A stretch of 64,000 nt of DNA, from the NCBI GenBank assembly GCA_945861715.1, contig CAMAVK010000001.1, positions 62,001-126,000 of the forward strand, in the 5' to 3' direction. The notes below the pieces were generated by a model. It ran no database searches and was not told the DNA's origin. It saw only the letters and a program-made list of their open reading frames with translations. The stretch is from Candidatus Woesearchaeota archaeon. Lineage in GTDB: Archaea > Nanobdellota > Nanobdellia > Woesearchaeales > GW2011-AR9. The first letter of the stretch is position 1, and each line of letters starts with the position of its first letter. Positions 1 through 64,000 of this stretch are shown in pieces. A program made the translations under genes and the position numbers.

Positions 1-415
1 GAGGCAACAATACCTTATCTAAATACGTAACAGACGCCTGAAACTTCCCACACGTCCCACCTGTAATGACAAACGTAACTTTTCCAGGAGCAAAAAGAGC
101 TGGCAACAAGACAGACTGCAAAAGCAAAGTAATAGACCCAGCCGTGCCAATATCAATTTCAAAGCGACCCTTCTTCATCTGCCCAGGATAAAAAATCAAA
201 TGATCTGACCCTACTTCAACAAAATTAGTCTTCGCATCACTACATTGTCGAAGAAGCTCAATAGCTGCCATATGTTGCGCCTTAAGTCCTTTCGAAGGTC
301 GATTCGCACGAATAGAAGTAATCTTCACAGGTTCATGTGTCAAAGTAGACAAAGCAAGTGCAACACGTACAAGTGCTCCACCACCCTCACCAGCTGACCC
401 ATCAAGTATAATCAT
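1..415 (-). CDS. rtcA: RNA 3'-terminal phosphate cyclase, N-terminal part (cut by window edge)
   Basis: Translating the minus strand from the ATG at 415 gives 138 residues that run off the window. The family's N-terminal motif IIDGSxGEGGG appears as IILDGSAGEGGGALVR, followed by GLKAQH and DIGTAGSITLLLQ, all typical of RtcA. The enzyme converts RNA 3'-phosphate ends to 2',3'-cyclic phosphate using ATP, and belongs to RNA end repair or processing. An AT-rich TATA-like stretch (TTTAAAGTAT) lies just upstream. The catalytic C-terminal half is outside the window, so intactness cannot be judged. Confidence 0.9.
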   Translation of the reverse strand, partial: MIILDGSAGEGGGALVRVALALSTLTHEPVKITSIRANRPSKGLKAQHMAAIELLRQCSDAKTNFVEVGSDHLIFYPGQMKKGRFEIDIGTAGSITLLLQSVLLPALFAPGKVTFVITGGTCGKFQASVTYLDKVLLP

Positions 416-633
416 AATATTCACATCCGATTTAAAGTATAATTGAACCTAATGCATAATTTAACTCAAAGTATTATCCATCCGGAAGTATCATTCAATT
501 TAAAATCTCTTCAAATTCAAAGCATCCATTCAGACTAATATGAACAAAGCAATGAAAACCTTAATAAATAATTCTCTGCAAAAGCATCTATAAGTGGGGA
601 TGTAGTATAACTAGGTAGAATAAGGGCCTCCAG

Positions 634-683
634 AAATTGGAGAGATGAGCGAAATTCGCAATGAAAAAATCTTCCCTGAAGCA
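634..683 (+). other. Predicted tRNA-Trp intron 1 (37/38)
   Basis: About 50 nt. Exon bases 628-631 pair with 678-681 at three of four positions, giving a relaxed bulge-helix-bulge with 3-nt bulges at each cut. The intron contains GATGAG and CTGA words that could be box C and box D, as in the methylation-guide intron of haloarchaeal tRNA-Trp, but no convincing guide region was found. Confidence 0.7.
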
Positions 684-704
684 AGCCTTTGATCTGGGTT
701 CAAA

Positions 705-738
705 AACCAAGTGAACATATTGTACATTTGATTGACTC
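705..738 (+). other. Predicted tRNA-Trp intron 2 (T-loop, 59/60)
   Basis: About 34 nt inserted in the T-loop. Its removal restores the consensus loop TTCAAAT between perfectly paired T-stem strands. The exon bases before the cut pair with the intron 3' end at three of four positions, the same pattern as in the T-loop intron of the tRNA-Pro gene in this window. An alternative perfect 4-bp pairing (TCAA/TTGA) would move the cuts by 1 nt and give a 9-nt loop. Confidence 0.75.
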
Positions 739-824
739 TCCCAGCATCCCCACTATTTCTCTATAAATTTCTTGAAAGCATCTCTAAAATCCACTCAAAG
801 CCTATCAGAATCACAAAACACTAA

Positions 825-1343
825 TTAACGCAGCATTCCAATTAAAGAAAAACATTCACGCACTTTATTATAAAAATGTAAATTAGGGCCGATAACATCA
901 CCAACCACACGTTCCAAATCTAACTTATTAGGAGAAGTATAGACATACGCATCAATAAAAACATTTTTAATAACATCATCAGAAATCGGTTGAACCTCAA
1001 TAGCCCAATCAAATGAAGGTGATACAAAATGAACATCCTCCCCCGGTAAAGCATATTGAAGTAAGCCAGTCTCGCGCACTGGATGCAATCTCCCCATATC
1101 TCCAACAGCAAAATGCATTTTGCCATTATAATCAAAAAAACTAAGTGGCCCCCGATGTAATAATTCAGGTCCACGCCCTTTTGTTAATTTTCGCAAATAC
1201 GGGTGATATAACACAGAATCAACTTCAACAAAAGCTCGAGGAGCAACATACCCACTATTACGTTCTTCACATGTTACATTACTCCCACTCATCTCACCAA
1301 CACAGCTCATGTTATGAGCTCCATTATCAGTTGATCCTACCAT
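825..1343 (-). CDS. Hypothetical protein (172 aa)
   Basis: I do not recognise this protein. The frame stays open upstream to a TTG at 1406, but a TATA box (AGTATATAACC, about 1364-1374) lies 25 nt before the ATG at 1343, so I place a leaderless start there. The sequence is globular and mixed in composition, with no signal peptide or transmembrane helix. It contains an aromatic- and proline-rich middle (LLHRGPLSFFDYNGKMHFAVGD) broken here only for length: LLHRGPLSFF then DYNGKMHFAVGD. It stands alone between tRNA-Trp and the divergent surface-protein gene. Confidence 0.6.
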   Translation of the reverse strand: MVGSTDNGAHNMSCVGEMSGSNVTCEERNSGYVAPRAFVEVDSVLYHPYLRKLTKGRGPELLHRGPLSFFDYNGKMHFAVGDMGRLHPVRETGLLQYALPGEDVHFVSPSFDWAIEVQPISDDVIKNVFIDAYVYTSPNKLDLERVVGDVIGPNLHFYNKVRECFSLIGMLR

Positions 1344-1505
1344 AATCTCTAAAAAAGGATTTAGGTTATATACTTTTCCAACAAACAACCACTGTATAGT
1401 GGTCAAGTAGAAAACATTTATAAAGAATACCCTTTTCTAGTAACAAATAGTAATAAAAGAGTCACGCACAGAAAACTCCCATTCAAAAAATTAAAGGTTT
1501 ATACC

Positions 1506-3083
1506 ATGAATACACAAAAAATATTTGGACTTTGTATGTTAATGCTTTTAGCATTACTACCATTATCAACCGCTGCAGTGCAGCCAACATTTGAGCAAAA
1601 AGTAGACACTGCTCTTGATCACGCACAGGCTGTTATTGACATTCAAGCAACAATTAAAAGTCAATTTCCAGTTGCAGGCGGTCAAGGTCAAATAAATGAA
1701 AATTTACTAAACATGTACCGATTTGGTTTAAGTGTTTATGAAAACGACGTAAATTCAATTCCAGAAGTTATTCAAACACAAAACGGACAACTAGCACAAA
1801 AAGTTGCTAATCTTCAAACTGCAGCAATGAGTATTGAAAATACCAACCTCGCTCTCCAAGGAAGAACAACACAAGCGCAAGCAAAAATTCTAAGATTTGA
1901 AGACCCAGCAATCACACAAGCTCGCAAATATATTGATGGCCTTGTAACAGTAATGAAAATAAAATTAAGCTCTCAAGTAACATCAGCAGCCGCAGTGCAA
2001 CTAACCCTAACACAAGCTGAACAAACTCTTACCACCCAAGCATCAACTCCAGTAACACAAGTTGAATATGACGCACAAAACGCAAACTTTGAAGCAAGTA
2101 AAACAAACTTAATCAACCAAATGAGTGCGTTACAAACCGTCTACAGCGATCTTATGACGCAGGCAACTGCATTAAATGACCAAGCAAACAAAGTAACTAT
2201 TAATAGTGCTAACATTGCCTTAAAAGTAGCAAAAGAAGATATCGCAAGTCTTCACTTAACTATTTCCAACGTTCCTCCACCAGTTCCAGGTGATGCTGAT
2301 GCAGATGGAGTAACAGACGCTTCAGACAATTGCCCAAATATTGCTAACGCAGACCAAGCTAATATGGACCAGGATGCAACAGGAGATCTCTGCGACGCAG
2401 ATAAAGACGGCGATGGAATAGCAAACGATACCGACAATTGCCCAGTAAATGCGAATGCAGACCAAGCTAACACCGATGGTGACAGCCTAGGTAATGTATG
2501 CGATCAAGATAACAACCAAGAGTCTATTAGCCAATACCAGACACGCTTCAACGATTTAAACGACCGCTTTAACAGCTTCGAAGATGACTACGATGAGTAC
2601 GAGCGCAAATACACTCGCGCAGAGCAAAGAGATGACGCAGCTGAAATCAGAAAATATAAAGCAAAGCTAAATGACCTTCAAGAGGATGTCCAAGATCTAG
2701 GTGATGACCTTGATGATCTCCTAAATGATGTTGAGGATAACACCAATGACCGAGACCTTGAAGACGATGTTAACAATCTAATTGATGATGTACAACAACT
2801 TGATGAAAACATCGATGACACTCTGGGAACAAATCAAAACACAAACCCAAGAACAAACTTCATTGAGAGCACACCAAGACCTCAAACACCAACCGCAACC
2901 CAAACAAACGAAATACAAGAAGTAGAGGTACAAACATTTTCTGGACTACCAGTAATCCAAAATGACCAAACAAGTACCGTAAGTTCATGGGATAACATGC
3001 GAGTCTATGCATGGTTAGGTGTAGGTGCACTTTTGATTGTTGCAGTATTAGTACTATTTATTGCAGCAATTATACGAAAGTAG
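1506..3083 (+). CDS. Secreted, membrane-anchored protein with thrombospondin type-3 repeats
   Basis: A 525-residue protein with an N-terminal signal peptide (about residues 1-23, ending STAA), a long Ala/Gln/Thr-rich helical region (about 25-255), and two Asp-rich calcium-binding repeats of thrombospondin type 3 (about 258-335, pattern DxDxDGxxDxxDNCPxxxNxDQ). An acidic coiled coil follows (about 340-440), then a Thr/Pro/Gln linker, and a C-terminal transmembrane helix ending in IIRK. The layout predicts an outward-facing protein anchored by its C-terminus, with a rigid Ca-dependent spacer. A second protein with the same repeats, probably a lipoprotein, lies at 58645-60078. Function unknown. 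Confidence 0.85.
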   Translation: MNTQKIFGLCMLMLLALLPLSTAAVQPTFEQKVDTALDHAQAVIDIQATIKSQFPVAGGQGQINENLLNMYRFGLSVYENDVNSIPEVIQTQNGQLAQKVANLQTAAMSIENTNLALQGRTTQAQAKILRFEDPAITQARKYIDGLVTVMKIKLSSQVTSAAAVQLTLTQAEQTLTTQASTPVTQVEYDAQNANFEASKTNLINQMSALQTVYSDLMTQATALNDQANKVTINSANIALKVAKEDIASLHLTISNVPPPVPGDADADGVTDASDNCPNIANADQANMDQDATGDLCDADKDGDGIANDTDNCPVNANADQANTDGDSLGNVCDQDNNQESISQYQTRFNDLNDRFNSFEDDYDEYERKYTRAEQRDDAAEIRKYKAKLNDLQEDVQDLGDDLDDLLNDVEDNTNDRDLEDDVNNLIDDVQQLDENIDDTLGTNQNTNPRTNFIESTPRPQTPTATQTNEIQEVEVQTFSGLPVIQNDQTSTVSSWDNMRVYAWLGVGALLIVAVLVLFIAAIIRK

Positions 3084-3089
3084 AATTTA

Positions 3090-3112
3090 TCTTTTTTATT
3101 ATTTTTTTATAT
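3090..3112. terminator. T-rich terminator region between convergent genes
   Basis: Runs of six and seven T lie just after the stop of the surface-protein gene, as in archaeal oligo-T termination. The convergent uvrC ends 26 bp further on. Confidence 0.4.
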
Positions 3113-3137
3113 TCTTACTTTGTTATTTAATTCTTAA

Positions 3138-4772
3138 TTAAGATTTTTTTTCAGAATCTACTTCGTCAAACTCATCACGAACCCTCATCTCTCTTTTTTT
3201 ACGATTATAAGCCAACACGTAATCATGCACACTATCACGTATACGCCGAATCAAAAGCATCATTGAAGAATTTTTCTCAAATTTAAGCGGAGCATCCTGA
3301 TATGGAACATAAATTTCCTCATCTCGTTTCGCAAGCGACACTACTGGCACCCCTCCCACCCCAGCGGTAGCCAGCGCCTCACGTGCCATACGAAGCTGTA
3401 CTGGACCCCCATCAATAATAATTAAATCAGGCATTTTCTTCCCTTCAGAAACGAGACGAGAATATCGACGTAACACCACTTCCTTCATTGATGCAAAATC
3501 ATCATTTTTTCCAACCACAGATTTAATCTGAAATCGCCGATACGCAGCAGGATTTGCTTTCCCATCCACCCACTGCGTCATCCCCGCAACAATATAATCA
3601 TATCCCAAGTTCGATATATCAAAACACTCAATAACACGAGGAACTGTTGGTAATCGAAGAGCAGATTGAATCTCCTCCAAAATCTTCTCAGACGACCCAA
3701 ACTGTGCATTTTTAAGTGCCATCTGTACCAGTGCAAACTTCTCTCCACGTAATGGAACAACTAAATGAACACGAGCACCCCTCCCTGCATCAATCACATC
3801 ACTCGTTCCCCATTTAAGTGAAGAAAAATAATCCTCCAGCGCAACTCGTTCACCTTCATCCTCATAACACGCAACATTCAACAAAATCTCTTCAGGTACG
3901 GCATGACCTGCATAATAACGACATAAGAAAGATCGAACAATATCATCCTCAAATTCAAAACGAAATTCCTTCTTACCTTGAATAACCCCTTTCTTAATAG
4001 AGAATAAATTAATGATAGCCAAGTTATCCTGCACAAAACACGCAACAACATCTTGATCAAACTTCTTAATCAAATCAACCTTTTGTCGTTGACTTAAAAT
4101 ATAAATTGATTCGAGTTGCTTCTTTTTCTCGAGCGCAACTTCATACTGTCGCTTAGACGATGCCTCCGCCATCTCGCGCTCAAGCAAACGAACAACGGGA
4201 GCTGTATTCCCAGACAAAAATTCAAGAGCACCACGCACTTGTTCACCATATTGTACATCAGTCACAGCCCCAATACAAGGAGCAGAACATAACCCGATAT
4301 GATAATTAAGGCACGCACGCTTTGGGAGCGTTCGACAAATACGCAATTTAAACAACTTTACTGTAAGTTGCATAATCTCAAACCGACTCATCCCATCAGT
4401 ATATGGACCAAAATACGTTCCCTTACGTTGAGTCGATCTCTCAGCAAGAATACGAGGAAACACATCAGACGTAACCAAAATATAGGCATACGTTTTACTA
4501 TCTTTCAAACTAATATTATATTTTGGATTATGTTGCTTAATCAATTTATTCTCAAGTAATAGCGCTTCAACTTCCGTATCCACCATAATAAAATCCAAAT
4601 CCGCAATATGTGAAACAAGAAACCGAGTCTTGGGACTCAACCCAGAAGAATGAAAGTAGGAACTAACACGACTGCGTAAATTCTTCGCTTTTCCTACATA
4701 AATAATTTCACCAATGGTATTCTTATACAAATAAACCCCAGGAGTTGTAGGAAGAGTCTTAATATCTTTCAT
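3138..4772 (-). CDS. uvrC: Excinuclease ABC subunit C
   Basis: A 544-residue UvrC, the nuclease that makes both incisions in nucleotide excision repair. The GIY-YIG domain is at about 10-90 (GVYLYKN, IIYVGKAKNL). A UVR motif that contacts UvrB is at about 190-225. The RNase H-like C-terminal nuclease follows (CFDISNLG near 385, IIIDGGPVQL near 455). It is shorter than the usual ~600 residues because the C-terminal helix-hairpin-helix domain appears to be missing. uvrA is nearby (5596-8490), but uvrB is not in the window, and uvrC lacks the 21-bp box found upstream of uvrA. UvrABC in archaea is generally regarded as acquired from bacteria. Confidence 0.97.
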   Translation of the reverse strand: MKDIKTLPTTPGVYLYKNTIGEIIYVGKAKNLRSRVSSYFHSSGLSPKTRFLVSHIADLDFIMVDTEVEALLLENKLIKQHNPKYNISLKDSKTYAYILVTSDVFPRILAERSTQRKGTYFGPYTDGMSRFEIMQLTVKLFKLRICRTLPKRACLNYHIGLCSAPCIGAVTDVQYGEQVRGALEFLSGNTAPVVRLLEREMAEASSKRQYEVALEKKKQLESIYILSQRQKVDLIKKFDQDVVACFVQDNLAIINLFSIKKGVIQGKKEFRFEFEDDIVRSFLCRYYAGHAVPEEILLNVACYEDEGERVALEDYFSSLKWGTSDVIDAGRGARVHLVVPLRGEKFALVQMALKNAQFGSSEKILEEIQSALRLPTVPRVIECFDISNLGYDYIVAGMTQWVDGKANPAAYRRFQIKSVVGKNDDFASMKEVVLRRYSRLVSEGKKMPDLIIIDGGPVQLRMAREALATAGVGGVPVVSLAKRDEEIYVPYQDAPLKFEKNSSMMLLIRRIRDSVHDYVLAYNRKKREMRVRDEFDEVDSEKKS

Positions 4773-4804
4773 AGAATACTAAATAACCAACCTAAACTAT
4801 AAAT

Positions 4805-5458
4805 TTATTGGAGCGGTTCCCCATTAGATTGGTAACGCGAATTACCAGGAGCACCACACGCAACAGCCACTGGTGTTTTCAAACAGGCCCGAAACTCATT
4901 TTGTTCAATAGTACTTATATAATTGCATATCACACCTTCAAGTACAGTTTTACCTTGTGAATGATACAAAGAAGGAGGAGCCGCAGAAGAAGGCAAACCA
5001 AATAGCATTTTTTTTTCAAAAAACCCTTTCGCACCAGCTTGTTGCCATTCCATAAAAACTGATTCTTCTTTACGACCACTCATACCAAAAATGTGTATTC
5101 TATCAACCTTGCGAGTATCACACTCATCAATTAGAGATCGACATAACTCATACCCCTTCACACAAGGCATGTCAGTATCCATAAAAATAAGATCATAACA
5201 CACACCGCCGCTCAACGATGAAGAATTTGTTGAATCAACTGAATCCATACTTGACGAGGCCAATTTAGACTCAAGCGTAGAAAAGGTTGAACCAGCAGAA
5301 AAAACGAGAGAAGATACACGTCTCACATCCATCTCACTACGAAGCAAATACTGAGAACCGATTTTTTGATCAGCTGCTAATGCCGTCATCGTCCGCTTTA
5401 TTGCTCGACTTAGCACTATAATATCATCTGGGTTATCATCCACCACAAGAATTCTCAT
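4805..5458 (-). CDS. Orphan response-regulator receiver protein
   Basis: 217 residues. The CheY-like fold begins MRILVVDDNPDD (acidic pair), has the phospho-acceptor in LIFMDTDMPCVKGYELC, and continues to FGMSG and a Lys in GAKGFFEKK. A Ser-rich insertion of about 30 residues separates the first and middle strands, and no output domain is recognisable after the receiver. An in-frame TTG at 5473 exists, but a TATA-like CTTAAATTTATAAG about 26 nt before the ATG at 5458 favours a leaderless start there. No histidine kinase is in the window. The stop lies 32 bp upstream of uvrC on the same strand. Confidence 0.8.
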   Translation of the reverse strand: MRILVVDDNPDDIIVLSRAIKRTMTALAADQKIGSQYLLRSEMDVRRVSSLVFSAGSTFSTLESKLASSSMDSVDSTNSSSLSGGVCYDLIFMDTDMPCVKGYELCRSLIDECDTRKVDRIHIFGMSGRKEESVFMEWQQAGAKGFFEKKMLFGLPSSAAPPSLYHSQGKTVLEGVICNYISTIEQNEFRACLKTPVAVACGAPGNSRYQSNGEPLQ

Positions 5459-5595
5459 ACTTTTTAAAAACAAAAACTAACTTATAAATTTAAGTATGTA
5501 ATTTCCAAAAAAGCATATACCCTATATTTCATCTAGATGAAAATAAGAAATCCCACAACCACTATGAAAGATAATGTACATCAAGAGGTCTTCAT

Positions 5596-8490
5596 CTACT
5601 TCAAAGCCGTCTTCAAAAACTCCCCTGTATGCGATACTCGAGATTTTGCCACCTGCTCAGGAGTTCCCTTACACAAAATCTCCCCACCACCTTCTCCACC
5701 CTCAGGACCTAAATCAATTAAATAATCACAGGATTTGATAACATCCATATTATGTTCAATAACATAAATAGTATTTCCTTTCTCAACCAATCGATTTAAC
5801 ACAATAATCAACTTACGAACATCCTCAAAATGTAATCCAGTTGTAGGTTCATCAAGAAGATATACTGTCCCACTTTTTTTCAACTTAGACAGTTCACGTG
5901 TTAACTTAATCCGTTGAGATTCTCCCCCGGATAGCGTTGTTGAACTTTGACCTAATTTAATATATCCAAGTCCAACATCTACAAGAGTTTGCAACTTGCG
6001 TGAAAGTGACGAATGATTTGAAAAAAACAAAAGAGCTTCATCAACACTCATAAGCAACACATCAGATATTGATTTCTCTTTATACAACACGGCAAGCGTT
6101 TCAGTGTTATATCGTTTCCCTTTACAATCTTCACACATAACAAACACATCCGGAAGAAAATTCATCTCAATTTTAATGAGACCATCACCCTTACAGCTCT
6201 CACAGCGACCACCAGCGACATTAAAGGAAAATCGACCCTCAGAATAACCTCGAGCCTTCGCTTCTTTCGACTCCGCAAATAACAAACGAATCTCATCAAA
6301 TAATTTAGTATACGTGGCCGGATTCGACCTCGGAGTCCGCCCAATCGGATCTTGATCAATAATTATAATATCTCGAATTGATTTGGGAATATCCAACTTT
6401 CGATGCACCCCAATACGTGACGCAGTATACCCAAAATGTTTCTGCAACGCAGGCATAAGAGTTTGATTCATAAGTGTAGACTTCCCCGACCCAGACACAC
6501 CAGTAATACCGCAAAGAACACCCAAAGGAAACTTCACATTCAAATTTTTCAAATTATTCTCGGTAGCGCCTTCCAAATTAATCCACTCAATTACTTCGCG
6601 GCGATTCTCAGGAACAATAATTCTACGCCGACCAGACAAATAATCCCCGGTCAAACTACTTTTATTATCCGCAACCGCAGAAGGCTTGCCTTGTGCACAA
6701 ATATGACCGCCAAGAATGCCAGCACCAGGACCCATATCCACTAAATAATCCGCTGCCATCATCGTATCTTCATCATGCTCAACCACAATAAGAGTGTTAC
6801 CTAAATCACGCAACCGATGCAACGTCTCAATGAGTTTCGCATTGTCTCTCTGATGCAACCCAATAGACGGCTCATCAAGAACATACAACACACCCATTAA
6901 ATTCGCCCCAATCTGTGTAGCCAACCGAATACGCTGCGCTTCCCCACCAGATAGCGTTCGAGCAGCTCGTGACAGTGATAAGTATCCAAGACCAACATTA
7001 TTCAAAAACCCAAGACGATCATTCACTTCCTTCAGAACTTGCTTCCCAACAAACATCTCTCGATTTGACATCCCAACTCCAAGCGATGAAAACAACGCAA
7101 GCGATTTCTCAATACTCATATCCGTCACATCCATAATGGACATTCCTTGAATTTTAACCGCTAAGATACTCTCCTTCAATCGTTTCCCGCGACACGTCGG
7201 GCAAGGCTTAGACGTCATCAACTTCTCAATCTCTTCTTTGCGATATGCCGACTCTGTCTGACTATACAACCTCATCGTCTGTGGAATAACCCCTTCCCAA
7301 CCAGATTCCATACTCATCGATGCGCCATTACTCCACTTGCCCTTAAGTGACTCCGTTGTACCATAAAGCAACACATCCATCTGTTTCTTCGTAAATTCGG
7401 AAAGCGGCATAAACACATCAAATCCAAACTTTTTCCCAACGACGGTAATTTGTTGTGCTCGCCATTTAATATCCATCTTGCCATACACCGCAATGCCACC
7501 ATTCAAAATAGACTTTGTTGAATCAGGAATCATCAAATCAGCTGAAATCTCCATCTGCTCCCCAATACCAAAACAAGTGGGACACGCACCAAATGGAGAA
7601 TTAAACGAAAACATCCGCGGCTCAAGTTGTTCAAATGTAATTTCTGGATGATTAGGGCACGCACCAAAACTAGAATACAATGTCTCAGCTGATCCACGCG
7701 CAATCTCCTTGCCTGAATCACCCGCCCCCGCTGAATCCCTAGATGCATCCTTCTTCTCAGATAAATCAAGAACCACAATGGTCCCCTGACCTTTCTTCAA
7801 TGCCAACTCCACCGCTTCGCTCAACCGCTGGCGATGGTCTTCATCGACAGTAACCTTATCAATAACAATTTCAATCCAATGCTTCTCATACCGACCAAGT
7901 TTCAACTCCCGAGCCTCTTCAACACGATAAATCTTCGCATCCACTCGCACACGAGCAAACCCATCTTTTTGCACATCTTCAAGAACCCTCTCATGCGTCC
8001 CCTTCATACCTCGAAGTAATGGAGCAAGTAAAATAATATCACGACCAGGCTCTCCTAAAATAATATTGACAATATTTTCAGCCGATACCGGTTTAATATG
8101 CGAATCACATTGCGGACAATGAATAACTCCCACACGTGCAAACAATAACCGCAAATAATCATAAATCTCCGTAACCGTACCTACAGTTGAACGAGGATTT
8201 TTTGACGTCGTCTTCTGCTCAATAGAAATCGCAGGAGACAACCCTTCAATAGAGTCAACATCTGGTTTATTCATAACCCCAAGAAACTGCCGAGCATACG
8301 CAGACAAACTCTCAACATATCGCCTCTGCCCTTCAGCATAAATCGTATCAAACGCAAGCGTACTCTTACCCGACCCAGATAGTCCCGTAATCACAATAAG
8401 TTTATTTCGAGGCAACTCTAATGTGATGTTCTTCAAATTATGTTCTCTTGCGCCCCTCACAATAATCTTATCTAACATGATTAATCTCAT
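5596..8490 (-). CDS. uvrA: Excinuclease ABC subunit A
   Basis: A 964-residue UvrA, the damage-sensing ATPase of nucleotide excision repair. It has two ABC modules: Walker A GLSGSGKST (about 35) with LSGGEAQR (about 510), and GVSGSGKST (about 665) with LSGGESQR (about 852). The zinc module near 740-770 is normal (CESC...CEDC). The other has CPNH where CPxC is usual, followed by the conserved LEPRMFSFNSPFGACPTC. A short Ser/Gly/Asp-rich insertion (about 240-270) precedes it. Starts at 8490 and 8478 are both possible; the latter (MLDKIIVRGAREHNLKNI) matches the family N-terminus better. Upstream lie two TATA-like boxes, a hairpin and the 21-bp repair box. Confidence 0.97.
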   Translation of the reverse strand: MRLIMLDKIIVRGAREHNLKNITLELPRNKLIVITGLSGSGKSTLAFDTIYAEGQRRYVESLSAYARQFLGVMNKPDVDSIEGLSPAISIEQKTTSKNPRSTVGTVTEIYDYLRLLFARVGVIHCPQCDSHIKPVSAENIVNIILGEPGRDIILLAPLLRGMKGTHERVLEDVQKDGFARVRVDAKIYRVEEARELKLGRYEKHWIEIVIDKVTVDEDHRQRLSEAVELALKKGQGTIVVLDLSEKKDASRDSAGAGDSGKEIARGSAETLYSSFGACPNHPEITFEQLEPRMFSFNSPFGACPTCFGIGEQMEISADLMIPDSTKSILNGGIAVYGKMDIKWRAQQITVVGKKFGFDVFMPLSEFTKKQMDVLLYGTTESLKGKWSNGASMSMESGWEGVIPQTMRLYSQTESAYRKEEIEKLMTSKPCPTCRGKRLKESILAVKIQGMSIMDVTDMSIEKSLALFSSLGVGMSNREMFVGKQVLKEVNDRLGFLNNVGLGYLSLSRAARTLSGGEAQRIRLATQIGANLMGVLYVLDEPSIGLHQRDNAKLIETLHRLRDLGNTLIVVEHDEDTMMAADYLVDMGPGAGILGGHICAQGKPSAVADNKSSLTGDYLSGRRRIIVPENRREVIEWINLEGATENNLKNLNVKFPLGVLCGITGVSGSGKSTLMNQTLMPALQKHFGYTASRIGVHRKLDIPKSIRDIIIIDQDPIGRTPRSNPATYTKLFDEIRLLFAESKEAKARGYSEGRFSFNVAGGRCESCKGDGLIKIEMNFLPDVFVMCEDCKGKRYNTETLAVLYKEKSISDVLLMSVDEALLFFSNHSSLSRKLQTLVDVGLGYIKLGQSSTTLSGGESQRIKLTRELSKLKKSGTVYLLDEPTTGLHFEDVRKLIIVLNRLVEKGNTIYVIEHNMDVIKSCDYLIDLGPEGGEGGGEILCKGTPEQVAKSRVSHTGEFLKTALK

Positions 8491-8538
8491 CCAACATTCC
8501 TAATCTAACCTAAATAATCCCATCCAACGTGAAATTTC

Positions 8539-8557
8539 CCGGATAACTGTAATCCGG
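8539..8557 (-). promoter_or_regulatory. Hairpin in the uvrA leader
   Basis: A perfect 6-bp inverted repeat, CCGGAT/ATCCGG with a 7-nt loop, lies between a TATA-like box (TTATAAAAG, about 8562-8571 on the minus strand) and the uvrA start. It could be a leader RNA hairpin or a palindromic protein site; nothing here decides between them. Confidence 0.45.
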
Positions 8558-8607
8558 ACCCTCTTTTATAAGAATTGTGACATAAATCCTTTAAATACCA
8601 TTGCCGA

Positions 8608-8628
8608 GGTTGTCCAGTGCGGGAGTGG
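8608..8628 (-). promoter_or_regulatory. Repair-box copy 1 (upstream of uvrA)
   Basis: Read on the minus strand: CCACTCCCGCACT-GGA-CAACC. It lies 10 bp upstream of a TATA-like TATTTAAAG (8597-8589) that faces uvrA. It matches copies 2 and 3 (upstream of hef and the PD-(D/E)XK nuclease) at 19 of 21 positions, in the same orientation and at nearly the same distance from TATA. The position suggests an activator or repressor site next to the BRE/TATA. Confidence 0.8.
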
Positions 8629-8641
8629 CACAGCAAACTGC

Positions 8642-8786
8642 TTCTTTCTTGAAAAATTTTATCCTACGAGGACTATCAAACAAGACACCGCCTCGAGCCA
8701 AGTCAAGAAAGAAACTGTTATATTCAATTGTGTTTAAGTTCTCTCTTCTTTTAGAAAAAGAAGCAAAAGGGGAGATTTCCACTCCC
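8642..8786. repeat. Inverted-repeat-rich spacer
   Basis: This gene-free stretch holds an 11-bp inverted repeat TTCTTTCTTGA (8642-8652)/TCAAGAAAGAA (8703-8713), with an inner CGAGG/CCTCG pair. It also holds an 8-bp hairpin CTTCTTTT-AGA-AAAAGAAG (8745-8763) and a CCACTCCC word (8779-8786) complementary to the half-site of repair-box copy 1. Possible RNA structure or remnant of a mobile element; no convincing ORF. Confidence 0.5.
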
Positions 8787-8848
8787 TTGGATATGTTGCC
8801 TTTTACTTCGTAATAGATATTTATTATAGATAGGGGTATACTCAAAAA

Positions 8849-9055
8849 CTATCTTAGAAGGAATTGGTCAATCTTCGTTAAATACAATAATCCCCATACA
8901 AGCAATATTCCTGTCGGAATTGCCCAACCACCTATCTCAAGAGATTTCTCAATCCAGTAACTACTCAAGCCAATGACAAAAAGAATAATAGTTAGGATGA
9001 AAGTTTTGGGTCCTCTCTTGTTAAGAAAATCATCTATTTTCTGGTATTTTTTCAT
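8849..9055 (-). CDS. Small two-helix membrane protein
   Basis: 68 residues with two predicted transmembrane helices (about 18-36 and 41-60) after a charged N-terminus. The start at 9055 is supported by a strong Shine-Dalgarno site (AGGAGGAGAT) 5 nt upstream. It is the last gene of a minus-strand run with the CAP-domain protein, the DUF2569-like protein and a small basic protein, spaced so closely that co-transcription is likely. Family not recognised. Confidence 0.65.
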   Translation of the reverse strand: MKKYQKIDDFLNKRGPKTFILTIILFVIGLSSYWIEKSLEIGGWAIPTGILLVWGLLYLTKIDQFLLR

Positions 9056-9077
9056 TGATATCTCCTCCTAAATTTCA

Positions 9078-10139
9078 TTAATCATACATTGAACATGGAG
9101 CAGCACCTAATCCATAAATATCATTATGCACTCCATTAAATGCACAAATTGCTTTATAACAACCAATGGCGCCTTTTGTATGTTTGGAGTAAAATAAATT
9201 AGCATTATGCCCAGGACTATTAATCCAGCTTTCGAGTGGTTCGTATATACTTGTAGAAGCAATAGGCTCATTATTTCCATAATGGGTCATTCCACCTAAA
9301 TTTTCAGCTACTATCTCATTTGATTTGAAACCAAATTCTGATTTTAGAGTGAACATGCATTCTCCTTCAGGAGTTAAATGACTGAAATATCCTCTTTCAT
9401 ACATATCTTTAGATCGACTAACTGCCATTTTGTAGGCTCTATCATCCCACACCATTTTGGATAATCCTTTTTGAGATCTTAAATTATTTAGATAATCAAA
9501 TACTTCTATGCTCTCTGCTTTAGCCTTTTCTTCTTTTTTCTGTATGTTCTTTTCAGAATTAGAATCAAGTTCTTCCGATATTTCATCAACTTTGACCTTA
9601 ATGTTTTCTTTTATTTCTGATATTTTATCATTGTAATTAGTGCTATTAGGTTCCGCGTTTGCAGTATTTTCTATGTCAGGAGCTATAATCTTATTAAAAT
9701 AATTACCAGATTGCTCATTAGTACCAAAAAACAAAATTGCTATCATCACCATAGAGAGAACAATTAACCTGGTATTGGTCAATCTAAATCTCCTTATGAT
9801 GTTAGCAATTAAAACAAGCAAAACTGCGATTATAACTACATTCCAAAACGGATTAGTTAATCCAATTAAGTTTATAGAAAAATATCCAATCCAAATCGTA
9901 AAAGCATTTAGCAGAGACCAAAACAGGAACCATTTATCAACAATAAATCGCTTTTTTGTGGTGAATATCTTAGCTATTCTTGCTAAAATTGTTACTCCAA
10001 AACCAAGAAGAAACAATTGTATCAATTCATTTTGAATATTAATGTAATCACGCAAAAAACCAATTATGAATAATGAAATTGAATGTATCACTACCCATAT
10101 TAAAGACCATTTAATATTTATTGAATTTTTATGGTGCAT
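9078..10139 (-). CDS. Membrane protein with extracellular CAP (SCP/PR1) domain
   Basis: About 353 residues. The N-terminal part has four or five transmembrane helices (about 8-150), followed by a charged, probably coiled linker (about 165-210). The C-terminal CAP domain (about 215-353) shows MVWDDRAYKMAVSRS, the histidine in YFSHLTPEG, the AENLGGMTHYG motif and SPGHNANL. CAP domains are secreted modules of varied function; the usual His and Glu residues are present. The frame opens at a TTG (10145) that overlaps the previous stop, but the ATG at 10139 is the more natural start. The 10142-11335 gene immediately precedes it. Confidence 0.8.
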   Translation of the reverse strand: MHHKNSINIKWSLIWVVIHSISLFIIGFLRDYINIQNELIQLFLLGFGVTILARIAKIFTTKKRFIVDKWFLFWSLLNAFTIWIGYFSINLIGLTNPFWNVVIIAVLLVLIANIIRRFRLTNTRLIVLSMVMIAILFFGTNEQSGNYFNKIIAPDIENTANAEPNSTNYNDKISEIKENIKVKVDEISEELDSNSEKNIQKKEEKAKAESIEVFDYLNNLRSQKGLSKMVWDDRAYKMAVSRSKDMYERGYFSHLTPEGECMFTLKSEFGFKSNEIVAENLGGMTHYGNNEPIASTSIYEPLESWINSPGHNANLFYSKHTKGAIGCYKAICAFNGVHNDIYGLGAAPCSMYD

Positions 10140-10141
10140 TT

Positions 10142-11335
10142 TCAATTAACCTTATCTGATGACCAAACCAGATTCTCAAATTCGTAATAATAGTGATCAA
10201 ATAAATCCTCATTATCACTCAGATAGTTTACTATTAGAAATTCATTATTAGATTTGATTAATGCTTGTGCGTTAAAAGTTTCAATCCCGCTAATATTTGC
10301 GGTCATATTGAATATAGCTATTTCAAATCCATTTTTTTCATTCTCAAAAAATTGAGGTTCAGTAGTTAATGTTTGAGGAGCAGATTGATCTAAACCTTTT
10401 TTAAAATCATAGTAAAAGTCGTTGATTGTTTCTCCATGATTTGAACTTTCGGAATAAATCACCCTTATCATAATCGCATTTCCAAATTCATCATAACTTA
10501 TTAGAAATAGAGGTATGTCATAATACCCTGCTTTTGAGTTTCTAATTGCATAATAATCAGGAGGAACCATAAGGCTGAATTTACCCATAATATTTTCGGT
10601 TTTTTCGGTTGTTAAAATCTTATTCCCAACTGCATGGTTTAATTGTTGATGCATTTTAGCTGCTTCATCATTACACATAGGGATTCCAAAATAAGTATTT
10701 GGAACACAACATTCGTCTCCGATCCTCATATGTGGATATTCACAACTTGCTTGGTTTGTAGAACTTAATAAAGTTTCATGAGTTATACCAACGAAAATCA
10801 ATAAGTATATTGCGAATGGTATCGCTAAAATGGAGAAGAAAAATACTTTATCGATAGCATAAGTCTTTCTTTTCTCTTGAGGATAGGTATTATTAACTCT
10901 CTTTGAATTTGTTAAATATAAAAACCATATCAAACTAAATACTAAACTTCTAAATACCATCGAACTGCTATCTAAAAAAGGATTTTCAGAAGCTAAAGGT
11001 TCTCCAGTAGTGCCTGAAAAGATAACTCCAATTAGATTGGTTAGGAAAATGAGTATTAAATACATCTTTCCAAGTGATACAGCATTGGGTTTTAGTTTAA
11101 CGAGAGAATAAATTAAATAAATAGCAAATCCTATCATTCCACCATAATATAAAATCTCTAAAAAAGTCAGACCATACAAATAAGCTAAAGATAGTACTTT
11201 ATTCTCAAAAATGGCGGGGATATAGCTTATTCCAGCTATTAAAGTAATTACACAAGAAACAATTAATCCAAATATGAAAAAAGAAAGCCAACCGCCAACA
11301 CCCCTTATTTCTTCTTTGTGCTCTTGGGTCGCCAC
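10142..11335 (-). CDS. DUF2569-like multi-pass membrane protein with C-terminal domain
   Basis: 397 residues. The N-terminus GVGGWLSFFIFGLIVS and four helices (about 15-140) resemble DUF2569 membrane proteins. A fifth helix (about 165-185) leads to a region with paired cysteines (SCEYPHM, DECCVP) and a C-terminal globular domain (about 240-397) that I do not recognise, probably exported. It starts with GTG at 11335, with purine-rich GGAGAGGAGAG upstream and the previous gene's stop 2 bp away. The next gene begins at its stop, so the cluster looks translationally coupled. Confidence 0.7.
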   Translation of the reverse strand: MATQEHKEEIRGVGGWLSFFIFGLIVSCVITLIAGISYIPAIFENKVLSLAYLYGLTFLEILYYGGMIGFAIYLIYSLVKLKPNAVSLGKMYLILIFLTNLIGVIFSGTTGEPLASENPFLDSSSMVFRSLVFSLIWFLYLTNSKRVNNTYPQEKRKTYAIDKVFFFSILAIPFAIYLLIFVGITHETLLSSTNQASCEYPHMRIGDECCVPNTYFGIPMCNDEAAKMHQQLNHAVGNKILTTEKTENIMGKFSLMVPPDYYAIRNSKAGYYDIPLFLISYDEFGNAIMIRVIYSESSNHGETINDFYYDFKKGLDQSAPQTLTTEPQFFENEKNGFEIAIFNMTANISGIETFNAQALIKSNNEFLIVNYLSDNEDLFDHYYYEFENLVWSSDKVN

Positions 11336-11336
11336 T

Positions 11337-11507
11337 TTAATCTCTCCTCTCCTTATAGCCTAATTCTTTTATCGCTTCATAAAATATTGCAGTTGGGCTA
11401 TATTCTTTTTCTCTTAACCACTTTTGGATATCTGGAGATACCCTAATAGTTAGATGGGCTGATCTCCTATATTTTTTCGGGGTAGATTTAACTTTTTGAG
11501 GATCCAT
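11337..11507 (-). CDS. Small basic protein, possible ribbon-helix-helix regulator
   Basis: 56 residues from the ATG at 11507 (an in-frame upstream start at 11531 is less likely). After a Lys/Arg-rich N-terminus it reads HLTIRVSPDIQKWLREKEYS and then PTAIFYEAIKELGYK, which fits a short strand plus two helices as in ribbon-helix-helix DNA-binding proteins. It is the first gene of the minus-strand membrane-protein cluster, so it could regulate that cluster. Family assignment is tentative. Confidence 0.55.
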   Translation of the reverse strand: MDPQKVKSTPKKYRRSAHLTIRVSPDIQKWLREKEYSPTAIFYEAIKELGYKERRD

Positions 11508-11688
11508 TTTGAACAATCTCTGTATATACATCCGTACCTACATTTGTATATTTAAAGATTTCTCTTGTGTGTGCCATTTAATGCTTGTTCTCTGTGTCGC
11601 GCTACGCTTTTTTGAAAGAACGGAACTCTCCCCCGTCCCAGGGACATATAGTATGCTACGCAGAATTTATTGGAACTTAAACACAACT

Positions 11689-11727
11689 CTGATTTTTTGC
11701 CTTCGGCATCGTTGTACTAAAAATCAG
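11689..11727. repeat. Hairpin: 9-bp outer stem with inner tetra-pair
   Basis: CTGATTTTT (11689-11697) pairs perfectly with AAAAATCAG (11719-11727) and encloses TGCC-TTC-GGCA (11698-11708). It lies in a 390-bp gene-free spacer between the CAP cluster and the nucleotidyltransferase gene. The rest of that spacer upstream (11532-11688) holds no gene I can support. Confidence 0.6.
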
Positions 11728-11756
11728 GTCTTCCCGTTGATCAGACGAATATAACA

Positions 11757-11843
11757 GCGATTAAGAGATTCCAAAGTCTTGCAGACTTCTCCATCAAAAT
11801 TCGGTTTTGTGGGTTGCCTCAAAACCGAACTTCTCTTAATCGC
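11757..11843. repeat. Three-way-junction-like inverted repeat element
   Basis: A perfect 12-bp outer stem GCGATTAAGAGA (11757-11768)/TCTCTTAATCGC (11832-11843) encloses two hairpins: AAGTCT-TGC-AGACTT (11774-11788) and TTCGGTTTTG/CAAAACCGAA (11800-11809/11820-11829). It could be a structured RNA or a non-autonomous mobile element. The element at 50751-50810 has the same plan with unrelated sequence. Confidence 0.65.
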
Positions 11844-11904
11844 ATACGTTAGTTTCAATTTTTGAATTTCTTCAACAAAACCACAAGAACATTTAAATAC
11901 AGTT

Positions 11905-11944
11905 GATAACAAATAGTATCAAATGATAACTAAAAGTATCAAAT
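11905..11944 (+). promoter_or_regulatory. Tandem 20-bp repeats over the start of the HTH-nucleotidyltransferase gene
   Basis: Two adjacent 20-bp units, GATAAC-N4-AGTATCAAAT, differ at only two positions. They lie directly downstream of a TATA box (TTTAAATAC, about 11892-11900) and cover the predicted leaderless start at 11923. This fits an autoregulatory operator for the HTH domain encoded by the same gene. Confidence 0.6.
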
Positions 11945-12456
11945 CAAGAATTCAAGAATATTTCCTCCTAAATCCAACCACCAGAATTAGAGTACGACAA
12001 CTCGAACGAGAATTAAAAGCACCTCTACCATCCGTTATCCGCTATACCAAGGAGTTAGAAAAAGAAAATATTCTCAAAAGCACAAAAATAGCAAACATCA
12101 CAGTATATGCAGCTGACCGAAACTCAAAAATATATCTTCTCGAAAAGAAACTATTCAACATCAAAACCCTACACCTTTCCGGTCTCTTAGACCATATAAC
12201 AACAGAATATAACAACCCCCCAATAATCCTGTTTGGCTCTTATGCGCGAGGAGAAGACATAGAAACAAGTGACATTGACATCTACATAGAAACACCATCA
12301 AAGAAAGAAACCAACACAAAAAAGTACGAAAAAATTCTCAAAAGAAAAATCCAATTATTCACTTATGAAAACATTCACAAAATAGAAAATAAAGAACTCG
12401 CAAACAATATTCTAAATGGTATCATCATAAACAATTTTATCGAGGTATTCAAATAA
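11923..12456 (+). CDS. HTH-fused minimal nucleotidyltransferase (MNT family)
   Basis: 177 residues. An N-terminal winged-helix-like domain (about 1-65, with RVRQLERELKAPLPSVIRYT) is joined to a pol-beta-type nucleotidyltransferase core: GSYARGED starting at residue 105 and the metal-binding SDIDIYIE (D117, D119). Such enzymes transfer nucleotides, and many act as antitoxins of HEPN-MNT pairs or as regulators. No HEPN partner is adjacent; a RelBE pair follows 44 bp downstream instead. A TATA box about 28 nt upstream indicates leaderless transcription. Confidence 0.8.
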   Translation: MITKSIKSRIQEYFLLNPTTRIRVRQLERELKAPLPSVIRYTKELEKENILKSTKIANITVYAADRNSKIYLLEKKLFNIKTLHLSGLLDHITTEYNNPPIILFGSYARGEDIETSDIDIYIETPSKKETNTKKYEKILKRKIQLFTYENIHKIENKELANNILNGIIINNFIEVFK

Positions 12457-12470
12457 AAGACCAACAAGTT

Positions 12471-12500
12471 TAAATACACCAAAGTATACCTCAGTATACC
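12471..12500 (+). promoter_or_regulatory. relBE promoter with direct-repeat operator
   Basis: TTTAAATAC (about 12471-12479) is followed by AGTATACC at 12483-12490 and again at 12493-12500, directly before the ATG at 12501. A 10-bp spacing puts both on one DNA face, as expected for autoregulation by RelB. Confidence 0.55.
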
Positions 12501-12749
12501 ATGACTATCCTTGAAACAACAACATTAAAAATTCACGAAGACACAAAACTCCAATTAGATTCATTTAGAGAATATAAGAATGAAAGTTATGATGAAGTTA
12601 TTAAAAAAGTCATTTACATAGCAAAAACGTGCAAAAAACAGCCAGAATTAAGTCAGGAAACAGTCATTGCAATCGAAAAAGCAAGAGACCGAATCAAAAA
12701 AGGAAACTTCTTAACGGAAGATGAGGCACGTAAAAGACTGGGGTTATAA
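12501..12749 (+). CDS. relB: RelB-like antitoxin
   Basis: 82 residues. A short N-terminal strand (TTLKIHEDTKLQLDSFR) and helices resemble a DNA-binding dimer, followed by a charged C-terminal helix ending LTEDEARKRLGL, a common antitoxin tail that wraps the toxin. The stop abuts the toxin start at 12750 with no gap, the usual coupling for antitoxin-first pairs. Two AGTATACC repeats precede the start. The symbol is by family resemblance. Confidence 0.8.
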   Translation: MTILETTTLKIHEDTKLQLDSFREYKNESYDEVIKKVIYIAKTCKKQPELSQETVIAIEKARDRIKKGNFLTEDEARKRLGL

Positions 12750-13007
12750 ATGTACCAAATAACCTTTGATGAAGATGCAATTGAGTTCTTAAACAAACTT
12801 CCAAAAGAACTAAAGGAACGAATATTCAATAAAATTATCTCCACGAAGGATAACCCATTTCATTATTTTGAAAGACTAACAACAAGATTGGATTACAAAT
12901 TCAGAGTGGGAGACTATCGAATAATCGCTGACATTGATCAAAGTGAAGAAAAAATTACCATAACCACTATCGGCCACCGAAAAAATATTTATCAAAATCT
13001 AGATTAA
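12750..13007 (+). CDS. relE: RelE/ParE-superfamily toxin
   Basis: 85 residues with the RelE pattern: MYQITFDEDAIEFLNKLPKE, a helical hairpin, then RLDYKFRVGDYRIIADID and a final ITTIGHRKNIYQ. RelE toxins cleave mRNA in the ribosomal A site; the conserved Arg in FRVGDYRI and the terminal His/Arg are present, so it may be active. It is placed immediately after its antitoxin, so this is a complete type II toxin-antitoxin module. Confidence 0.88.
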   Translation: MYQITFDEDAIEFLNKLPKELKERIFNKIISTKDNPFHYFERLTTRLDYKFRVGDYRIIADIDQSEEKITITTIGHRKNIYQNLD

Positions 13008-13026
13008 CAACAACAAAAATTCTAAT

Positions 13027-13518
13027 TTATTTTGGCAACTGTACAAGAGCATCTAATGCACCATGAGCATCTTTTAACATCTCATCATGTATTTCCATAA
13101 CCTTTTTTTGATGTCTACTAAACTCATCAAGCGCATCAAGTAATACCCTTAAATCACGTTGAACAGCAACGACCCCCACATATCGAACTTCTTGTTGATG
13201 TACTTTTGCAACATCAAGATCATACTTCTCCGCAACACGCAAAGCCAAATGATATTCAAGAACTCTTAAGGTATTGAACGCTAACTTGGATGAAACAACA
13301 TCAATGATTAAATTACTAGGATTCGCAAAACCAAGAAGGTCACGCCGTGCAAAATAGCGAGGACAAGCAAGATTCTCCAGTTTAGCATCATATGCTCTAA
13401 GAGCCGTGTCATCTGTATTAAACGACCAAATATGACCTACGGGTTGATCATCAAAAGAACCAACACATCTTTTAACCTGTCTTAAATATTGCTGAATAGT
13501 AAGTGGTTTATTTTCCAT
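13027..13518 (-). CDS. Hypothetical helical protein (163 aa)
   Basis: I do not recognise a family. The sequence is soluble and mostly helical, with a region FNTLRVLEYHLALRVAEKYD and a C-terminal heptad-rich segment (about 110-160). A GTG at 13524 is in frame, but the ATG at 13518 is preferred. It converges with the relBE operon and ends 19 bp from it. Confidence 0.6.
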   Translation of the reverse strand: MENKPLTIQQYLRQVKRCVGSFDDQPVGHIWSFNTDDTALRAYDAKLENLACPRYFARRDLLGFANPSNLIIDVVSSKLAFNTLRVLEYHLALRVAEKYDLDVAKVHQQEVRYVGVVAVQRDLRVLLDALDEFSRHQKKVMEIHDEMLKDAHGALDALVQLPK

Positions 13519-13645
13519 AACCACTATTTTTTAGCTATAATTATAAACATTTTGTTGAATTACTACTACAAAGTAAAATATAACCTACCCAGAACATTAC
13601 TCAAAAAACTCAAAATAAAAAAATAAAAAAAGACTCTAAAAAAAT

Positions 13646-13924
13646 CTAGAATCGTTGAGGCTTATGTTTTGCAAAACAATTTCTGCAGTAAACAGGCTTT
13701 CCTTCAGTTGGCTTAAAAGGTACTTCACATTCAGCCTTACATTCTGAACAAACTGCCTTATGAAACTCTCTAGGACCAGAATTGAAATTTCCGCCGTTTC
13801 CGCCACCAAAGCTGCTATTACCACGGAATCCGCCACCGAAATTACCTGAATCGCCGTCTCGTCGTCCAAAGCTTCTCTCTCCTGAACTTCCGCCTCTCTT
13901 ACTTCCTCTGTCGTCTTGTCTCAT
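13646..13924 (-). CDS. Gly/Arg-rich protein with CxxCxxC...CxxC zinc ribbon
   Basis: 92 residues in two parts. Residues about 1-52 are low-complexity Gly/Ser/Arg/Asn (RGG- and FGGG-like). Residues 53-92 form a zinc ribbon, AVCSECKAECEVPFKPTEG then KPVYCRNCFAKHKP. This ribbon occurs in small proteins of uncultured archaeal and bacterial phyla, and is presumed to bind nucleic acid. A GGTGA site precedes the ATG. The disordered RGG part suggests RNA binding or condensation (inference). Confidence 0.75.
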   Translation of the reverse strand: MRQDDRGSKRGGSSGERSFGRRDGDSGNFGGGFRGNSSFGGGNGGNFNSGPREFHKAVCSECKAECEVPFKPTEGKPVYCRNCFAKHKPQRF

Positions 13925-14169
13925 TTGTCGTATTTCACCAATTATATGTTTTTACCAGCGTGTGCTATATTACGGATTTCTCCATTTCTTCTGTAGCAGG
14001 CGGTATTAATACTCAAAAAGCAATGTCCGTTTTTAAACCCTTCTACAAATTACATCTTAAACAACATACCCAAAACACCCCTCACAACCCTCTGTTCATA
14101 CATATCCTTCCTCTTAAACCTAGAACAAAAGAACGAAATGAATATAAAACACCAAAGCAAAAAAAAATC

Positions 14170-14844
14170 ATGACTAAATCAAAACTGGCAATATTATTAA
14201 TCATTGGATTATTCGTAGCAGCAGCAATTGGACTCCTTCTCTATCTAAACATGAACTCCATGGTAGGTCCTATGTCAACACCATCCAACCAAACCAATAA
14301 CATGCACTCCACGACATCTACCAATTCCGTCGTAGGCAGCACCAAAATTCCTGCTGAAATTGAACGTCTGCGAGCTCTGCCAAATATTAAATACCAATTT
14401 GATAATCTTAAAGTAACCGACTTAGCTACCCTTGATGCGCTAACTCTAGAAGACGAAACGGCTCACGAATTTATTGAAGAAGCAAAATGGCTTATTGCTC
14501 AAAATGAACTCGAGCACGTCACACATTCCTTGTCATACCTAAATGAATACGTAAAAACCGGCGTACATGAAGTATGTATCCCGCATGAATTATCCCATGT
14601 ATATCTTATGCTTGAACATAATGACAAAGAACGTGCAAAGAATGCAATACCTGAAATTCAAGAACACCAAAGTGAATGGCTAACTCAAGCTGAAACAAAA
14701 TTCAAACCATTCCCACCCTATTACAAAATATATCAATCAATCAAAGAAGACATCATACAAGTAATTCCACGCTTAGCAAACAATCAATTTGATGAAGTTA
14801 CCATGCAATTGTTGAAGCACATCTCTGGAAATGTGGTATGTTAG
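14170..14844 (+). CDS. Hypothetical membrane-anchored protein
   Basis: 224 residues from the ATG at 14170; the frame is open further upstream, but a TATA box (AATATAAAAC, about 14142) sits 26 nt before this ATG and the upstream residues look non-coding. An N-terminal transmembrane helix (about 7-28) is followed by a Thr/Ser/Asn linker and a helical exported domain (about 60-224) containing HEFIEEAKWLIAQNELEHV and a Cys near the C-terminus. No family recognised. Confidence 0.7.
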   Translation: MTKSKLAILLIIGLFVAAAIGLLLYLNMNSMVGPMSTPSNQTNNMHSTTSTNSVVGSTKIPAEIERLRALPNIKYQFDNLKVTDLATLDALTLEDETAHEFIEEAKWLIAQNELEHVTHSLSYLNEYVKTGVHEVCIPHELSHVYLMLEHNDKERAKNAIPEIQEHQSEWLTQAETKFKPFPPYYKIYQSIKEDIIQVIPRLANNQFDEVTMQLLKHISGNVVC

Positions 14845-14910
14845 AACAAAGCCAAAAGCAAAAGAAAAAACACTCAATAATCTTATAAAATAGAGCTATT
14901 TTTTTCTTTT

Positions 14911-15252
14911 ATGTCTTATTCCACTCAATTTCTTGAAAAAATAGTCAACGTCAAAATCGACCGACAACTAGGAAGTAAACATCCTAAGCATGGATTCATC
15001 TATTGTCTCAATTACGGATATATTGAAGGAGTAAAAGCACCTGACGGTGAAGATCTCGATGCATATGTGCTCGGCGTATTTGACCCTGTAGAATATTTTG
15101 AAGGAAAATGTATTGCCGTCATCCACAGACTAAACGATGACGATGACAAACTAATTGTTGTCCCAAAAGACATCACCTATACCAATGAGCAAATACAAGC
15201 CTTAACCCAATTTCAAGAGAGATTCTTCAAATCAACCATCCTCAGAAAATAA
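14911..15252 (+). CDS. Inorganic pyrophosphatase-like protein
   Basis: 113 residues with the core of family I pyrophosphatase: VNVKIDRQLGSKHPKHGFIY, LNYGYIEGVKAPDGEDLDAYVLG, and IAVIHRLNDDDDKLIVVPKD. Acidic residues in DGEDLDAY and DDDDK occupy the metal-binding positions. At about 110 residues it is shorter than the classical ~175-residue enzyme and belongs to a compact variant, so activity on pyrophosphate is likely but not certain. A TATA box (CTTATAAAAT) lies 25 nt upstream, indicating a leaderless transcript. Confidence 0.75.
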   Translation: MSYSTQFLEKIVNVKIDRQLGSKHPKHGFIYCLNYGYIEGVKAPDGEDLDAYVLGVFDPVEYFEGKCIAVIHRLNDDDDKLIVVPKDITYTNEQIQALTQFQERFFKSTILRK

Positions 15253-15316
15253 GCACAATGAGAAAACTAAAGGCACACACATAAAAAGAAACCCCTCTCT
15301 ATCCACAATATTGAAT

Positions 15317-16138
15317 ATGACTATGAAATTTCACTTAGCTCCACTTGAAGGCATCTCCGACTGTGCCTTCCGTACATTATGCTTCGAATTAGGCGCAGAC
15401 GTAACCTACACCGAAATGATCCGTGTAGATGGTATATTAAGAAACAACAAATCAACCCTCTCCCTCCTAGACTTCAAAAATGATACCCCAACAGTTCTTC
15501 AACTTCTAATAAGCAAAACCACATCAGCGCAGAAATTTGTTGAAATATTCCCAACCCTCAATATTAAACCAGTTGGAATCAATCTCAACCTTGGTTGCCC
15601 CAGTCCTGACGTTATATGTGAAGGAAGTGGAGCAGCATTAATCAAACGACCAACCAGAGTTAACGATATCGTCACAATTCTAAAAAAACTCAATCTCCCA
15701 ATCACCGTAAAACTAAGATTAGGATTAAATCAAAGCGAAAAAGATAAAAAATTATATCTCAACCTTATAACCCAAGTCGACGCCAACGCATTCATTGTCC
15801 ATGCACGCCACGCAAAACAAAACTCATTTGAGCCAGCAGATTGGAGTGTTCTCCCCGAGCTAGTACGAACCGGCAAAAAAATAATTGCCAATGGCGACAT
15901 CAAAAATATCTATGACCTCAAGAAATTTGAAGACGCAGGTATCCAAGAAGTCATGCTAGCACGAATGGCTATGCGAAATCCAGCTGTATTTCAAATCATG
16001 AAAGGAAAATTCCCAACCCCTATTTCTGATATGACCAAGCGATACGAAGAATTAGCAAAACAATACCGCTCACATCCAAAATACCGAGAAAACTTTCTTA
16101 AATATTTAGGAAGAGACGCCCAAATGAAAAGCGGATAA
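15317..16138 (+). CDS. dus: tRNA-dihydrouridine synthase
   Basis: 273 residues. This FMN-dependent enzyme reduces uridines in tRNA. It has MKFHLAPLEGISDCAFRTL at the N-terminus, TEMIRVDG, NLGCPSPDVICEGSGAAL with the catalytic Cys of the VC/IC motif, VKLRLG, VHARHA and IIANGDI for the TIM-barrel and FMN site. ATG codons at 15317 and 15323 and a TTG at 15311 are all possible starts. The C-terminal helical domain is short. It ends 97 bp before hef. Confidence 0.93.
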   Translation: MTMKFHLAPLEGISDCAFRTLCFELGADVTYTEMIRVDGILRNNKSTLSLLDFKNDTPTVLQLLISKTTSAQKFVEIFPTLNIKPVGINLNLGCPSPDVICEGSGAALIKRPTRVNDIVTILKKLNLPITVKLRLGLNQSEKDKKLYLNLITQVDANAFIVHARHAKQNSFEPADWSVLPELVRTGKKIIANGDIKNIYDLKKFEDAGIQEVMLARMAMRNPAVFQIMKGKFPTPISDMTKRYEELAKQYRSHPKYRENFLKYLGRDAQMKSG

Positions 16139-16163
16139 ATCAAATCCTATTATCATCACTAAC

Positions 16164-16184
16164 CCACTCCCGCACTAGACAACC
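16164..16184 (+). promoter_or_regulatory. Repair-box copy 2 (upstream of hef)
   Basis: CCACTCCCGCACT-AGA-CAACC, 10 bp upstream of a TATA-like TTTTTAAGC (about 16195-16203) that serves hef. It differs from copy 1 at one position and from copy 3 at one. The stretch is clearly more GC-rich than its surroundings. Confidence 0.8.
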
Positions 16185-16234
16185 GCAGCACATCTTTTTA
16201 AGCAAAAACTCCTTTTACCCCAATAAAAGAAAAC

Positions 16235-18544
16235 ATGCTTCAAAACTTTACACCCCGCCTGTACCAGCAAACAATATTTGCAACCGCGGCTATTCACAAC
16301 ACCCTAGTCGTATTGCCAACCGGGATGGGAAAAACCGGCCTCGCATTAATGATGACCGCGCATCGTTTGCAACAATTCCCAAATGAAAAAATCCTTCTCT
16401 TGGCCCCAACTAAACCACTCTGCGAACAACATGTAGAAACCCTCCAAAAAAGTCTCGAAATCGAAAAAGAAAAAATAGTCTTATTCACCGGCTCAGTAAG
16501 TCCAAAAAAAAGAGAAGATATGTGGAAAAAAGCACAAATAATTGTAAGCACTCCACAAGGTCTCGAAAACGATCTCATCAACAATAGAATCAGCTTCAAC
16601 AATGTCTCGCTCTGCATATTCGACGAAGCCCACCACGCCTCCGGAGACTACGCCTACGTCTGGATTGCCAAGCAATATATCGAAAAAGCAACCCATCCAC
16701 GAATTCTCGCCCTCACCGCGTCCCCCGGAGCAAACAACGAAGCCATCACAGAAATCCTAACCAACCTCTCAATTGAAAAAGTTGAAGTACGTACTGAAAA
16801 AGACCACGACGTCGCTCCCTATGTGCAAGAAGTAGACATTGAATACGTTCTCTGTGACTTCCCAACCGAATACAAAGAAGTACAAGCAATCCTCACCCAC
16901 ATCAAAAAGGACAAACTGACCTTAATCAAAAGTATGAACCTCTGCAACTCAATTGATCTAACCAAAGGCGAACTCCTCAAACTCCAAATAGAATTACAAA
17001 GAAAAATATCTGAAGAAGGAATGAGCCCGGAAATTCTAAAATCCATTTCCTTATTAGCCGAAGCCCAAAAAATCGAACACGGCCTCGAACTCCTCGAAAC
17101 CCAAGGAATTGAACAACTTAAAACCTATCTTGAAGACATTAAAACACAATCCCTAACCAGTAAAACTAAAGCAGTACAGAATCTAGTACGAGACGAGAAA
17201 TTCACGCAAGCCTTAACAAAAACCAATGTAACCATCGAAAAAAACATCACACATCCAAAAGTTGAAAAACTCCTTGAAATAATCCAAAATACAATAAAAA
17301 GCGACACCACCACCACACCAAGCAAAGCTATCATCTTTACTCAATTCCGTGATAGCGCAGAATTCATCACCAACCACCTCACCAAACTTAATATAACAAA
17401 CCACATTTTTGTAGGCCAAGCAAAAAAGAACGGACTCGGATTTTCGCAAAAGCAACAAAAAGAAATCTTGGACAATTTCCGTACCAACCAATTTAGTGTC
17501 CTTGTTGCAACATCCGTTGCTGAAGAAGGACTTGACATCCCGAAAGTAGATTTAGTATTATTCTACGAACCAATTCCGAGCGCCATACGTGCAATCCAGC
17601 GACGTGGTCGAACCGGACGACTCCAGAAAGGCGGAGTCAAAGTACTCGTAACCAAAGGCACACGTGACGAAATATACCGCTGGACTGCGCACCACAAAGA
17701 AAAACGCATGCACGTTGAACTCGCAGCCCTCAAAACAAAATTCCAAGACAAAAAAACAACAACAGAAACCACACCCGTTGTAAAAGAAAACAGAACACTC
17801 AACGAATACGAAACACCTTCCCCATCCTCACCCCAACTCCCACCATTAACAGAATCACCAACAAAATCCCCCACAGAACCAAATCAAAAACCAGTTCTCA
17901 TTCTCGCTGACCACCGAGAAAAAAACAATACCATCGTAAAAGAACTCATCGCGCAAAACATCACCGTACGCACTACCCAATTAGAACGAGCCGATTACGT
18001 CCTCTCCGGAAACGTAGGAGTCGAACTCAAAAAAGTTCCCGATTTTGTCAACAGTATCCTCGACGGACGACTCCTAGAACAATTATTAGAACTCAAAAAA
18101 GGGTTCCCAAAAGTACTCTTAATCGTCGAAGGAACAGAAAACATCTACGCGCAGCGAAACATTCATCCCAACGCCATTCGTGGCATGATGGCAACCATCG
18201 CTGTAGACTTCCACATCCCGTTAATGTTCACACGAGACCCGCAAGACACCGCATCCCTTCTCGCTCTCATTGCAACACGAGAGCAAGACAAATCGCATGA
18301 CTTCGCGTCCCTTGATAAAAAAGGCCACACCCAACAAGAACAAATGGAGCGCTTCATAGCGTCCTTACCAAACATCGGCCTCCAAACCGCCAAGAAACTC
18401 CTTGATCATTTCAACTCAATAAATCATATCCTAACCGCAACCGAAACTGAACTTACAAATATAGAAGGCATCGGACCAAAAACCTCAAAACAACTCAAAG
18501 ACTTCATCACCAAAGAATACAAAGAAAAGAAATCAAACAAATAA
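16235..18544 (+). CDS. hef: Hef-type helicase-nuclease (XPF/FANCM family)
   Basis: 769 residues. Hef acts on stalled forks and branched DNA. The SF2 helicase half has PTGMGKT (28-34), DEAHH (130-134), LTASPG and the motif VI stretch AIQRRGRTGR. A Ser/Thr/Pro linker (about 515-550) leads to an XPF nuclease domain (ILADHREKN onward) and tandem helix-hairpin-helix motifs (LPNIGLQTAKKLL, IEGIGPKTSKQL). The nuclease signature ERKxxxD reads ELKKVPD (E597, K599, D603), so the Arg is replaced by Leu while the other ligands remain. The 21-bp repair box and a TATA box precede it. Confidence 0.96.
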   Translation: MLQNFTPRLYQQTIFATAAIHNTLVVLPTGMGKTGLALMMTAHRLQQFPNEKILLLAPTKPLCEQHVETLQKSLEIEKEKIVLFTGSVSPKKREDMWKKAQIIVSTPQGLENDLINNRISFNNVSLCIFDEAHHASGDYAYVWIAKQYIEKATHPRILALTASPGANNEAITEILTNLSIEKVEVRTEKDHDVAPYVQEVDIEYVLCDFPTEYKEVQAILTHIKKDKLTLIKSMNLCNSIDLTKGELLKLQIELQRKISEEGMSPEILKSISLLAEAQKIEHGLELLETQGIEQLKTYLEDIKTQSLTSKTKAVQNLVRDEKFTQALTKTNVTIEKNITHPKVEKLLEIIQNTIKSDTTTTPSKAIIFTQFRDSAEFITNHLTKLNITNHIFVGQAKKNGLGFSQKQQKEILDNFRTNQFSVLVATSVAEEGLDIPKVDLVLFYEPIPSAIRAIQRRGRTGRLQKGGVKVLVTKGTRDEIYRWTAHHKEKRMHVELAALKTKFQDKKTTTETTPVVKENRTLNEYETPSPSSPQLPPLTESPTKSPTEPNQKPVLILADHREKNNTIVKELIAQNITVRTTQLERADYVLSGNVGVELKKVPDFVNSILDGRLLEQLLELKKGFPKVLLIVEGTENIYAQRNIHPNAIRGMMATIAVDFHIPLMFTRDPQDTASLLALIATREQDKSHDFASLDKKGHTQQEQMERFIASLPNIGLQTAKKLLDHFNSINHILTATETELTNIEGIGPKTSKQLKDFITKEYKEKKSNK

Positions 18545-18552
18545 ACCAACAA

Positions 18553-18855
18553 CTACACAAACAAACTTCCTTTCACCACCATCAACTTCTCAAATCCCAT
18601 ATCAACCATCAGCTCAGCCGCGCTCATTGCTCGACCGCCAACCTTACAATGAATCAAATAAGTCTTCGACCGATCAAGAGAATTCAAGCGATCAGCAAAA
18701 TCGAAATTATGAACATCAATATGCTCAGATCCCTCAATACATCGAATCTCACGTTCAGCAAGCGTGCGCACATCAAGAACTACAAACGAAGTATCTCCTT
18801 TATGAGTTGCAATCAGCTCCTTCCCCTTAACAGAATCAACAACTGTAATACCCAT
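18553..18855 (-). CDS. Single-domain rhodanese-like protein
   Basis: 100 residues. It has FVVLDVRTLAEREIRCIEGS, then YLIHCKVGGRAMSAAELM with the active-site Cys in the CxxGxRA-type loop, as in rhodanese domains that carry persulfide sulfur. The start at 18855 is chosen because GAGGTG lies 6 nt upstream; an in-frame GTG at 18864 overlaps that site. It follows the permuted GTPase gene by 22 bp on the same strand, so the two are probably co-transcribed. Sulfur acceptor unknown. Confidence 0.87.
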   Translation of the reverse strand: MGITVVDSVKGKELIATHKGDTSFVVLDVRTLAEREIRCIEGSEHIDVHNFDFADRLNSLDRSKTYLIHCKVGGRAMSAAELMVDMGFEKLMVVKGSLFV

Positions 18856-18876
18856 AAAAATCACCTCATAGCAAAA

Positions 18877-19629
18877 TCATCGTTTTGAATATATCGCACC
18901 ATGTTTAATCTTCCCCGTCTGCCATTCACGAAGAACAAACCGCGCCGTCGCTTCTAAATCAGCCTTCCCACCAATCCCCATCTTATGAGATTTCAAACCA
19001 ATCGCCTCAAGAATCTTCTCCGGATTTTTTCCAACAACCCCAAAGTGAGTCATAATTAAATCTTTTTCATCACGAATAAGCTCCAGGGCTGGAATCTCGG
19101 GTTCTTTCACTTTTGCAAAATCAATTGCACCCATCTTCGCATGTTTGGACTCATTCTTCTCCATGGCTGAAAAAACACCAGGCGTATCAATAAGCATAAT
19201 CTTCTTATCCACTCGTACCTTTTGCATGCCTTTAGTATACCCACTTTCTTTACTTGTTCTAGCAGCACCACGGCCAGCAAGAGCATTAATTAAAGATGAT
19301 TTACCAACATTCGGATACCCTACAATACCCACCACAATTGGCTGACCATGTGAAATCTCTAGAATTTTCTTCTTCAAAATCGTTGTACCTAATCGTTCAG
19401 TTGCTGAAATAAACACTGAAGGATGTAACTCTTTAGCTTTCTCACGTACATCTTCAATAGGAAGTAAATCACACTTAGTAACCACATACAATACCTTACG
19501 ACCAATTTCCGCCGCCTTCTTATCCAACTCAGCGTTCCGCGTCTCAGGAATCATACGAGCGTCCACTACATGCAGAATTAACTCTGATTGTTCAAGAACT
19601 TCATTCACGTGTCTCCAATATGAGGGCAT
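18877..19629 (-). CDS. Circularly permuted YlqF/YawG-type GTPase
   Basis: 250 residues with permuted G motifs: the G4-like VVTKCDL (about 50) and G5-like ISATE come before G1 GIVGYPNVGKSS (about 100) and G3 DTPGV (about 150). The N-terminal helix YWRHVNEVLEQSELILHVVD is typical. Relatives such as RbgA/YlqF and Nog2 act in large ribosomal subunit assembly, which is the likely role. The gene lies upstream of the rhodanese gene. Confidence 0.92.
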   Translation of the reverse strand: MPSYWRHVNEVLEQSELILHVVDARMIPETRNAELDKKAAEIGRKVLYVVTKCDLLPIEDVREKAKELHPSVFISATERLGTTILKKKILEISHGQPIVVGIVGYPNVGKSSLINALAGRGAARTSKESGYTKGMQKVRVDKKIMLIDTPGVFSAMEKNESKHAKMGAIDFAKVKEPEIPALELIRDEKDLIMTHFGVVGKNPEKILEAIGLKSHKMGIGGKADLEATARFVLREWQTGKIKHGAIYSKR

Positions 19630-19684
19630 AGTCCTCTAACTCACAAAAGACTATATAAACCCACCACCCCAAAAAGAATAAAAC

Positions 19685-20056
19685 ATGTTGCAATACATCG
19701 AATCATACCTGTGGTACAAAAAGATCATCAAAATCATAAAAATAACACTCCAAATAAGCAAACTAACACCAAGACAAATCGCAATAGTGGAAGCGAACCT
19801 CCCAAAAGCAGAAATCATGGCCTGGTATCAAGACTGCCACACATATAATCAACAAGGAAAAAGAAAAATAAGAATCCAATCTCTTTTAGACGGAATTATG
19901 AGCAGAGTAAATATGAGTTTAAATATACCGCAAATAGACAAACAAAAACGTGAAAAAATCATCGAGTCTCTCTACGAATTACTTGATGAAACCATCGAGA
20001 AAACAAATAAAGAACAAGGAAGAATCGGAGTAATTCCACCAGATAATGATAATTAA
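19685..20056 (+). CDS. Hypothetical protein (123 aa)
   Basis: Not recognised. Lys/Ile-rich N-terminus (KKIIKIIKITLQISK), then helical segments including RIQSLLDGIMSRVNM and a C-terminal acidic tail ending PPDNDN. No signal or transmembrane segment. TATA-like CTATATAAAC about 30 nt before the ATG supports a real leaderless gene, divergent from the GTPase. Confidence 0.6.
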   Translation: MLQYIESYLWYKKIIKIIKITLQISKLTPRQIAIVEANLPKAEIMAWYQDCHTYNQQGKRKIRIQSLLDGIMSRVNMSLNIPQIDKQKREKIIESLYELLDETIEKTNKEQGRIGVIPPDNDN

Positions 20057-20128
20057 CAAAATAAACAAGCCGTGAATAACGGGTAAAAAACTTCATAATC
20101 AAAAAAGCCAGTCTACAACTAAATAAAA

Positions 20129-20530
20129 TCAACCAACCCTTCGAGCTGCATGCTCCTGTTTCTTCAACTCATCGGTGAGCTCAGCTGACAAGGTATGAAT
20201 CCTTCGAATGACTTCTGCATTTGGATGGTCCGGAGCAATAATTATTGCCTCTTTTAGCTTACGAATATCTGCAAGCTCAGCAAGAAACGTGTCCTTAAAT
20301 TCAAAAAGAGCATGATTCATACTCTTCCCTTCCTTCATCTCATGCATAATACTATAATTCAACCTATCCAAAAATATACCAATACGAACTGCGAGTGCAC
20401 GAACATCATCATGTTCAGACGCCTCAATTGTATTAAGATGTTCTATTAACTCATCAATCTTCATTGCAATAGCTGCATACGTCACTCGCAATTTATGTAT
20501 ATATAAATAAGCAACTCCACTCATAGTCAT
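20129..20530 (-). CDS. Hypothetical helical protein coupled to DUF2391 gene
   Basis: 133 residues, mostly helical and charged, with long amphipathic helices (KIDELIEHLNTIEASEHD; IRRIHTLSAELTDELKKQ). The N-terminal ~25 residues are more hydrophobic. The ATG at 20530 shares one base with the TGA of the upstream membrane-protein gene, which implies coupled translation and perhaps a physical partnership. Function unknown. Confidence 0.65.
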   Translation of the reverse strand: MTMSGVAYLYIHKLRVTYAAIAMKIDELIEHLNTIEASEHDDVRALAVRIGIFLDRLNYSIMHEMKEGKSMNHALFEFKDTFLAELADIRKLKEAIIIAPDHPNAEVIRRIHTLSAELTDELKKQEHAARRVG

Positions 20531-21123
20531 CACTCTTTTCCAAGTATATCTGCAGTACTCGCGCCAAGCACAGCTAACAATAAGGTAGTTGCTACTGCCT
20601 TATAAATTAATTCAAAGTGCGTTGTATAATCAATAAAACCAAAAAGGAACAACGTCCCAACTACTACGACCAAAGAAACAATATAAACTACTGCAACTCG
20701 AATAGGAATAAATCGAAAAATACGAATCTCTTTAACCTTCCGAAAGCCAGAATAATACATAAACATAAATGCAACAACGAGTGAAAAAATATAAAGAAAC
20801 GTCGCGCGACCAATAGTTATTTTCTCACCTAACTCCACTCCATAAAAAAAAGCAAAATGACCAACCGTTCCAATAAGCGCTCCAATTGTGGAACGAACAA
20901 GATCTGATGTAGTAATACGTGTGAGTGGATGCGCAGTAGAATCTTTCTTCACTTCTGCTCTTAACGCTTCTAAATCCTCAAACTCTTTAACTTGCATCCG
21001 CTCAATCTTTTTCTCTTCCAAAAGCAATTTCTCTTCAAGTTGAGACCGCGATTTTGTGGACTTAATAAATGGCATAGATTTTTTTGATTTTGTGGATGAT
21101 GTAGATTTTAATGACGAAGCCAT
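20530..21123 (-). CDS. DUF2391-like integral membrane protein
   Basis: 197 residues. A charged, probably coiled N-terminal cytoplasmic region (about 1-75, with SRSQLEEKLLLEEKKIERMQ) precedes four predicted transmembrane helices between about 78 and 190. The membrane part (LVRSTIGALIGTVGHFAFFY, then TRP-poor helices and VLGASTADILGKE) resembles the DUF2391 family. Function unknown. It forms an overlapping pair with the downstream helical protein. Confidence 0.7.
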   Translation of the reverse strand: MASSLKSTSSTKSKKSMPFIKSTKSRSQLEEKLLLEEKKIERMQVKEFEDLEALRAEVKKDSTAHPLTRITTSDLVRSTIGALIGTVGHFAFFYGVELGEKITIGRATFLYIFSLVVAFMFMYYSGFRKVKEIRIFRFIPIRVAVVYIVSLVVVVGTLFLFGFIDYTTHFELIYKAVATTLLLAVLGASTADILGKE

Positions 21124-21242
21124 AAATGCTAGAGTTTGGGAGGGTATAAAAGCATTGCGTCAAGACGAACGGCAACCCACAACCTTTAAAACTCTAATAC
21201 ACCTATATACTGATATAAAAATACCCTCATATAAAATCCATC

Positions 21243-22367
21243 ATGAAACCACAAAACATCGCAATTATTGGAGCAGGACCAATCGGCTGCTACGCAGGCT
21301 ACCTCCTCTCAAAAGCAGGACATCATGTCTCAATCTATGAAAATCACCCCCAAGTAGGTCTCCCAATCCAATGTACGGGTCTCTTAACCCATGATTTCGA
21401 CCAATTCAACCTTCGACCAGAATCATTCCTCATAAACACCCTAACAACTATCCAAATCCACTCACAAAACAAAACAACGCAAATACCCCAAAAAGAATAC
21501 CTTGTTTGTCGAAAAAAATTTGACAACTTTTTCGCAAACCTCGCACAACTTCACGGCGCAACATTATACCTATCCCACAGTTTTGAAAAAAAAGAGAACA
21601 ACACCCTCATCATTAAAGACACAAAAAACAACAAAGAAATCAGAATCACCCCAGATATCGTTATCGCTTCTGACGGACCTCTTAGCGTTACGAGCAAAGC
21701 CTACAACCTCTACCACCCAAACAGAAAAAACTTCTATGGTGTTCAAGCAACAGTCAAAGGAACATTCAACAAAGACACCTACCAAGCACATTTCAGTCCA
21801 AAGATTTGCCCAGGCCTCTTTGCATGGATCGTCCCCGAATCAGCGACTACCGCAAGAGTGGGTATAGGTACAGAAAAAGATAGCCGAATATATTTCGAGA
21901 AATTCATGAAACAACAGCATTTCATTGCCTCAGAAATGCAAGCCGGTACAATCCCCATTTACGAACCAAAACAAAAACTATTCAAGGACAATTGCTACCC
22001 GCTTGGTGACGCAGCAGGATTCGTCAAAGCAACAACCCTCGGCGGCCTCATACCCGGCCTTACCCAAGCCAAAATCCTAACTGAAGCATTCAACAACAAC
22101 AAAAACACCACCATAAATCAAGTCAACAAACAATATTTAAGAACCATCCAACCATTACGAAGACGACTAAGAATCCATCTGCTCCTCCACAACATGTTCA
22201 ATAAATTTGAAGACAAAGATTGGGATAAACTAATCAAATACATGTCTCAGCCACGCATTCAAAAAATATTAACCAAACACACACGAGAAAACCCTATTCC
22301 AATCCTCACAAAAACCCTAATCAAAGAACCTCGATTTTTATATTTCGCAAAATTCCTATTGAAATAA
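21243..22367 (+). CDS. Geranylgeranyl reductase-family FAD oxidoreductase
   Basis: 374 residues. The Rossmann motif NIAIIGAGPIGCYAGYLLSK and the second FAD-contact motif CYPLGDAAGFVKATTLGG, with PIQCTGLL near the N-terminus, match geranylgeranyl reductases (GGR). In archaea these saturate the isoprenoid chains of membrane ether lipids using reduced FAD. Size fits the family (about 380-400). The TATA-like stretch before the ATG is poorly defined. Other family members act on polyprenols or quinones, so the substrate is inferred. Confidence 0.88.
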   Translation: MKPQNIAIIGAGPIGCYAGYLLSKAGHHVSIYENHPQVGLPIQCTGLLTHDFDQFNLRPESFLINTLTTIQIHSQNKTTQIPQKEYLVCRKKFDNFFANLAQLHGATLYLSHSFEKKENNTLIIKDTKNNKEIRITPDIVIASDGPLSVTSKAYNLYHPNRKNFYGVQATVKGTFNKDTYQAHFSPKICPGLFAWIVPESATTARVGIGTEKDSRIYFEKFMKQQHFIASEMQAGTIPIYEPKQKLFKDNCYPLGDAAGFVKATTLGGLIPGLTQAKILTEAFNNNKNTTINQVNKQYLRTIQPLRRRLRIHLLLHNMFNKFEDKDWDKLIKYMSQPRIQKILTKHTRENPIPILTKTLIKEPRFLYFAKFLLK

Positions 22368-22398
22368 AAAAATAAATACACCCCAAAATTAAAAAAAT

Positions 22399-22797
22399 TC
22401 ACTCCTTCTCCACTCTCATCTCCACATACCCCATCTTAGATCGAACCCCAGCAAGCAGCAAATCACCCTCTAGAGGAATTCTGCCGCTCTTATTAATCGC
22501 ATCTTCTAAACGAGAATAAAACACTCCTGCCAACCTATCCCACTCCGCACTCGTTGCCCCCGGAGCCGGAACAGGCGCAGCAACACCAACACCCAAATAA
22601 TACCCATCTTCCATGCGTCGCCACATATCCGAAATACCAATCCCATCCATAATGTGAAAATAAGTCTGTGTCTCACTATGTCGTCCAACAACTGATCCAC
22701 CTTCAGAAAAACCACTGCAAATATCATCAAAATCGCGGCGCGACAAAACAAGCGAATACACTCTATTCCCGTCTTCAAATGTTACATTGATATCCAT
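22399..22797 (-). CDS. Hypothetical protein (132 aa)
   Basis: Not recognised. It looks soluble, alpha/beta, beginning MDINVTFEDGNRVYSLVLSR, with an Ala/Pro-rich loop (VAAPVPAPGATSAE) in the middle and no signal peptide or Cys pairs. Convergent with the geranylgeranyl reductase gene 31 bp away. Confidence 0.6.
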   Translation of the reverse strand: MDINVTFEDGNRVYSLVLSRRDFDDICSGFSEGGSVVGRHSETQTYFHIMDGIGISDMWRRMEDGYYLGVGVAAPVPAPGATSAEWDRLAGVFYSRLEDAINKSGRIPLEGDLLLAGVRSKMGYVEMRVEKE

Positions 22798-22905
22798 GCA
22801 AAAAACAGATTAACAAGAATTGATAAACATTTAGACAATACAGAACACATATGAAAAAACACTAGAAAAACAATCAAAAAAAAAGAAAAAAACAAACTTA
22901 CGGGC

Positions 22906-23274
22906 TTAATCCTTAGCTAGATTAATAACAGCTCGAATTGCAACAATAATCACTGAAGGCATAATGAACGCCAAAATTGAATTCAAAACTGCAACCAACT
23001 TAGGTCCAACAAGTTGAAGTTGACCAAGATTATTTCCTCCTAATGCTACCACAACAACAATAGCTGCAACATAGAACACATAATCTCGTTGTTCACCAGG
23101 ACTAATGTTGAAGAATCCAACAATAATACCCATAACAATCAAAACGCTAGTTAAAATTGCAACCATATTAGGTGATAATCTACTGCTAATTAAACCCAAC
23201 AAAACAGCAATAATAACACCTACTGTAAACGAGTATGCTATTACTTTATTTCCTACTTTATGTACAAGACCCAT
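22906..23274 (-). CDS. Four-helix membrane protein (hypothetical)
   Basis: 122 residues with four predicted transmembrane helices (about 12-30, 35-53, 65-80, 90-118), few charges and no recognised family. The start at 23274 has GGAGGG 8 nt upstream. It begins 233 bp from the next gene, in a spacer where I see nothing else. Confidence 0.65.
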   Translation of the reverse strand: MGLVHKVGNKVIAYSFTVGVIIAVLLGLISSRLSPNMVAILTSVLIVMGIIVGFFNISPGEQRDYVFYVAAIVVVVALGGNNLGQLQLVGPKLVAVLNSILAFIMPSVIIVAIRAVINLAKD

Positions 23275-23508
23275 AGTAAAACCCTCCGCTTTTAGTTAGG
23301 AATAAGAAAGAGTCAATCACAAACCAAAATCTGTGTCTAACCCCATATTCCCATAATTAAGCTAAAAATAGTGTTTTTGATTTAAAAAGGTTTTGCCTAT
23401 ACAGTTATAACAATGCGCATTCAGCATATCCAAATAGCTATATCAGAAAATATAAATCACCGAAAAATAACGAAATAAACCAAAAAGAATGTACCAAAAG
23501 TAACAAAA

Positions 23509-23748
23509 TTATCTCAATACATCTTCAATAGGTCTCTTAGACTTCAAATTTTTAACTTCATCTTTTGCTTGAGCAACTAAATCAACGCCCATATCCTTGA
23601 GTTCCTTAACATGCATTTGCATAAGTTGTTCAACAATTTGTAAAATCCGAAGAAGTTCTTCTCTTTCCTTACTAAGTGTTGCAAGTGACCCTTTATGAAA
23701 TCCTATCTTTTCCGCTTGCGCGTCAACCTTTTGTTCCGTCTTTGCCAT
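23509..23748 (-). CDS. Small coiled-coil protein
   Basis: 79 residues, nearly all helical, with heptads in SKEREELLRILQIVEQLMQM and a basic C-terminal tail (VKNLKSKRPIEDVLR). Not recognised, but short helical proteins like this are common in DPANN genomes. It is divergent from the 23913 gene. Confidence 0.6.
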   Translation of the reverse strand: MAKTEQKVDAQAEKIGFHKGSLATLSKEREELLRILQIVEQLMQMHVKELKDMGVDLVAQAKDEVKNLKSKRPIEDVLR

Positions 23749-23912
23749 ACCCCTATTACCCTCTTTACCCTTTATTAACCTTCTGTCAAAAATACCTCTA
23801 CCGAAGAGCTGATAATTCCATTAAACTCAAACCCACAAAAATATCACCAAATCGCAAAAAGTTGTCAGCACCATCCGAAACACATTTAAGGCTACAAGAG
23901 TTAAATGAAACT

Positions 23913-24332
23913 ATGGGAGTATTTGACAAAATAATGTTTTGGAAAAAAGACGACGATCTTGACTTTGACAAACTAGCTCAAGACGCAATGAAACGCGAAG
24001 AACAAGGTGGTAGTAGTCCAAATGGAGACTGGGGAATGGAACACGCACCCCTAGGCTCACCTGACCGCCCTCTATTCCCCCAAGACCAATCAAACCAAAG
24101 CCCAGCGCAAGACGAATTCAAAGTCCCCCCAATGCGAGAACAACCAAATCAATTTCAAAATCAAACATCTCAAAACCAATCAAACTCACTAAACCAAACG
24201 AACCCCCAAGGTGGTCGTGAAATAGAACTTATCAACTCAAAACTCGACACCATCAAAGCCATGCTCAACTCTATTGATCAACGTTTAAACAGCATCGAAT
24301 CCGAAAAAAAAGAAACTAAAAAGTTGTGGTAG
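23913..24332 (+). CDS. Hypothetical Gln/Asn/Pro-rich protein with C-terminal coiled coil
   Basis: 139 residues from the ATG at 23913. The frame is open far upstream, but a TATA-like TTTAAGGC lies 27 nt before this ATG. It starts MGVFDKIMFWKKDDDLDFDK, continues with a disordered Pro/Gln/Asn-rich stretch (about 35-100), and ends in a short coiled coil (ELINSKLDTIKAMLNSIDQR). The stop is 1 bp before lspA, so the two are coupled. Function unknown. Confidence 0.65.
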   Translation: MGVFDKIMFWKKDDDLDFDKLAQDAMKREEQGGSSPNGDWGMEHAPLGSPDRPLFPQDQSNQSPAQDEFKVPPMREQPNQFQNQTSQNQSNSLNQTNPQGGREIELINSKLDTIKAMLNSIDQRLNSIESEKKETKKLW

Positions 24333-24333
24333 C

Positions 24334-24813
24334 ATGAATCAAAAAACGACCACCACAAAAGCAACAAAAACATCAGCTGGTAACCTTTTCTGCTCAATCA
24401 CCACCCTTATCCCATTTGGCATAATTCTAATCCTGGATCAACTTACAAAATACATTATAGAAAAAACAACCCCAAACCTAACATTTATTTTTCTTAAAAT
24501 TCACCTTATCTACAACACTGGAGCAGGTTTTGGTATCTTGCAAAACAACCCCATACCCCTTGGTCTCCTCTCCCTCGCGGTTGCCATAACAATTATTTAC
24601 AATCTTCCTAAATTAGCAACCACAAAATACACCCAAATCCTCTGGGCCATCTTCCTTGGCGGGGTAATAGGAAACATGCTTGACCGCTTCATCAAATTAA
24701 GGGTGGTAGACTTCATTGACTTTGGTTGGTTTCCTGCCTTCAACATTGCAGACGCCGCATTAACTATTAGCACAGCCCTATTGATTATCTATTACATCAA
24801 GAATGAAAAGTAG
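24334..24813 (+). CDS. lspA: Lipoprotein signal peptidase (signal peptidase II)
   Basis: 159 residues with four transmembrane helices and the LspA motifs: LDQLTKYIIE, YNTGAGFGIL, GGVIGNMLDRF and the catalytic-Asp motif VVDFIDF followed by FNIADAALT. The enzyme removes signal peptides before a lipidated Cys. It is mainly bacterial, so its presence here suggests transfer. Proteins with matching lipoboxes occur in this window at 39284-40636 (VAAC) and 58645-60078 (IAGC). A diacylglyceryl transferase (Lgt) is not in the window. Confidence 0.93.
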   Translation: MNQKTTTTKATKTSAGNLFCSITTLIPFGIILILDQLTKYIIEKTTPNLTFIFLKIHLIYNTGAGFGILQNNPIPLGLLSLAVAITIIYNLPKLATTKYTQILWAIFLGGVIGNMLDRFIKLRVVDFIDFGWFPAFNIADAALTISTALLIIYYIKNEK

Positions 24814-24897
24814 GTTAATTAAAAAATAAGCTAAAAAACCTAATACCCTACTAATAAATATTCTTCCAATATCTAAGTTCCAAGAAGAAAATAATTC

Positions 24898-25479
24898 TCA
24901 CTCTTGTACACACGCATGTGCTCGATACCCTCGCTCCCACGCATCCTGCTTCTCCTTAAACCACACCTGTCGTTCCCGCTTAATTTTCTTTGCCCAATCA
25001 CAGCGTGGCTCATGATACTGATTAGAACGCAAACTTGCAACATACTTACCAGGAGTATACTCAGTCTCAACCTTAACGGCCTTTACAACATCCGCATTCT
25101 TTAAACCAGTTGACTTTTCATCAAATAAGACATTCTCATCCGCACTTACAATAGTTGATTTCAAATGCCTACTTCGCACACGTGGAAGTGGATACGAAAT
25201 AAGACAATTCAAGAGTGCACACAGCGCATACGGAACAAGAAAAGGCGAGCCTAACATCACAATCCCATTAAGTGCAAATAGGAGAGCAAGAACGAACAAC
25301 ATAACCTTACCCCTCGAATTATATGTTATAACACCCACTAAAAATAACACTAATCCAAGCACTACTACCGTAAACTCACCAACTGCAATTAACCCAGTTG
25401 AAACAAATCCTTGAATAAATGAAAACACAAGAAGTATAAGAGTAAGAAACGAAGTTAGAACAAAATTAGCCCTTTTCAT
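24898..25479 (-). CDS. Membrane protein with C-terminal Ada-type metal-binding-like motif
   Basis: 193 residues from the ATG at 25479, which lies 25 nt after a TATA box (TTATATATC); an earlier in-frame start at 25524 would sit on the promoter. Four or five helices (about 5-105) precede a C-terminal ~50-residue module, YVASLRSNQYHEPRCDWAKK, then a spacer and GYRAHACVQE. This resembles Ada-like zinc modules (VASxxSxxYHxPxCxWAKxI...GYxPCxxC), but the last CxxC is reduced to a single Cys. Role unknown. Confidence 0.72.
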   Translation of the reverse strand: MKRANFVLTSFLTLILLVFSFIQGFVSTGLIAVGEFTVVVLGLVLFLVGVITYNSRGKVMLFVLALLFALNGIVMLGSPFLVPYALCALLNCLISYPLPRVRSRHLKSTIVSADENVLFDEKSTGLKNADVVKAVKVETEYTPGKYVASLRSNQYHEPRCDWAKKIKRERQVWFKEKQDAWERGYRAHACVQE

Positions 25480-25589
25480 AACCAAAATAGAAGAATTGTG
25501 ATATATAACCATTTCTATAACCAAACAAGAGAATTAGAGAACATAGAACAAATATCAAACAAAACGAAAAGATCTGAATACCCTACTAC

Positions 25590-25913
25590 TTACAAATCAT
25601 CTTCAATTGCTTTCAAATAACCTTTCTTACGCAAGAAATCAACTTCGGCCTTACCTTTATACTTATAGATAACGTCACCCTTATCTTCGCCACCTAATTC
25701 CCAAGGCAAAACGATAATAACATCATTTTCTCGAACCCATAACTCACGTCGAAGACGACCAGGAATACGACAAATTCTCTCCTTAGCATCCAAACAAAGA
25801 ACTCTCATCCGAGACCCACCAAGCCGTTGTTGCACAATACCAAGAACTTCCTTAGCCTGCGGAATACGAACACGAATAACTTGCTGTTCATCAGACGGAG
25901 GAAAATAAGCCAT
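25590..25913 (-). CDS. eif1A: Translation initiation factor aIF1A
   Basis: 107 residues, the usual size. The OB fold includes VRIPQAKEVLGIVQQRLGGS, RMRVLCLDAKERICRIPGR and LRRELWVRENDVIIVLPWE. It helps place initiator tRNA on the small subunit. The start at 25913 follows a TATA box (TTTATAAATAAA) by about 25 nt, so it is leaderless; longer in-frame starts lie upstream of the promoter and are rejected. Divergent from the PD-(D/E)XK nuclease gene. Confidence 0.95.
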   Translation of the reverse strand: MAYFPPSDEQQVIRVRIPQAKEVLGIVQQRLGGSRMRVLCLDAKERICRIPGRLRRELWVRENDVIIVLPWELGGEDKGDVIYKYKGKAEVDFLRKKGYLKAIEDDL

Positions 25914-26000
25914 AATAAAGCAAAGCCAGGGTTTATTTATAAACATTTGTCTAAACATCTTCATCGCAGTATTCAGCATTCAGGCCCTCAGCTCCACATG

Positions 26001-26021
26001 CCACTCCCGCACTAGTCAACC
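26001..26021 (+). promoter_or_regulatory. Repair-box copy 3 (upstream of PD-(D/E)XK nuclease)
   Basis: CCACTCCCGCACT-AGT-CAACC, 12 bp upstream of a TATATA box (about 26034-26039) serving the nuclease gene at 26080. It differs from copies 1 and 2 at two and one positions. It lies between divergent genes; the aIF1A promoter (about 25935-25945) is separate and further away. Confidence 0.8.
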
Positions 26022-26079
26022 CCACAAAAGCCATATATACCTCCGTTCTCAATTTTTAATCTATAAGAAAGAGGAACCT

Positions 26080-26913
26080 ATGGCCAAACGCGTTGAATCA
26101 CCATCATCCATTAACACATTCAAACAATGCCCTAGAAAATACTTCTATCAATACATCGCAAAACTCCCCACAAGCCCAAGTATCCACACTGTGCGTGGGA
26201 ATATTGCACATTCAACCCTAGAACACATTTATGACATCGACCAAACTCAATTAACCGAAGAAAACTTCTCACTCAAAATCAAAGAAGCAGCACAACGACT
26301 TCTCATAAACTTCTGGAAAGAATACAAACCAAAATTAGACCAACTCAAACTGAATCCCGATCAAGAACGATTTTATTTTGAAGAAACCATGATGATGATT
26401 TTGAATTGGAGTAACCACTTCATAAAAGACCTCACAAGTGAAATGCAAAACCGAAAATGCAGCATCCAAGAAGCCTACACCCTCCTCACCCCCATACGTG
26501 AGCAGGAATTCAAATCCGAAAAACTCAGCGTGCGAGGATTCGTTGATGCCATCCACAAACACGATAACGAAATTATGATCCTCGATTACAAAACCAACGC
26601 AAACTCCGATATCAAAGAAAGCATCATGCTCCAGTTAGGAATCTATTGTGTACTCTACCAAGAATTATACAATGTTATCCCGCAAAAAGTGGGCATCTTC
26701 TTCTTACGAGACAAAGCAAAAATAATGAACGTCGACCCAGAACTGCTCGTTATGGCAAAAAAGGAAATTGACTTCGTTCACTCCCAAACATCCGTAGGCG
26801 AAGACATAATTTTATACAACAGAAAAATCACCCCACTATGTAAATGGAGTTCAGGCCAATGTGACTTCTATGGAACCTGTAAACCCCACGACAAAATCTA
26901 CCAACCTAATTAA
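26080..26913 (+). CDS. PD-(D/E)XK nuclease with Fe-S cluster (RecB/Cas4-like)
   Basis: 277 residues. The N-terminal SSINTFKQCPRKYFYQYI carries the first cluster Cys. The nuclease core has RGNIAHSTLEHIY (His), VRGFVDAIHK (Asp) and the D-x-K motif ILDYKTN followed by QLGIYCVLYQ. Three more Cys at the C-terminus (CKWSSGQCDFYGTC) complete a 4Fe-4S site as in Cas4 and AddB. This predicts a single-strand-specific exonuclease in DNA end processing. No cas genes or CRISPR array are nearby, and the shared 21-bp box upstream links it to uvrA and hef. AGAGGA precedes the ATG. Confidence 0.9.
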   Translation: MAKRVESPSSINTFKQCPRKYFYQYIAKLPTSPSIHTVRGNIAHSTLEHIYDIDQTQLTEENFSLKIKEAAQRLLINFWKEYKPKLDQLKLNPDQERFYFEETMMMILNWSNHFIKDLTSEMQNRKCSIQEAYTLLTPIREQEFKSEKLSVRGFVDAIHKHDNEIMILDYKTNANSDIKESIMLQLGIYCVLYQELYNVIPQKVGIFFLRDKAKIMNVDPELLVMAKKEIDFVHSQTSVGEDIILYNRKITPLCKWSSGQCDFYGTCKPHDKIYQPN

Positions 26914-26935
26914 CAAAAAAATTCAACACAAAAAA

Positions 26936-27649
26936 TTATTTCCTTAAAAGATCTAACGCCATAACATACACACCAAAATGGCTTGGCATACGTTCATCAG
27001 GGCCAAGACGATTTCGAATGGATAAATTTGAAGGAACATCCAGAAAATGATATGACTCAAGATGCAAGGATATCATCTTCATACTAACTAAAGTATCAAA
27101 CCCCCTATCCTTTTGAATTTGATACATCCAAGGAGCAATCGTCCAAAAAGAAAAAACTTCCTCATTCTCATCCCCTAACCGTTCCATAAGAGAATCAGTA
27201 AAAACTTCTTCACGAAAGGCAGAAATAAAGTCATACGCAAACTGAGGAGTGACCGAGTTTTGAAGTTTCGAGTCCCACTCCTTCTTTAGAGCATCCTCTT
27301 CATCTATACTCAAATCACTAACCTCATTAGGCAATAGTGAAGACGGAGTACCCAACCTATACAAATGTGAAGGAACACGTGAACCCAACCGACGTCGTTC
27401 ATCAGAAGTAATTCCTAACTGATCAAGAAAGGCATCATGTGCATCAAAATGACGGTCAAGAGACTCATTGCCTCGAAACTCTCGTCGAAGTAACAGTGAC
27501 ATATCACCTAAGAGACCATAAACATTAAAGTCGTTCTTGGAACCATAATTTCCAAGTAATAACCGATAATCCAGAGCTGGATCCTCATTCATATATGATT
27601 GATCAAAAAAACAAGGCTCGAACAGTTTAAATTTGGAAATATCTAACAT
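26936..27649 (-). CDS. Hypothetical protein (237 aa)
   Basis: Not recognised. A soluble, largely helical protein with many Leu, Asp and Arg (for example LDQLGITSDERRRLGSRVPS and a C-terminal FGVYVMALDLLRK). No signal peptide, Cys pairs or nucleotide-binding motif. It converges with the nuclease gene and ends 23 bp from it. Confidence 0.6.
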   Translation of the reverse strand: MLDISKFKLFEPCFFDQSYMNEDPALDYRLLLGNYGSKNDFNVYGLLGDMSLLLRREFRGNESLDRHFDAHDAFLDQLGITSDERRRLGSRVPSHLYRLGTPSSLLPNEVSDLSIDEEDALKKEWDSKLQNSVTPQFAYDFISAFREEVFTDSLMERLGDENEEVFSFWTIAPWMYQIQKDRGFDTLVSMKMISLHLESYHFLDVPSNLSIRNRLGPDERMPSHFGVYVMALDLLRK

Positions 27650-27697
27650 AAAAAGAAGAAAATAAACCCATATTTAAAAGAACTCTTCAAAAAAAAT

Positions 27698-28579
27698 CTA
27701 ACCCGTCGCTGCCTGTAAACTCATTCGAATAATTTCTTGATACACTGGTACATTCTGCAGAACCCAGGTCTCAACACCAGCCCCTAAAAGCAACACCGCA
27801 AGACCAGCAACCAGTAAATAAATATTCATAGTAAACACATCATAAAATCGATCTGATGCAAACTCTTCCAAAATAACATCCTTAGATATAACCGAGCCCG
27901 CAATAGCCGCAAGAAAATACGAAATTGCTTCAATAATCATATGTGGGAACACAATAAGCATAATCAGCGAAAAATAAAAGATGACGCTTCCACCACTAAA
28001 TGCCGCTGCAGTCTTTGCTGTAAGTCCAAAAATCGTACCCCACACCGACGCATTCCACGAAATAAGAAATATCGCCCCATCTCCAGAAAGTAACGCAAGC
28101 ACAAAACACGCCATAAGCACCATGAAATTATTAGACAAGATTCCCCAAAACAAATTGGTATCCCAACCAAACGAAACCGCATGACCTGCAAAACCTTGTC
28201 CATATCTAAATTCTAACTGTTCTCGAAATAAACTATTTGCCTGAAGAGTAGGAAGCATCATCGTTCCAACAGCATACACCATCATAATTCCTAAAAATAA
28301 AAAGACATAAACACGTACTATGTTTAAATCATCTTTCCACAAAGATCGAAGACCAACTTTTTTCTCGACACTCTCCTTACGCTCTTCAATGGAAAAAATT
28401 TTATACAATTCCGGAAGAAGAAGCATCGATGTGATGGCAACCGCGGGAAGCGCCGGATCTCCCGGAAATAAAATAGACCCAACCACTAAACCAATAATAG
28501 TATAAATAACACCTAAAATAAACGCATACCTTCCTTTATTCTCAAGCCAATCTTCAGGAAAAATATGTTCAAGCACCAT
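27698..28579 (-). CDS. SpoIIM/DUF95-like membrane protein
   Basis: 293 residues with about six transmembrane helices. The motifs NNFMVLMACFVLALLSGDGA and FPHMIIEAISYFLAAIAGS match the family named after Bacillus stage II sporulation protein M, which is widespread in archaea and unrelated to sporulation there. A cytoplasmic loop rich in Lys/Glu (EERKESVEKK) follows the second helix. Role unknown, presumably membrane remodelling or transport. Confidence 0.82.
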   Translation of the reverse strand: MVLEHIFPEDWLENKGRYAFILGVIYTIIGLVVGSILFPGDPALPAVAITSMLLLPELYKIFSIEERKESVEKKVGLRSLWKDDLNIVRVYVFLFLGIMMVYAVGTMMLPTLQANSLFREQLEFRYGQGFAGHAVSFGWDTNLFWGILSNNFMVLMACFVLALLSGDGAIFLISWNASVWGTIFGLTAKTAAAFSGGSVIFYFSLIMLIVFPHMIIEAISYFLAAIAGSVISKDVILEEFASDRFYDVFTMNIYLLVAGLAVLLLGAGVETWVLQNVPVYQEIIRMSLQAATG

Positions 28580-28715
28580 CAGTCATTCCTCGTATAAACA
28601 AACGCAACATCACGCATTCAAAACCAAGATGTAAACTTGCCTTTATATATTTTGTGACCATCCTATCCAAACCGATACAAGCAACCTTTATATAATCAAA
28701 AAAATTAATATTCAT

Positions 28716-30053
28716 GTGGTAAAAAGGATAAAAAGAAGCAAATTGAACAACCAAAATTCAAGCCACAAATCAAATACAAGTAATAAAAAAAAATCCAAAT
28801 TATCAAAATTTTTCTCAAAACTAGGTCCAGGCTTCATCACCGGTGCCTCTGATGATGACCCATCTGGAATAGCAACCTACTCACAAACAGGAGCAATGTT
28901 TGGCTACAACCAACTCTGGACCGCACTGTTTTCATTTCCCTTCATGACTGCAATACAAGAAATGTGTGGCCGCATCGGCATAGTAACCGGAAAGGGTTTA
29001 GCAGGTGTTATAAAAGAAAATTTTTCTAAAAAAATACTATATTTCTGCGTCTCCTTACTTGTCATTGCAAACATTATCAATATCGGAGCAGACCTTGGAG
29101 CAATGGCAAGCGCAACCAAACTCATTATTGACATTGATTTTGGTGCTGCACTACTAATTATTACCATGCTAACCGTAGTTCTACAAGTATTTGTGCCCTA
29201 TCACTGGTACGCAAAAATTCTCAAATATTTAACCTTCTCCCTGCTCTCATACATCGTAGTCGCATTTATCATCCATCTCAACTGGAGTTCAATTTTAATA
29301 AGCACATTCATACCACACATAATCCTAACTAAACAATATTTCATCAACATTGTAGCCATTCTTGGAACAACTATTAGCCCATATTTATTCTTCTGGCAAG
29401 CAAGCGAAGAAGTTGAAGAAGAAGTTGAAAAAAAAGAAATCCGCAGTATGGGAGCGGGCATTCCTAAATTTACAGACCAAGATCTAAAAGACTTAAAAAC
29501 GGACACAGTATTTGGAATGTTTTTCTCAAATCTAGTAATGTTCTTTATCATTATAACTGTAGCAGGGACAGTAGGAGTTGCAGGCATCTCTCATATCGAT
29601 ACCGCTGACCAAGCAGCCTTAGCACTCAAACCTTTAGCTGGGGATTTCGCATTCCTCCTCTTCGCAATAGGAATCATTGGAACTGGCCTACTTGCAATTC
29701 CAATACTCGCAGGTTCCGCATCCTATGCTCTCTCCGAAACCCTTGGACTTCGTGAAGGCTTATACCTTAAATTCAAACGTGCTCACGGATTCTATGGAAT
29801 AATAGCAATATCAACCATTCTTGGACTTTTAATTAATTTAATTTCAATCCCGCCATTTAAAATGCTTTATTATGCAGCAATAATCAATGGAATATGTGCG
29901 CCACCATTACTCTTTATCATCATGAAAATATCAAATAACAAAAAAATAATGGGTGAGCATAGTAACACTAAATGGTCAAATATTTTGGGTTGGACAATCA
30001 CCGCCATAATGAGTATTGCCAGCGTCGTTCTCTTAGTATCACTTCTCTATTAA
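28716..30053 (+). CDS. NRAMP-superfamily metal ion transporter
   Basis: 445 residues with about eleven transmembrane helices. The N-terminus LGPGFITGASDDDPSGIAT replaces the DPGN metal-binding motif of classical NRAMP, and no MPH motif is visible in the sixth helix. These features are known from NRAMP-related Mg-type transporters, so specificity for Fe/Mn should not be assumed. A polar Glu-rich loop (EEVEEEVEKKEIR) and a basic N-terminal extension are present. GTG start at 28716, about 25 nt after TATA-like TTTATATAATC. Confidence 0.88.
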   Translation: MVKRIKRSKLNNQNSSHKSNTSNKKKSKLSKFFSKLGPGFITGASDDDPSGIATYSQTGAMFGYNQLWTALFSFPFMTAIQEMCGRIGIVTGKGLAGVIKENFSKKILYFCVSLLVIANIINIGADLGAMASATKLIIDIDFGAALLIITMLTVVLQVFVPYHWYAKILKYLTFSLLSYIVVAFIIHLNWSSILISTFIPHIILTKQYFINIVAILGTTISPYLFFWQASEEVEEEVEKKEIRSMGAGIPKFTDQDLKDLKTDTVFGMFFSNLVMFFIIITVAGTVGVAGISHIDTADQAALALKPLAGDFAFLLFAIGIIGTGLLAIPILAGSASYALSETLGLREGLYLKFKRAHGFYGIIAISTILGLLINLISIPPFKMLYYAAIINGICAPPLLFIIMKISNNKKIMGEHSNTKWSNILGWTITAIMSIASVVLLVSLLY

Positions 30054-30185
30054 CTTACTAAACACAAACATCCAAAATAAAATGGCCTAACCAATCCATC
30101 GAACACAAACTCCAAAATAGTATATACCTTGCCCTATAATATCTATAGCACACTCATAAATACCCACACACCAAATAAAATATAC

Positions 30186-30890
30186 ATGGTTTTACTACCA
30201 GGGGCCTACACCTACATTGGCATAGATGAAACGTGTCTCAGTATTGGACATGGCGGCCTCATTGTCACAGCAGCCATCACAAATAACCATTCTCTGGCAT
30301 CATCTCGCGGATACCGCAGTCTTGAAAAATCAAAAGACATCTTGCGAAAAGCCCAAGCTCTATCTATTACGGGCGGCCTTGATCCTAAAAAGATTCCCCC
30401 ATTTCCGCCCTTAGATGAGATGCACAGTTGCGGTTTAGACAACTTCGCTTGGATGCGTGCGCGCTATGGTGGACGATTTTCTCGTCAAGAAATAGAACAT
30501 GCCTCCATTGCTCACCTTGTAAGCAACCTAAATATTAAAGCTAAAAATACCATCCTCCTAATCGACTCATTTCACGGAAGAACACATGAAACAGTTGACA
30601 TCATTTGCAATTACCTTAATCGCTCAGGAATCAAACTCCCAAAAAACCAAGTCGAGTGTCATGGAGAGGGTGATCGTTCAATCCCCATCATAAATTATGC
30701 TGACATCCTTGCATTTCAAATCGGTGTATCAATAAACCTCCGATATCGTATTCACACAAAAAACGCATTAGACTTTGAAGTTATGCCCCACCAAATACCA
30801 TATGACGAACACCGCATCGCAAGTTCTATAACCAATGAAAACCGAAATTATCTAGACACAATATATAATCCTAAAAGCAAACAGAAATAA
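30186..30890 (+). CDS. RNase H-fold-like protein (hypothetical nuclease)
   Basis: 234 residues from ATG 30186; an upstream in-frame start at 30129 would lie before the TATA-like AAAATATAC. The N-terminal strand YIGIDETCLSIGHGGLIVTA puts an Asp-Glu pair in the position used by RNase HII and DUF3800 proteins. Further acidic strands follow in ILLIDSFHG and NYADILAFQIG. This spacing (DE...D...D) fits an RNase H-like fold with two-metal catalysis. It is not a standard RNase HII, so the assignment is by pattern only. Confidence 0.55.
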   Translation: MVLLPGAYTYIGIDETCLSIGHGGLIVTAAITNNHSLASSRGYRSLEKSKDILRKAQALSITGGLDPKKIPPFPPLDEMHSCGLDNFAWMRARYGGRFSRQEIEHASIAHLVSNLNIKAKNTILLIDSFHGRTHETVDIICNYLNRSGIKLPKNQVECHGEGDRSIPIINYADILAFQIGVSINLRYRIHTKNALDFEVMPHQIPYDEHRIASSITNENRNYLDTIYNPKSKQK

Positions 30891-30945
30891 ACAAAGCAAA
30901 AAACAACGCTTAAAAAATAAACATTTGCATACATCCCACAAATCC

Positions 30946-31587
30946 ATGACAACAAAAGAAAAAATAGTCGCAGCAAAAGAAAGATTACTTGAATCCTTCA
31001 AAAATAAAACAACCGAACTCCCATCACATTCAACCGACTCTCGTCTCCCAAATGGCCAACGATGGACATCCGGTTTTCCAGTCCTAGACCTTGGAATAAA
31101 ACCAGAAATGGATCTCGCATCATGGCAATTAGAAATCATTACAGAAAACAAAATATCCGCAAAATATACACTCAAACAACTAATAAACCTCGGCATCAAA
31201 ACATACACCAATGATTTTCACTGTGTTACCACTTGGAGTAAAAAAGATGTCATATGGACAGGCATACCATTTGAAAAAATCACCAGCCTCATAAATCCTA
31301 ACCCAAAATGGACTCACCTTATCCAACATGGCGCAGACGGATATAGTACCAACGTCCCCCGTGAAGACCTAGAAAACAAAGGAGTGTTCCTTGCCTTTGA
31401 GTTAGATCACAAACCAATCCCAAAAGAACATGGCTATATCCGGCTTATCATTCCCCATTTATACGCATGGAAAACAAGTAAATTTCTAATCAAACTCGAA
31501 TTCACAAATAGAGACAAACCAGGATTTTGGGAAACGCGAGGATACCACAATCGAGGTGACGCATTCAAAGAAGAGAGATACTCATAA
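30946..31587 (+). CDS. Sulfite oxidase-like molybdopterin-binding protein
   Basis: 213 residues matching the oxidoreductase molybdopterin-binding domain: DFHCVTTWSKKDVIWTGI with the Cys that ligates Mo, HGADGYSTNV, KEHGYIRLIIPHLYAWK (K contact) and the terminal GFWETRGYHNRGDAF-x-EERY. The N-terminal ~40 residues lack a Tat signal, so the protein is probably cytoplasmic. Start by ATG at 30946. The 31591 gene follows after 3 bp and is likely co-transcribed. Whether this organism makes molybdenum cofactor cannot be seen here. Confidence 0.85.
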   Translation: MTTKEKIVAAKERLLESFKNKTTELPSHSTDSRLPNGQRWTSGFPVLDLGIKPEMDLASWQLEIITENKISAKYTLKQLINLGIKTYTNDFHCVTTWSKKDVIWTGIPFEKITSLINPNPKWTHLIQHGADGYSTNVPREDLENKGVFLAFELDHKPIPKEHGYIRLIIPHLYAWKTSKFLIKLEFTNRDKPGFWETRGYHNRGDAFKEERYS

Positions 31588-31590
31588 CAC

Positions 31591-32190
31591 ATGCCAACAT
31601 ACACTACATATAGTCTCAACCAACATCCAGAACACACTGCAAAAATACTAGAAAGTATTCCTAAAACATGGTCCTACATCAACTCGCTTCTCTTCGCTCC
31701 TAAAGAACTCTACCGTACAGGAAAGGTCGCTTATAATTCACGTTTAAAATTAAGTTGCAACTATCTATTCTCTCCACTAATAATTGCTTCTCTCGATGAT
31801 TCTTTTGAAGAACACGATCCATCAACCCCACAACCAGACTACTACAAAGAACCCAATTTAATTGGTATAATCCATGAACACCTCATGCCAAGTAGTATCG
31901 AATACATTGAAGCTGGAAGAAACCCTTTAAACTTTGAAATTGCCAAAAACATCCTGACCCCCTACATCAGAATGGGATATAAAGGAACAACTGAATGCAT
32001 CCTAGGTGATGACACCCCCAGAGCGAAAATAGAGATAAATCATTACACCAAGACCATAGACCTGATTGTATATACCGAACATCGTGGCCAAGAAAGACTT
32101 ATTGAACAAATTGAAAGAACAATCAAAAAACTCGATTTAAAAAGCCGTGGAGCAAGAACCATCACATTTCCAACCCCTATCTCCTCTTAA
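31591..32190 (+). CDS. Hypothetical protein downstream of Mo-protein
   Basis: 199 residues, not recognised, no signal peptide. It contains YYKEPNLIGIIHEHLMPSSI and a basic C-terminal helix (IEQIERTIKKLDLKSRGART). The 3-bp gap to the molybdopterin-binding protein indicates an operon, so a role with that enzyme is possible. Confidence 0.65.
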   Translation: MPTYTTYSLNQHPEHTAKILESIPKTWSYINSLLFAPKELYRTGKVAYNSRLKLSCNYLFSPLIIASLDDSFEEHDPSTPQPDYYKEPNLIGIIHEHLMPSSIEYIEAGRNPLNFEIAKNILTPYIRMGYKGTTECILGDDTPRAKIEINHYTKTIDLIVYTEHRGQERLIEQIERTIKKLDLKSRGARTITFPTPISS

Positions 32191-32226
32191 GACTTTGAGA
32201 TTCCAATTTAAAAAAAATTAACAATC

Positions 32227-33213
32227 CTAAACAATAATTCTCTTTCTCCCACGCCACAAAAAATACGCCAGCACACCTAAAAACAACACGAGTACAGCTG
32301 CTCCAACATAAGAACCCCAAGAAGATACCAATAATCCTCGTTGAATCGAATAAAAATATTCCTTTGTTCCCAGTGCATCAAACGAATTAACCAACGCTGT
32401 CCCACCAAATAGCACAAGCACTAATCCAAACAAAACAAAGAGAATTGAAGAAACGAAACTTGAGAGAGGAACACTATAACCAAAAATACGAACGCTTCGA
32501 TTAAACGAATTCAGACGCTCAGAAAAAGAATCATAGAAAAACGACAACACAAATAGCGGAACCAAATTTCCCAATGCATAAAAAAATAACAACAACGCAG
32601 CATAATACACATTATGCAACAACGCTCCGATAGCCAATATCCCAGACAAAAAAGGTCCTAGACAAGCCGACCAACCTAACGCAAATGTACAACCAAATAG
32701 AAATACTCCCACCACATCATGTGAAAACCGTGTATGAAAAGAAAACAGAGACGAAAATCCTTTCCCAAAAAAAATCATCGCTCCCGTCAATATCAAAAAT
32801 AACCCAGCAATACGCGGTAAAACTGTACCCTGAATAGCGGTGATAGTTTGCTCACCTAAAAATCCCGCAACAATACCCATTCCAACAAAAACAAAAGCAA
32901 ACCCAAAAAAGAAAACCAGCGTCATCAAAGTGATATTAGACTTCTCCTTAAACGTATACGCAAAATAGGCAGGAAGAAGCGGCAAAATACATGGAGACAA
33001 TATACCAAGTATCCCAGCAAAAAAAGCCATAAAAAAAGTCATTTGCAACATATTCGATTGAGCTAGCTGTAAATTATATTCTTGAATCTTCAGCAGCGCC
33101 GGTGGAAGTTCCGCTAACATTGAAAAAGAAAACAAACAAAGAACAAACAAAAAAAATAAGGCAAGGCCAAACAAACTCTTACCCTCTTTTCCTGATCTCT
33201 GATTTGCTTTCAT
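32227..33213 (-). CDS. CcdA/DsbD-type thiol electron transporter
   Basis: 328 residues. An N-terminal hydrophobic segment is followed by six core helices with the paired Cys motifs LSPCILPLLPAYFAY (about 75) and GWSACLGPFLSGIL (about 180), then a two-helix tail. CcdA/DsbD proteins carry reducing equivalents across the membrane to exported thioredoxin-like proteins. The triple-thioredoxin gene lies 35 bp upstream on the same strand, a natural partner. There are no cytochrome c genes in the window. Confidence 0.92.
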   Translation of the reverse strand: MKANQRSGKEGKSLFGLALFFLFVLCLFSFSMLAELPPALLKIQEYNLQLAQSNMLQMTFFMAFFAGILGILSPCILPLLPAYFAYTFKEKSNITLMTLVFFFGFAFVFVGMGIVAGFLGEQTITAIQGTVLPRIAGLFLILTGAMIFFGKGFSSLFSFHTRFSHDVVGVFLFGCTFALGWSACLGPFLSGILAIGALLHNVYYAALLLFFYALGNLVPLFVLSFFYDSFSERLNSFNRSVRIFGYSVPLSSFVSSILFVLFGLVLVLFGGTALVNSFDALGTKEYFYSIQRGLLVSSWGSYVGAAVLVLFLGVLAYFLWRGRKRIIV

Positions 33214-33248
33214 GTATCTATTAAATTTAATATCATCCCAGTCTTAAT

Positions 33249-34391
33249 CTATTGAACTGATTCCGAGCTATCAACGGGTGATGGTATCACAATTTTTCCA
33301 CTCTCTAAATCCATGAAGGGCGAACTAAATACTTCTAATTTTCGCAAAATATACGTCCCATCATCTTCAATAGAACCAACACCCTGCCAACTCTGCGCAA
33401 GATTAGGATATTTATCCATGCCCCCAAACAACAAAATAGTGGGAACCCGTGTGATTTTATACAAATCAATCAACTTCTTTCCCTCAACAGACGAAACATC
33501 AACTTGTTTCGTTTCTTTTGTTTTCACACCAAGTTGAGCCAGGATTGCTGAATTAATTTTAGTCGCATTATAGCACGTAGTGCAAGAGGAATCTCCTAAC
33601 ACAGTCATCGAAACAACACCTTCAATCTCTCGGGATGTCAAATTATAATAAGGTGGATTCAAATTTCGCATCACATACATCCCATCCTTTTCAACCGTTC
33701 CAACAAGAGGCCACACCTCTGTGATCATCGGATAAGTAGCCGCTTCAGAATCAAAAACAAGAGTAGGAACAGCATCAATATGATATGTAGAAATTAACTT
33801 TAACGCTTCAGGATCTAAACTATCATATTCATGTATTTCTTTTATAGTAAGGGTGGATTTCAACTGAGAAAGTAATGGAGTGAGATCATAACAATCTGTA
33901 CAATCCTTCTTAGTAATAACATTCAACACCACTAACCCACGTACATCAGAAGTCTGAGCATCAACATACGGTGGGATAGGGGACTCAATCACAAACGCAT
34001 CACCATGATCATTACCAGCTTGAGCAAGAAACGCCGAGATAGAAGAAGACTTGGACACTTCTCCTGTCACAATAACCGCAGGTATTTTAGCAATATTATA
34101 CTTTAAAACCATTGCCTTGCCTTCAACAGAATCAAACTCAATCTTCTTCTCAGAAGTCACATTAGCATCTTTAAACTGAGCAATAATCGCTTTCGTGTCA
34201 AAACATTCACTACATGTTGAAGCTCCAAGAGTAACCAATTGAATTTTAGCAGGAATAGCTGCTAATGTAGCTTTCTCTTGTGAAGAACTAACCACCCCTG
34301 ATAAAGTTGTAAGTAATATCACATTAACTAACAGAACCACTCCAACAAGAGCGGATAGAAATATAATCAATTTTATTTTTGTTGTTGCCAT
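33249..34391 (-). CDS. Membrane-anchored protein with three thioredoxin-like domains
   Basis: 380 residues. An N-terminal transmembrane helix (about 8-28) is followed by three thioredoxin-like repeats, each with a CxxC and a later cis-Pro: CSEC...KIPAVIV, CTDC...AVPTLVF and CTTC...RVPTILLF. All three keep both Cys. Exported and upstream of CcdA, it likely receives electrons from it and reduces or isomerises extracytoplasmic disulfides. A GTG at 34397 also opens the frame; the ATG at 34391 is preferred. Confidence 0.85.
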   Translation of the reverse strand: MATTKIKLIIFLSALVGVVLLVNVILLTTLSGVVSSSQEKATLAAIPAKIQLVTLGASTCSECFDTKAIIAQFKDANVTSEKKIEFDSVEGKAMVLKYNIAKIPAVIVTGEVSKSSSISAFLAQAGNDHGDAFVIESPIPPYVDAQTSDVRGLVVLNVITKKDCTDCYDLTPLLSQLKSTLTIKEIHEYDSLDPEALKLISTYHIDAVPTLVFDSEAATYPMITEVWPLVGTVEKDGMYVMRNLNPPYYNLTSREIEGVVSMTVLGDSSCTTCYNATKINSAILAQLGVKTKETKQVDVSSVEGKKLIDLYKITRVPTILLFGGMDKYPNLAQSWQGVGSIEDDGTYILRKLEVFSSPFMDLESGKIVIPSPVDSSESVQ

Positions 34392-34453
34392 AACCACACA
34401 CCATATATTTTTGAAAACTAAATTAAATTAAAAAAGAAAAAACCACCAAGAAT

Positions 34454-34672
34454 CTAACAGCCACCAACCATCTGAGGAAGACCACCTGCAGCACTAGGAA
34501 CTCCAGCGCCTCCGCTAGCAGCCCCACCAGCAGCAACCGGAGACGGCGACCCAACCGCCTTAAGACCAGAGGTAGAGACTTTATCTTGAATTGTATACAA
34601 CTGAAACGCCTGCACTGCTGAAATGATCACAAGCACACCTAAAATAATTGAAATTACTATTTTTTGATCCAT
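34454..34672 (-). CDS. Small membrane protein ending in LPQMVGGC
   Basis: 72 residues. One transmembrane helix (about 5-24) is followed by a flexible Ala/Gly/Ser/Pro-rich tail (SGGAGVPSAAGG) that ends LPQMVGGC. The neighbouring 298-residue protein ends LPGMVGGC, so the C-terminal octapeptide is shared. GGAGGAT lies 6 nt before the ATG. Its role is unknown; the placement between the triple-thioredoxin and the Cys/His-rich protein suggests thiol or metal chemistry. Confidence 0.75.
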   Translation of the reverse strand: MDQKIVISIILGVLVIISAVQAFQLYTIQDKVSTSGLKAVGSPSPVAAGGAASGGAGVPSAAGGLPQMVGGC

Positions 34673-34776
34673 TTTTATCCTCCACGAAACGATTTAAATT
34701 AAACTTGAACACCTTTAACTAAATTCAACGACTGAAAATAAATAAAAACAAATACACATGACAATAAAATGTGCAA

Positions 34777-35673
34777 CTAGCAACCACCAACCATACCTGG
34801 TAAACTTGCAATGCTGGATGCATCTTTACCCGCAACACTTAACCCAAGTTCAATCATATTCTTCGGAAAGAACAATGTCTTCCACCGCATAACTTCAAGC
34901 AAAATCTCACCATCATTTAAATCTGTATAAGCGGTTAAATATAACGCAACGGTCAATAAAGCAGGATTGTGTTGACAACCACAAGTGGAATCACCCTTTT
35001 TATCCATACCTATAGGACCAATTCCGCAACAATATTCACAACTAATGCCCACCGGTTTAGTACCTAGAGCAATGAAACGTGCAAACGCTTCAGGATTATT
35101 CTTAGAAACCTCTGCTTTAAGTCCAGGATACATATTTGCCAAAACATCAAGTGATGTAACTGGATCATCATAACTCACACCAAGAGCAGCACCATAATCC
35201 GGCGTACCCTTTGGAAACATAATATCAATTGCATCTTGTTGTGAATTAATATCTTTTACGGGAAATACCGCTAAAACCGTATGCGCAGAAGACTTAAGTT
35301 CATTGACATCAACAGAAGACAAATCTCCTTTAGAAAGCGTAGCTGAACCACTTCCAAAAGAAGAACTAATAGCAGATACCATTGGTATTGGAGCACCTAA
35401 CACTTCACCTAATGTTGCAATTTGAACTTGATTAACAATCATAAACACAGAAGTCAACACAAGTAAGAGTACAATAATAGGAGAAAACACCTTACTTCCC
35501 GCTTCAGACGCCCCATGATGACTTGAACTCCCATTCGTGACATGACGTGATGCAGCTTGTCCATGCGTTGCATGGTGACCTGCTTCATGCACACTATGTT
35601 TTTCTTCATGAGCATGATGACTCCCATGCGGTACACTTCTTCCGATATCCGGATCATTTGTTTTTTGGTCCAT
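34777..35673 (-). CDS. His-rich, Cys-rich membrane protein ending in LPGMVGGC
   Basis: 298 residues. The N-terminal ~55 residues are rich in His (HGSHHAHEEKHSVHEAGHH), a likely metal-binding segment. A transmembrane helix (about 58-78) follows, then a domain containing CEYCCGIGP and STCGCQHNPALLTVALYL, which resembles the PCYCGC metal-binding type. It ends LPGMVGGC. The start at 35673 has AGGTGAT upstream. It is between the small LPQMVGGC protein and the CobW GTPase, so metal handling is a fair inference. Confidence 0.75.
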   Translation of the reverse strand: MDQKTNDPDIGRSVPHGSHHAHEEKHSVHEAGHHATHGQAASRHVTNGSSSHHGASEAGSKVFSPIIVLLLVLTSVFMIVNQVQIATLGEVLGAPIPMVSAISSSFGSGSATLSKGDLSSVDVNELKSSAHTVLAVFPVKDINSQQDAIDIMFPKGTPDYGAALGVSYDDPVTSLDVLANMYPGLKAEVSKNNPEAFARFIALGTKPVGISCEYCCGIGPIGMDKKGDSTCGCQHNPALLTVALYLTAYTDLNDGEILLEVMRWKTLFFPKNMIELGLSVAGKDASSIASLPGMVGGC

Positions 35674-35880
35674 AATAATCACCTACCTAGTAATAAAATA
35701 AATACCTCAATAATTATGTTTAATTCAAACTGAACAACACAACTACCTCCTTTAAATCATAACTATCGAAACCTATGCAAAGTTCCCTATGGACATAAAA
35801 GATTAATTTTTGTGCATTGGGGGGTTTATAATAGTTATGATACTAGAAAATACAAGAATGCTCCGCAAAAATGTAAAAAT

Positions 35881-36867
35881 TCAACAAAACACTCTTCGAA
35901 CCTGAGAAAGAGTAATTTTCTTACCAATGACAACCAATGAAGTTGGCACCGCATCTGTTTTTATCAATCGACCTCTACCCCGAACAAAATTTAAAACATA
36001 ACTACTCTGACCGATTTTAACAACTCCTTTGACTCTCTCAAACGAATCAGGAATGAGAGAAAAAAGCGACTTCCACTCACGTAATGCTCGTGCTCGTGGT
36101 TCAATCGAAAACGTGACATAACTCCCATCATAACCCACTCCAGAACCTTTCACATCTCCTGCCACTTTTTTTAGACTTTCTATCACCTTTTTATTTCCCA
36201 TTCGACGTCCTGCCAACAACTCTCGCCATTCAATCTTACCATCAATAACCAAAACCACAAGTGCAACACTGTTAAGTAACTTAATTTTATTCACAACATC
36301 TTGAACTTGAGCAACAGAAACAAGATCAATCTTATTTAATACAACAATATCCGCAACTTTGATCTGCGCTGAAATAGTATATCCTAATTGCTGAGAAACT
36401 GTAGCCAAGTGTGCATCAACAACAGTGACAATTGCATGTAACCTCACAAAAGGAATTTCTGAAACGTCAAGGACTAAATTATCCGCTTCCGCAATTCCCG
36501 TTGTCTCAACAAGAATGTAATCCGGATGATACGTACTAATAATTTCAGAAATAGCCGCCTTAAATTCACCAACCAGAGAACAACACACACATCCTTCAAG
36601 TAATTCTTTTACATATACATTTTTTCCCCGAATAAGAATGGTATCAACACCGACATCCCCAAATTCATTCATCAACACAGCAACTCTAGGCTTGTTCGAC
36701 AAACTAAGTAAATGCGAAAGAACGGTCGTTTTACCTGATCCAAGAAAACCACATAAAAGGATAACAGGTGTGTCAACAACTTCTTTCCCCTTGATATTAG
36801 TTTTAGTCTGAATCATCACGTTAGCCTTAGTCTGAATCTTCATGTTAGTCTTAGCCTGAATCATCAC
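35881..36867 (-). CDS. CobW/ZNG1-type metal chaperone GTPase
   Basis: 328 residues if started at 36867. G1 is CGFLGSGKTT, the metal motif is LEGCVCCSLVGEF (CxCC), and VVDAHLA and LNKIDLV complete the GTPase. The C-terminal CobW domain is short. Such proteins insert zinc or cobalt into targets. The N-terminal ~25 residues are three imperfect copies of an IQTKTNxK unit, encoded by 24-27 bp DNA repeats (36801-36866) with several in-frame starts, so the true start may be internal. The structured spacer 36883-37027 lies just upstream. Confidence 0.87.
   Translation of the reverse strand: MMIQAKTNMKIQTKANVMIQTKTNIKGKEVVDTPVILLCGFLGSGKTTVLSHLLSLSNKPRVAVLMNEFGDVGVDTILIRGKNVYVKELLEGCVCCSLVGEFKAAISEIISTYHPDYILVETTGIAEADNLVLDVSEIPFVRLHAIVTVVDAHLATVSQQLGYTISAQIKVADIVVLNKIDLVSVAQVQDVVNKIKLLNSVALVVLVIDGKIEWRELLAGRRMGNKKVIESLKKVAGDVKGSGVGYDGSYVTFSIEPRARALREWKSLFSLIPDSFERVKGVVKIGQSSYVLNFVRGRGRLIKTDAVPTSLVVIGKKITLSQVRRVFC
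36801..36866 (-). repeat. Imperfect 24-27 bp tandem repeats at the 5' end of the CobW gene
   Basis: Three units share the core ATTCAG-RCTAA-(G/A)RCTAA on the minus strand, in frame and each with an ATG or GTG-ATG. They encode the IQ(A/T)K(T/A)N repeats. Confidence 0.65.
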
Positions 36868-36882
36868 TTTATTTTTAGTAAC

Positions 36883-36959
36883 GAAAAATCCGCCACTTCG
36901 GGCCTATCCCCGGACTTCATCCGGGGCATTACGGCCCTCGTATAAAATGGCGATTTTTC
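36883..36959. repeat. Nested GC-rich inverted repeat 1
   Basis: The outer pairing GAAAAAT (36883-36889) plus CGCCA (36891-36895) with TGGCG plus ATTTTTC (36948-36959) encloses GGGCC/GGCCC (36900-36904/36933-36937), which encloses CCCCGGA/TCCGGGG (36908-36914/36920-36926). It is strikingly GC-rich in its core. It lies between the AsnB-Dph6 and CobW genes and could be a leader structure of the latter. Confidence 0.7.
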
Positions 36960-36964
36960 GGAAC

Positions 36965-37027
36965 AGATAATGCGGGCATAAATGATAATAACTCCGCACT
37001 ATTCTGCGGAGTCATCTCGCATTATCT
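36965..37027. repeat. Nested inverted repeat 2
   Basis: A perfect 10-bp outer stem AGATAATGCG (36965-36974)/CGCATTATCT (37018-37027) encloses the perfect 8-bp hairpin ACTCCGCA-CTATTC-TGCGGAGT (36991-37012). It is adjacent to inverted repeat 1 and just after the stop of the AsnB-Dph6 gene, so a role in 3'-end formation is possible. Confidence 0.7.
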
Positions 37028-37038
37028 AGTATCAGTCT

Positions 37039-39168
37039 TCACTTTAGTTTTGGCTCGAGATGTGCTTTTTTGACCACGAGATGCGCTGTGCATGAATTCT
37101 CCCTCACAACATCAATTTCATCCAATATAAGTCTTTGCAAAAACAATGGGCAATCAAGAACTATCGACTCGAACTCACCTCCTTCTCCGTTTAAACTAAT
37201 AGGTACCTTACGACTAGCTGCAATAAGTCTCCCTAAATCAGCTTGAGTAAACGAGCGACCAACTAATCCTAAACTAAGACCCTCCGCAGCAATCGCACTC
37301 AATGTAAAATCAAATCCTAACGAAAGCAATTCTTCCATTTCTGATTTAGAATCCTTATGCCACAACGGTGCAAAAACTTTAACCCCAATTTTTTCACAAA
37401 TTTTCTCTATTCGATTGCGTTGATACGTAGAGCCAACCGCCCCCGTCACAATTGCATCAATATGATACTCATCCTTCGCACGTAAAATCAACTTCTTCAA
37501 ATCCACGAGCTCTTTCTCCTTTACCCCATTAGTATCTTGAACAATCAACGGCAAACTCATCGCTTGCGCCTGTAAAGGCACGACCTCAATACCTGCTGTT
37601 TGAAACATATACGAGTTCAAATTATGAGATGCCATATGTAATAAACAAGTTAAATTGTAATTTTGCCTAGCAAGTATATATGCCGCATAAGTAGAATCTT
37701 TTCCTCCACTAAACAATACACCAACTCGAAGATTATATGGGGCATACAAAGACCGCAAATAGCCCGCCTTAGAAACAAAACCGCCTCGACGAGCCAATTT
37801 CTCAAGTGCATAATCACTCTTGGAACCATACTGTGCAGCAACTTTCTTTGCCCACGCAATTTCGGATGGTAAACCCATATCACACGCCAAATCACGAAAA
37901 ACAAACTTCCCAATAACACCAGCACTAGCAGCACCACCAGCATGTTCACACAATTTATACTTTGAGGGAATAGTTAATGCAAACCGAATCAACTTCGCAT
38001 CTAAAAAAGGCAACCGAAGTTCAACTCCATTATTAATTGTAACAACATCGTCTCGATATAAATCGCGTTCATACATCTTCCGTAAACCAGAAAGACACTC
38101 CGAATTAATATCACTTGATTGCTTATGTCGATCATACCCAGCAAATATTTCTTCAGAACCAAGGCCAGAGAGTATTACTTTACAACCATCTTGAGCAGCC
38201 ACTCTACTTGCAGCATAAAAAGGCACTGCTACGCCAACCTTGATGGGGTTAGAATCCTCAATAAGAGGAACAACCTTTTTCAAAATCTCCTCATATTCAA
38301 GAATAGAAATCGAAACAACCTTCAAATCTAAACCTAACTTTACCGCAGCACTCTGCGCCTGTACCAAATCAATTGGTGTCGTCGTTAAATCGGGAGTTGT
38401 AACAGCCGTCACATAACATGTAAAAGTATAACCCTTTGATTTCAAGTAATAAGCTAAAAACGCCGAATCAACACCACCTGAAAAAAGCAAACCGAATTTG
38501 TGTGAAAGTGAAAGAACTCGTTTATCAATTGCCTTCTCAAGAAGCAAACGAGTTTTTCTCTTAATTTCCGGATAGGACAAAGTAGTCTCCTTTTTGACCC
38601 CTACTTGAAAAAATGACCGAGCAACAAGTCGTAAGGAATTATGAGAAATAGTATATTCCAAATACTGTCGAGGATTCAATTCTACTACATCCTCATAGCC
38701 CATCAAAACCAACATCTTTTTCTCAGACGCAAAAGCAAAATGAGTGCTAGTATGAGCATACCAAAGTGGTTTTTCTCCCATAATATCCCGTGCAAGCCAC
38801 ACTTTCCCATCTCTTACATACGCAAACGCATACACTCCATCTAACCGTGGAAATGCCTTTACTCCAAACTTATCAAGCATTAAACAAAGAATATCAGCAT
38901 CATTAGAAGCACGTAGAGAATGAGACGCAACGAGTTTCTGCCAATTATAAATCTCACAATTTGCAATTAACATGCCCTTATGATGTATTGGCTGTTTCAC
39001 AACAGAAACAACTGAATGTAAACTATGTGCAACACAACCAACCAGAGTATCCTTATGAACTACCTTCTCAACTGAAAACCCATCCTTTCCTCGCAATTTC
39101 AATAGAGGTAAACCTGACTTAACTTGCGTTGTTGAACCACGTCCAAAAACACCAAGGATTCCACACAT
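37039..39168 (-). CDS. Fusion of asparagine synthetase-like (AsnB) and diphthine-ammonia ligase-like (Dph6) domains
   Basis: 709 residues. Residues 1-~180 are a class II glutaminase (MCGILGVFG, catalytic Cys2). An AsnB-type ATP pyrophosphatase follows (LLFSGGVDSAFLAYYLKS near 230; ILSGLGSEEIFAGYDRH). The C-terminal ~230 residues are a second PPi-loop domain of Dph6 type (GVLFSGGKDSTYAAYILARQ, GAVGSTYQRNRIEKICEKIG, PLWHKDSKSE, NGEGGEFESIVLDCPLF). Dph6 amidates diphthine on EF2. The fusion suggests glutamine-derived ammonia for that step, or simply co-expression. The region 36868-37038 downstream is the hairpin spacer. Confidence 0.88.
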   Translation of the reverse strand: MCGILGVFGRGSTTQVKSGLPLLKLRGKDGFSVEKVVHKDTLVGCVAHSLHSVVSVVKQPIHHKGMLIANCEIYNWQKLVASHSLRASNDADILCLMLDKFGVKAFPRLDGVYAFAYVRDGKVWLARDIMGEKPLWYAHTSTHFAFASEKKMLVLMGYEDVVELNPRQYLEYTISHNSLRLVARSFFQVGVKKETTLSYPEIKRKTRLLLEKAIDKRVLSLSHKFGLLFSGGVDSAFLAYYLKSKGYTFTCYVTAVTTPDLTTTPIDLVQAQSAAVKLGLDLKVVSISILEYEEILKKVVPLIEDSNPIKVGVAVPFYAASRVAAQDGCKVILSGLGSEEIFAGYDRHKQSSDINSECLSGLRKMYERDLYRDDVVTINNGVELRLPFLDAKLIRFALTIPSKYKLCEHAGGAASAGVIGKFVFRDLACDMGLPSEIAWAKKVAAQYGSKSDYALEKLARRGGFVSKAGYLRSLYAPYNLRVGVLFSGGKDSTYAAYILARQNYNLTCLLHMASHNLNSYMFQTAGIEVVPLQAQAMSLPLIVQDTNGVKEKELVDLKKLILRAKDEYHIDAIVTGAVGSTYQRNRIEKICEKIGVKVFAPLWHKDSKSEMEELLSLGFDFTLSAIAAEGLSLGLVGRSFTQADLGRLIAASRKVPISLNGEGGEFESIVLDCPLFLQRLILDEIDVVRENSCTAHLVVKKAHLEPKLK

Positions 39169-39283
39169 AAGACTACAAAAACAAACCTAGCTTTTTAAAA
39201 GATATGTCCAAGAATAGCATGCCAATACTCAACAAAACACCAAAAAACAGAGCCAAAAAGAAAATAAAAAGAAAATAAAAAAT

Positions 39284-40636
39284 TTAATAATTCAAAACAA
39301 ACTGTTGTGGTCGTATATAATGTCCACCATTTTCAGTATACATCCTAACTTCTATGACCGCATGAGTATCAAACTCGATAGGTTCAAACGGAATAAACAC
39401 TCGATTAATAGAAGTTCCTGATGCAAAATTTCCAACAAGCTTCTTATCACGAACAAGATACTCTTCCGCATTTCCATCAGGTTTAACACGAATATCAACT
39501 AAAATAGGCCCAGTTACATCATACGCATCATCATTACTAAAAGTAACAGATACCCGATCTATTGCATTCTTCTGAGTGTTACGTTCTGAACGATGTATTT
39601 CAGGGTCAATCTTGATATTCATATCCCAATAATAATAAAGATATGTCGGAAGATGATCAGCATATACAATCTGTTTTTGATATGTGCTGCCTCGAAGAGT
39701 TTTTGTCATTGCCGCAGTATTAGGACATTCTTGCATGATTTTTTGTGCTTTCTGTAACATTTCCGGTCGCAGTCGAACAACATTTTGATCCCATACTTCT
39801 TGAGCATTATCCATTTTCGATGTCAAGAGATTTAAATCTAAATCATCTCGAGAAGGCTGAAGATAAACAACTAAAGTTGGAGAACAAAATATTTTATAGG
39901 TTAAAACATTATGTTGATACTCACCTTTGAAAAACTGATATTCATCTCGCTTCCAATTTAACTCTTGATACTCAAGTACATAACCAAGTGGTGTTTCAAT
40001 AGCTTGCTCACCAATATACCTCTCAATAAAGATCGCCTCTTGTGAATATTTCTTATAAAGTGAGGCACTTTCAAAACTGCTCTCATCGCGTGGTGCAAAC
40101 AAATGGTCATAAGCAGTAGAGTTGAGATAATGAACATTACCTTTCCAACCCTCTCCACTAAAACTATTTTTGAAATCATCTGAATTTGAAATAGGAGACG
40201 ATAACATTTGTAAAGTTGCTAATTTTTGACTCCCTAAATCATAATAAGAACTACCCTTGGTCATTTGAATCCAAGAAGCATCATTATATGTAAATTGATT
40301 AATCTTCTTTTGTAACTTATTAATAAGATCATAATCAAGATTATCTTCCTCATTAGCAAGAGTTGTCATATTCTTCAAAAAACGAGCAGAACCCGGTGCA
40401 CCACTTGAAGAATTAGCAGATACTCCACCAGTACCATTAGGATCTACTTGCTTAACAGTCGAACTTACGAGCGATGAATTCTCATCAGAATCACAAACTG
40501 CATTTGCATCCTGATCCAAACAACACGATTGGCCATGGTTAATATAAGGAGAATTACACACAGTTGTAGTAGTACAAGCAGCAACGAAAAAAATAACTGC
40601 AAATAACAAGAAAATAACGAACATTTTGGGTTTCAT
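39284..40636 (-). CDS. Putative lipoprotein with lipobox VAAC
   Basis: 450 residues. The signal sequence ends FFVAACTTTT, a good bacterial-type lipobox, so Cys21 may be lipidated after cleavage by LspA (24334-24813). A Cys pair (QSCCLDQDANAVCDSDEN) and a Ser/Gly linker follow, then a long region with no recognised fold. The C-terminal ~110 residues look like a beta sandwich (VSVTFSNDDAYDVTGPILVD). TATA-like GTTTAAAAG lies about 30 nt upstream. Function unknown. Confidence 0.75.
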   Translation of the reverse strand: MKPKMFVIFLLFAVIFFVAACTTTTVCNSPYINHGQSCCLDQDANAVCDSDENSSLVSSTVKQVDPNGTGGVSANSSSGAPGSARFLKNMTTLANEEDNLDYDLINKLQKKINQFTYNDASWIQMTKGSSYYDLGSQKLATLQMLSSPISNSDDFKNSFSGEGWKGNVHYLNSTAYDHLFAPRDESSFESASLYKKYSQEAIFIERYIGEQAIETPLGYVLEYQELNWKRDEYQFFKGEYQHNVLTYKIFCSPTLVVYLQPSRDDLDLNLLTSKMDNAQEVWDQNVVRLRPEMLQKAQKIMQECPNTAAMTKTLRGSTYQKQIVYADHLPTYLYYYWDMNIKIDPEIHRSERNTQKNAIDRVSVTFSNDDAYDVTGPILVDIRVKPDGNAEEYLVRDKKLVGNFASGTSINRVFIPFEPIEFDTHAVIEVRMYTENGGHYIRPQQFVLNY

Positions 40637-40774
40637 ACATTAAAATGAACAGTATCCACTTTTAAACGTTATTGTGCTAGAGAAGAACCATATACCCATT
40701 AACTACCCCGTTAACGATTATTGATCACTTCTGAACGTATTATACTAAAAAGGGAACAAAAAGGAAAGAAGGGC

Positions 40775-41872
40775 TTACTTAACGTGTATTTCTAAAATAT
40801 CACCATCAACTAATGCATGAGCTAACATTAATTTTTGACCTGGAAATTTAGTCGATTTACCCCAAACACGAGCAAACCGAAATTTATTTGCAAAATCTTT
40901 ATGCAATTTTGAACAAACATCCCCAATAGTAGAACCACGAGTAATAATTAAAGGTTCAAGCATATCCGCTTCCTTTTTAGGTTCTTTCAAATAAACACGA
41001 ATAAAATCAAGTCGATCAAATATTAAATCTTTAAGCTCCGTAAGATGATAATTATTCTCAGCAGAAATAGCAACATCAGCTTTCAACTCCGATACAACTT
41101 TTTGCAATTGCCCTGATCCAACGGCATCCGCTTTTGTAACACACACAACCCCAGGTATATACTTTTTCTGACCTTCAATAACATCAATTAAATCATCAAC
41201 TCCTAAAGGAGACCGAATTAAAACTTCAGCACTGTTAATCTTGAACTCCCTCATTACATTTCGAATAGTTTCATCATCAACTTCTAATTTAAGGGTTTTG
41301 CCAATGAGAATCCCTCCTTTACTTGTTTTTTTGATGAACACTTCTGGGCGAATTTTGTTAATACGAATACCCGATTCAGCCGCTTCACGCATAATGGCTG
41401 GATAGTGTTCTGGGTGATTCACATCAACAACAACAACCACTAAATCCGCTGACCGTATAACTGCAAGAACTTCCTTTCCCCGACCTTTTCCAGACGCAGC
41501 CCCAGCAACAATACCGGGAACATCCAGAACTTGAATTTTTGCCTGTCGATACTCCATCATACCTGGAATAACCGAAAGCGTAGTAAAAGCGTACGCAGCC
41601 ACTTCTGATTTAGCATCAGTTAAAGCATTAAGGAGAGTGGACTTACCAGTTGATGGAAAACCAAGCAGAATAACCGTTGCATTCCCTGAGCGCCTAACTT
41701 GGTAACCATGATCAGATTTACCTGTTTTTTGAACAGACCGTGACTCTTGTTTTTCCTTAAGAACAGCGATTTTAGCCTTAATGATAGCAAAATGACCTTG
41801 TGTAGCCTTATTGTACTTTGTTTTCTTTATCTCATCCTCGAGCTCCTTAATCTGCCCATTATAATCAACCAT
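40775..41872 (-). CDS. DRG/Obg-family GTPase with TGS domain
   Basis: 365 residues. N-terminal helix-rich segment (about 1-60), then G1 LLGFPSTGKSTLLNAL (about 70), DVPGIVAGAASGKGRGKEV (G3 and the DRG glycine-rich stretch), a late G4 VTKAD near 245 and a C-terminal TGS domain (ITRGSTIGDVCSKLHKDF to the final HVK). DRG proteins bind ribosomes and tRNA-like substrates in translation. It is highly conserved across archaea and eukaryotes. Nothing odd here. Confidence 0.96.
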   Translation of the reverse strand: MVDYNGQIKELEDEIKKTKYNKATQGHFAIIKAKIAVLKEKQESRSVQKTGKSDHGYQVRRSGNATVILLGFPSTGKSTLLNALTDAKSEVAAYAFTTLSVIPGMMEYRQAKIQVLDVPGIVAGAASGKGRGKEVLAVIRSADLVVVVVDVNHPEHYPAIMREAAESGIRINKIRPEVFIKKTSKGGILIGKTLKLEVDDETIRNVMREFKINSAEVLIRSPLGVDDLIDVIEGQKKYIPGVVCVTKADAVGSGQLQKVVSELKADVAISAENNYHLTELKDLIFDRLDFIRVYLKEPKKEADMLEPLIITRGSTIGDVCSKLHKDFANKFRFARVWGKSTKFPGQKLMLAHALVDGDILEIHVK

Positions 41873-42050
41873 AAACCAAGTTCTGAAGAGTTGTTTTTAA
41901 CTCTTTTGGAGAAATAATCCTTCTATTCAACAATAACCAACAAAGTTCCTGCCATGTTCAACAAACTACAACCCATAAACAACCACAGTCAATATGCAAA
42001 CAAGAATAGAACCAAGTAATATTTATAAACGAGGCAACTCTGAACAAATC

Positions 42051-42587
42051 ATGACCTTAGAAGTATTCAGCTCCGCACAATCATATATGTACAAAATAGT
42101 TGTTGGATTAGTCGTTCTTCTAGTTGGATTCTGCTTAGGAATACTTGTGAAAAAAATTGTATTCAAGATTCTGCAACAAGTAGAATTAAACTCAGTGCTA
42201 AGCAAGGCAGGAATAACGTACAACATGGAACGTACCATCAGTTTTGTTGTCTCTTTTGTAATATATTTAATCACCTTCGTCATCTTCTTAGATCAATTAG
42301 GAATAACATCTATAGTAGTTTATTTTGTTGTAGGAGCAATATTAATGCTAATTGTTTTAACATTTGTAGTGAGTTTAAAGGATGTTATACCAAATATGGT
42401 TGCCTGGATCGCATTAATGAAACGTGGAAAAATTAAAATTGGCTCAAAAATAGAAGTATGTGAAATAAAAGGAATAGTAGAACGTATTGGCCTTCTTGAA
42501 ACAGAAATCAAAACAGAACAAGGTGACATTTTATTTGTGCCAAACTCATTATTTGTAAAACAAAAAATGTGGCTCAAAGAAGAATAA
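42051..42587 (+). CDS. MscS-like small membrane protein
   Basis: 178 residues. Three transmembrane helices (about 10-32, 55-77, 82-108), the third followed by SLKDVIPNMVAWIALMKRGK, as in the pore-lining region of MscS, then a beta domain (IKIGSKIEVCEIKGIVERIG, ILFVPNSLFV). It is much shorter than E. coli MscS (286) and lacks the C-terminal alpha/beta part. Probable osmotic release channel. The ATG at 42051 has ATTTATAAAC about 30 nt upstream; an earlier in-frame start at 41994 is rejected. Confidence 0.82.
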   Translation: MTLEVFSSAQSYMYKIVVGLVVLLVGFCLGILVKKIVFKILQQVELNSVLSKAGITYNMERTISFVVSFVIYLITFVIFLDQLGITSIVVYFVVGAILMLIVLTFVVSLKDVIPNMVAWIALMKRGKIKIGSKIEVCEIKGIVERIGLLETEIKTEQGDILFVPNSLFVKQKMWLKEE

Positions 42588-42625
42588 CACCAAAATAAAA
42601 AGAACATACTGTAACTAAAATTAAT

Positions 42626-42868
42626 CTAATTCTTCTGAATACTCTCCAAAATAGAAATAACTCCCCAAACTTGTGTTCGTAAATATGTAGATGCATCAGA
42701 ATTACTCATCTCTTCAAGCTCCATAATGGCTTTCTCAACATTTAATTGGACGTTACTCTCAAGAATGGCAATAACTTTATTCGCTTTCTCTTTAAATTTC
42801 TTACTTACATCACTCTCTTCTTTAAGAGCCTGTAAATTTTCAATCGCTTCCAAAACAGCTTCATTCAT
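42626..42868 (-). CDS. UPF0147 family protein
   Basis: 80 residues, two or three amphipathic helices. The motif NKVIAILESN, then ELEEMSNSDASTYLRTQVWG and VISILESI, matches the archaeal UPF0147 family of unknown function. It overlaps the prefoldin gene by 8 bp and is the last gene of the L37Ae-RpoP-prefoldin operon. Confidence 0.8.
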   Translation of the reverse strand: MNEAVLEAIENLQALKEESDVSKKFKEKANKVIAILESNVQLNVEKAIMELEEMSNSDASTYLRTQVWGVISILESIQKN

Positions 42869-43184
42869 GCGTAACCTTCATCTCATCAAGTACTTCCTGT
42901 TGAAGTACCTCAAGATTATCTTTAACTTTATTTTCCTGTTTTGTAAAACTTGCTATTCTCAGAAGTAACGTTTGTTTCTTTTCATCAAGTTCAGCTAACA
43001 AAATGTCCTTAGGTACAAGAACCATAACCTTACCAATAATTCGATAAGCCTCAGGAGATGAAGCAACTTGTAAAAGAGATGACTCAACCTCAATTAAATC
43101 AGTTTCTAACAACTGTTTCTGCTGCAAAATACCTTGTAAGTTTTGCTGCAATAGCTGAAGTTGAGATATTTTAGAAGACGCCAT
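42861..43184 (-). CDS. pfdB: Prefoldin beta subunit
   Basis: 107 residues with the prefoldin layout: coiled-coil helix (QLQLLQQNLQGILQQKQLLE), a beta hairpin (YRIIGKVMVLVPKDILLAEL), and the return helix (ASFTKQENKVKDNLEVLQQE). Archaeal prefoldin is a jellyfish-shaped hexamer that passes unfolded proteins to the thermosome. Its place after RpoP is conserved in many archaea. The start has few Shine-Dalgarno features (AAGGTATTTAGGGT). Confidence 0.93.
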   Translation of the reverse strand: MASSKISQLQLLQQNLQGILQQKQLLETDLIEVESSLLQVASSPEAYRIIGKVMVLVPKDILLAELDEKKQTLLLRIASFTKQENKVKDNLEVLQQEVLDEMKVTHE

Positions 43185-43201
43185 ACCCTAAATACCTTAA
43201 A

Positions 43202-43336
43202 TTAACGCGCCTTAATCTTATTAGGAACCTTTCGATCTTTATACAAAATCTTTCCACCACAATAAGGGCAACGCACTTTAGCTTTAGTATACTCGTCTTC
43301 AACTTTCTTTCCACAATCAAAACAAAGATAATACAT
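43202..43336 (-). CDS. rpoP: DNA-directed RNA polymerase subunit P (Rpb12)
   Basis: 44 residues, the standard size. MYYLCFDCGKKVEDEY then RCPYCGGKILYKDRK and NKIKAR give the zinc ribbon CxxC...CPYC with the basic C-terminus found in RpoP/Rpb12, a structural subunit bridging Rpo3 and Rpo10. GAGGTG lies 5 nt before the ATG, and the stop of L37Ae is 8 bp upstream. Too short for ordinary gene callers. Confidence 0.95.
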   Translation of the reverse strand: MYYLCFDCGKKVEDEYTKAKVRCPYCGGKILYKDRKVPNKIKAR

Positions 43337-43344
43337 AATTCACC

Positions 43345-43551
43345 TCAAAACGTATAGGCTTTCCCAGCAAACTTTGTGCTACATTTTCGACACTGATAAA
43401 TACCTGCAGCAAGTCGAGAAACAGCTTCTCTATTACAATAAGGGCATTTATGACGTCCTCGATGAAGTGCTTCAATAAGTGCAAATTTAGCTCGTGGTTT
43501 TCGACCATAACGTGCTCCAAATCGTTTTGTTGATGGATTGGTTGTTGACAT
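43345..43551 (-). CDS. rpl37ae: 50S ribosomal protein L37Ae (eL43)
   Basis: 68 residues. STKRFGARYGRKPRAKFALI and HKCPYCNREAVSRLAAGIYQ then CRKCSTKFAG give the zinc-binding CxxC...CxxC of eL43 with its basic N-terminus. Slightly shorter than usual at the C-terminus. First gene of the operon rpl37ae-rpoP-pfdB-UPF0147; tRNA-Pro lies 20 bp upstream on the same strand. Confidence 0.95.
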   Translation of the reverse strand: MSTTNPSTKRFGARYGRKPRAKFALIEALHRGRHKCPYCNREAVSRLAAGIYQCRKCSTKFAGKAYTF

Positions 43552-43585
43552 AATTTCCTCCGTGATTGTAATGGGGCTGCCCGGA

Positions 43586-43622
43586 CAATCGCTGCAAGCT
43601 ACGTCTCAACGTGGCTTACTGG
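43586..43622 (-). other. Predicted tRNA-Pro intron 3 (T-loop, 59/60)
   Basis: About 37 nt. Removal restores the loop TTCGAAT between perfectly paired T-stem strands. Exon TTCG and intron CGAT pair at three of four positions, matching the pattern in the tRNA-Trp T-loop intron. Confidence 0.75.
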
Positions 43623-43643
43623 TTCGAACCGGGGTTCAATGGT

Positions 43644-43662
43644 TTTTTTGAGTCACTCATCA
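43644..43662 (-). other. Predicted tRNA-Pro intron 2 (anticodon loop, 37/38)
   Basis: About 19 nt, beginning TGATGAG and ending in an A-run. Exon TTTG (positions 32-35) pairs perfectly with CAAA near the intron's 3' end, giving a bulge-helix-bulge. The A-run leaves the 3' cut uncertain by 1 nt. Confidence 0.75.
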
Positions 43663-43678
43663 CCCAAACCATTAGTGA

Positions 43679-43709
43679 TAGGTACCTACAAGTAAAAATT
43701 ATTTACTCA
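43679..43709 (-). other. Predicted tRNA-Pro intron 1 (D-loop)
   Basis: About 31 nt inserted between positions 21 and 22 (or 20 and 21, as TA occurs at both ends). Removal joins the normal D-loop AGCCTGGTA to the D-stem strand TCAC. Confidence 0.7.
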
Positions 43710-43917
43710 TACCAGGCTACACTACAGCCCCAAGGGTACTTTTAAACTAAGACATCAAACTGAGAGCTATTTAAAAGGTTTATGGTAGTTTGGGAGTATG
43801 AGTTGGGAGTAACATAACCACTAGAAAAAGGCACAAAAATAGGATAAATACTGTTCAACAATCTATTTAGACCACCAAGATAAACTTATAATAATATAAT
43901 AAGCTTGAAATATACCC

Positions 43918-44322
43918 ATGATAGCCAGCATCGACTCTCAAAAAGACATAGAAATATTTCTCACCGCAAAAGAATTACTTCTCCTCAAAACACAAACTCT
44001 TGAAGGCACAATCATCAGAATAGAACAACCCAAAATCCAAACTCCACTCCACCTATCATTTAATGAAAAAAGAAGTTATGAACTAGGAACAGGTATAGGT
44101 TTTGACATTTCAAAGTATCACAACCCTAATTTTATCCTAGAATCATTCATATGCATCCAATTATATGAAGATCTAAGAACCACTGGACAAACAAGCACCC
44201 GACACCAACTCCGCGATGGATCAAAAATAAACCTATACACCATAGACACTATCACCAGCCTCACAAAAATACACTACGAAAATCTGCAATTTTACGTAGA
44301 AAATAAAAATCTCCTTACTTAA
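43918..44322 (+). CDS. Hypothetical protein (134 aa)
   Basis: Not recognised. Begins MIASIDSQKDIEIFLTAKEL, contains SYELGTGIGFDISKYHN, and reads as a small alpha/beta soluble protein without Cys pairs. An AT-rich TATA-like tract lies upstream (ATAATATAATAAGC). It converges with the large phosphoesterase gene. Confidence 0.6.
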   Translation: MIASIDSQKDIEIFLTAKELLLLKTQTLEGTIIRIEQPKIQTPLHLSFNEKRSYELGTGIGFDISKYHNPNFILESFICIQLYEDLRTTGQTSTRHQLRDGSKINLYTIDTITSLTKIHYENLQFYVENKNLLT

Positions 44323-44374
44323 GAAATAAAATCATCAATTATAAAATAACAAAAACAACAAAGAAAAATAAAAT

Positions 44375-46783
44375 TTACTGTGGAGAAAACATAACTCTAT
44401 TCACTGTCTCCTCTAAATGAGCTTTTGCAATTCTCTCAAGATACGGAGCAGGAATCGTCTTCTCAAAAAGATGCCCAGAGCCAAACGGAATAAACAAATG
44501 GGCCGCCTGAGTTCGAGGAGGACTAGCTGCATAATACTTCTCGGTTGGTGTTGTACCCTGTAACGTTGCAAGACGATATGCTATGCCAAAATCATTAGCT
44601 CCTCGAGAATACGTCTTCACATATGTCTCATGTGTATGACCAGCAAGTGCCAAATCCGCATTTACCGCTCGTCCAGCACCAACCAACCCACTTGACTTAC
44701 TTCCTTTTGGATCATGTTGAATTAACAAATTAACCGGCCCAAATGCCACCTCCCCATCAACAGTTCTACCATATTCAGGAATCTGAAGAATTCGAGCGGA
44801 ACTATATCCACCTACCCCCACTCGCGACATATTAAGATTACTCTCTTTACCTACTTCATACACTCCTACCCCTCGACTATGAAGACGCTGAACAAAAAAA
44901 TCACTTTCTCGCAAACCTAAATCAACTAAAACTCCATCAGCATGATTGCCAGGAACACTCAAATGTAAAAATTGCAACAAACTATGAGCCATTGATACAT
45001 GAAAAAAAGAATCATAATAATCAGCAACCCGACTCAATATCACTTGCATATCTTCAACACTCCCGCTCTTGGAGTCTGATGTTACTGAATGTAACAATTT
45101 CAAAAAATCAGCCGGGTTACCACCTTTCATGCACTCCGTGATACGGTCAATATTATCATACATCAGCTGCATAGGATCAGTACGAAAATGATACCTATGA
45201 TTCCATTTTTTACTGTTCGCTTCTCCAGTATCACCTCCACTGATATAACCCGCCCCAAGATACCCAACTCCCCCAACCATCAAAGCATGAGTTGCAAAAA
45301 AAGAATGTACTTGAATCCCAGCCCTACGAACTGAAATATTTTCTTCAGGTGATCCAATATGTTCATCTGAAGTTGAAAAAATTAATGCTCTCTTCTGAGC
45401 ACCACCGTATTCCCCGCAAGAAAAATTCTCTGATTTAATAGTATTATATGAAACCCACTCAGTACTAATTAAACCTGCCTTATCCTTACCAATAATGGTA
45501 ATTCCACTCACACCACCTGAAAGTAATCGATCAACAGCAGCAATCTTGCGTGTACCAACCGCCTTACCACCACTTAATCGAACCCCCCTTTGCCCGCGAG
45601 CAAACTCACTAACATTTTCTTGATCTTCAAAGGGCAATGCAAAAACCACATTAATATGATCTTGCCCAATAATTGGACTACTGGAACCTTGATTTTGAAA
45701 ATTAGTTTCGGACACAACATCATGCAATTTCTGTAGTTGTTTATACCCACAACCATGATGCCCTGACTCAACCACAACATCAACTCCTCGCCCCCGAGCA
45801 TCACGAAGACTATCTAGATGATGACCTATATATCGTTCATCAAGATTTGAACAAACAGACCAAGTACGTGAAGAATTATGAGAAAAATGAAGTACTAGAT
45901 CAGAAAACTCAATTCGCCCCGGAGCTCGAAGTAACACGACCCCGTATTGATCACATAGTTGCTGTATACGAATATAAACATCTTGAAGAATTTCCCTTGT
46001 ATAAAGTTGATGTGCAGGACGAACTTTTTTCTCTCGAAATAAACTTTTCTTGGTATACTCTTCGCTAATGCTAGAATCGATATTACTCAACCGCTGTTCC
46101 AAATTACTAACTCTGTCTTGCCCAGTATCGCTTGTAGATACAAACTCACCCTCCATTCTATCGCCTTCCTTTTTTCCATCGCGTCGTAAAGACGCCAACT
46201 CATCGCGATATGTCGTACGTTTATTCTTAAGATGATTAATTTCTAAATCAATATTTTGAACTTTCCGTAAGAGTGCTTCATTAAGCATAGCAGAAAGAGT
46301 AAACTGAAAGTCATCAGTATCTACATTGAAATAAATTGGAACCGTAGAAAACTGTTCTCGTAATTCCTTAAATTTCTCACCAAGTAACTCTAATTGAGTT
46401 GAAAACATATGTTCATACTGTTCACTATTTTTAATCGTACGCGACACTAAATCACACACAGAATTACTTTTTTCCCAATATGACAACTGATCATTCAAAT
46501 ATTCTGGCCTATCAAGTCGAGTTAATGCACCATCCACAATTATCCCAGAAAGATCAGGATCACTTTTCATCATAGAAAGCAATGAAGAATATGCCTGAGG
46601 GTTAAAATACAATGTATCATACCCAACCTCACTTAGTACATACACCCGATCAGTATGGGTAGTAAGATTACCAAGTAATGTATCCAGTGTTGATGATGAT
46701 TTAACACCAACATCCACCTCGCACTTATTATCAACTATTATTGGAACAACATTAAAATTATCAACTATTTTCTTCTTGACCAA
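44375..46783 (-). CDS. Large calcineurin-like metallophosphoesterase (802 aa)
   Basis: Starts with TTG at 46783, fixed by a strong GGAGGTGA 8 nt upstream. The N-terminal ~140 residues are mixed alpha/beta (for example LSGIIVDGALTRLDRPEYLN). A coiled coil follows (about 180-250). The C-terminal half holds metallophosphoesterase motifs, VPGNHADG (near 615, the GNH motif) and ADLALAGHTHE (near 740, the GHxH motif). The preceding part has VVVESGHHGCGYKQL. Size and coiled coil are unusual for the family. The AAA+ ATPase gene lies 82 bp upstream on the same strand. Substrate unknown. Confidence 0.7.
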   Translation of the reverse strand: MVKKKIVDNFNVVPIIVDNKCEVDVGVKSSSTLDTLLGNLTTHTDRVYVLSEVGYDTLYFNPQAYSSLLSMMKSDPDLSGIIVDGALTRLDRPEYLNDQLSYWEKSNSVCDLVSRTIKNSEQYEHMFSTQLELLGEKFKELREQFSTVPIYFNVDTDDFQFTLSAMLNEALLRKVQNIDLEINHLKNKRTTYRDELASLRRDGKKEGDRMEGEFVSTSDTGQDRVSNLEQRLSNIDSSISEEYTKKSLFREKKVRPAHQLYTREILQDVYIRIQQLCDQYGVVLLRAPGRIEFSDLVLHFSHNSSRTWSVCSNLDERYIGHHLDSLRDARGRGVDVVVESGHHGCGYKQLQKLHDVVSETNFQNQGSSSPIIGQDHINVVFALPFEDQENVSEFARGQRGVRLSGGKAVGTRKIAAVDRLLSGGVSGITIIGKDKAGLISTEWVSYNTIKSENFSCGEYGGAQKRALIFSTSDEHIGSPEENISVRRAGIQVHSFFATHALMVGGVGYLGAGYISGGDTGEANSKKWNHRYHFRTDPMQLMYDNIDRITECMKGGNPADFLKLLHSVTSDSKSGSVEDMQVILSRVADYYDSFFHVSMAHSLLQFLHLSVPGNHADGVLVDLGLRESDFFVQRLHSRGVGVYEVGKESNLNMSRVGVGGYSSARILQIPEYGRTVDGEVAFGPVNLLIQHDPKGSKSSGLVGAGRAVNADLALAGHTHETYVKTYSRGANDFGIAYRLATLQGTTPTEKYYAASPPRTQAAHLFIPFGSGHLFEKTIPAPYLERIAKAHLEETVNRVMFSPQ

Positions 46784-46865
46784 TTTAACTCACCTCCATA
46801 AAAACCGACACTTTAAAACAAAAAATTGAAAACAACTAATTGTCACAACAAAAATCAAAATTTAC

Positions 46866-48137
46866 TTAGAGTAGCCCTATCTTCCTTTTTTTAACTCCAC
46901 CCCGATCACCAAAGTATGAATTTCCAGCTTCCCACACCATCCTTGAATTTATGAACACACCTCCTTGTACCAAAAGATTCTCACGCACTTGTTCTAAAAT
47001 CCTATTCACATCCGACCCACTCGAATCAAAAGAATGCATTTGTTGTGCTAAAGAAGGATAATCAATATCCACAAACAGTGGGGTACATTTTCGATTAGCA
47101 CTAAGAGCATGAATTTCTCTCTTCTTTTCTATACTACAAATTTGTTTTTCAAGAATATCCAACAACCCCATCTCGTTAGGTAATGGGACACATATTGTTC
47201 GCTTAAATCGTCGTAAAGCAGCTGGGTCTAAATCATCATACCTATTAGTTGCAGCAACGATAACGGTTCCATTGTAGCGTGACAGAACTTCAGTTTCTTG
47301 AAGCCAAACATTAAGAACCCGATCCATAGTTGGCGTACTATCCCTCCCCCGAGCTCGTAAAAGTGAATCAGCCTCATCTAAAAAAAGCACAACCCGCAAC
47401 TTATCTTTCTCATAAATTTCTCGACACTGAGTAAATACTTTCTGCAGATTTTGTTCTGTCTCACCAAGCCACTTGCTCACTATTTCAGGAATATTAATTT
47501 TGATAAATGCATACCCTAATTCGGAAGCAATTGCTTCGCCAATCATCGTTTTGCCACAACCCGGCGGACCATGCATAAGAAGACTGTAATGTGGCTCCAT
47601 CCCCAATTCAAGATATTTTTCCGGATGTTTTGCAAAATATGCAAATCGCTCTAACTCAATAACTAAACCCTGCAATCCCCCAATTTCTTCAAACTTGACA
47701 ATAGGATGATGACTTTTCCCTTGAGGAGCACCAGCTCTTGTTTTTTCTTTCTCCTCAAATGATTTTATCTTTTCTTCATACCCGGAAATTTTTTCTTTTT
47801 GCTGTTTATGTAACTCATTATGTTTCTTAAGTGTAAACTCATATAATTTCAACTGTTTATGTTGAGTATGAACTAAACTAAGCATCTCCTCTAATTGGGA
47901 AGAAAGAGCTGAGTTAGCTTGATGATTAGCATCATAATGTGTCTTCAAAGTTTGGTAATCAACTTGTAATGTAGTATGGTCCTTTTCAAGATTATTATAG
48001 ACATCTCTCCAACCATCAAGGACATCATTTAAATGTGTAATTTCAGTACGAAGTGAGGTGTTATGAGAGCTAATCTCAGTATACAAACGTTCTAATCGAG
48101 TATAATCTTCCTTAGCAACTAATTGTTTAAATTCCAT
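46866..48137 (-). CDS. AAA+ ATPase with long N-terminal coiled coil
   Basis: 423 residues from the ATG at 48137, with GGGAGG 10 nt upstream (a longer frame to 48176 overlaps this site). Residues about 1-140 form a coiled coil (HTTLQVDYQTLKTHYDANHQ). The single AAA module has GPPGCGKTMIGEAIASELG, the Walker B VVLFLDEADSLLRARG, and sensor-1 VIVAATNRYDDLDPAALRRF. The layout, coiled coil then one AAA ring, resembles proteasome-activating ATPases (PAN) and ARC, but the C-terminal HbYX motif is absent (ends KKRKIGLL). Possibly an unfoldase tied to the adjacent protease or phosphoesterase. Confidence 0.85.
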   Translation of the reverse strand: MEFKQLVAKEDYTRLERLYTEISSHNTSLRTEITHLNDVLDGWRDVYNNLEKDHTTLQVDYQTLKTHYDANHQANSALSSQLEEMLSLVHTQHKQLKLYEFTLKKHNELHKQQKEKISGYEEKIKSFEEKEKTRAGAPQGKSHHPIVKFEEIGGLQGLVIELERFAYFAKHPEKYLELGMEPHYSLLMHGPPGCGKTMIGEAIASELGYAFIKINIPEIVSKWLGETEQNLQKVFTQCREIYEKDKLRVVLFLDEADSLLRARGRDSTPTMDRVLNVWLQETEVLSRYNGTVIVAATNRYDDLDPAALRRFKRTICVPLPNEMGLLDILEKQICSIEKKREIHALSANRKCTPLFVDIDYPSLAQQMHSFDSSGSDVNRILEQVRENLLVQGGVFINSRMVWEAGNSYFGDRGGVKKRKIGLL

Positions 48138-48230
48138 CACATAAGCCTCCCTTTCTTTCCAAAAAAAAATTACCACCCGAAATCAACAAGCCAAACTCCT
48201 CCAATCTGATTACAAAAATAATACCAAAAA

Positions 48231-48998
48231 TCAAATCGAACGAGATTGGGTATATTTCTCCCAAAACGGAATCAACGTATGGACTGCTTGAATAACACCG
48301 AACTCCTTACAACCCAAATAAAATTCCTGAGCTAAACATGCCTTTACTTGACCAACAAGGGCATAGGTTCCATCACCTAGTGGACTAATAGCCATCCCAC
48401 CACTATTTCCAAAATTGACATTAATATCAAGAAGATACGAATCAGCGTATGTATTGGCAATTATTCCTTTTGTTATCCATCGATCAATACCCATGGGATA
48501 GCCAACAATGAATGCCTCATCCCCTGCCCGAAAAGAAAAATTACCACCAACTCTCAAATTTGCAGCGAGTGAAAGTTTTTGAGGTGCAAAAAAAATACTC
48601 GTATCAAGACTATCATCCTGGGCAAAAACCGTCAATACGACATCATCAGCAACATTGTTATCCGACCGACTTTCAACAATAGAATAGGTTACATTAGTTG
48701 ACCCAACTCCCGCATCAACAACATGTGCACTCGTAGTAACCAAAGTACCTTCCTCAAAATACGACAAAGAAAACCCAGACCCATAACCTACAAATGGAAC
48801 ACCTTCTTTATTTAGTCCCGCTACACGAATACAATGCACGCTATCAATAATCTGTTCTAGAGGTGTTTTATGACCAGATGCACGTTCCACAGATGAATGA
48901 CTATACTTACTATCTTGTAGAGGATAAGGTAAAGAACAGCAGGACGACCCTACAACAAGGAACCCGCTAAGACCCAACATTTTTATCTCATCTAACAT
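48231..48998 (-). CDS. Trypsin-like (S1/HtrA-type) serine protease, probably exported
   Basis: 255 residues from ATG 48998 (GGTGAT just upstream; the TTG at 49013 precedes it). The hydrophobic N-terminus contains CC (VVGSSCCSLP), a poor lipobox match. The triad is visible: His in TLVTTSAHVVDAG, Asp in DSLDTSIFFA, Ser in NFGNSGGMAI. No PDZ domain follows, so it is not a full HtrA. It is upstream of the AAA+ ATPase on the same strand with a gap of 93 bp. Confidence 0.82.
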   Translation of the reverse strand: MLDEIKMLGLSGFLVVGSSCCSLPYPLQDSKYSHSSVERASGHKTPLEQIIDSVHCIRVAGLNKEGVPFVGYGSGFSLSYFEEGTLVTTSAHVVDAGVGSTNVTYSIVESRSDNNVADDVVLTVFAQDDSLDTSIFFAPQKLSLAANLRVGGNFSFRAGDEAFIVGYPMGIDRWITKGIIANTYADSYLLDINVNFGNSGGMAISPLGDGTYALVGQVKACLAQEFYLGCKEFGVIQAVHTLIPFWEKYTQSRSI

Positions 48999-49143
48999 AG
49001 TATCACCTATCAATTATCAAAATCAAACAGCAAGGTAATAGAGAGTCTCATCTAAACCAATAAATAGAGAGAAAAATCACTAAAAAACTCTGTGTTATCT
49101 CTATTATAATCCTCTATTACCCCGTGGAATCAATAACCCGCAC

Positions 49144-49356
49144 TTACGTATCGAAATCATCCTTTGAAAGCACATGATAATCCAACATTCCCATGTCTGC
49201 ATGTTCATCTTTCGCATGAGATTGTAAATTCTCCTTGCTCTCAAAGTCGACGTAATCAATGCAATGATTGCAGACCCATACAAATTTTCGTTTAGCCATG
49301 TCGTAATTGGCCACTATAGAATTCGCCTTTTTGCCGTCGGTTTCTCCCAGGCTCAT
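49144..49356 (-). CDS. Small zinc-finger protein
   Basis: 70 residues, or 51 if started at the internal ATG (49299, MAKRKFVWVCNHC). It contains a classical-like zinc finger, CNHC-x14-H-x4-H (VCNHCIDYVDFESKENLQSH then AKDEH). The first ~19 residues are encoded by a DNA segment that recurs at 49561-49606, so they may be leader rather than protein. Possibly nucleic-acid binding. Nothing in the 130 bp towards the protease gene. Confidence 0.6.
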   Translation of the reverse strand: MSLGETDGKKANSIVANYDMAKRKFVWVCNHCIDYVDFESKENLQSHAKDEHADMGMLDYHVLSKDDFDT

Positions 49357-49378
49357 CTATGCTTGGGCGCGAAGTTCC
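49328..49378 (-). repeat. Duplicated segment, copy A
   Basis: Shares 19 identical bases (TGGGAGAAACCGACGGCAA on the minus strand) and a further 18 with few changes with copy B at 49561-49606. Its upstream part is near-palindromic (CCCAAGC-N8-GCCTGGG). Confidence 0.75.
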
Positions 49379-49387
49379 ATGATGGTT

Positions 49388-49560
49388 TTAGGGATCACCT
49401 CTCAATTGTTGTACTCTACGCTCAATACTTTGTCCTATACCATATTTTATATTTTGTTTCCTACTACAATCTAAACTGACGAATATACCACGAGAACGAG
49501 CAAAATTCAAGAAAGCCTCACGATTTTCGAAATGATTATAAACACAAAAACCTTTTAACT
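49388..49560 (-). pseudogene. Decayed copy of the zinc-finger gene (tentative)
   Basis: Directly after repeat copy B the minus strand encodes GFCVYNHFENREAFLNFARS, which aligns weakly with the zinc-finger region of the 49144 gene (NH.., FESKENLQSHAKDE) but has lost the Cys/His ligands. In the frame homologous to the start (MRLGETDGKKVK) it stops after 17 residues, so a frameshift separates the two parts. The open frame through 49759 has no plausible start signal. Low confidence. Confidence 0.35.
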
Positions 49561-49606
49561 TTCTTGCCGTCGGTTTCTCCCAAGCGCATCCGTGCTTGGG
49601 GGTTCC
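49561..49606 (-). repeat. Duplicated segment, copy B
   Basis: See copy A. Here the palindrome is perfect (CCCAAGC-N8-GCTTGGG on the minus strand), so the hairpin is better preserved than in copy A. Confidence 0.75.
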
Positions 49607-49806
49607 GGCCCTTCTAGAAACCGTATTAAACCAACGACAAATATCTAACACATCACACCTCCTTCTCCACAACAAAAGTAAAAGAACACCTTTTTCATAT
49701 CCCTGATATGGATAGAAATTGATATATAACTTAGCTCCGTATTGTATGTAAATACACAATAAATATATAGCAAGATATTATTTTCTATAATAATCCACAT
49801 ATAAAC

Positions 49807-50709
49807 ATGAAAGCCCGCAAACTACAAATTGTTGGAAAACGATCTTATACTATCACCTTACCAAAATCATGGGTAAGTGACAATAAACTCAGCGCACATG
49901 ATAGTATAATTATTGAACGTACTGCGAACAACGAACTTTTAATCAAAGCAGGTAAAGATTTTCTTCCAAAAGGAACCAAAGTCACTGCACAAAAAGAAGA
50001 CATCAAAGGAATGGAGAGATTCCTTCGTTTCTGCTACATGAAAAACATTGACACTGTTACTATCTATGCAAAACATTTTGATCCAGCAAACGTACGAGAA
50101 ATAAAACAAGCAATTAAGCACATCGATGGATACGGCGTAACGGGCGAAACTGCAACATCCATGGAGATATCTTTTCTCTACCATGATATAGATGTCCGTC
50201 TAGAACGGATCATAAGACGTATGCTCTATATGCTCACCGTCATGATGGAAAGCCTAAGAGTAAAAGACTACGAAACACTTGACGAAATCGAAGACACTGT
50301 CGACGGTCTCTACCTATTAGCAAAACGTGTGCTTCTGCGATGCATGAATTCCACAAAAGTTCGCGAGGACAATCAACTTCACAGCAATGAAAGCGTTTTA
50401 TTTTTATGGATATGTTTCAAAAAAATGGAAAACATTGCAGACACCCTACGCGATCTACGGCATGTAGGTATAACTCAAACAGAAGACACCTTTATACAAG
50501 CTCTCATTAAACTGCTTGAAAAAGCCTTCTATCGCCCAAGTATTAGTACTGAATTATTAGCTGAAGCAAAAGCTGTTCCTAAAAAAGGAATCACCCCTGA
50601 AAGAATGTGTCTCATCACCATTATCCACAAAGAAGCAATAGACATACTACACAACGTTGACCACATCCACCTAAACGACGTGTTCTTCTCAGACAAAAAA
50701 GAAGATTAG
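49807..50709 (+). CDS. AbrB-PhoU phosphate-uptake-type regulator
   Basis: 300 residues. The N-terminal SpoVT/AbrB DNA-binding domain (KLQIVGKRSYTITLPKSWV, residues 5-45) is joined to PhoU helical repeats (about 100-290). This combination is common in archaea, where it is annotated as a phosphate uptake regulator. No pst transporter genes are nearby, so the target is unknown. TATA-like TCCACATATAAAC directly precedes the ATG; a TATA at about 49768-49775 (TATATAGC) fits the start better. Confidence 0.85.
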   Translation: MKARKLQIVGKRSYTITLPKSWVSDNKLSAHDSIIIERTANNELLIKAGKDFLPKGTKVTAQKEDIKGMERFLRFCYMKNIDTVTIYAKHFDPANVREIKQAIKHIDGYGVTGETATSMEISFLYHDIDVRLERIIRRMLYMLTVMMESLRVKDYETLDEIEDTVDGLYLLAKRVLLRCMNSTKVREDNQLHSNESVLFLWICFKKMENIADTLRDLRHVGITQTEDTFIQALIKLLEKAFYRPSISTELLAEAKAVPKKGITPERMCLITIIHKEAIDILHNVDHIHLNDVFFSDKKED

Positions 50710-50750
50710 ATCACAAAAAAGTAAAAATCCAAACCAAAGCAAGCTGTAGG

Positions 50751-50810
50751 GTACAAGATATGAACATGCTCACGTTCATATCTGTGCAGAAAGCAACAGC
50801 TTTCTTGTAC
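50751..50810. repeat. Three-way-junction-like inverted repeat element
   Basis: The outer stem GTACAAG (50751-50757)/CTTGTAC (50804-50810) encloses AGATATGAAC/GTTCATATCT (50756-50765/50774-50783) and GAAAGC-AACA-GCTTTC (50789-50804). The plan matches 11757-11843, but the sequence does not. It lies between the PhoU and M16 genes. Confidence 0.6.
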
Positions 50811-50935
50811 AAGAAAGAAACAATTGGTTTTCGGTAAATAAAGACTTCAACTTTCTTCTATTTAGTCCATTTTCATTGACTTAGCACAAGATACTCCGTC
50901 ACAAAGGTTATAAAGGCAATTATATTCATTTTTCT

Positions 50936-52165
50936 ATGCAAAAAACTACTCTTGCAAACGGATTAGAAATAATTTATATCCCACAAAAAAGCACATCTGT
51001 CACTGTACAAATAATGGTTAAAATAGGAAGTGCAATAGAAAAACCAGAAGAACTTGGATTAGCACATTTTCTGGAACATATTCTCTTTGAAGGAACCCCA
51101 AAAAGGCCAAACAGCTTTCTAATAGCCAACGAAATAGAAAAAGTAGGAGGCGCATTCAACGCCTACACCACGCATGAAAGAACGTGTTATTATGCTAAAG
51201 TTCCTAAAAAACATTTCAAATCTACTCTGAATGTACTAAGTGACATCATCCAGCATCCCCTATTTCAAAAAGAATCAGTAGAGAAAGAGAAGAAAGTAGT
51301 GTTAAAAGAAATTGACATGGTTCACGATGACGCCCATAGTTTACAATGGATTGAACTACAAAAAGAACTTTACCCTAACTCAAAATCTCTTCATCCGACA
51401 TATGGAACCAAAAAAATTGTACAAAATCTTACCCCAAAGAAAATTGCCACCTTCTTCAAAACATACTATCACCCAAAAAACATAACTATTGCTATCGTTG
51501 GTGAAGTAAAAAATTGGAAAAAAGAAGTAGAGACCGTCTTTGAGACCGGGCACGGAATAATAAAAACAACTCCTCCATGTTCTCAGGTACCCCTCACAAA
51601 ATCATCAACCCGCAAAATAAGCAAAGATATGAGCAGTTGCCACATAGTACTCGGATTTAGAGCAGTAAAACGAAGCAACCCTGACAGTTACGTACTAGAT
51701 GTCATTGATGCGATTTTAGGACGTGGTCAAAGTGGAAAAATGTTCCAGCAGGTCCGAGGGGAGCACGGGCTTGCATATGAAGTAGGAACAAGTAATGTAT
51801 GTGACAAAGAATATGGATACTTCGCAGTCTACGCAGTGGTTGACCCATCCAAAAAAGAAAAAACAGAACAAGTTATTGTAGAAGTACTAAACACATTAAA
51901 TCAAGTAACCAAAAAAGAACTCTCAGAGGCCAAAACTTATTTAGAAGGTGAATATCTCCTGGATTTGGAAGATACGCAAAAAGTAGCAGACCAAATATTA
52001 TTCTGGGACCAAGTAGAATCATACACAAAAGCTGACGAATACGTAAAAAACATCAAACAAGTAACAATTCAAGATATCACGCGTGTCACAGCCAAGTATC
52101 TCCAAAAATACGCAAAAGTAGTAATAGAAAAAAAGAATAAAAAGAAAAAAGCCAAAAAAAAATAA
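50936..52165 (+). CDS. M16-family zinc metallopeptidase
   Basis: 409 residues. The inverted zinc motif HFLEH (H44, E47, H48) and the downstream Glu in KKVVLKEIDMVHDD mark an active M16 peptidase, followed by the second, inactive-type half (GLAYEVGTSNV). The Lys-rich tail (KNKKKKAKKK) is unusual. M16 proteins are common in bacteria and organelles but patchy in archaea, so transfer is likely. TATA GGTTATAAAGG about 28 nt upstream, leaderless. Confidence 0.92.
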   Translation: MQKTTLANGLEIIYIPQKSTSVTVQIMVKIGSAIEKPEELGLAHFLEHILFEGTPKRPNSFLIANEIEKVGGAFNAYTTHERTCYYAKVPKKHFKSTLNVLSDIIQHPLFQKESVEKEKKVVLKEIDMVHDDAHSLQWIELQKELYPNSKSLHPTYGTKKIVQNLTPKKIATFFKTYYHPKNITIAIVGEVKNWKKEVETVFETGHGIIKTTPPCSQVPLTKSSTRKISKDMSSCHIVLGFRAVKRSNPDSYVLDVIDAILGRGQSGKMFQQVRGEHGLAYEVGTSNVCDKEYGYFAVYAVVDPSKKEKTEQVIVEVLNTLNQVTKKELSEAKTYLEGEYLLDLEDTQKVADQILFWDQVESYTKADEYVKNIKQVTIQDITRVTAKYLQKYAKVVIEKKNKKKKAKKK

Positions 52166-52188
52166 TTAAACAGAAATAAAGGCAGTTT

Positions 52189-53328
52189 TTACTTTTGCAC
52201 AAGCATAAAGCCTTCAACTTGCTCTTTCAATTTCCGAGCTTCCACATTTTTCTCAAAATACTCACGAACAGGAACAAGTAATTCATTGATATACCTGGCC
52301 GTTGCCGTCTTTAAATCCATTGGATGTAAATCCCCGCGAACAAACGCACTCTCGAGCTCTGCATACGAATGAAACAACAAATTACCACCAAACTTCTCCG
52401 GTCGCTCAACTGCAAACGAATTATATTTCTCAAATACAATGTGTTTACAATATTCCAAAATAGGGTTATCCTTAACTTGTTTCTCAGGACAATACGCTTT
52501 CTTAAATTTACGTTTGATATCATCATCTGAATCAGTCATAAAAATACACGTATCTGGTTTTGATTTAGACATCTTCATCGCAATTGCTCGCTCAATAGGA
52601 TCTTCAGTTACAACGGGCTCGCCTAACCCCATAAGCATATGGTGATGCATGGCAACAGGCTTATACAAACCAAGAGCTGGAGCAATTTCACGAGCAAGAA
52701 TATTCACTTTTCGCTGATCCATTCCTAATTGACAAATATCTGCCTTCAAATGAAAAATATCTGCAGCCTGCATGCATGGATAAAATATCTGTGACGCTTG
52801 CAAAGAATCCTTCTCACTCCTTCCCATAATCTGAGTAGTACGCAAGACTCGATTCAATGTAGATACGCGTGCAATGCCCATAACTGTTTTCCAATATTCC
52901 CGGTTATTCAGAAGATCAGATGCCCAGACAAATTCTACATGATCTAAATCCATTCCCGATGCTTTCCATACTTCAATAAAATATTTGCCCACAACTTGAA
53001 TCTTATCCAAATCGCCACCCATTTTGTTGTTAGCCCATCCATGCCAATCCGCAACGAGCATTTTGAAAGTGATACCACACGCAGTCATCTTATTAACATT
53101 AATCGCCCGCAAGATTCCCTGTGCAATATGGATCTTACCCGAAGGTTCAAACCCATCATATGCCACAATCTTCTTTTTCTCTAAAAACAACTTCCGAAGC
53201 TCTGCCTCATCAATTATTTCTTCTGCAACACTATGAAGTAATACCATCTTCTCATCAACCGTCTTTGGAATCGAATAAGAAGTAGAACCAGCCGTATGTG
53301 ATAATTTTGTTTTGGATAAAGGTGTCAT
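52189..53328 (-). CDS. tyrS: Tyrosyl-tRNA synthetase
   Basis: 379 residues, archaeal/eukaryotic type: the HIGH region appears as GFEPSGKIHIAQGIL (about 75-90), and the KMSKS motif is intact (MKMSKSKPDTCIF). LGMDQRKVN and the tyrosine-contacting stretches are present. The N-terminus is about 40 residues longer than usual (SKTKLSHTAGSTSYSIPKTV), so the real start could be the internal Met before VLLHSVAEEI. No C-terminal anticodon domain beyond the archaeal minimum. Confidence 0.95.
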   Translation of the reverse strand: MTPLSKTKLSHTAGSTSYSIPKTVDEKMVLLHSVAEEIIDEAELRKLFLEKKKIVAYDGFEPSGKIHIAQGILRAINVNKMTACGITFKMLVADWHGWANNKMGGDLDKIQVVGKYFIEVWKASGMDLDHVEFVWASDLLNNREYWKTVMGIARVSTLNRVLRTTQIMGRSEKDSLQASQIFYPCMQAADIFHLKADICQLGMDQRKVNILAREIAPALGLYKPVAMHHHMLMGLGEPVVTEDPIERAIAMKMSKSKPDTCIFMTDSDDDIKRKFKKAYCPEKQVKDNPILEYCKHIVFEKYNSFAVERPEKFGGNLLFHSYAELESAFVRGDLHPMDLKTATARYINELLVPVREYFEKNVEARKLKEQVEGFMLVQK

Positions 53329-53412
53329 GGGTATTCAAGAACACCAAGACTATAAAAAATTGATGCTTTAACTCACGCAAAGTATAAATATAAACCACTC
53401 TTTAACCAAACT

Positions 53413-54042
53413 ATGACAAAAGTAATCCTTTTTGATTTCTGGGGCACTCTTGTTGAAAACGGAGTGTGGAGTCCAACCAAACAAGTGCAACACACTCTAC
53501 GTGTAGATCTACCATTCTCAGAATTCGTCGTACGCCTAGAACAAGCTATGATGACCAAACAATTCCCTACATTAATCGACGCATTTAAAGCTGTATGTCA
53601 TGAATTTAACCTCAGCGAAGAAAGCGATATTGACTACTTAGTAGGTATGTGGAACAGAAGTTGGATGCTCTCAACAATGTACCCAGAAGTGAAAGAAACT
53701 CTTGAAAAGCTCAGTAAAACACACCGACTCATCCTAATCTCTAACACCGATAGTTTCTCACTTAATAGAGCCCTGGATAAATTCAATCTCGCACCCTACT
53801 TTGAAAAAATGTTTCTTTCCTATGAAATGGGAATTATTAAAACACATAAAGACTTTTTTACAACTATTTTAGACCAACTCAAAATAAAACCTGAAGAGTG
53901 TGTGATGGTGGGAGACAGTATTCAAAGTGACATAGAACCAGCCACCGTTGCTGGAATCAAGGCTATTCTCGTTGATCGAAAGGGAAGACGTGACCACAGC
54001 AACAAAATTGCCTCACTAACAGAATTGGAGATACTCATATGA
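53413..54042 (+). CDS. HAD-superfamily hydrolase
   Basis: 209 residues. Motif I is FDFWGTL, in which the second Asp of the usual DxD is replaced by Trp, motif II is LISNTD, and motif III/IV is GIIKTHKDFF...VMVGDSIQSDIEPA. The Asp-to-Trp change removes the general acid of typical phosphatases, so a dehalogenase-like or altered activity is possible. It overlaps the RNase Z gene by 4 bp, so the two are coupled. TATA-like AAGTATAAATATAAACC upstream. Confidence 0.85.
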   Translation: MTKVILFDFWGTLVENGVWSPTKQVQHTLRVDLPFSEFVVRLEQAMMTKQFPTLIDAFKAVCHEFNLSEESDIDYLVGMWNRSWMLSTMYPEVKETLEKLSKTHRLILISNTDSFSLNRALDKFNLAPYFEKMFLSYEMGIIKTHKDFFTTILDQLKIKPEECVMVGDSIQSDIEPATVAGIKAILVDRKGRRDHSNKIASLTELEILI

Positions 54043-54929
54043 TGGAAGTACTTTTTTTAGGAACCGGTTGCATGCAACCAACCAAAGCTCGTAACCACAG
54101 TGGCATTTTACTCTCACATGATAAAGAAAACATTCTATTCGACTGTGGAGAAGGTATACAACGTCAAATGCGCATCGCAGGCGTAAAACCAGCCAAAATA
54201 ACTCGTATTTGCATCTCTCACTGGCATGGTGATCACGTATTTGGCCTTCCCGGACTTTTAAGTACTATGGGAGCAGACAAACCAGAAAAAAAGATCTACA
54301 TCTATGGTCCACCCGGAACCAAAGAATACATGAAACATCTTTTATTATCATTTGCCGCAAAAGATATCATCGAGCACGAAATAATAGAAATAAAAGATGG
54401 TAAATTCTTTGAAAATGATGATTTCATTCTTGAATCCAGACACCTAAAACACTCAGTCTTGTGCTACGGATTTAGTTTAATTGAAAAAGACAAACGAAAA
54501 ATAAACATCGCTAAAGCAGAAAAGCTGGGCATCTCTGGCCCAAATCTCGGAAAACTCCAAGATGGTGAAAGTATAACAATCAAAGGGAAGAGCATACACC
54601 CAGATGAAGTTTCAACCGTAACAAAAGGGAAAAAAGTAAGCTATATCGCAGACACAACCCTCTGTGACGGCGCCTACGCCCTAGCTAAAGATTGTACTGT
54701 ACTAATCTCCGAAGGAACACATTTAGATGAAATCAAAGAAAAAACCGAAAAATACATGCATCTAACCGTCAAAGAAGCAGCCCTTCTCGCTTCAGAATCC
54801 AATGTGGAAAAATTAGTTGTAACACACATCTCTCAGCGTTACAAAGAAAGTGGTGCCGTACTAGAAGAAGCAAAAAATTACTTTCATAACGTCGTTGTAG
54901 CCGAAGATTTCATGAAATTCAAAATCTGA
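54039..54929 (+). CDS. rnz: Ribonuclease Z
   Basis: 296 residues. The metallo-beta-lactamase zinc motif is HWHGDH (61-66), with LFDCGEG upstream, then RHLKHSVLCYGFSL, DTTLCD and VTHISQRY for the remaining ligands. RNase Z cuts the 3' trailer of pre-tRNA so CCA can be added; neither tRNA gene in this window encodes CCA, which fits. Starts at 54039 within the end of the HAD gene. Confidence 0.96.
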   Translation: MMEVLFLGTGCMQPTKARNHSGILLSHDKENILFDCGEGIQRQMRIAGVKPAKITRICISHWHGDHVFGLPGLLSTMGADKPEKKIYIYGPPGTKEYMKHLLLSFAAKDIIEHEIIEIKDGKFFENDDFILESRHLKHSVLCYGFSLIEKDKRKINIAKAEKLGISGPNLGKLQDGESITIKGKSIHPDEVSTVTKGKKVSYIADTTLCDGAYALAKDCTVLISEGTHLDEIKEKTEKYMHLTVKEAALLASESNVEKLVVTHISQRYKESGAVLEEAKNYFHNVVVAEDFMKFKI

Positions 54930-54981
54930 AGAAGCAAACATTCAAACAAAAAGAAAATAAGATTAAAAAAGAAAATAAAAT

Positions 54982-55905
54982 TTAAGCAACTCTCGATCTT
55001 GTAGAAACAGGAGTAGTAGGTATAACTTTTTCACTAGGCAAAACTATCCCTACTGCTTTGTTTGGATCTCTCATTTGAAGAACCTGACCAACAGTAAGCC
55101 CACGAGCTCCAGTAAAATTTGCTCTTTCAACCACCACCCCGCTTAAGTTAGCTCCCTTAAAATTTGCGCCTTGAAGATTTGCTCCTAACAAATTTGCATG
55201 ACTCAAATTAGCATTTTCAAAATTACAACGTTCTAAATTAGAGTGAATTAAACCGACTTCAGTAAGATTAACCTTAGAGAAATTAACTCCTATAAGATTT
55301 TGTTTTATGAAATTTACTCCCTTTAAATTAGCCCCTGAAAAATCACACTTTTCTAGATGTGCATAATGAAGGAAAACTTCAATATCGTGAACATCAATTT
55401 TTTTGTAAAAACCATCTCTGCGTAACAGATGAAAAAGTACCTCTCTATTTTCAGGCAAAACAAGAAGTTCAGGATTAATCCAGGGCTTACTCTGTAAAAT
55501 TTGTCGAGCCAATTTAAGTTGCTCAATGAGAACTGCTAAATAGCGAGTTAAATTATTATTGATTTGTATAAACTGTTTATACAACCTAACCTTCTCAGCA
55601 GGATTTGATTCAGCTTTGGGTAATAATTTCTGTGTTTCAATTCGTTGAAAACTAAACTCCAACAAAACTCGAGTAGCAGCTTCTGCTTTAGTAAGAAGTC
55701 CCCGCATTTCTTTAATGGGAGCAAGAGGAGGTAAATCTCTAATCCCCACACCCTTTCGCCACTGAGTTTTACGAAGCATAGAATTTAAGTCTTTAAGATA
55801 CGAATCTAACTCCTTGCTTTTACCATCCAAAAGAGCATTCCTTGCTTGAAGAGCAAAACCCATTAAAGATTGTCCATACGTTTCAAAATTATGTTCAGAA
55901 GCCAT
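54982..55905 (-). CDS. Pentapeptide-repeat protein
   Basis: 307 residues. An N-terminal helical domain (about 1-165) is followed by about twenty pentapeptides of the A(N/D)LxG type (ANLSHANLLGANLQGANFKG region, about 175-275), which fold as a right-handed beta helix, and a short C-terminal tail. AAAGGTG lies upstream of the ATG. Members often mimic DNA or scaffold proteins; function here unknown. Confidence 0.85.
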   Translation of the reverse strand: MASEHNFETYGQSLMGFALQARNALLDGKSKELDSYLKDLNSMLRKTQWRKGVGIRDLPPLAPIKEMRGLLTKAEAATRVLLEFSFQRIETQKLLPKAESNPAEKVRLYKQFIQINNNLTRYLAVLIEQLKLARQILQSKPWINPELLVLPENREVLFHLLRRDGFYKKIDVHDIEVFLHYAHLEKCDFSGANLKGVNFIKQNLIGVNFSKVNLTEVGLIHSNLERCNFENANLSHANLLGANLQGANFKGANLSGVVVERANFTGARGLTVGQVLQMRDPNKAVGIVLPSEKVIPTTPVSTRSRVA

Positions 55906-56048
55906 TAATCATCACCTTTTTTCTATACCGCTGTATTTAACCTTTATAACCCTTTTCCTTATCACCAGCCCAAAAATATACCAAATACAAAGAGTATATT
56001 ATCCAAAAAACACAAACTACAAATACACCATCTAAAATCAAACAATTG

Positions 56049-56453
56049 ATGATCAACGCGAAAGCCAAAGGCTCCAAAGGAGAACGAGACTTGGTAAAGG
56101 CCTTCAACGAAGCAGGATGGGGCTGCATACGAATTGCAGGTTCAGGTTCAAGTAGATACCCGTCCCCAGACATTCTCGCAGGAAACGCCATAAGACGCCT
56201 AGCCATCGAATGTAAAGTTACTGCTGAAACCAAAAAATATTTTGATGTTGACCAAGTAGAACAACTCAGAGAATTCTCAACAAAATTTGGTGCTGAAGCC
56301 TGGTTTGCGGTGAAATTTCCCAAAGAGGATTGGTACTTCTTCATGATAGAAGACCTAGATCAAGCAGGAATATCTTTTTCGGCTTCCACCTCCTCAGCAT
56401 CATATAAAGGCCTTAGATTTACCGAGTTAATCCAAAAGGACAAATTATCATAA
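56049..56453 (+). CDS. hjc: Holliday junction resolvase Hjc
   Basis: 134 residues from ATG 56049 (a TTG precedes it). KGSKGERDLVKAFNEAGWGC, RIAGSGSSRYPSPDILAG and LAIECKVT show the Hjc catalytic core E-D-ExK of the PD-(D/E)XK fold, and ends normally. It cuts four-way junctions in recombination repair. Unlike uvrA, hef and the 26080 nuclease, it has no 21-bp box upstream. Confidence 0.95.
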   Translation: MINAKAKGSKGERDLVKAFNEAGWGCIRIAGSGSSRYPSPDILAGNAIRRLAIECKVTAETKKYFDVDQVEQLREFSTKFGAEAWFAVKFPKEDWYFFMIEDLDQAGISFSASTSSASYKGLRFTELIQKDKLS

Positions 56454-56586
56454 ACACTCAAGCAGCAAAAAAATACCCTAAAACCGTTACATATTTACAA
56501 AACACGAGGAAATATACGCCCAATACCAAATCTATTATGTAACCGAAATCTTTAAAAGCGCTGTCGCTTCTAAGGAAGGAATCACT

Positions 56587-57294
56587 ATGCGTTTACCTCC
56601 TAAAAAAACAGAGCAAATTCTGCTTAAATTACTTGGACCAGAAGGAGCTCCACTAATTACAGAGTTAAACGCAAAAAACAACGTTTCTGAGTTTGATCTC
56701 GCAACCAAAACAAAAAAAGATATTAAAGTTATCCGTCGATTACTCTACATTTTATACAACAACAACCTTGTCTCATTCACCCGAAAAAAAGACAAAGATA
56801 AAGGATGGTACATATACTATTGGACTATCGTCCCTGAAAACGTTCATTTTAACTACGTTCGCATGCGAAAAGAAGAACTAATCACAAAAACCGCAGAACT
56901 TGAAAGTGAACAACAAGAACTTTTCTTTGTATGCCCAGGAAAGTGTGTACGGCTCAATTTTGATCAAGCAATGGATTTCGAGTTCCACTGTCCTGAATGT
57001 GGAAAACTTCTCTTACAAGATGACTCAGCGCCAAAAATTGAACAAATCAAAAAAGACTTAGTTGAAATAGCTGAAGAACTCGAAAGATTCAAAGAACAAA
57101 AAAAGAATCAAAAGAAACACGCTGCGGTGCGAAAAAAAGAAGTTATCAAAAAGAAAAAAACAAAAGTCAAAAAAACAAAAAAGACCACGCCTGTAAAAAA
57201 AACACCTTCCAAACCAGCAGAAAAAAACTCTTCAAAAAAAGAAGTAACACCAAAAAAGAAAGCTGAAAAAAAGAAAAAAGCCAAGAAGAGATAA
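56587..57294 (+). CDS. tfe: Transcription initiation factor TFE alpha with Lys-rich tail
   Basis: 235 residues. Winged-helix domain (about 1-90, NNVSEFDLATKTKKDIKVIR) and zinc ribbon (VCPGKC...HCPECGK, about 115-145) as in archaeal TFE, which helps open promoters. Typical TFE is about 170-180 residues; here a helix and a ~70-residue Lys/Pro/Thr-rich tail (VKKTKKTTPVKKTPSKPAEK) extend the C-terminus. The tail is in frame and not a shadow. It may add DNA affinity. AAGGAAGGA lies upstream of the ATG. Confidence 0.94.
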   Translation: MRLPPKKTEQILLKLLGPEGAPLITELNAKNNVSEFDLATKTKKDIKVIRRLLYILYNNNLVSFTRKKDKDKGWYIYYWTIVPENVHFNYVRMRKEELITKTAELESEQQELFFVCPGKCVRLNFDQAMDFEFHCPECGKLLLQDDSAPKIEQIKKDLVEIAEELERFKEQKKNQKKHAAVRKKEVIKKKKTKVKKTKKTTPVKKTPSKPAEKNSSKKEVTPKKKAEKKKKAKKR

Positions 57295-57501
57295 TTCAAA
57301 AGAACAACTCCATCCGCTTAAATTAAAAACTTTAACTTTCTACCTTAATTAACATTTTCTTTTTCTAGAACTAACCGGAGAATATACACCCTCTAAATCA
57401 CCCACAAAACCGAGAATATAATTCTTTCTCATTGAAATAGTACTCAAAAACCACCAACAAGAAAAGTTCACAAAAACAAAAAGAAATAAAGAAGAATAAA
57501 T

Positions 57502-57699
57502 TTACTTTCTCTTCTTCGCAAGCGACCGTTCAATAACACCTTCTTCTCGTAAAACTTTCTGTGTCATCTTTTGAATATTTTCTTCCATACTTGCAACGCG
57601 TCGTTCTACTAAAATTAATATTCGCAATGAATACACAATCGCAGCAAGCGTACCAATAATAACCGCTAAAATAACACCAGCAAGATCTAAACCAGCCAT
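57502..57699 (-). CDS. Small membrane protein with C-terminal coiled coil
   Basis: 65 residues from ATG 57699, chosen because GAGGTG lies 6 nt upstream; the frame extends to 57756. One transmembrane helix (about 3-24), then a charged helix (RRVASMEENIQKMTQKVLRE) and a basic end. Not recognised. Convergent with tfe; the 200-bp spacer holds nothing I can support. Confidence 0.65.
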   Translation of the reverse strand: MAGLDLAGVILAVIIGTLAAIVYSLRILILVERRVASMEENIQKMTQKVLREEGVIERSLAKKRK

Positions 57700-57812
57700 A
57701 AGACACCTCTTTATATCAACCAAATAGGCATATTGAGGTATATAAACATTACGCAAGCCCTAATCCCAAACAGACATAAACCTTTATAAAAAGAACACCG
57801 CTTTCAACTACT

Positions 57813-58220
57813 ATGGATGAGTACGAATCAATGTTAAATAAAGCTCAAGAAGAGCTACCAGAACAAGGAGTTGGAACTGACCGATTTAATATAGAAAAAG
57901 TCAAAGGTCACCTTGAAGGAAACAAAACAGTAGTGAGCAACTTCAAAAAAATCGCCAAAGACATTGGCCGAGCCGAAGAACATCTTCTAAAATACCTACT
58001 GCGTGAACTCGCAACACCAGGAAAAATAGTAGGCGACCTTGTAATCTTTGGAACTAAAGTACCCGCAACATCCATAAACAAAAAAATTAAAAAATACGTA
58101 TCTGAATTTGTGTATTGTTCTGAATGTGGAAAACCTGAAACAATTCTCACCGATGAAAAAGGGATCATGTATTTGAGATGTAATGCATGCGGTGTCAAAA
58201 AACCAGTTAAACACGTATAA
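57813..58220 (+). CDS. eif2b: Translation initiation factor aIF2 beta
   Basis: 135 residues, the family size. Middle domain with FKKIAKDIGRAEEHLLKYLL, then the zinc ribbon VYCSECGKPETI...RCNACGVKKPV. Part of the aIF2 heterotrimer that delivers initiator tRNA. TATA CCTTTATAAAAAG about 28 nt upstream, leaderless. DUF424 follows after 20 bp, a pairing that occurs in archaea. Confidence 0.95.
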   Translation: MDEYESMLNKAQEELPEQGVGTDRFNIEKVKGHLEGNKTVVSNFKKIAKDIGRAEEHLLKYLLRELATPGKIVGDLVIFGTKVPATSINKKIKKYVSEFVYCSECGKPETILTDEKGIMYLRCNACGVKKPVKHV

Positions 58221-58240
58221 AAATTCTCTAAAAAAGAAAA

Positions 58241-58540
58241 ATGACATTTATCGTAACAACCCATCGTGGCCCTCACGGCCTTCTTGTAGTCATTGTAGAT
58301 AAAGACATATTAGGTCAAGTCTTCCACGAAGATAACCTCGAGCTAAGCATTAAAGGAACATTCTTCCAAGGTGAGGATCAAACAAAAGACGAAGTTCTCC
58401 TATTACTCAAAGCAGCACGCCATCTGCACCTCACAGGGAAAAAAACAATCGAATTAGCACTCAACTTAGATCTAGTAAACCCCGAAAGAATCCTATGGGT
58501 ACAAGGAGTACCACATGCCCAAATCTTCAGCGAAGGATAA
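58241..58540 (+). CDS. DUF424 protein
   Basis: 99 residues, beginning MTFIVTTHRGPHGLLVVIVD and ending ILWVQGVPHAQIF, matching archaeal DUF424. Function unknown; its position directly after aIF2-beta suggests a link to translation. Confidence 0.85.
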   Translation: MTFIVTTHRGPHGLLVVIVDKDILGQVFHEDNLELSIKGTFFQGEDQTKDEVLLLLKAARHLHLTGKKTIELALNLDLVNPERILWVQGVPHAQIFSEG

Positions 58541-58644
58541 AAATATACTTTCTGCACAACATATGAGCATTCATATAAAATATTCCAATATATAGAAATA
58601 CACTTCACTAAGAAAAGTATAATACATTAAAAAAATAAAAAAAA

Positions 58645-60078
58645 TTAATTGGATGTATATTGACCAACATTCTCCCCGCTGTCTATCCACGAACCCACTG
58701 GTTGTAAAGTATCACATGTAGACCAATGTATACTTACAACCGAAGAATTTGAAACACTTTGACAAACTCTATACTGGGACGACCAACATCCAGTTGCAGA
58801 ACGACCTGAGTAGGCCAAATTGTCTGCAGTACTAACACATGCCGAATCTGCTCCACAATCAGTACGAGTTACTCTCTCTCCACAGGCGTTGGTTCGAGAA
58901 GTGTTCATAAATGTTGATCCCTCACAGATATTTGTTGAAGAGACAACGCTACAACAAGAATTACCCGTACAACCTAAAGCACAGATAGTACTTTCAACAA
59001 ACTTAGTACGTGGATCCAAACATCTATTTCTGACTAAATTTGAATTGACATCACAGGTATCATTAAATCGGCCTTGTTCGGTTTCTACACCATTGATTAT
59101 AGCTCTACAAAAAGCAGGTAATGGATTTGCATCACATACATCACCTTGTCCATCATTATCGCTATCCAGTTGATTTTGATTCGCGAGTTGTGGACAGTTA
59201 TCGCAAGAGTCTCCTACTCTATCACTATCAACATCACGTTGATTAGAATTTGCAGTGAATCGGCAGTTGTCACAAGTTGTATCAACATTATCATTATCAT
59301 GATCTTGTTGAGTTGCATTAGCAACAGATGGACAATTATCCACAACAAAATTTAATCCATCCAAATCAGCATCTAACTGCGAACAATCTGGAATGTTATC
59401 CCTATTTTGATCTTTATTAACCTCACCTTGACCCGGAAGTGCTGTTTTTTGTGTTAAAAGAGCAACAACAGGTAAATAATCCCGATTCAATTCTATTCTA
59501 CCATCACAATTCAAATCCACTTTTCGTGTAGCAGTTAAACTGTTCCCACATGCTGCTTTGATTGCAGCAGCTTTAACTAAACTAAATTCTCCTGGAAACT
59601 GATTAAACACCGCAGTCGCGCAATCTGCATCGGTGTTTGGCGCAGGATTAACTGACACTTTATTATTATTATTCAAATCCCAAAAGCCTTGGCATGGAGA
59701 ATTTTTATTAACATTAACAACTGCTCCACCTGCTTTTTGTGTACAAGTATATGTTGTCCACACACCATTCCAAGAACAAACGACATCGTTTTGACATGAA
59801 TCTTGAGCTAAATTAGCCCCACCAGTGCTATAAACGAATGCTACTCCAGTAGGAGGTTGACCGGGTCCCGGGGTTACAGAACATGAACGTACTGCTCCAC
59901 CTGTATTACAAATCGAAATACCTCCAGCCGTAATCGCCATACCACCAATCGCTTTCCCTTCACTAACCGGCTCGGAAGTATCACTCTTAACAATACTCTC
60001 ACCTGGCTTTGGACATCCTGCAATCAACAACACAACTGCAAGAATTCCAATTATAAACACTATCTTTGAAATTTTCAT
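58645..60078 (-). CDS. Putative lipoprotein with thrombospondin type-3 and Cys-rich repeats
   Basis: 477 residues. Signal with lipobox LIAGC (Cys22), Ser/Gly linker, a Cys-rich region (about 55-130), dockerin-like Ca loops (DLNNNNKVSVNP, DLNCDGRIELNRDYL), then thrombospondin type-3 repeats (about 230-315, DxDxDGxxxxxDNCP) and another Cys-rich C-terminus. It predicts a surface, Ca-stiffened lipoprotein. GAGGTG lies upstream of the ATG. LspA at 24334 could process it. Shares the TSP3 module with the 1506 protein. Confidence 0.85.
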   Translation of the reverse strand: MKISKIVFIIGILAVVLLIAGCPKPGESIVKSDTSEPVSEGKAIGGMAITAGGISICNTGGAVRSCSVTPGPGQPPTGVAFVYSTGGANLAQDSCQNDVVCSWNGVWTTYTCTQKAGGAVVNVNKNSPCQGFWDLNNNNKVSVNPAPNTDADCATAVFNQFPGEFSLVKAAAIKAACGNSLTATRKVDLNCDGRIELNRDYLPVVALLTQKTALPGQGEVNKDQNRDNIPDCSQLDADLDGLNFVVDNCPSVANATQQDHDNDNVDTTCDNCRFTANSNQRDVDSDRVGDSCDNCPQLANQNQLDSDNDGQGDVCDANPLPAFCRAIINGVETEQGRFNDTCDVNSNLVRNRCLDPRTKFVESTICALGCTGNSCCSVVSSTNICEGSTFMNTSRTNACGERVTRTDCGADSACVSTADNLAYSGRSATGCWSSQYRVCQSVSNSSVVSIHWSTCDTLQPVGSWIDSGENVGQYTSN

Positions 60079-60266
60079 AAAACACCTCTATATAATATCA
60101 AAAAGAAGAAATGAGCCTTAATAAAGTTTACTCAAAGCATATACCTCCTGTTTATAAACACAAAAATAGCATTTAACCTATAACACATTTCCTTAGAAAA
60201 TTGCTATAACCTAAATGAGGTTATATTTGAAATTCCCAACATATATTCAAATAATTGGGAATTTCA

Positions 60267-63200
60267 TTATATAAACGAACCAAGCCCAACCTGTTTCTCC
60301 TTTGCTTTCCCAAAAATATGTTCAGAATCTGCTCGCAAAATTTGCAACGTCTGCTTCAAATAAGGAGAGAAATCATACTTCTCAGCAAGTGCAAGTGATG
60401 GCCCTAAATATTTTAACACCGAACCTTCACTAATGGTAAAAATGAGCCGACCCCCGCACTCCGAACATGCACCAAGTAAAGGTGGACGACGATATTTCTC
60501 ATTACATTTAACACATCGAAACTGCTGCATGGAAAATTTCTTCATGTTTCCCTTAATATCTTTTAAAAAATGTTTTTGAATAACAAGTTTAGCAACATCA
60601 TCCATATTCACCGCGCGAACTTTTCGAGCTATTTCCATCTGACCCTCTAACTTTTCGGCCATGGATGGTGCAATTTTATACACAGAACATTGAACGCCTT
60701 TGTTAAAATTATCAACATGATGAGTAAACCCCATATTTTCAAACTGCCCAGGTGTTCCTAGCCGATCTTTAATTTGTTCAATTTTCTTCTTATTTGGTCC
60801 CCACTTCACTTCTTTTGGTCCCTTCATCAATTCCGCCGCTTCATAAAACTCAAGAGGGTACCTCCACATAACATCAATACCATGCACTTGATCATCAACC
60901 TCGGCTGGATTCAAAATAGAAGTTAACACAAGAGGCGAATCCATTGTCTTAGCACCCCTTCTCTCCGGAAGATACTGTCGAGAAAAATTAAGAAGTGAAT
61001 CCATGAGTAACATCGCACAAGCCTCATCCCCATCGCAGTCGCGACGAAGTCCAGCATGATACATCGGATGTGTAATCATACCTTGTGTCTGTGAAAAACC
61101 AATAATACGTCCAATTAACCCCGCAGAAATATGTGGAGCAAGACCAATAATTAAATGTCCAATTAAATCCTCAGCTTTCTTGACATTATAAAACGGTTCC
61201 ATATGATAAAACTTAACCAACAACTCATCACAAAACTGAGCCACACGAATGAGCACTTGATGTGCCGATTCTTCAAGTGAATCATACCCAGGTAAAATAA
61301 CATCTTGTGGTTTAATCTCGAGAAGTTGGTTATCTGAAACCAACTCTTTACCATATATATCATGTGTGTATCCAATAGAAACTAACTTTGCAACAGACGC
61401 TTGAATTTCCTTAGGTTTAAAATGAGTAAGAGGTAACTCAGTACAATCATAGCGAGTCGTACCATCTTTATTGACATAAATATTATGTTTAGCTCTTAAA
61501 ATTGCTTTACTTAAGTGTTCCACAATATGATTTTTATTTGACGTACTCCGTATTCCTTTAATTAAATCAGGTATACTCCTCTCATCAATAGTGCGTAACG
61601 CTTCCTTAAAATAGTATTTGATATCAATCTCCATAAATTTGAATCTATTCGCTTCTCCATGACGACATGTAGGAGTATCAACATCACCACAAATTTTGCA
61701 ATTATACTTTATAACACACGGCGTTAAACACTTTTCACACTGTGGATACACTGTCATCTTGTTACATGAAGAACAAAAAAATAGAGGAAAATAACCAGAT
61801 ACCATACCCCCTTCCATTGCCGCACCAAAATTTCGTAAACGACCACCTTCTTCTCCAACTGGAAACATCACTTGTGGAGAGCCCGTCATATGCCTCATCT
61901 TTGACTTTTCAGGTCGTCCCATTCGAGCACCAATAAAGGTGCCAGCTTTATCCCTCATAAACACACCAGATAAAAACATGATAAACTCAAGGCCATCCTT
62001 ACCGGCCCATAGAGGATCAAAACCAGAAGAAACATCTGACATAAGTGCCTGTGTATTAAATTTAAACAATGTAGACAAAATATAAGTCTCATTTTGAGCA
62101 ATAACAAGATTATCAACATTCAAAATAATATGCACACAACCTATTTCTTCAAGCGTTTTCTTTCCAACAACATCCTCATTCAATGTGCAATCATAAGGAA
62201 GAATAATTTTGGTAAGACCATCCGCATCCTTCTTTAATTTCCCTTTTGCTAAATAACATCGAAGTGCCCATACTTTCTCAGCAGACACCAATTTCCAGTA
62301 AAAAGTATATTCAGAATGAAGTGGAACTCCTAAAACCCTAGAAATACGTAACGCTTCTTCAAAAGTAGGAGACACAAATAAAGGATTCAAAACAAAACTC
62401 GTCATAGCTTCGGAACTAATTCCCTCAACAGCACCATAACAAACAACATCATCCTTAATCAACTTCTTCTCCACTTCAACTGCCCACCACTCCGGACAAT
62501 ATCCACACGGAACAAGCTTCTGACCATTTTCCGAAAAATCACCATAATTAAAGAGAATATCTCCTAAAAAAATAATTTCTTCAACTTCTTTGTTACATTT
62601 TTTGGCCTCATCTTCAGAATTCAATTTCAATACGGTGCCATCAATAAGACGAACAATAGGTCCTTCCAATGTATCACATAAAGTGACGGTACCAGCTTTT
62701 CCGGGTCTCTCTACTTTAAGCTGTGTTCCAATTGCAATGTACTTGTCAAGAACAATAAGAGTAGCAGGATGTAATGCTGTTGCCGAAAACCCTGATGTTC
62801 TACCCCTACCATACCTAAGTCTAAACCCCCCTACCCCAAGAGGATGAGTTAGAATAGGACGCCCTGCAACCAAATCCATAATAAAAGTATTATTCGCTTT
62901 TACTTTTGGCTTCTCAATCTCACCGGGTGCACCAGCAACTGCATCTTTTTTCACATCACTCTTAGAGTGCGTCGCGTGAATCTGTTCTTTAAGTTTGATA
63001 AAATCAGCCATAAAATCCCAATCTAAATCAAACTTCTTACCCCAATCAGACAACCGAATCCACAATTTCGGAGCCTTTTGACAGAGACCCTCAGCAAGAA
63101 CAAGCGCCACCCCACCACGAATCATATTAGTTTCAATACGTGGTTGATCTTTATAGTTAGATACTTCAATTCTCTCGGTAGGGTCCCCGTCCACTTCAAC

Positions 63201-64000
63201 AGGTAAATGTGAAACCATAAATTTCACTTCCTCTTCAGATGGACGATATTGAAGATTTGTGACCCGTTCATGATAATCTTGAATTTCAATAGCATAACGA
63301 TTAATTTCATTCTGATCAGGGTCGTATGGAAAATAACCCATTTGGACTCGAACATAATCACTTAAAATAACACATGTTGACGCAGCCGTCCCACCCGCAC
63401 CTCGAATAGGACCTGCAAACTGTACGGCAAAATACTCCTTACCATCTTTTCGTTTTTTAATTTTAAGCCCGATAAACCCTTCTAGTGGAGCTGAAACTAT
63501 ACCAAGAGTAAGATACGCAAATCCAACACGAATACCAACTTCAAGTGCTTCATTTTTATCTTTAAATTTGCAGTGTAGCTCTTTTGCAACTTCAACTGCT
63601 ATTTTAAGCCCAACACGCCAATCTAGTTGCCCATACTCTAATTCAAGTTCAGCAATACGTCCAGTAATATTCGTATTCAAAATTTGTGGAGCTACCACAG
63701 AAATAAGTCCAACTACTCGCTCCGCCATATTTTGCGCAAGTGGAATAGGAACATCGGGTTCTGGATCCAAATTCTTTGCTCGAGCAATTCTAGCCACATC
63801 ATATGCCCGTTTAATTTCATATTGAATAATATCAAAATAAGATTTAATAGTGGGTGATATCATAATACCTTGATAATCAATTTTTTCAGGAGTAATATAA
63901 ACGGGAATAGGCATCGACATAGGAGAAGAAGTTGAAACTGCATCCGATGGAAATACCGGTAAAGAAATAGGCAAAGACACTGGTAGAGAATTAGCTAAAG
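60267..64000 (-). CDS. polC: DNA polymerase D large subunit DP2 (5' end open at window edge)
   Basis: The frame is open to the window end; a GTG at 63980 would give 1237 residues, but no stop lies before 64000. The two-barrel catalytic core has GLRRDCDGDEACAMLLMD with the Asp ligands. Zinc ribbons CSSCNKMTVYPQCEKC...CKICG and CVKCNEKY...CSECGG are intact. No intein is seen. N-terminal residues are repeated SLP(I/V) motifs rather than the usual start, so the native start may be an internal Met (before PTIKSYFDI) or outside the window. The small subunit DP1 is not in the window. Confidence 0.95.
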   Translation of the reverse strand, partial: LANSLPVSLPISLPVFPSDAVSTSSPMSMPIPVYITPEKIDYQGIMISPTIKSYFDIIQYEIKRAYDVARIARAKNLDPEPDVPIPLAQNMAERVVGLISVVAPQILNTNITGRIAELELEYGQLDWRVGLKIAVEVAKELHCKFKDKNEALEVGIRVGFAYLTLGIVSAPLEGFIGLKIKKRKDGKEYFAVQFAGPIRGAGGTAASTCVILSDYVRVQMGYFPYDPDQNEINRYAIEIQDYHERVTNLQYRPSEEEVKFMVSHLPVEVDGDPTERIEVSNYKDQPRIETNMIRGGVALVLAEGLCQKAPKLWIRLSDWGKKFDLDWDFMADFIKLKEQIHATHSKSDVKKDAVAGAPGEIEKPKVKANNTFIMDLVAGRPILTHPLGVGGFRLRYGRGRTSGFSATALHPATLIVLDKYIAIGTQLKVERPGKAGTVTLCDTLEGPIVRLIDGTVLKLNSEDEAKKCNKEVEEIIFLGDILFNYGDFSENGQKLVPCGYCPEWWAVEVEKKLIKDDVVCYGAVEGISSEAMTSFVLNPLFVSPTFEEALRISRVLGVPLHSEYTFYWKLVSAEKVWALRCYLAKGKLKKDADGLTKIILPYDCTLNEDVVGKKTLEEIGCVHIILNVDNLVIAQNETYILSTLFKFNTQALMSDVSSGFDPLWAGKDGLEFIMFLSGVFMRDKAGTFIGARMGRPEKSKMRHMTGSPQVMFPVGEEGGRLRNFGAAMEGGMVSGYFPLFFCSSCNKMTVYPQCEKCLTPCVIKYNCKICGDVDTPTCRHGEANRFKFMEIDIKYYFKEALRTIDERSIPDLIKGIRSTSNKNHIVEHLSKAILRAKHNIYVNKDGTTRYDCTELPLTHFKPKEIQASVAKLVSIGYTHDIYGKELVSDNQLLEIKPQDVILPGYDSLEESAHQVLIRVAQFCDELLVKFYHMEPFYNVKKAEDLIGHLIIGLAPHISAGLIGRIIGFSQTQGMITHPMYHAGLRRDCDGDEACAMLLMDSLLNFSRQYLPERRGAKTMDSPLVLTSILNPAEVDDQVHGIDVMWRYPLEFYEAAELMKGPKEVKWGPNKKKIEQIKDRLGTPGQFENMGFTHHVDNFNKGVQCSVYKIAPSMAEKLEGQMEIARKVRAVNMDDVAKLVIQKHFLKDIKGNMKKFSMQQFRCVKCNEKYRRPPLLGACSECGGRLIFTISEGSVLKYLGPSLALAEKYDFSPYLKQTLQILRADSEHIFGKAKEKQVGLGSFI

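Follow-up and report, generated by a model that had tools for sequence, protein, structure and literature searches.

This locus raises the question of whether a tRNA gene that is interrupted in three of its loops can be a functional gene, and with which enzymes its archaeal host could then mature the transcript. Reading of the minus strand from 43731 to 43572 of the 64-kb stretch of DNA analysed here (the window) revealed a gene for tRNA-Pro(UGG) whose D-loop, anticodon loop and T-loop each carry an insertion. ARAGORN reported no tRNA in the window, this locus included, and Rfam at gathering score did not detect it either, as is to be expected from the three insertions. We therefore used a custom finder in which stems and conserved tRNA bases contribute to the score and each of the three loops may hold one intron; the locus scored 51.7 and was the sole match of at least 40 in the window, whereas 1.32 Mb of random sequence matched in dinucleotide content reached 40.2 at most. 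Deletion of the three insertions yields a 74-mer that regains the anticodon TGG, G37, the T-loop TTCGAAT and the discriminator A, and is called tRNA-Pro(tgg) by ARAGORN. This call bears out the original prediction that stems, G37 and T-loop are restored on removal, and its central claim of a tRNA-Pro(UGG) interrupted in three loops stands on the spliced 74-mer together with the orthologues, bulge-helix-bulge (BHB) geometry and exon-intron covariation presented below. When the mature tRNA was used to search the whole genome, the four exon pieces were retrieved as a full set at this locus alone, other matches being short and confined to the T-arm side of other tRNAs. A second, uninterrupted tRNA-Pro(UGG), which had been proposed as the sign of a pseudogene, was not found in the 98%-complete genome, where uninterrupted and singly interrupted tRNAs are readily recovered. 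Judging from its exons, intron sites, conservation and pairing geometry and from the presence of EndA and RtcB genes, we hold it to be highly probable that this is the functional and apparently sole tRNA-Pro(UGG) of this member of the Woesearchaeota, carrying three short BHB introns that would be spliced by EndA and RtcB. Two points in the gene itself weigh against this reading, namely that the anticodon-loop intron forms a relaxed BHB only and that the H helix of the T-loop intron has one mismatch.

Table 1. Parts of the interrupted tRNA-Pro(UGG) gene and its conserved neighbour, in window coordinates
Feature	Positions	Strand	Basis
Exon 1, nt 1-19 incl. 17a, GGGGCTGTAGTGTAGCCTGG	43712..43731	-	Sequence, mature-tRNA search, orthologue conservation
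D-loop intron, 30 nt, site 19/20	43682..43711	-	Border from intronless orthologues; geometry
Exon 2, CTATCACTAATGGTTTGGG, anticodon TGG, G37	43663..43681	-	Sequence; 100% identical to mature query
Anticodon-loop intron, 19 nt, site 37/38	43644..43662	-	Geometry; A-rich 3' end common to relatives
Exon 3, ACCATTGAACCCCGGTTCGAA	43623..43643	-	Sequence, mature-tRNA search
T-loop intron, 37 nt, site 59/60	43586..43622	-	BHB geometry
Exon 4, TCCGGGCAGCCCCA, CCA not encoded	43572..43585	-	Sequence, mature-tRNA search
rpl37ae (ribosomal protein L37Ae, 68 aa), conserved downstream neighbour	43345..43551	-	GGAGG before ATG; relatives

The borders of the insertions are given in Table 1. Lengths of about 31, 19 and 37 nt had been predicted, and the second and third of these hold. 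The 31-nt D-loop intron was rejected, because intronless orthologues read TTGG/CTATCAC (slash at the intron site) and thus place one more C in the exon, leaving an intron of 30 nt and a mature tRNA of 74 nt. An archaeal multiple-intron tRNA gene is expected to show a BHB motif at its borders, in a genome that encodes a splicing endonuclease and the RtcB ligase. Archaeal BHB motifs are built by pairing of intron bases -6 to -3 with the four bases of the exon that lie just ahead of the 5' bulge. Such a motif was recognised at each border: the D site is a full canonical hBHBh' motif (H helix GCCT with AGGT, 5' bulge GG/T, 3' bulge AC/C, 9-bp inner helix), the T-loop intron pairs TTCG with CGAT (3 of 4 pairs) between bulges AA/C and TG/T, with 5 of the first 6 positions of its inner helix paired, and the anticodon-loop intron pairs TTTG with CAAA but has a 4-nt 3' bulge and a weak inner helix.

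The same register recurs in the introns of relatives. At the T site all four pairs form in 31 of 43 introns versus 1.15 in shuffles (maximum 6), at the anticodon-loop site at least three pairs form in 46 of 50 versus 14 (maximum 22), and at the D site all four form in 11 of 29 versus 0.5 (maximum 3); 9 further D-site introns fit a register shifted by one, the mature D-loop being there one base longer. Inner helices are enriched at all three sites. Moreover, mature base 57 covaries with T-loop intron base -6, G57 occurring with C in 12 cases and T in 3, and A57 with T in 22 and C in 1 (Fisher p 2e-6, uncorrected for relatedness, the orthologues not being statistically independent), and exon base 17 covaries with its D-site intron partner (p 0.003, likewise uncorrected). 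The tRNA-Pro anticodon-loop intron is set apart from the other introns by sequence conservation across genera, a common TGAGCTTCGGCGATGACCGGAA...CAAAAAA form being found in several of them (L039, L044, L046, L049, L062, L064, L141 and L144); the 19-nt intron of the window may be a shortened version of it.

Maturation would then proceed as follows. In the precursor transcribed from the locus each tRNA stem would serve as outer helix, and the exon bases GCCT, TTTG and TTCG before the 5' cut regions would pair with intron bases near the 3' cuts to form the BHB; EndA would cut in both bulges of each motif and RtcB would join the exons into the 74-nt tRNA. The precursor is probably continuous with the rpl37ae message, and TTTTAAATA at 43776-43768 may be the promoter shared by the two genes. 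Their order, tRNA-Pro(UGG) followed by rpl37ae (43345-43731), is conserved in the family and as far as other orders within the class. As to the host, the suspected DPANN-like genome proved to be that of a woesearchaeon: the neighbouring DRG-type GTPase shares 71% identity with a MAG labelled Nanoarchaeota and 66-69% with several labelled Woesearchaeota.

A broad-specificity endonuclease, epsilon-type or heteromeric, had been expected; our search of the genome identified instead one alpha-type gene without a specificity loop, alongside a gene for the RtcB ligase. This EndA (L028:1135-1788) is a single-domain protein of 217 aa, which in alignment carries the same catalytic Y, H and K residues as the alpha4 endonuclease of M. 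jannaschii (PDB 1a79) and is co-linear with its subunit, from which it is set apart by some 45 additional residues at the N-terminus; the total length among relatives is 195-250 aa. The loop of crenarchaeal and ARMAN enzymes (CSL/ASL) is absent, FGNLSE-SGKV being uninterrupted at the point where some 9 additional residues stand in A. pernix and at most one in the other 15 aligned family EndA proteins. An EndA match over the family cut-off was present in 47 of 49 family genomes. Neither a second (beta) subunit nor a three-unit fusion was found in the genome, although a very diverged beta could escape profile searches.

This last point leaves room for removal of the introns by a heteromeric enzyme of broad specificity whose structural beta subunit has diverged beyond detection, which we regard as unlikely. 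EndA is about equally similar to the alpha subunit of the Nanoarchaeum equitans (alpha-beta)2 enzyme (125 bits) and to the M. jannaschii alpha4 enzyme (126 bits), and its W214, invariant in 16 homologues, aligns with a W of the A. pernix and N. equitans alpha subunits; W214 is a putative recognition residue, and recognition by Arg plus Trp has been described for the (alpha-beta)2 and epsilon2 types (PMC6379350). Nonetheless, genome searches with the PF01974 profile and 16 family EndA proteins retrieved this gene alone at E values up to 10, the further matches in family genomes were at chance level apart from a split hit confined to one place in G034, and a beta subunit resembling the N. equitans one ought to have shown up, since a single-sequence search finds the latter at 7e-14. 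A further point against the main reading is the kind of enzyme. The alpha4/alpha-type endonuclease has been called narrow in specificity (PMC6379350), so that efficient cutting of relaxed sites by EndA, which resembles this type, can only be presumed. The literature links relaxed BHB motifs with enzymes of the (alpha-beta)2 and epsilon2 types, and tRNA sets rich in introns with enzymes that bear the loop (PMC4033280, PMC6379350), and for this reason the group looks, from its gene content, like an exception to the rule relating enzymes and introns, unless a very diverged second subunit exists. That a plain alpha4-like endonuclease devoid of a specificity loop supports a Thermoproteales-like intron load, including D- and T-loop introns and relaxed sites, is in our judgement a proposition with equal weight on either side.

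The orthologues speak to whether the gene itself is alive. The tRNA place upstream of rpl37ae was read in members of the family, of the order and of the wider class, and the 90 genomes with a recognisable tRNA-Pro(UGG) were tabulated. Exons are strongly conserved and introns diverged, and all eight presence/absence combinations of the three sites (D, D-loop; AC, anticodon loop; T, T-loop) occur. All three introns are found in the window's genome and three others, while D+AC occurs in 6, D+T in 3 and AC+T in 11, the rest having a single intron or none. The family (37 genomes) comprises 7 genomes with none, 11 with D, 2 with AC, 2 with T, 6 with D+AC, 2 with D+T (one of them read by hand), 3 with AC+T and 4 with all three; two further members, read by hand beyond the 90, have D+T and at least D, respectively. 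Among 45 other genomes of the order the states are T (22), AC+T (8), none (10), AC (2), D (2) and D+T (1), and among 8 genomes of the class outside the order they are none (4), AC (2) and D (2). States vary even inside genera (g11, D or none; g21, AC+T, none or D+T; g26, AC+T or D). In the remaining sampled genomes the finder saw no tRNA-Pro(UGG) upstream of rpl37ae, for which loss of synteny, another anticodon, contig ends and complex genes are alike possible. Across the order the three sites recur as intron positions, with independent gains and losses. Three introns had been thought unusual for a DPANN-like genome, a view that does not survive this comparison, many relatives having two or three introns in the same tRNA.

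Since relatives keep a nearly unchanged gene with every combination from zero to three introns, the tRNA-Pro(UGG) gene is very probably not a broken copy but one that works and whose introns can be removed. A decayed pseudogene, struck by random insertions and replaced in function by another tRNA-Pro gene, would account for the failure of ARAGORN and Rfam and for the imperfect anticodon-loop site; it appears very improbable given that dozens of genomes conserve the exons intact, that the insertions are confined to three precise sites and that no replacement was present among the tRNAs recovered, and the orthologue series in large part refutes it. Group I introns, which are self-splicing and occur in rRNA genes of Woesearchaeota (PMC6125680), were rejected on length and have next to no probability, 30, 19 and 37 nt being far too short for a group I ribozyme, Rfam finding none in the window and the boundaries being explained by BHB geometry.

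The remaining tRNA genes of the genome place this probably functional, triply interrupted tRNA-Pro(UGG) in context. Matches of a T-loop pattern search (46 versus 12 for the reversed control, mostly chance) were kept if they lay inside a full tRNA. We recovered 31 tRNA genes with 41 introns, 29 of them having at least one; tRNA-Trp and tRNA-Tyr were not found in this genome census, whose incompleteness makes the resulting load of about 1.3 introns per gene only rough. For comparison, Thermoproteales are reported to have 0.84 per gene and archaea in general 0.21 (PMC8450103). A tRNA-Leu(UAA) gene (L137:453-642; G000 C2, ~300.8-300.9 kb) probably also has three introns, in the D-loop, anticodon loop and T-loop, its D-loop site not fitting the BHB register. 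All-against-all comparison of introns yielded one clear pair, the T-loop introns of this gene and the nearby tRNA-Thr(GGU) (score 33 versus a shuffle maximum of 26), and so close a likeness suggests copying of introns between tRNAs; the tRNA-Pro introns had no match above chance in this comparison. A 107-nt anticodon-loop intron in tRNA-Leu(CAA) (L027 mid-locus; G000 C1, ~243.9 kb) contains the words GTGATGA, CGATGA and CTGA, which recall box C/D RNAs; a small C/D RNA was considered, and Rfam gave no match to this intron. Two tRNA-His(GUG)-like genes (L024 and L003) were also noted; one is uninterrupted, and the other has a long insertion in its D-loop and a poorly formed anticodon stem. Because some standard finders miss such genes, as ARAGORN did throughout the window, the tRNA sets of these genomes may be under-annotated.

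Multiple-intron tRNAs are already known in archaea; what is new here is the lineage, the extent and the simple endonuclease. The closest counterparts come from Thermoproteales (Sugahara 2008; Fujishima 2010; reviews PMC4033280 and PMC8450103), in which a single tRNA can likewise carry as many as three BHB introns, at 37/38 and elsewhere, tRNA sets are rich in introns, and similar introns recur in different tRNAs; they belong, however, to the Thermoproteota, whereas the present genome is a woesearchaeal (DPANN) one in which no heteromeric endonuclease or specificity loop was found. Nanoarchaeum equitans and ARMAN (Micrarchaeota) likewise combine a small DPANN genome with tRNA introns that are multiple or non-canonical, but use (alpha-beta)2 and epsilon2 endonucleases (PMC6379350) in place of one alpha-type gene. 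Compared with the M. jannaschii alpha4 system, the window's genome differs in having introns in D- and T-loops as well as some relaxed sites. No report of tRNA introns in Woesearchaeota was found in the open literature searched.

If a plain EndA does serve these introns, the proposed rule that they need an (alpha-beta)2, epsilon2 or loop-bearing enzyme would be broken, and an order apparently managing with one simple endonuclease gene provides a test of the idea that intron spread followed enzyme changes. Because a single orthologous tRNA gene, marked by rpl37ae, shows all eight intron combinations across the order and its neighbours, the tRNA-Pro(UGG) genes form a clean natural series that can be used for measuring the gain and loss of tRNA introns.
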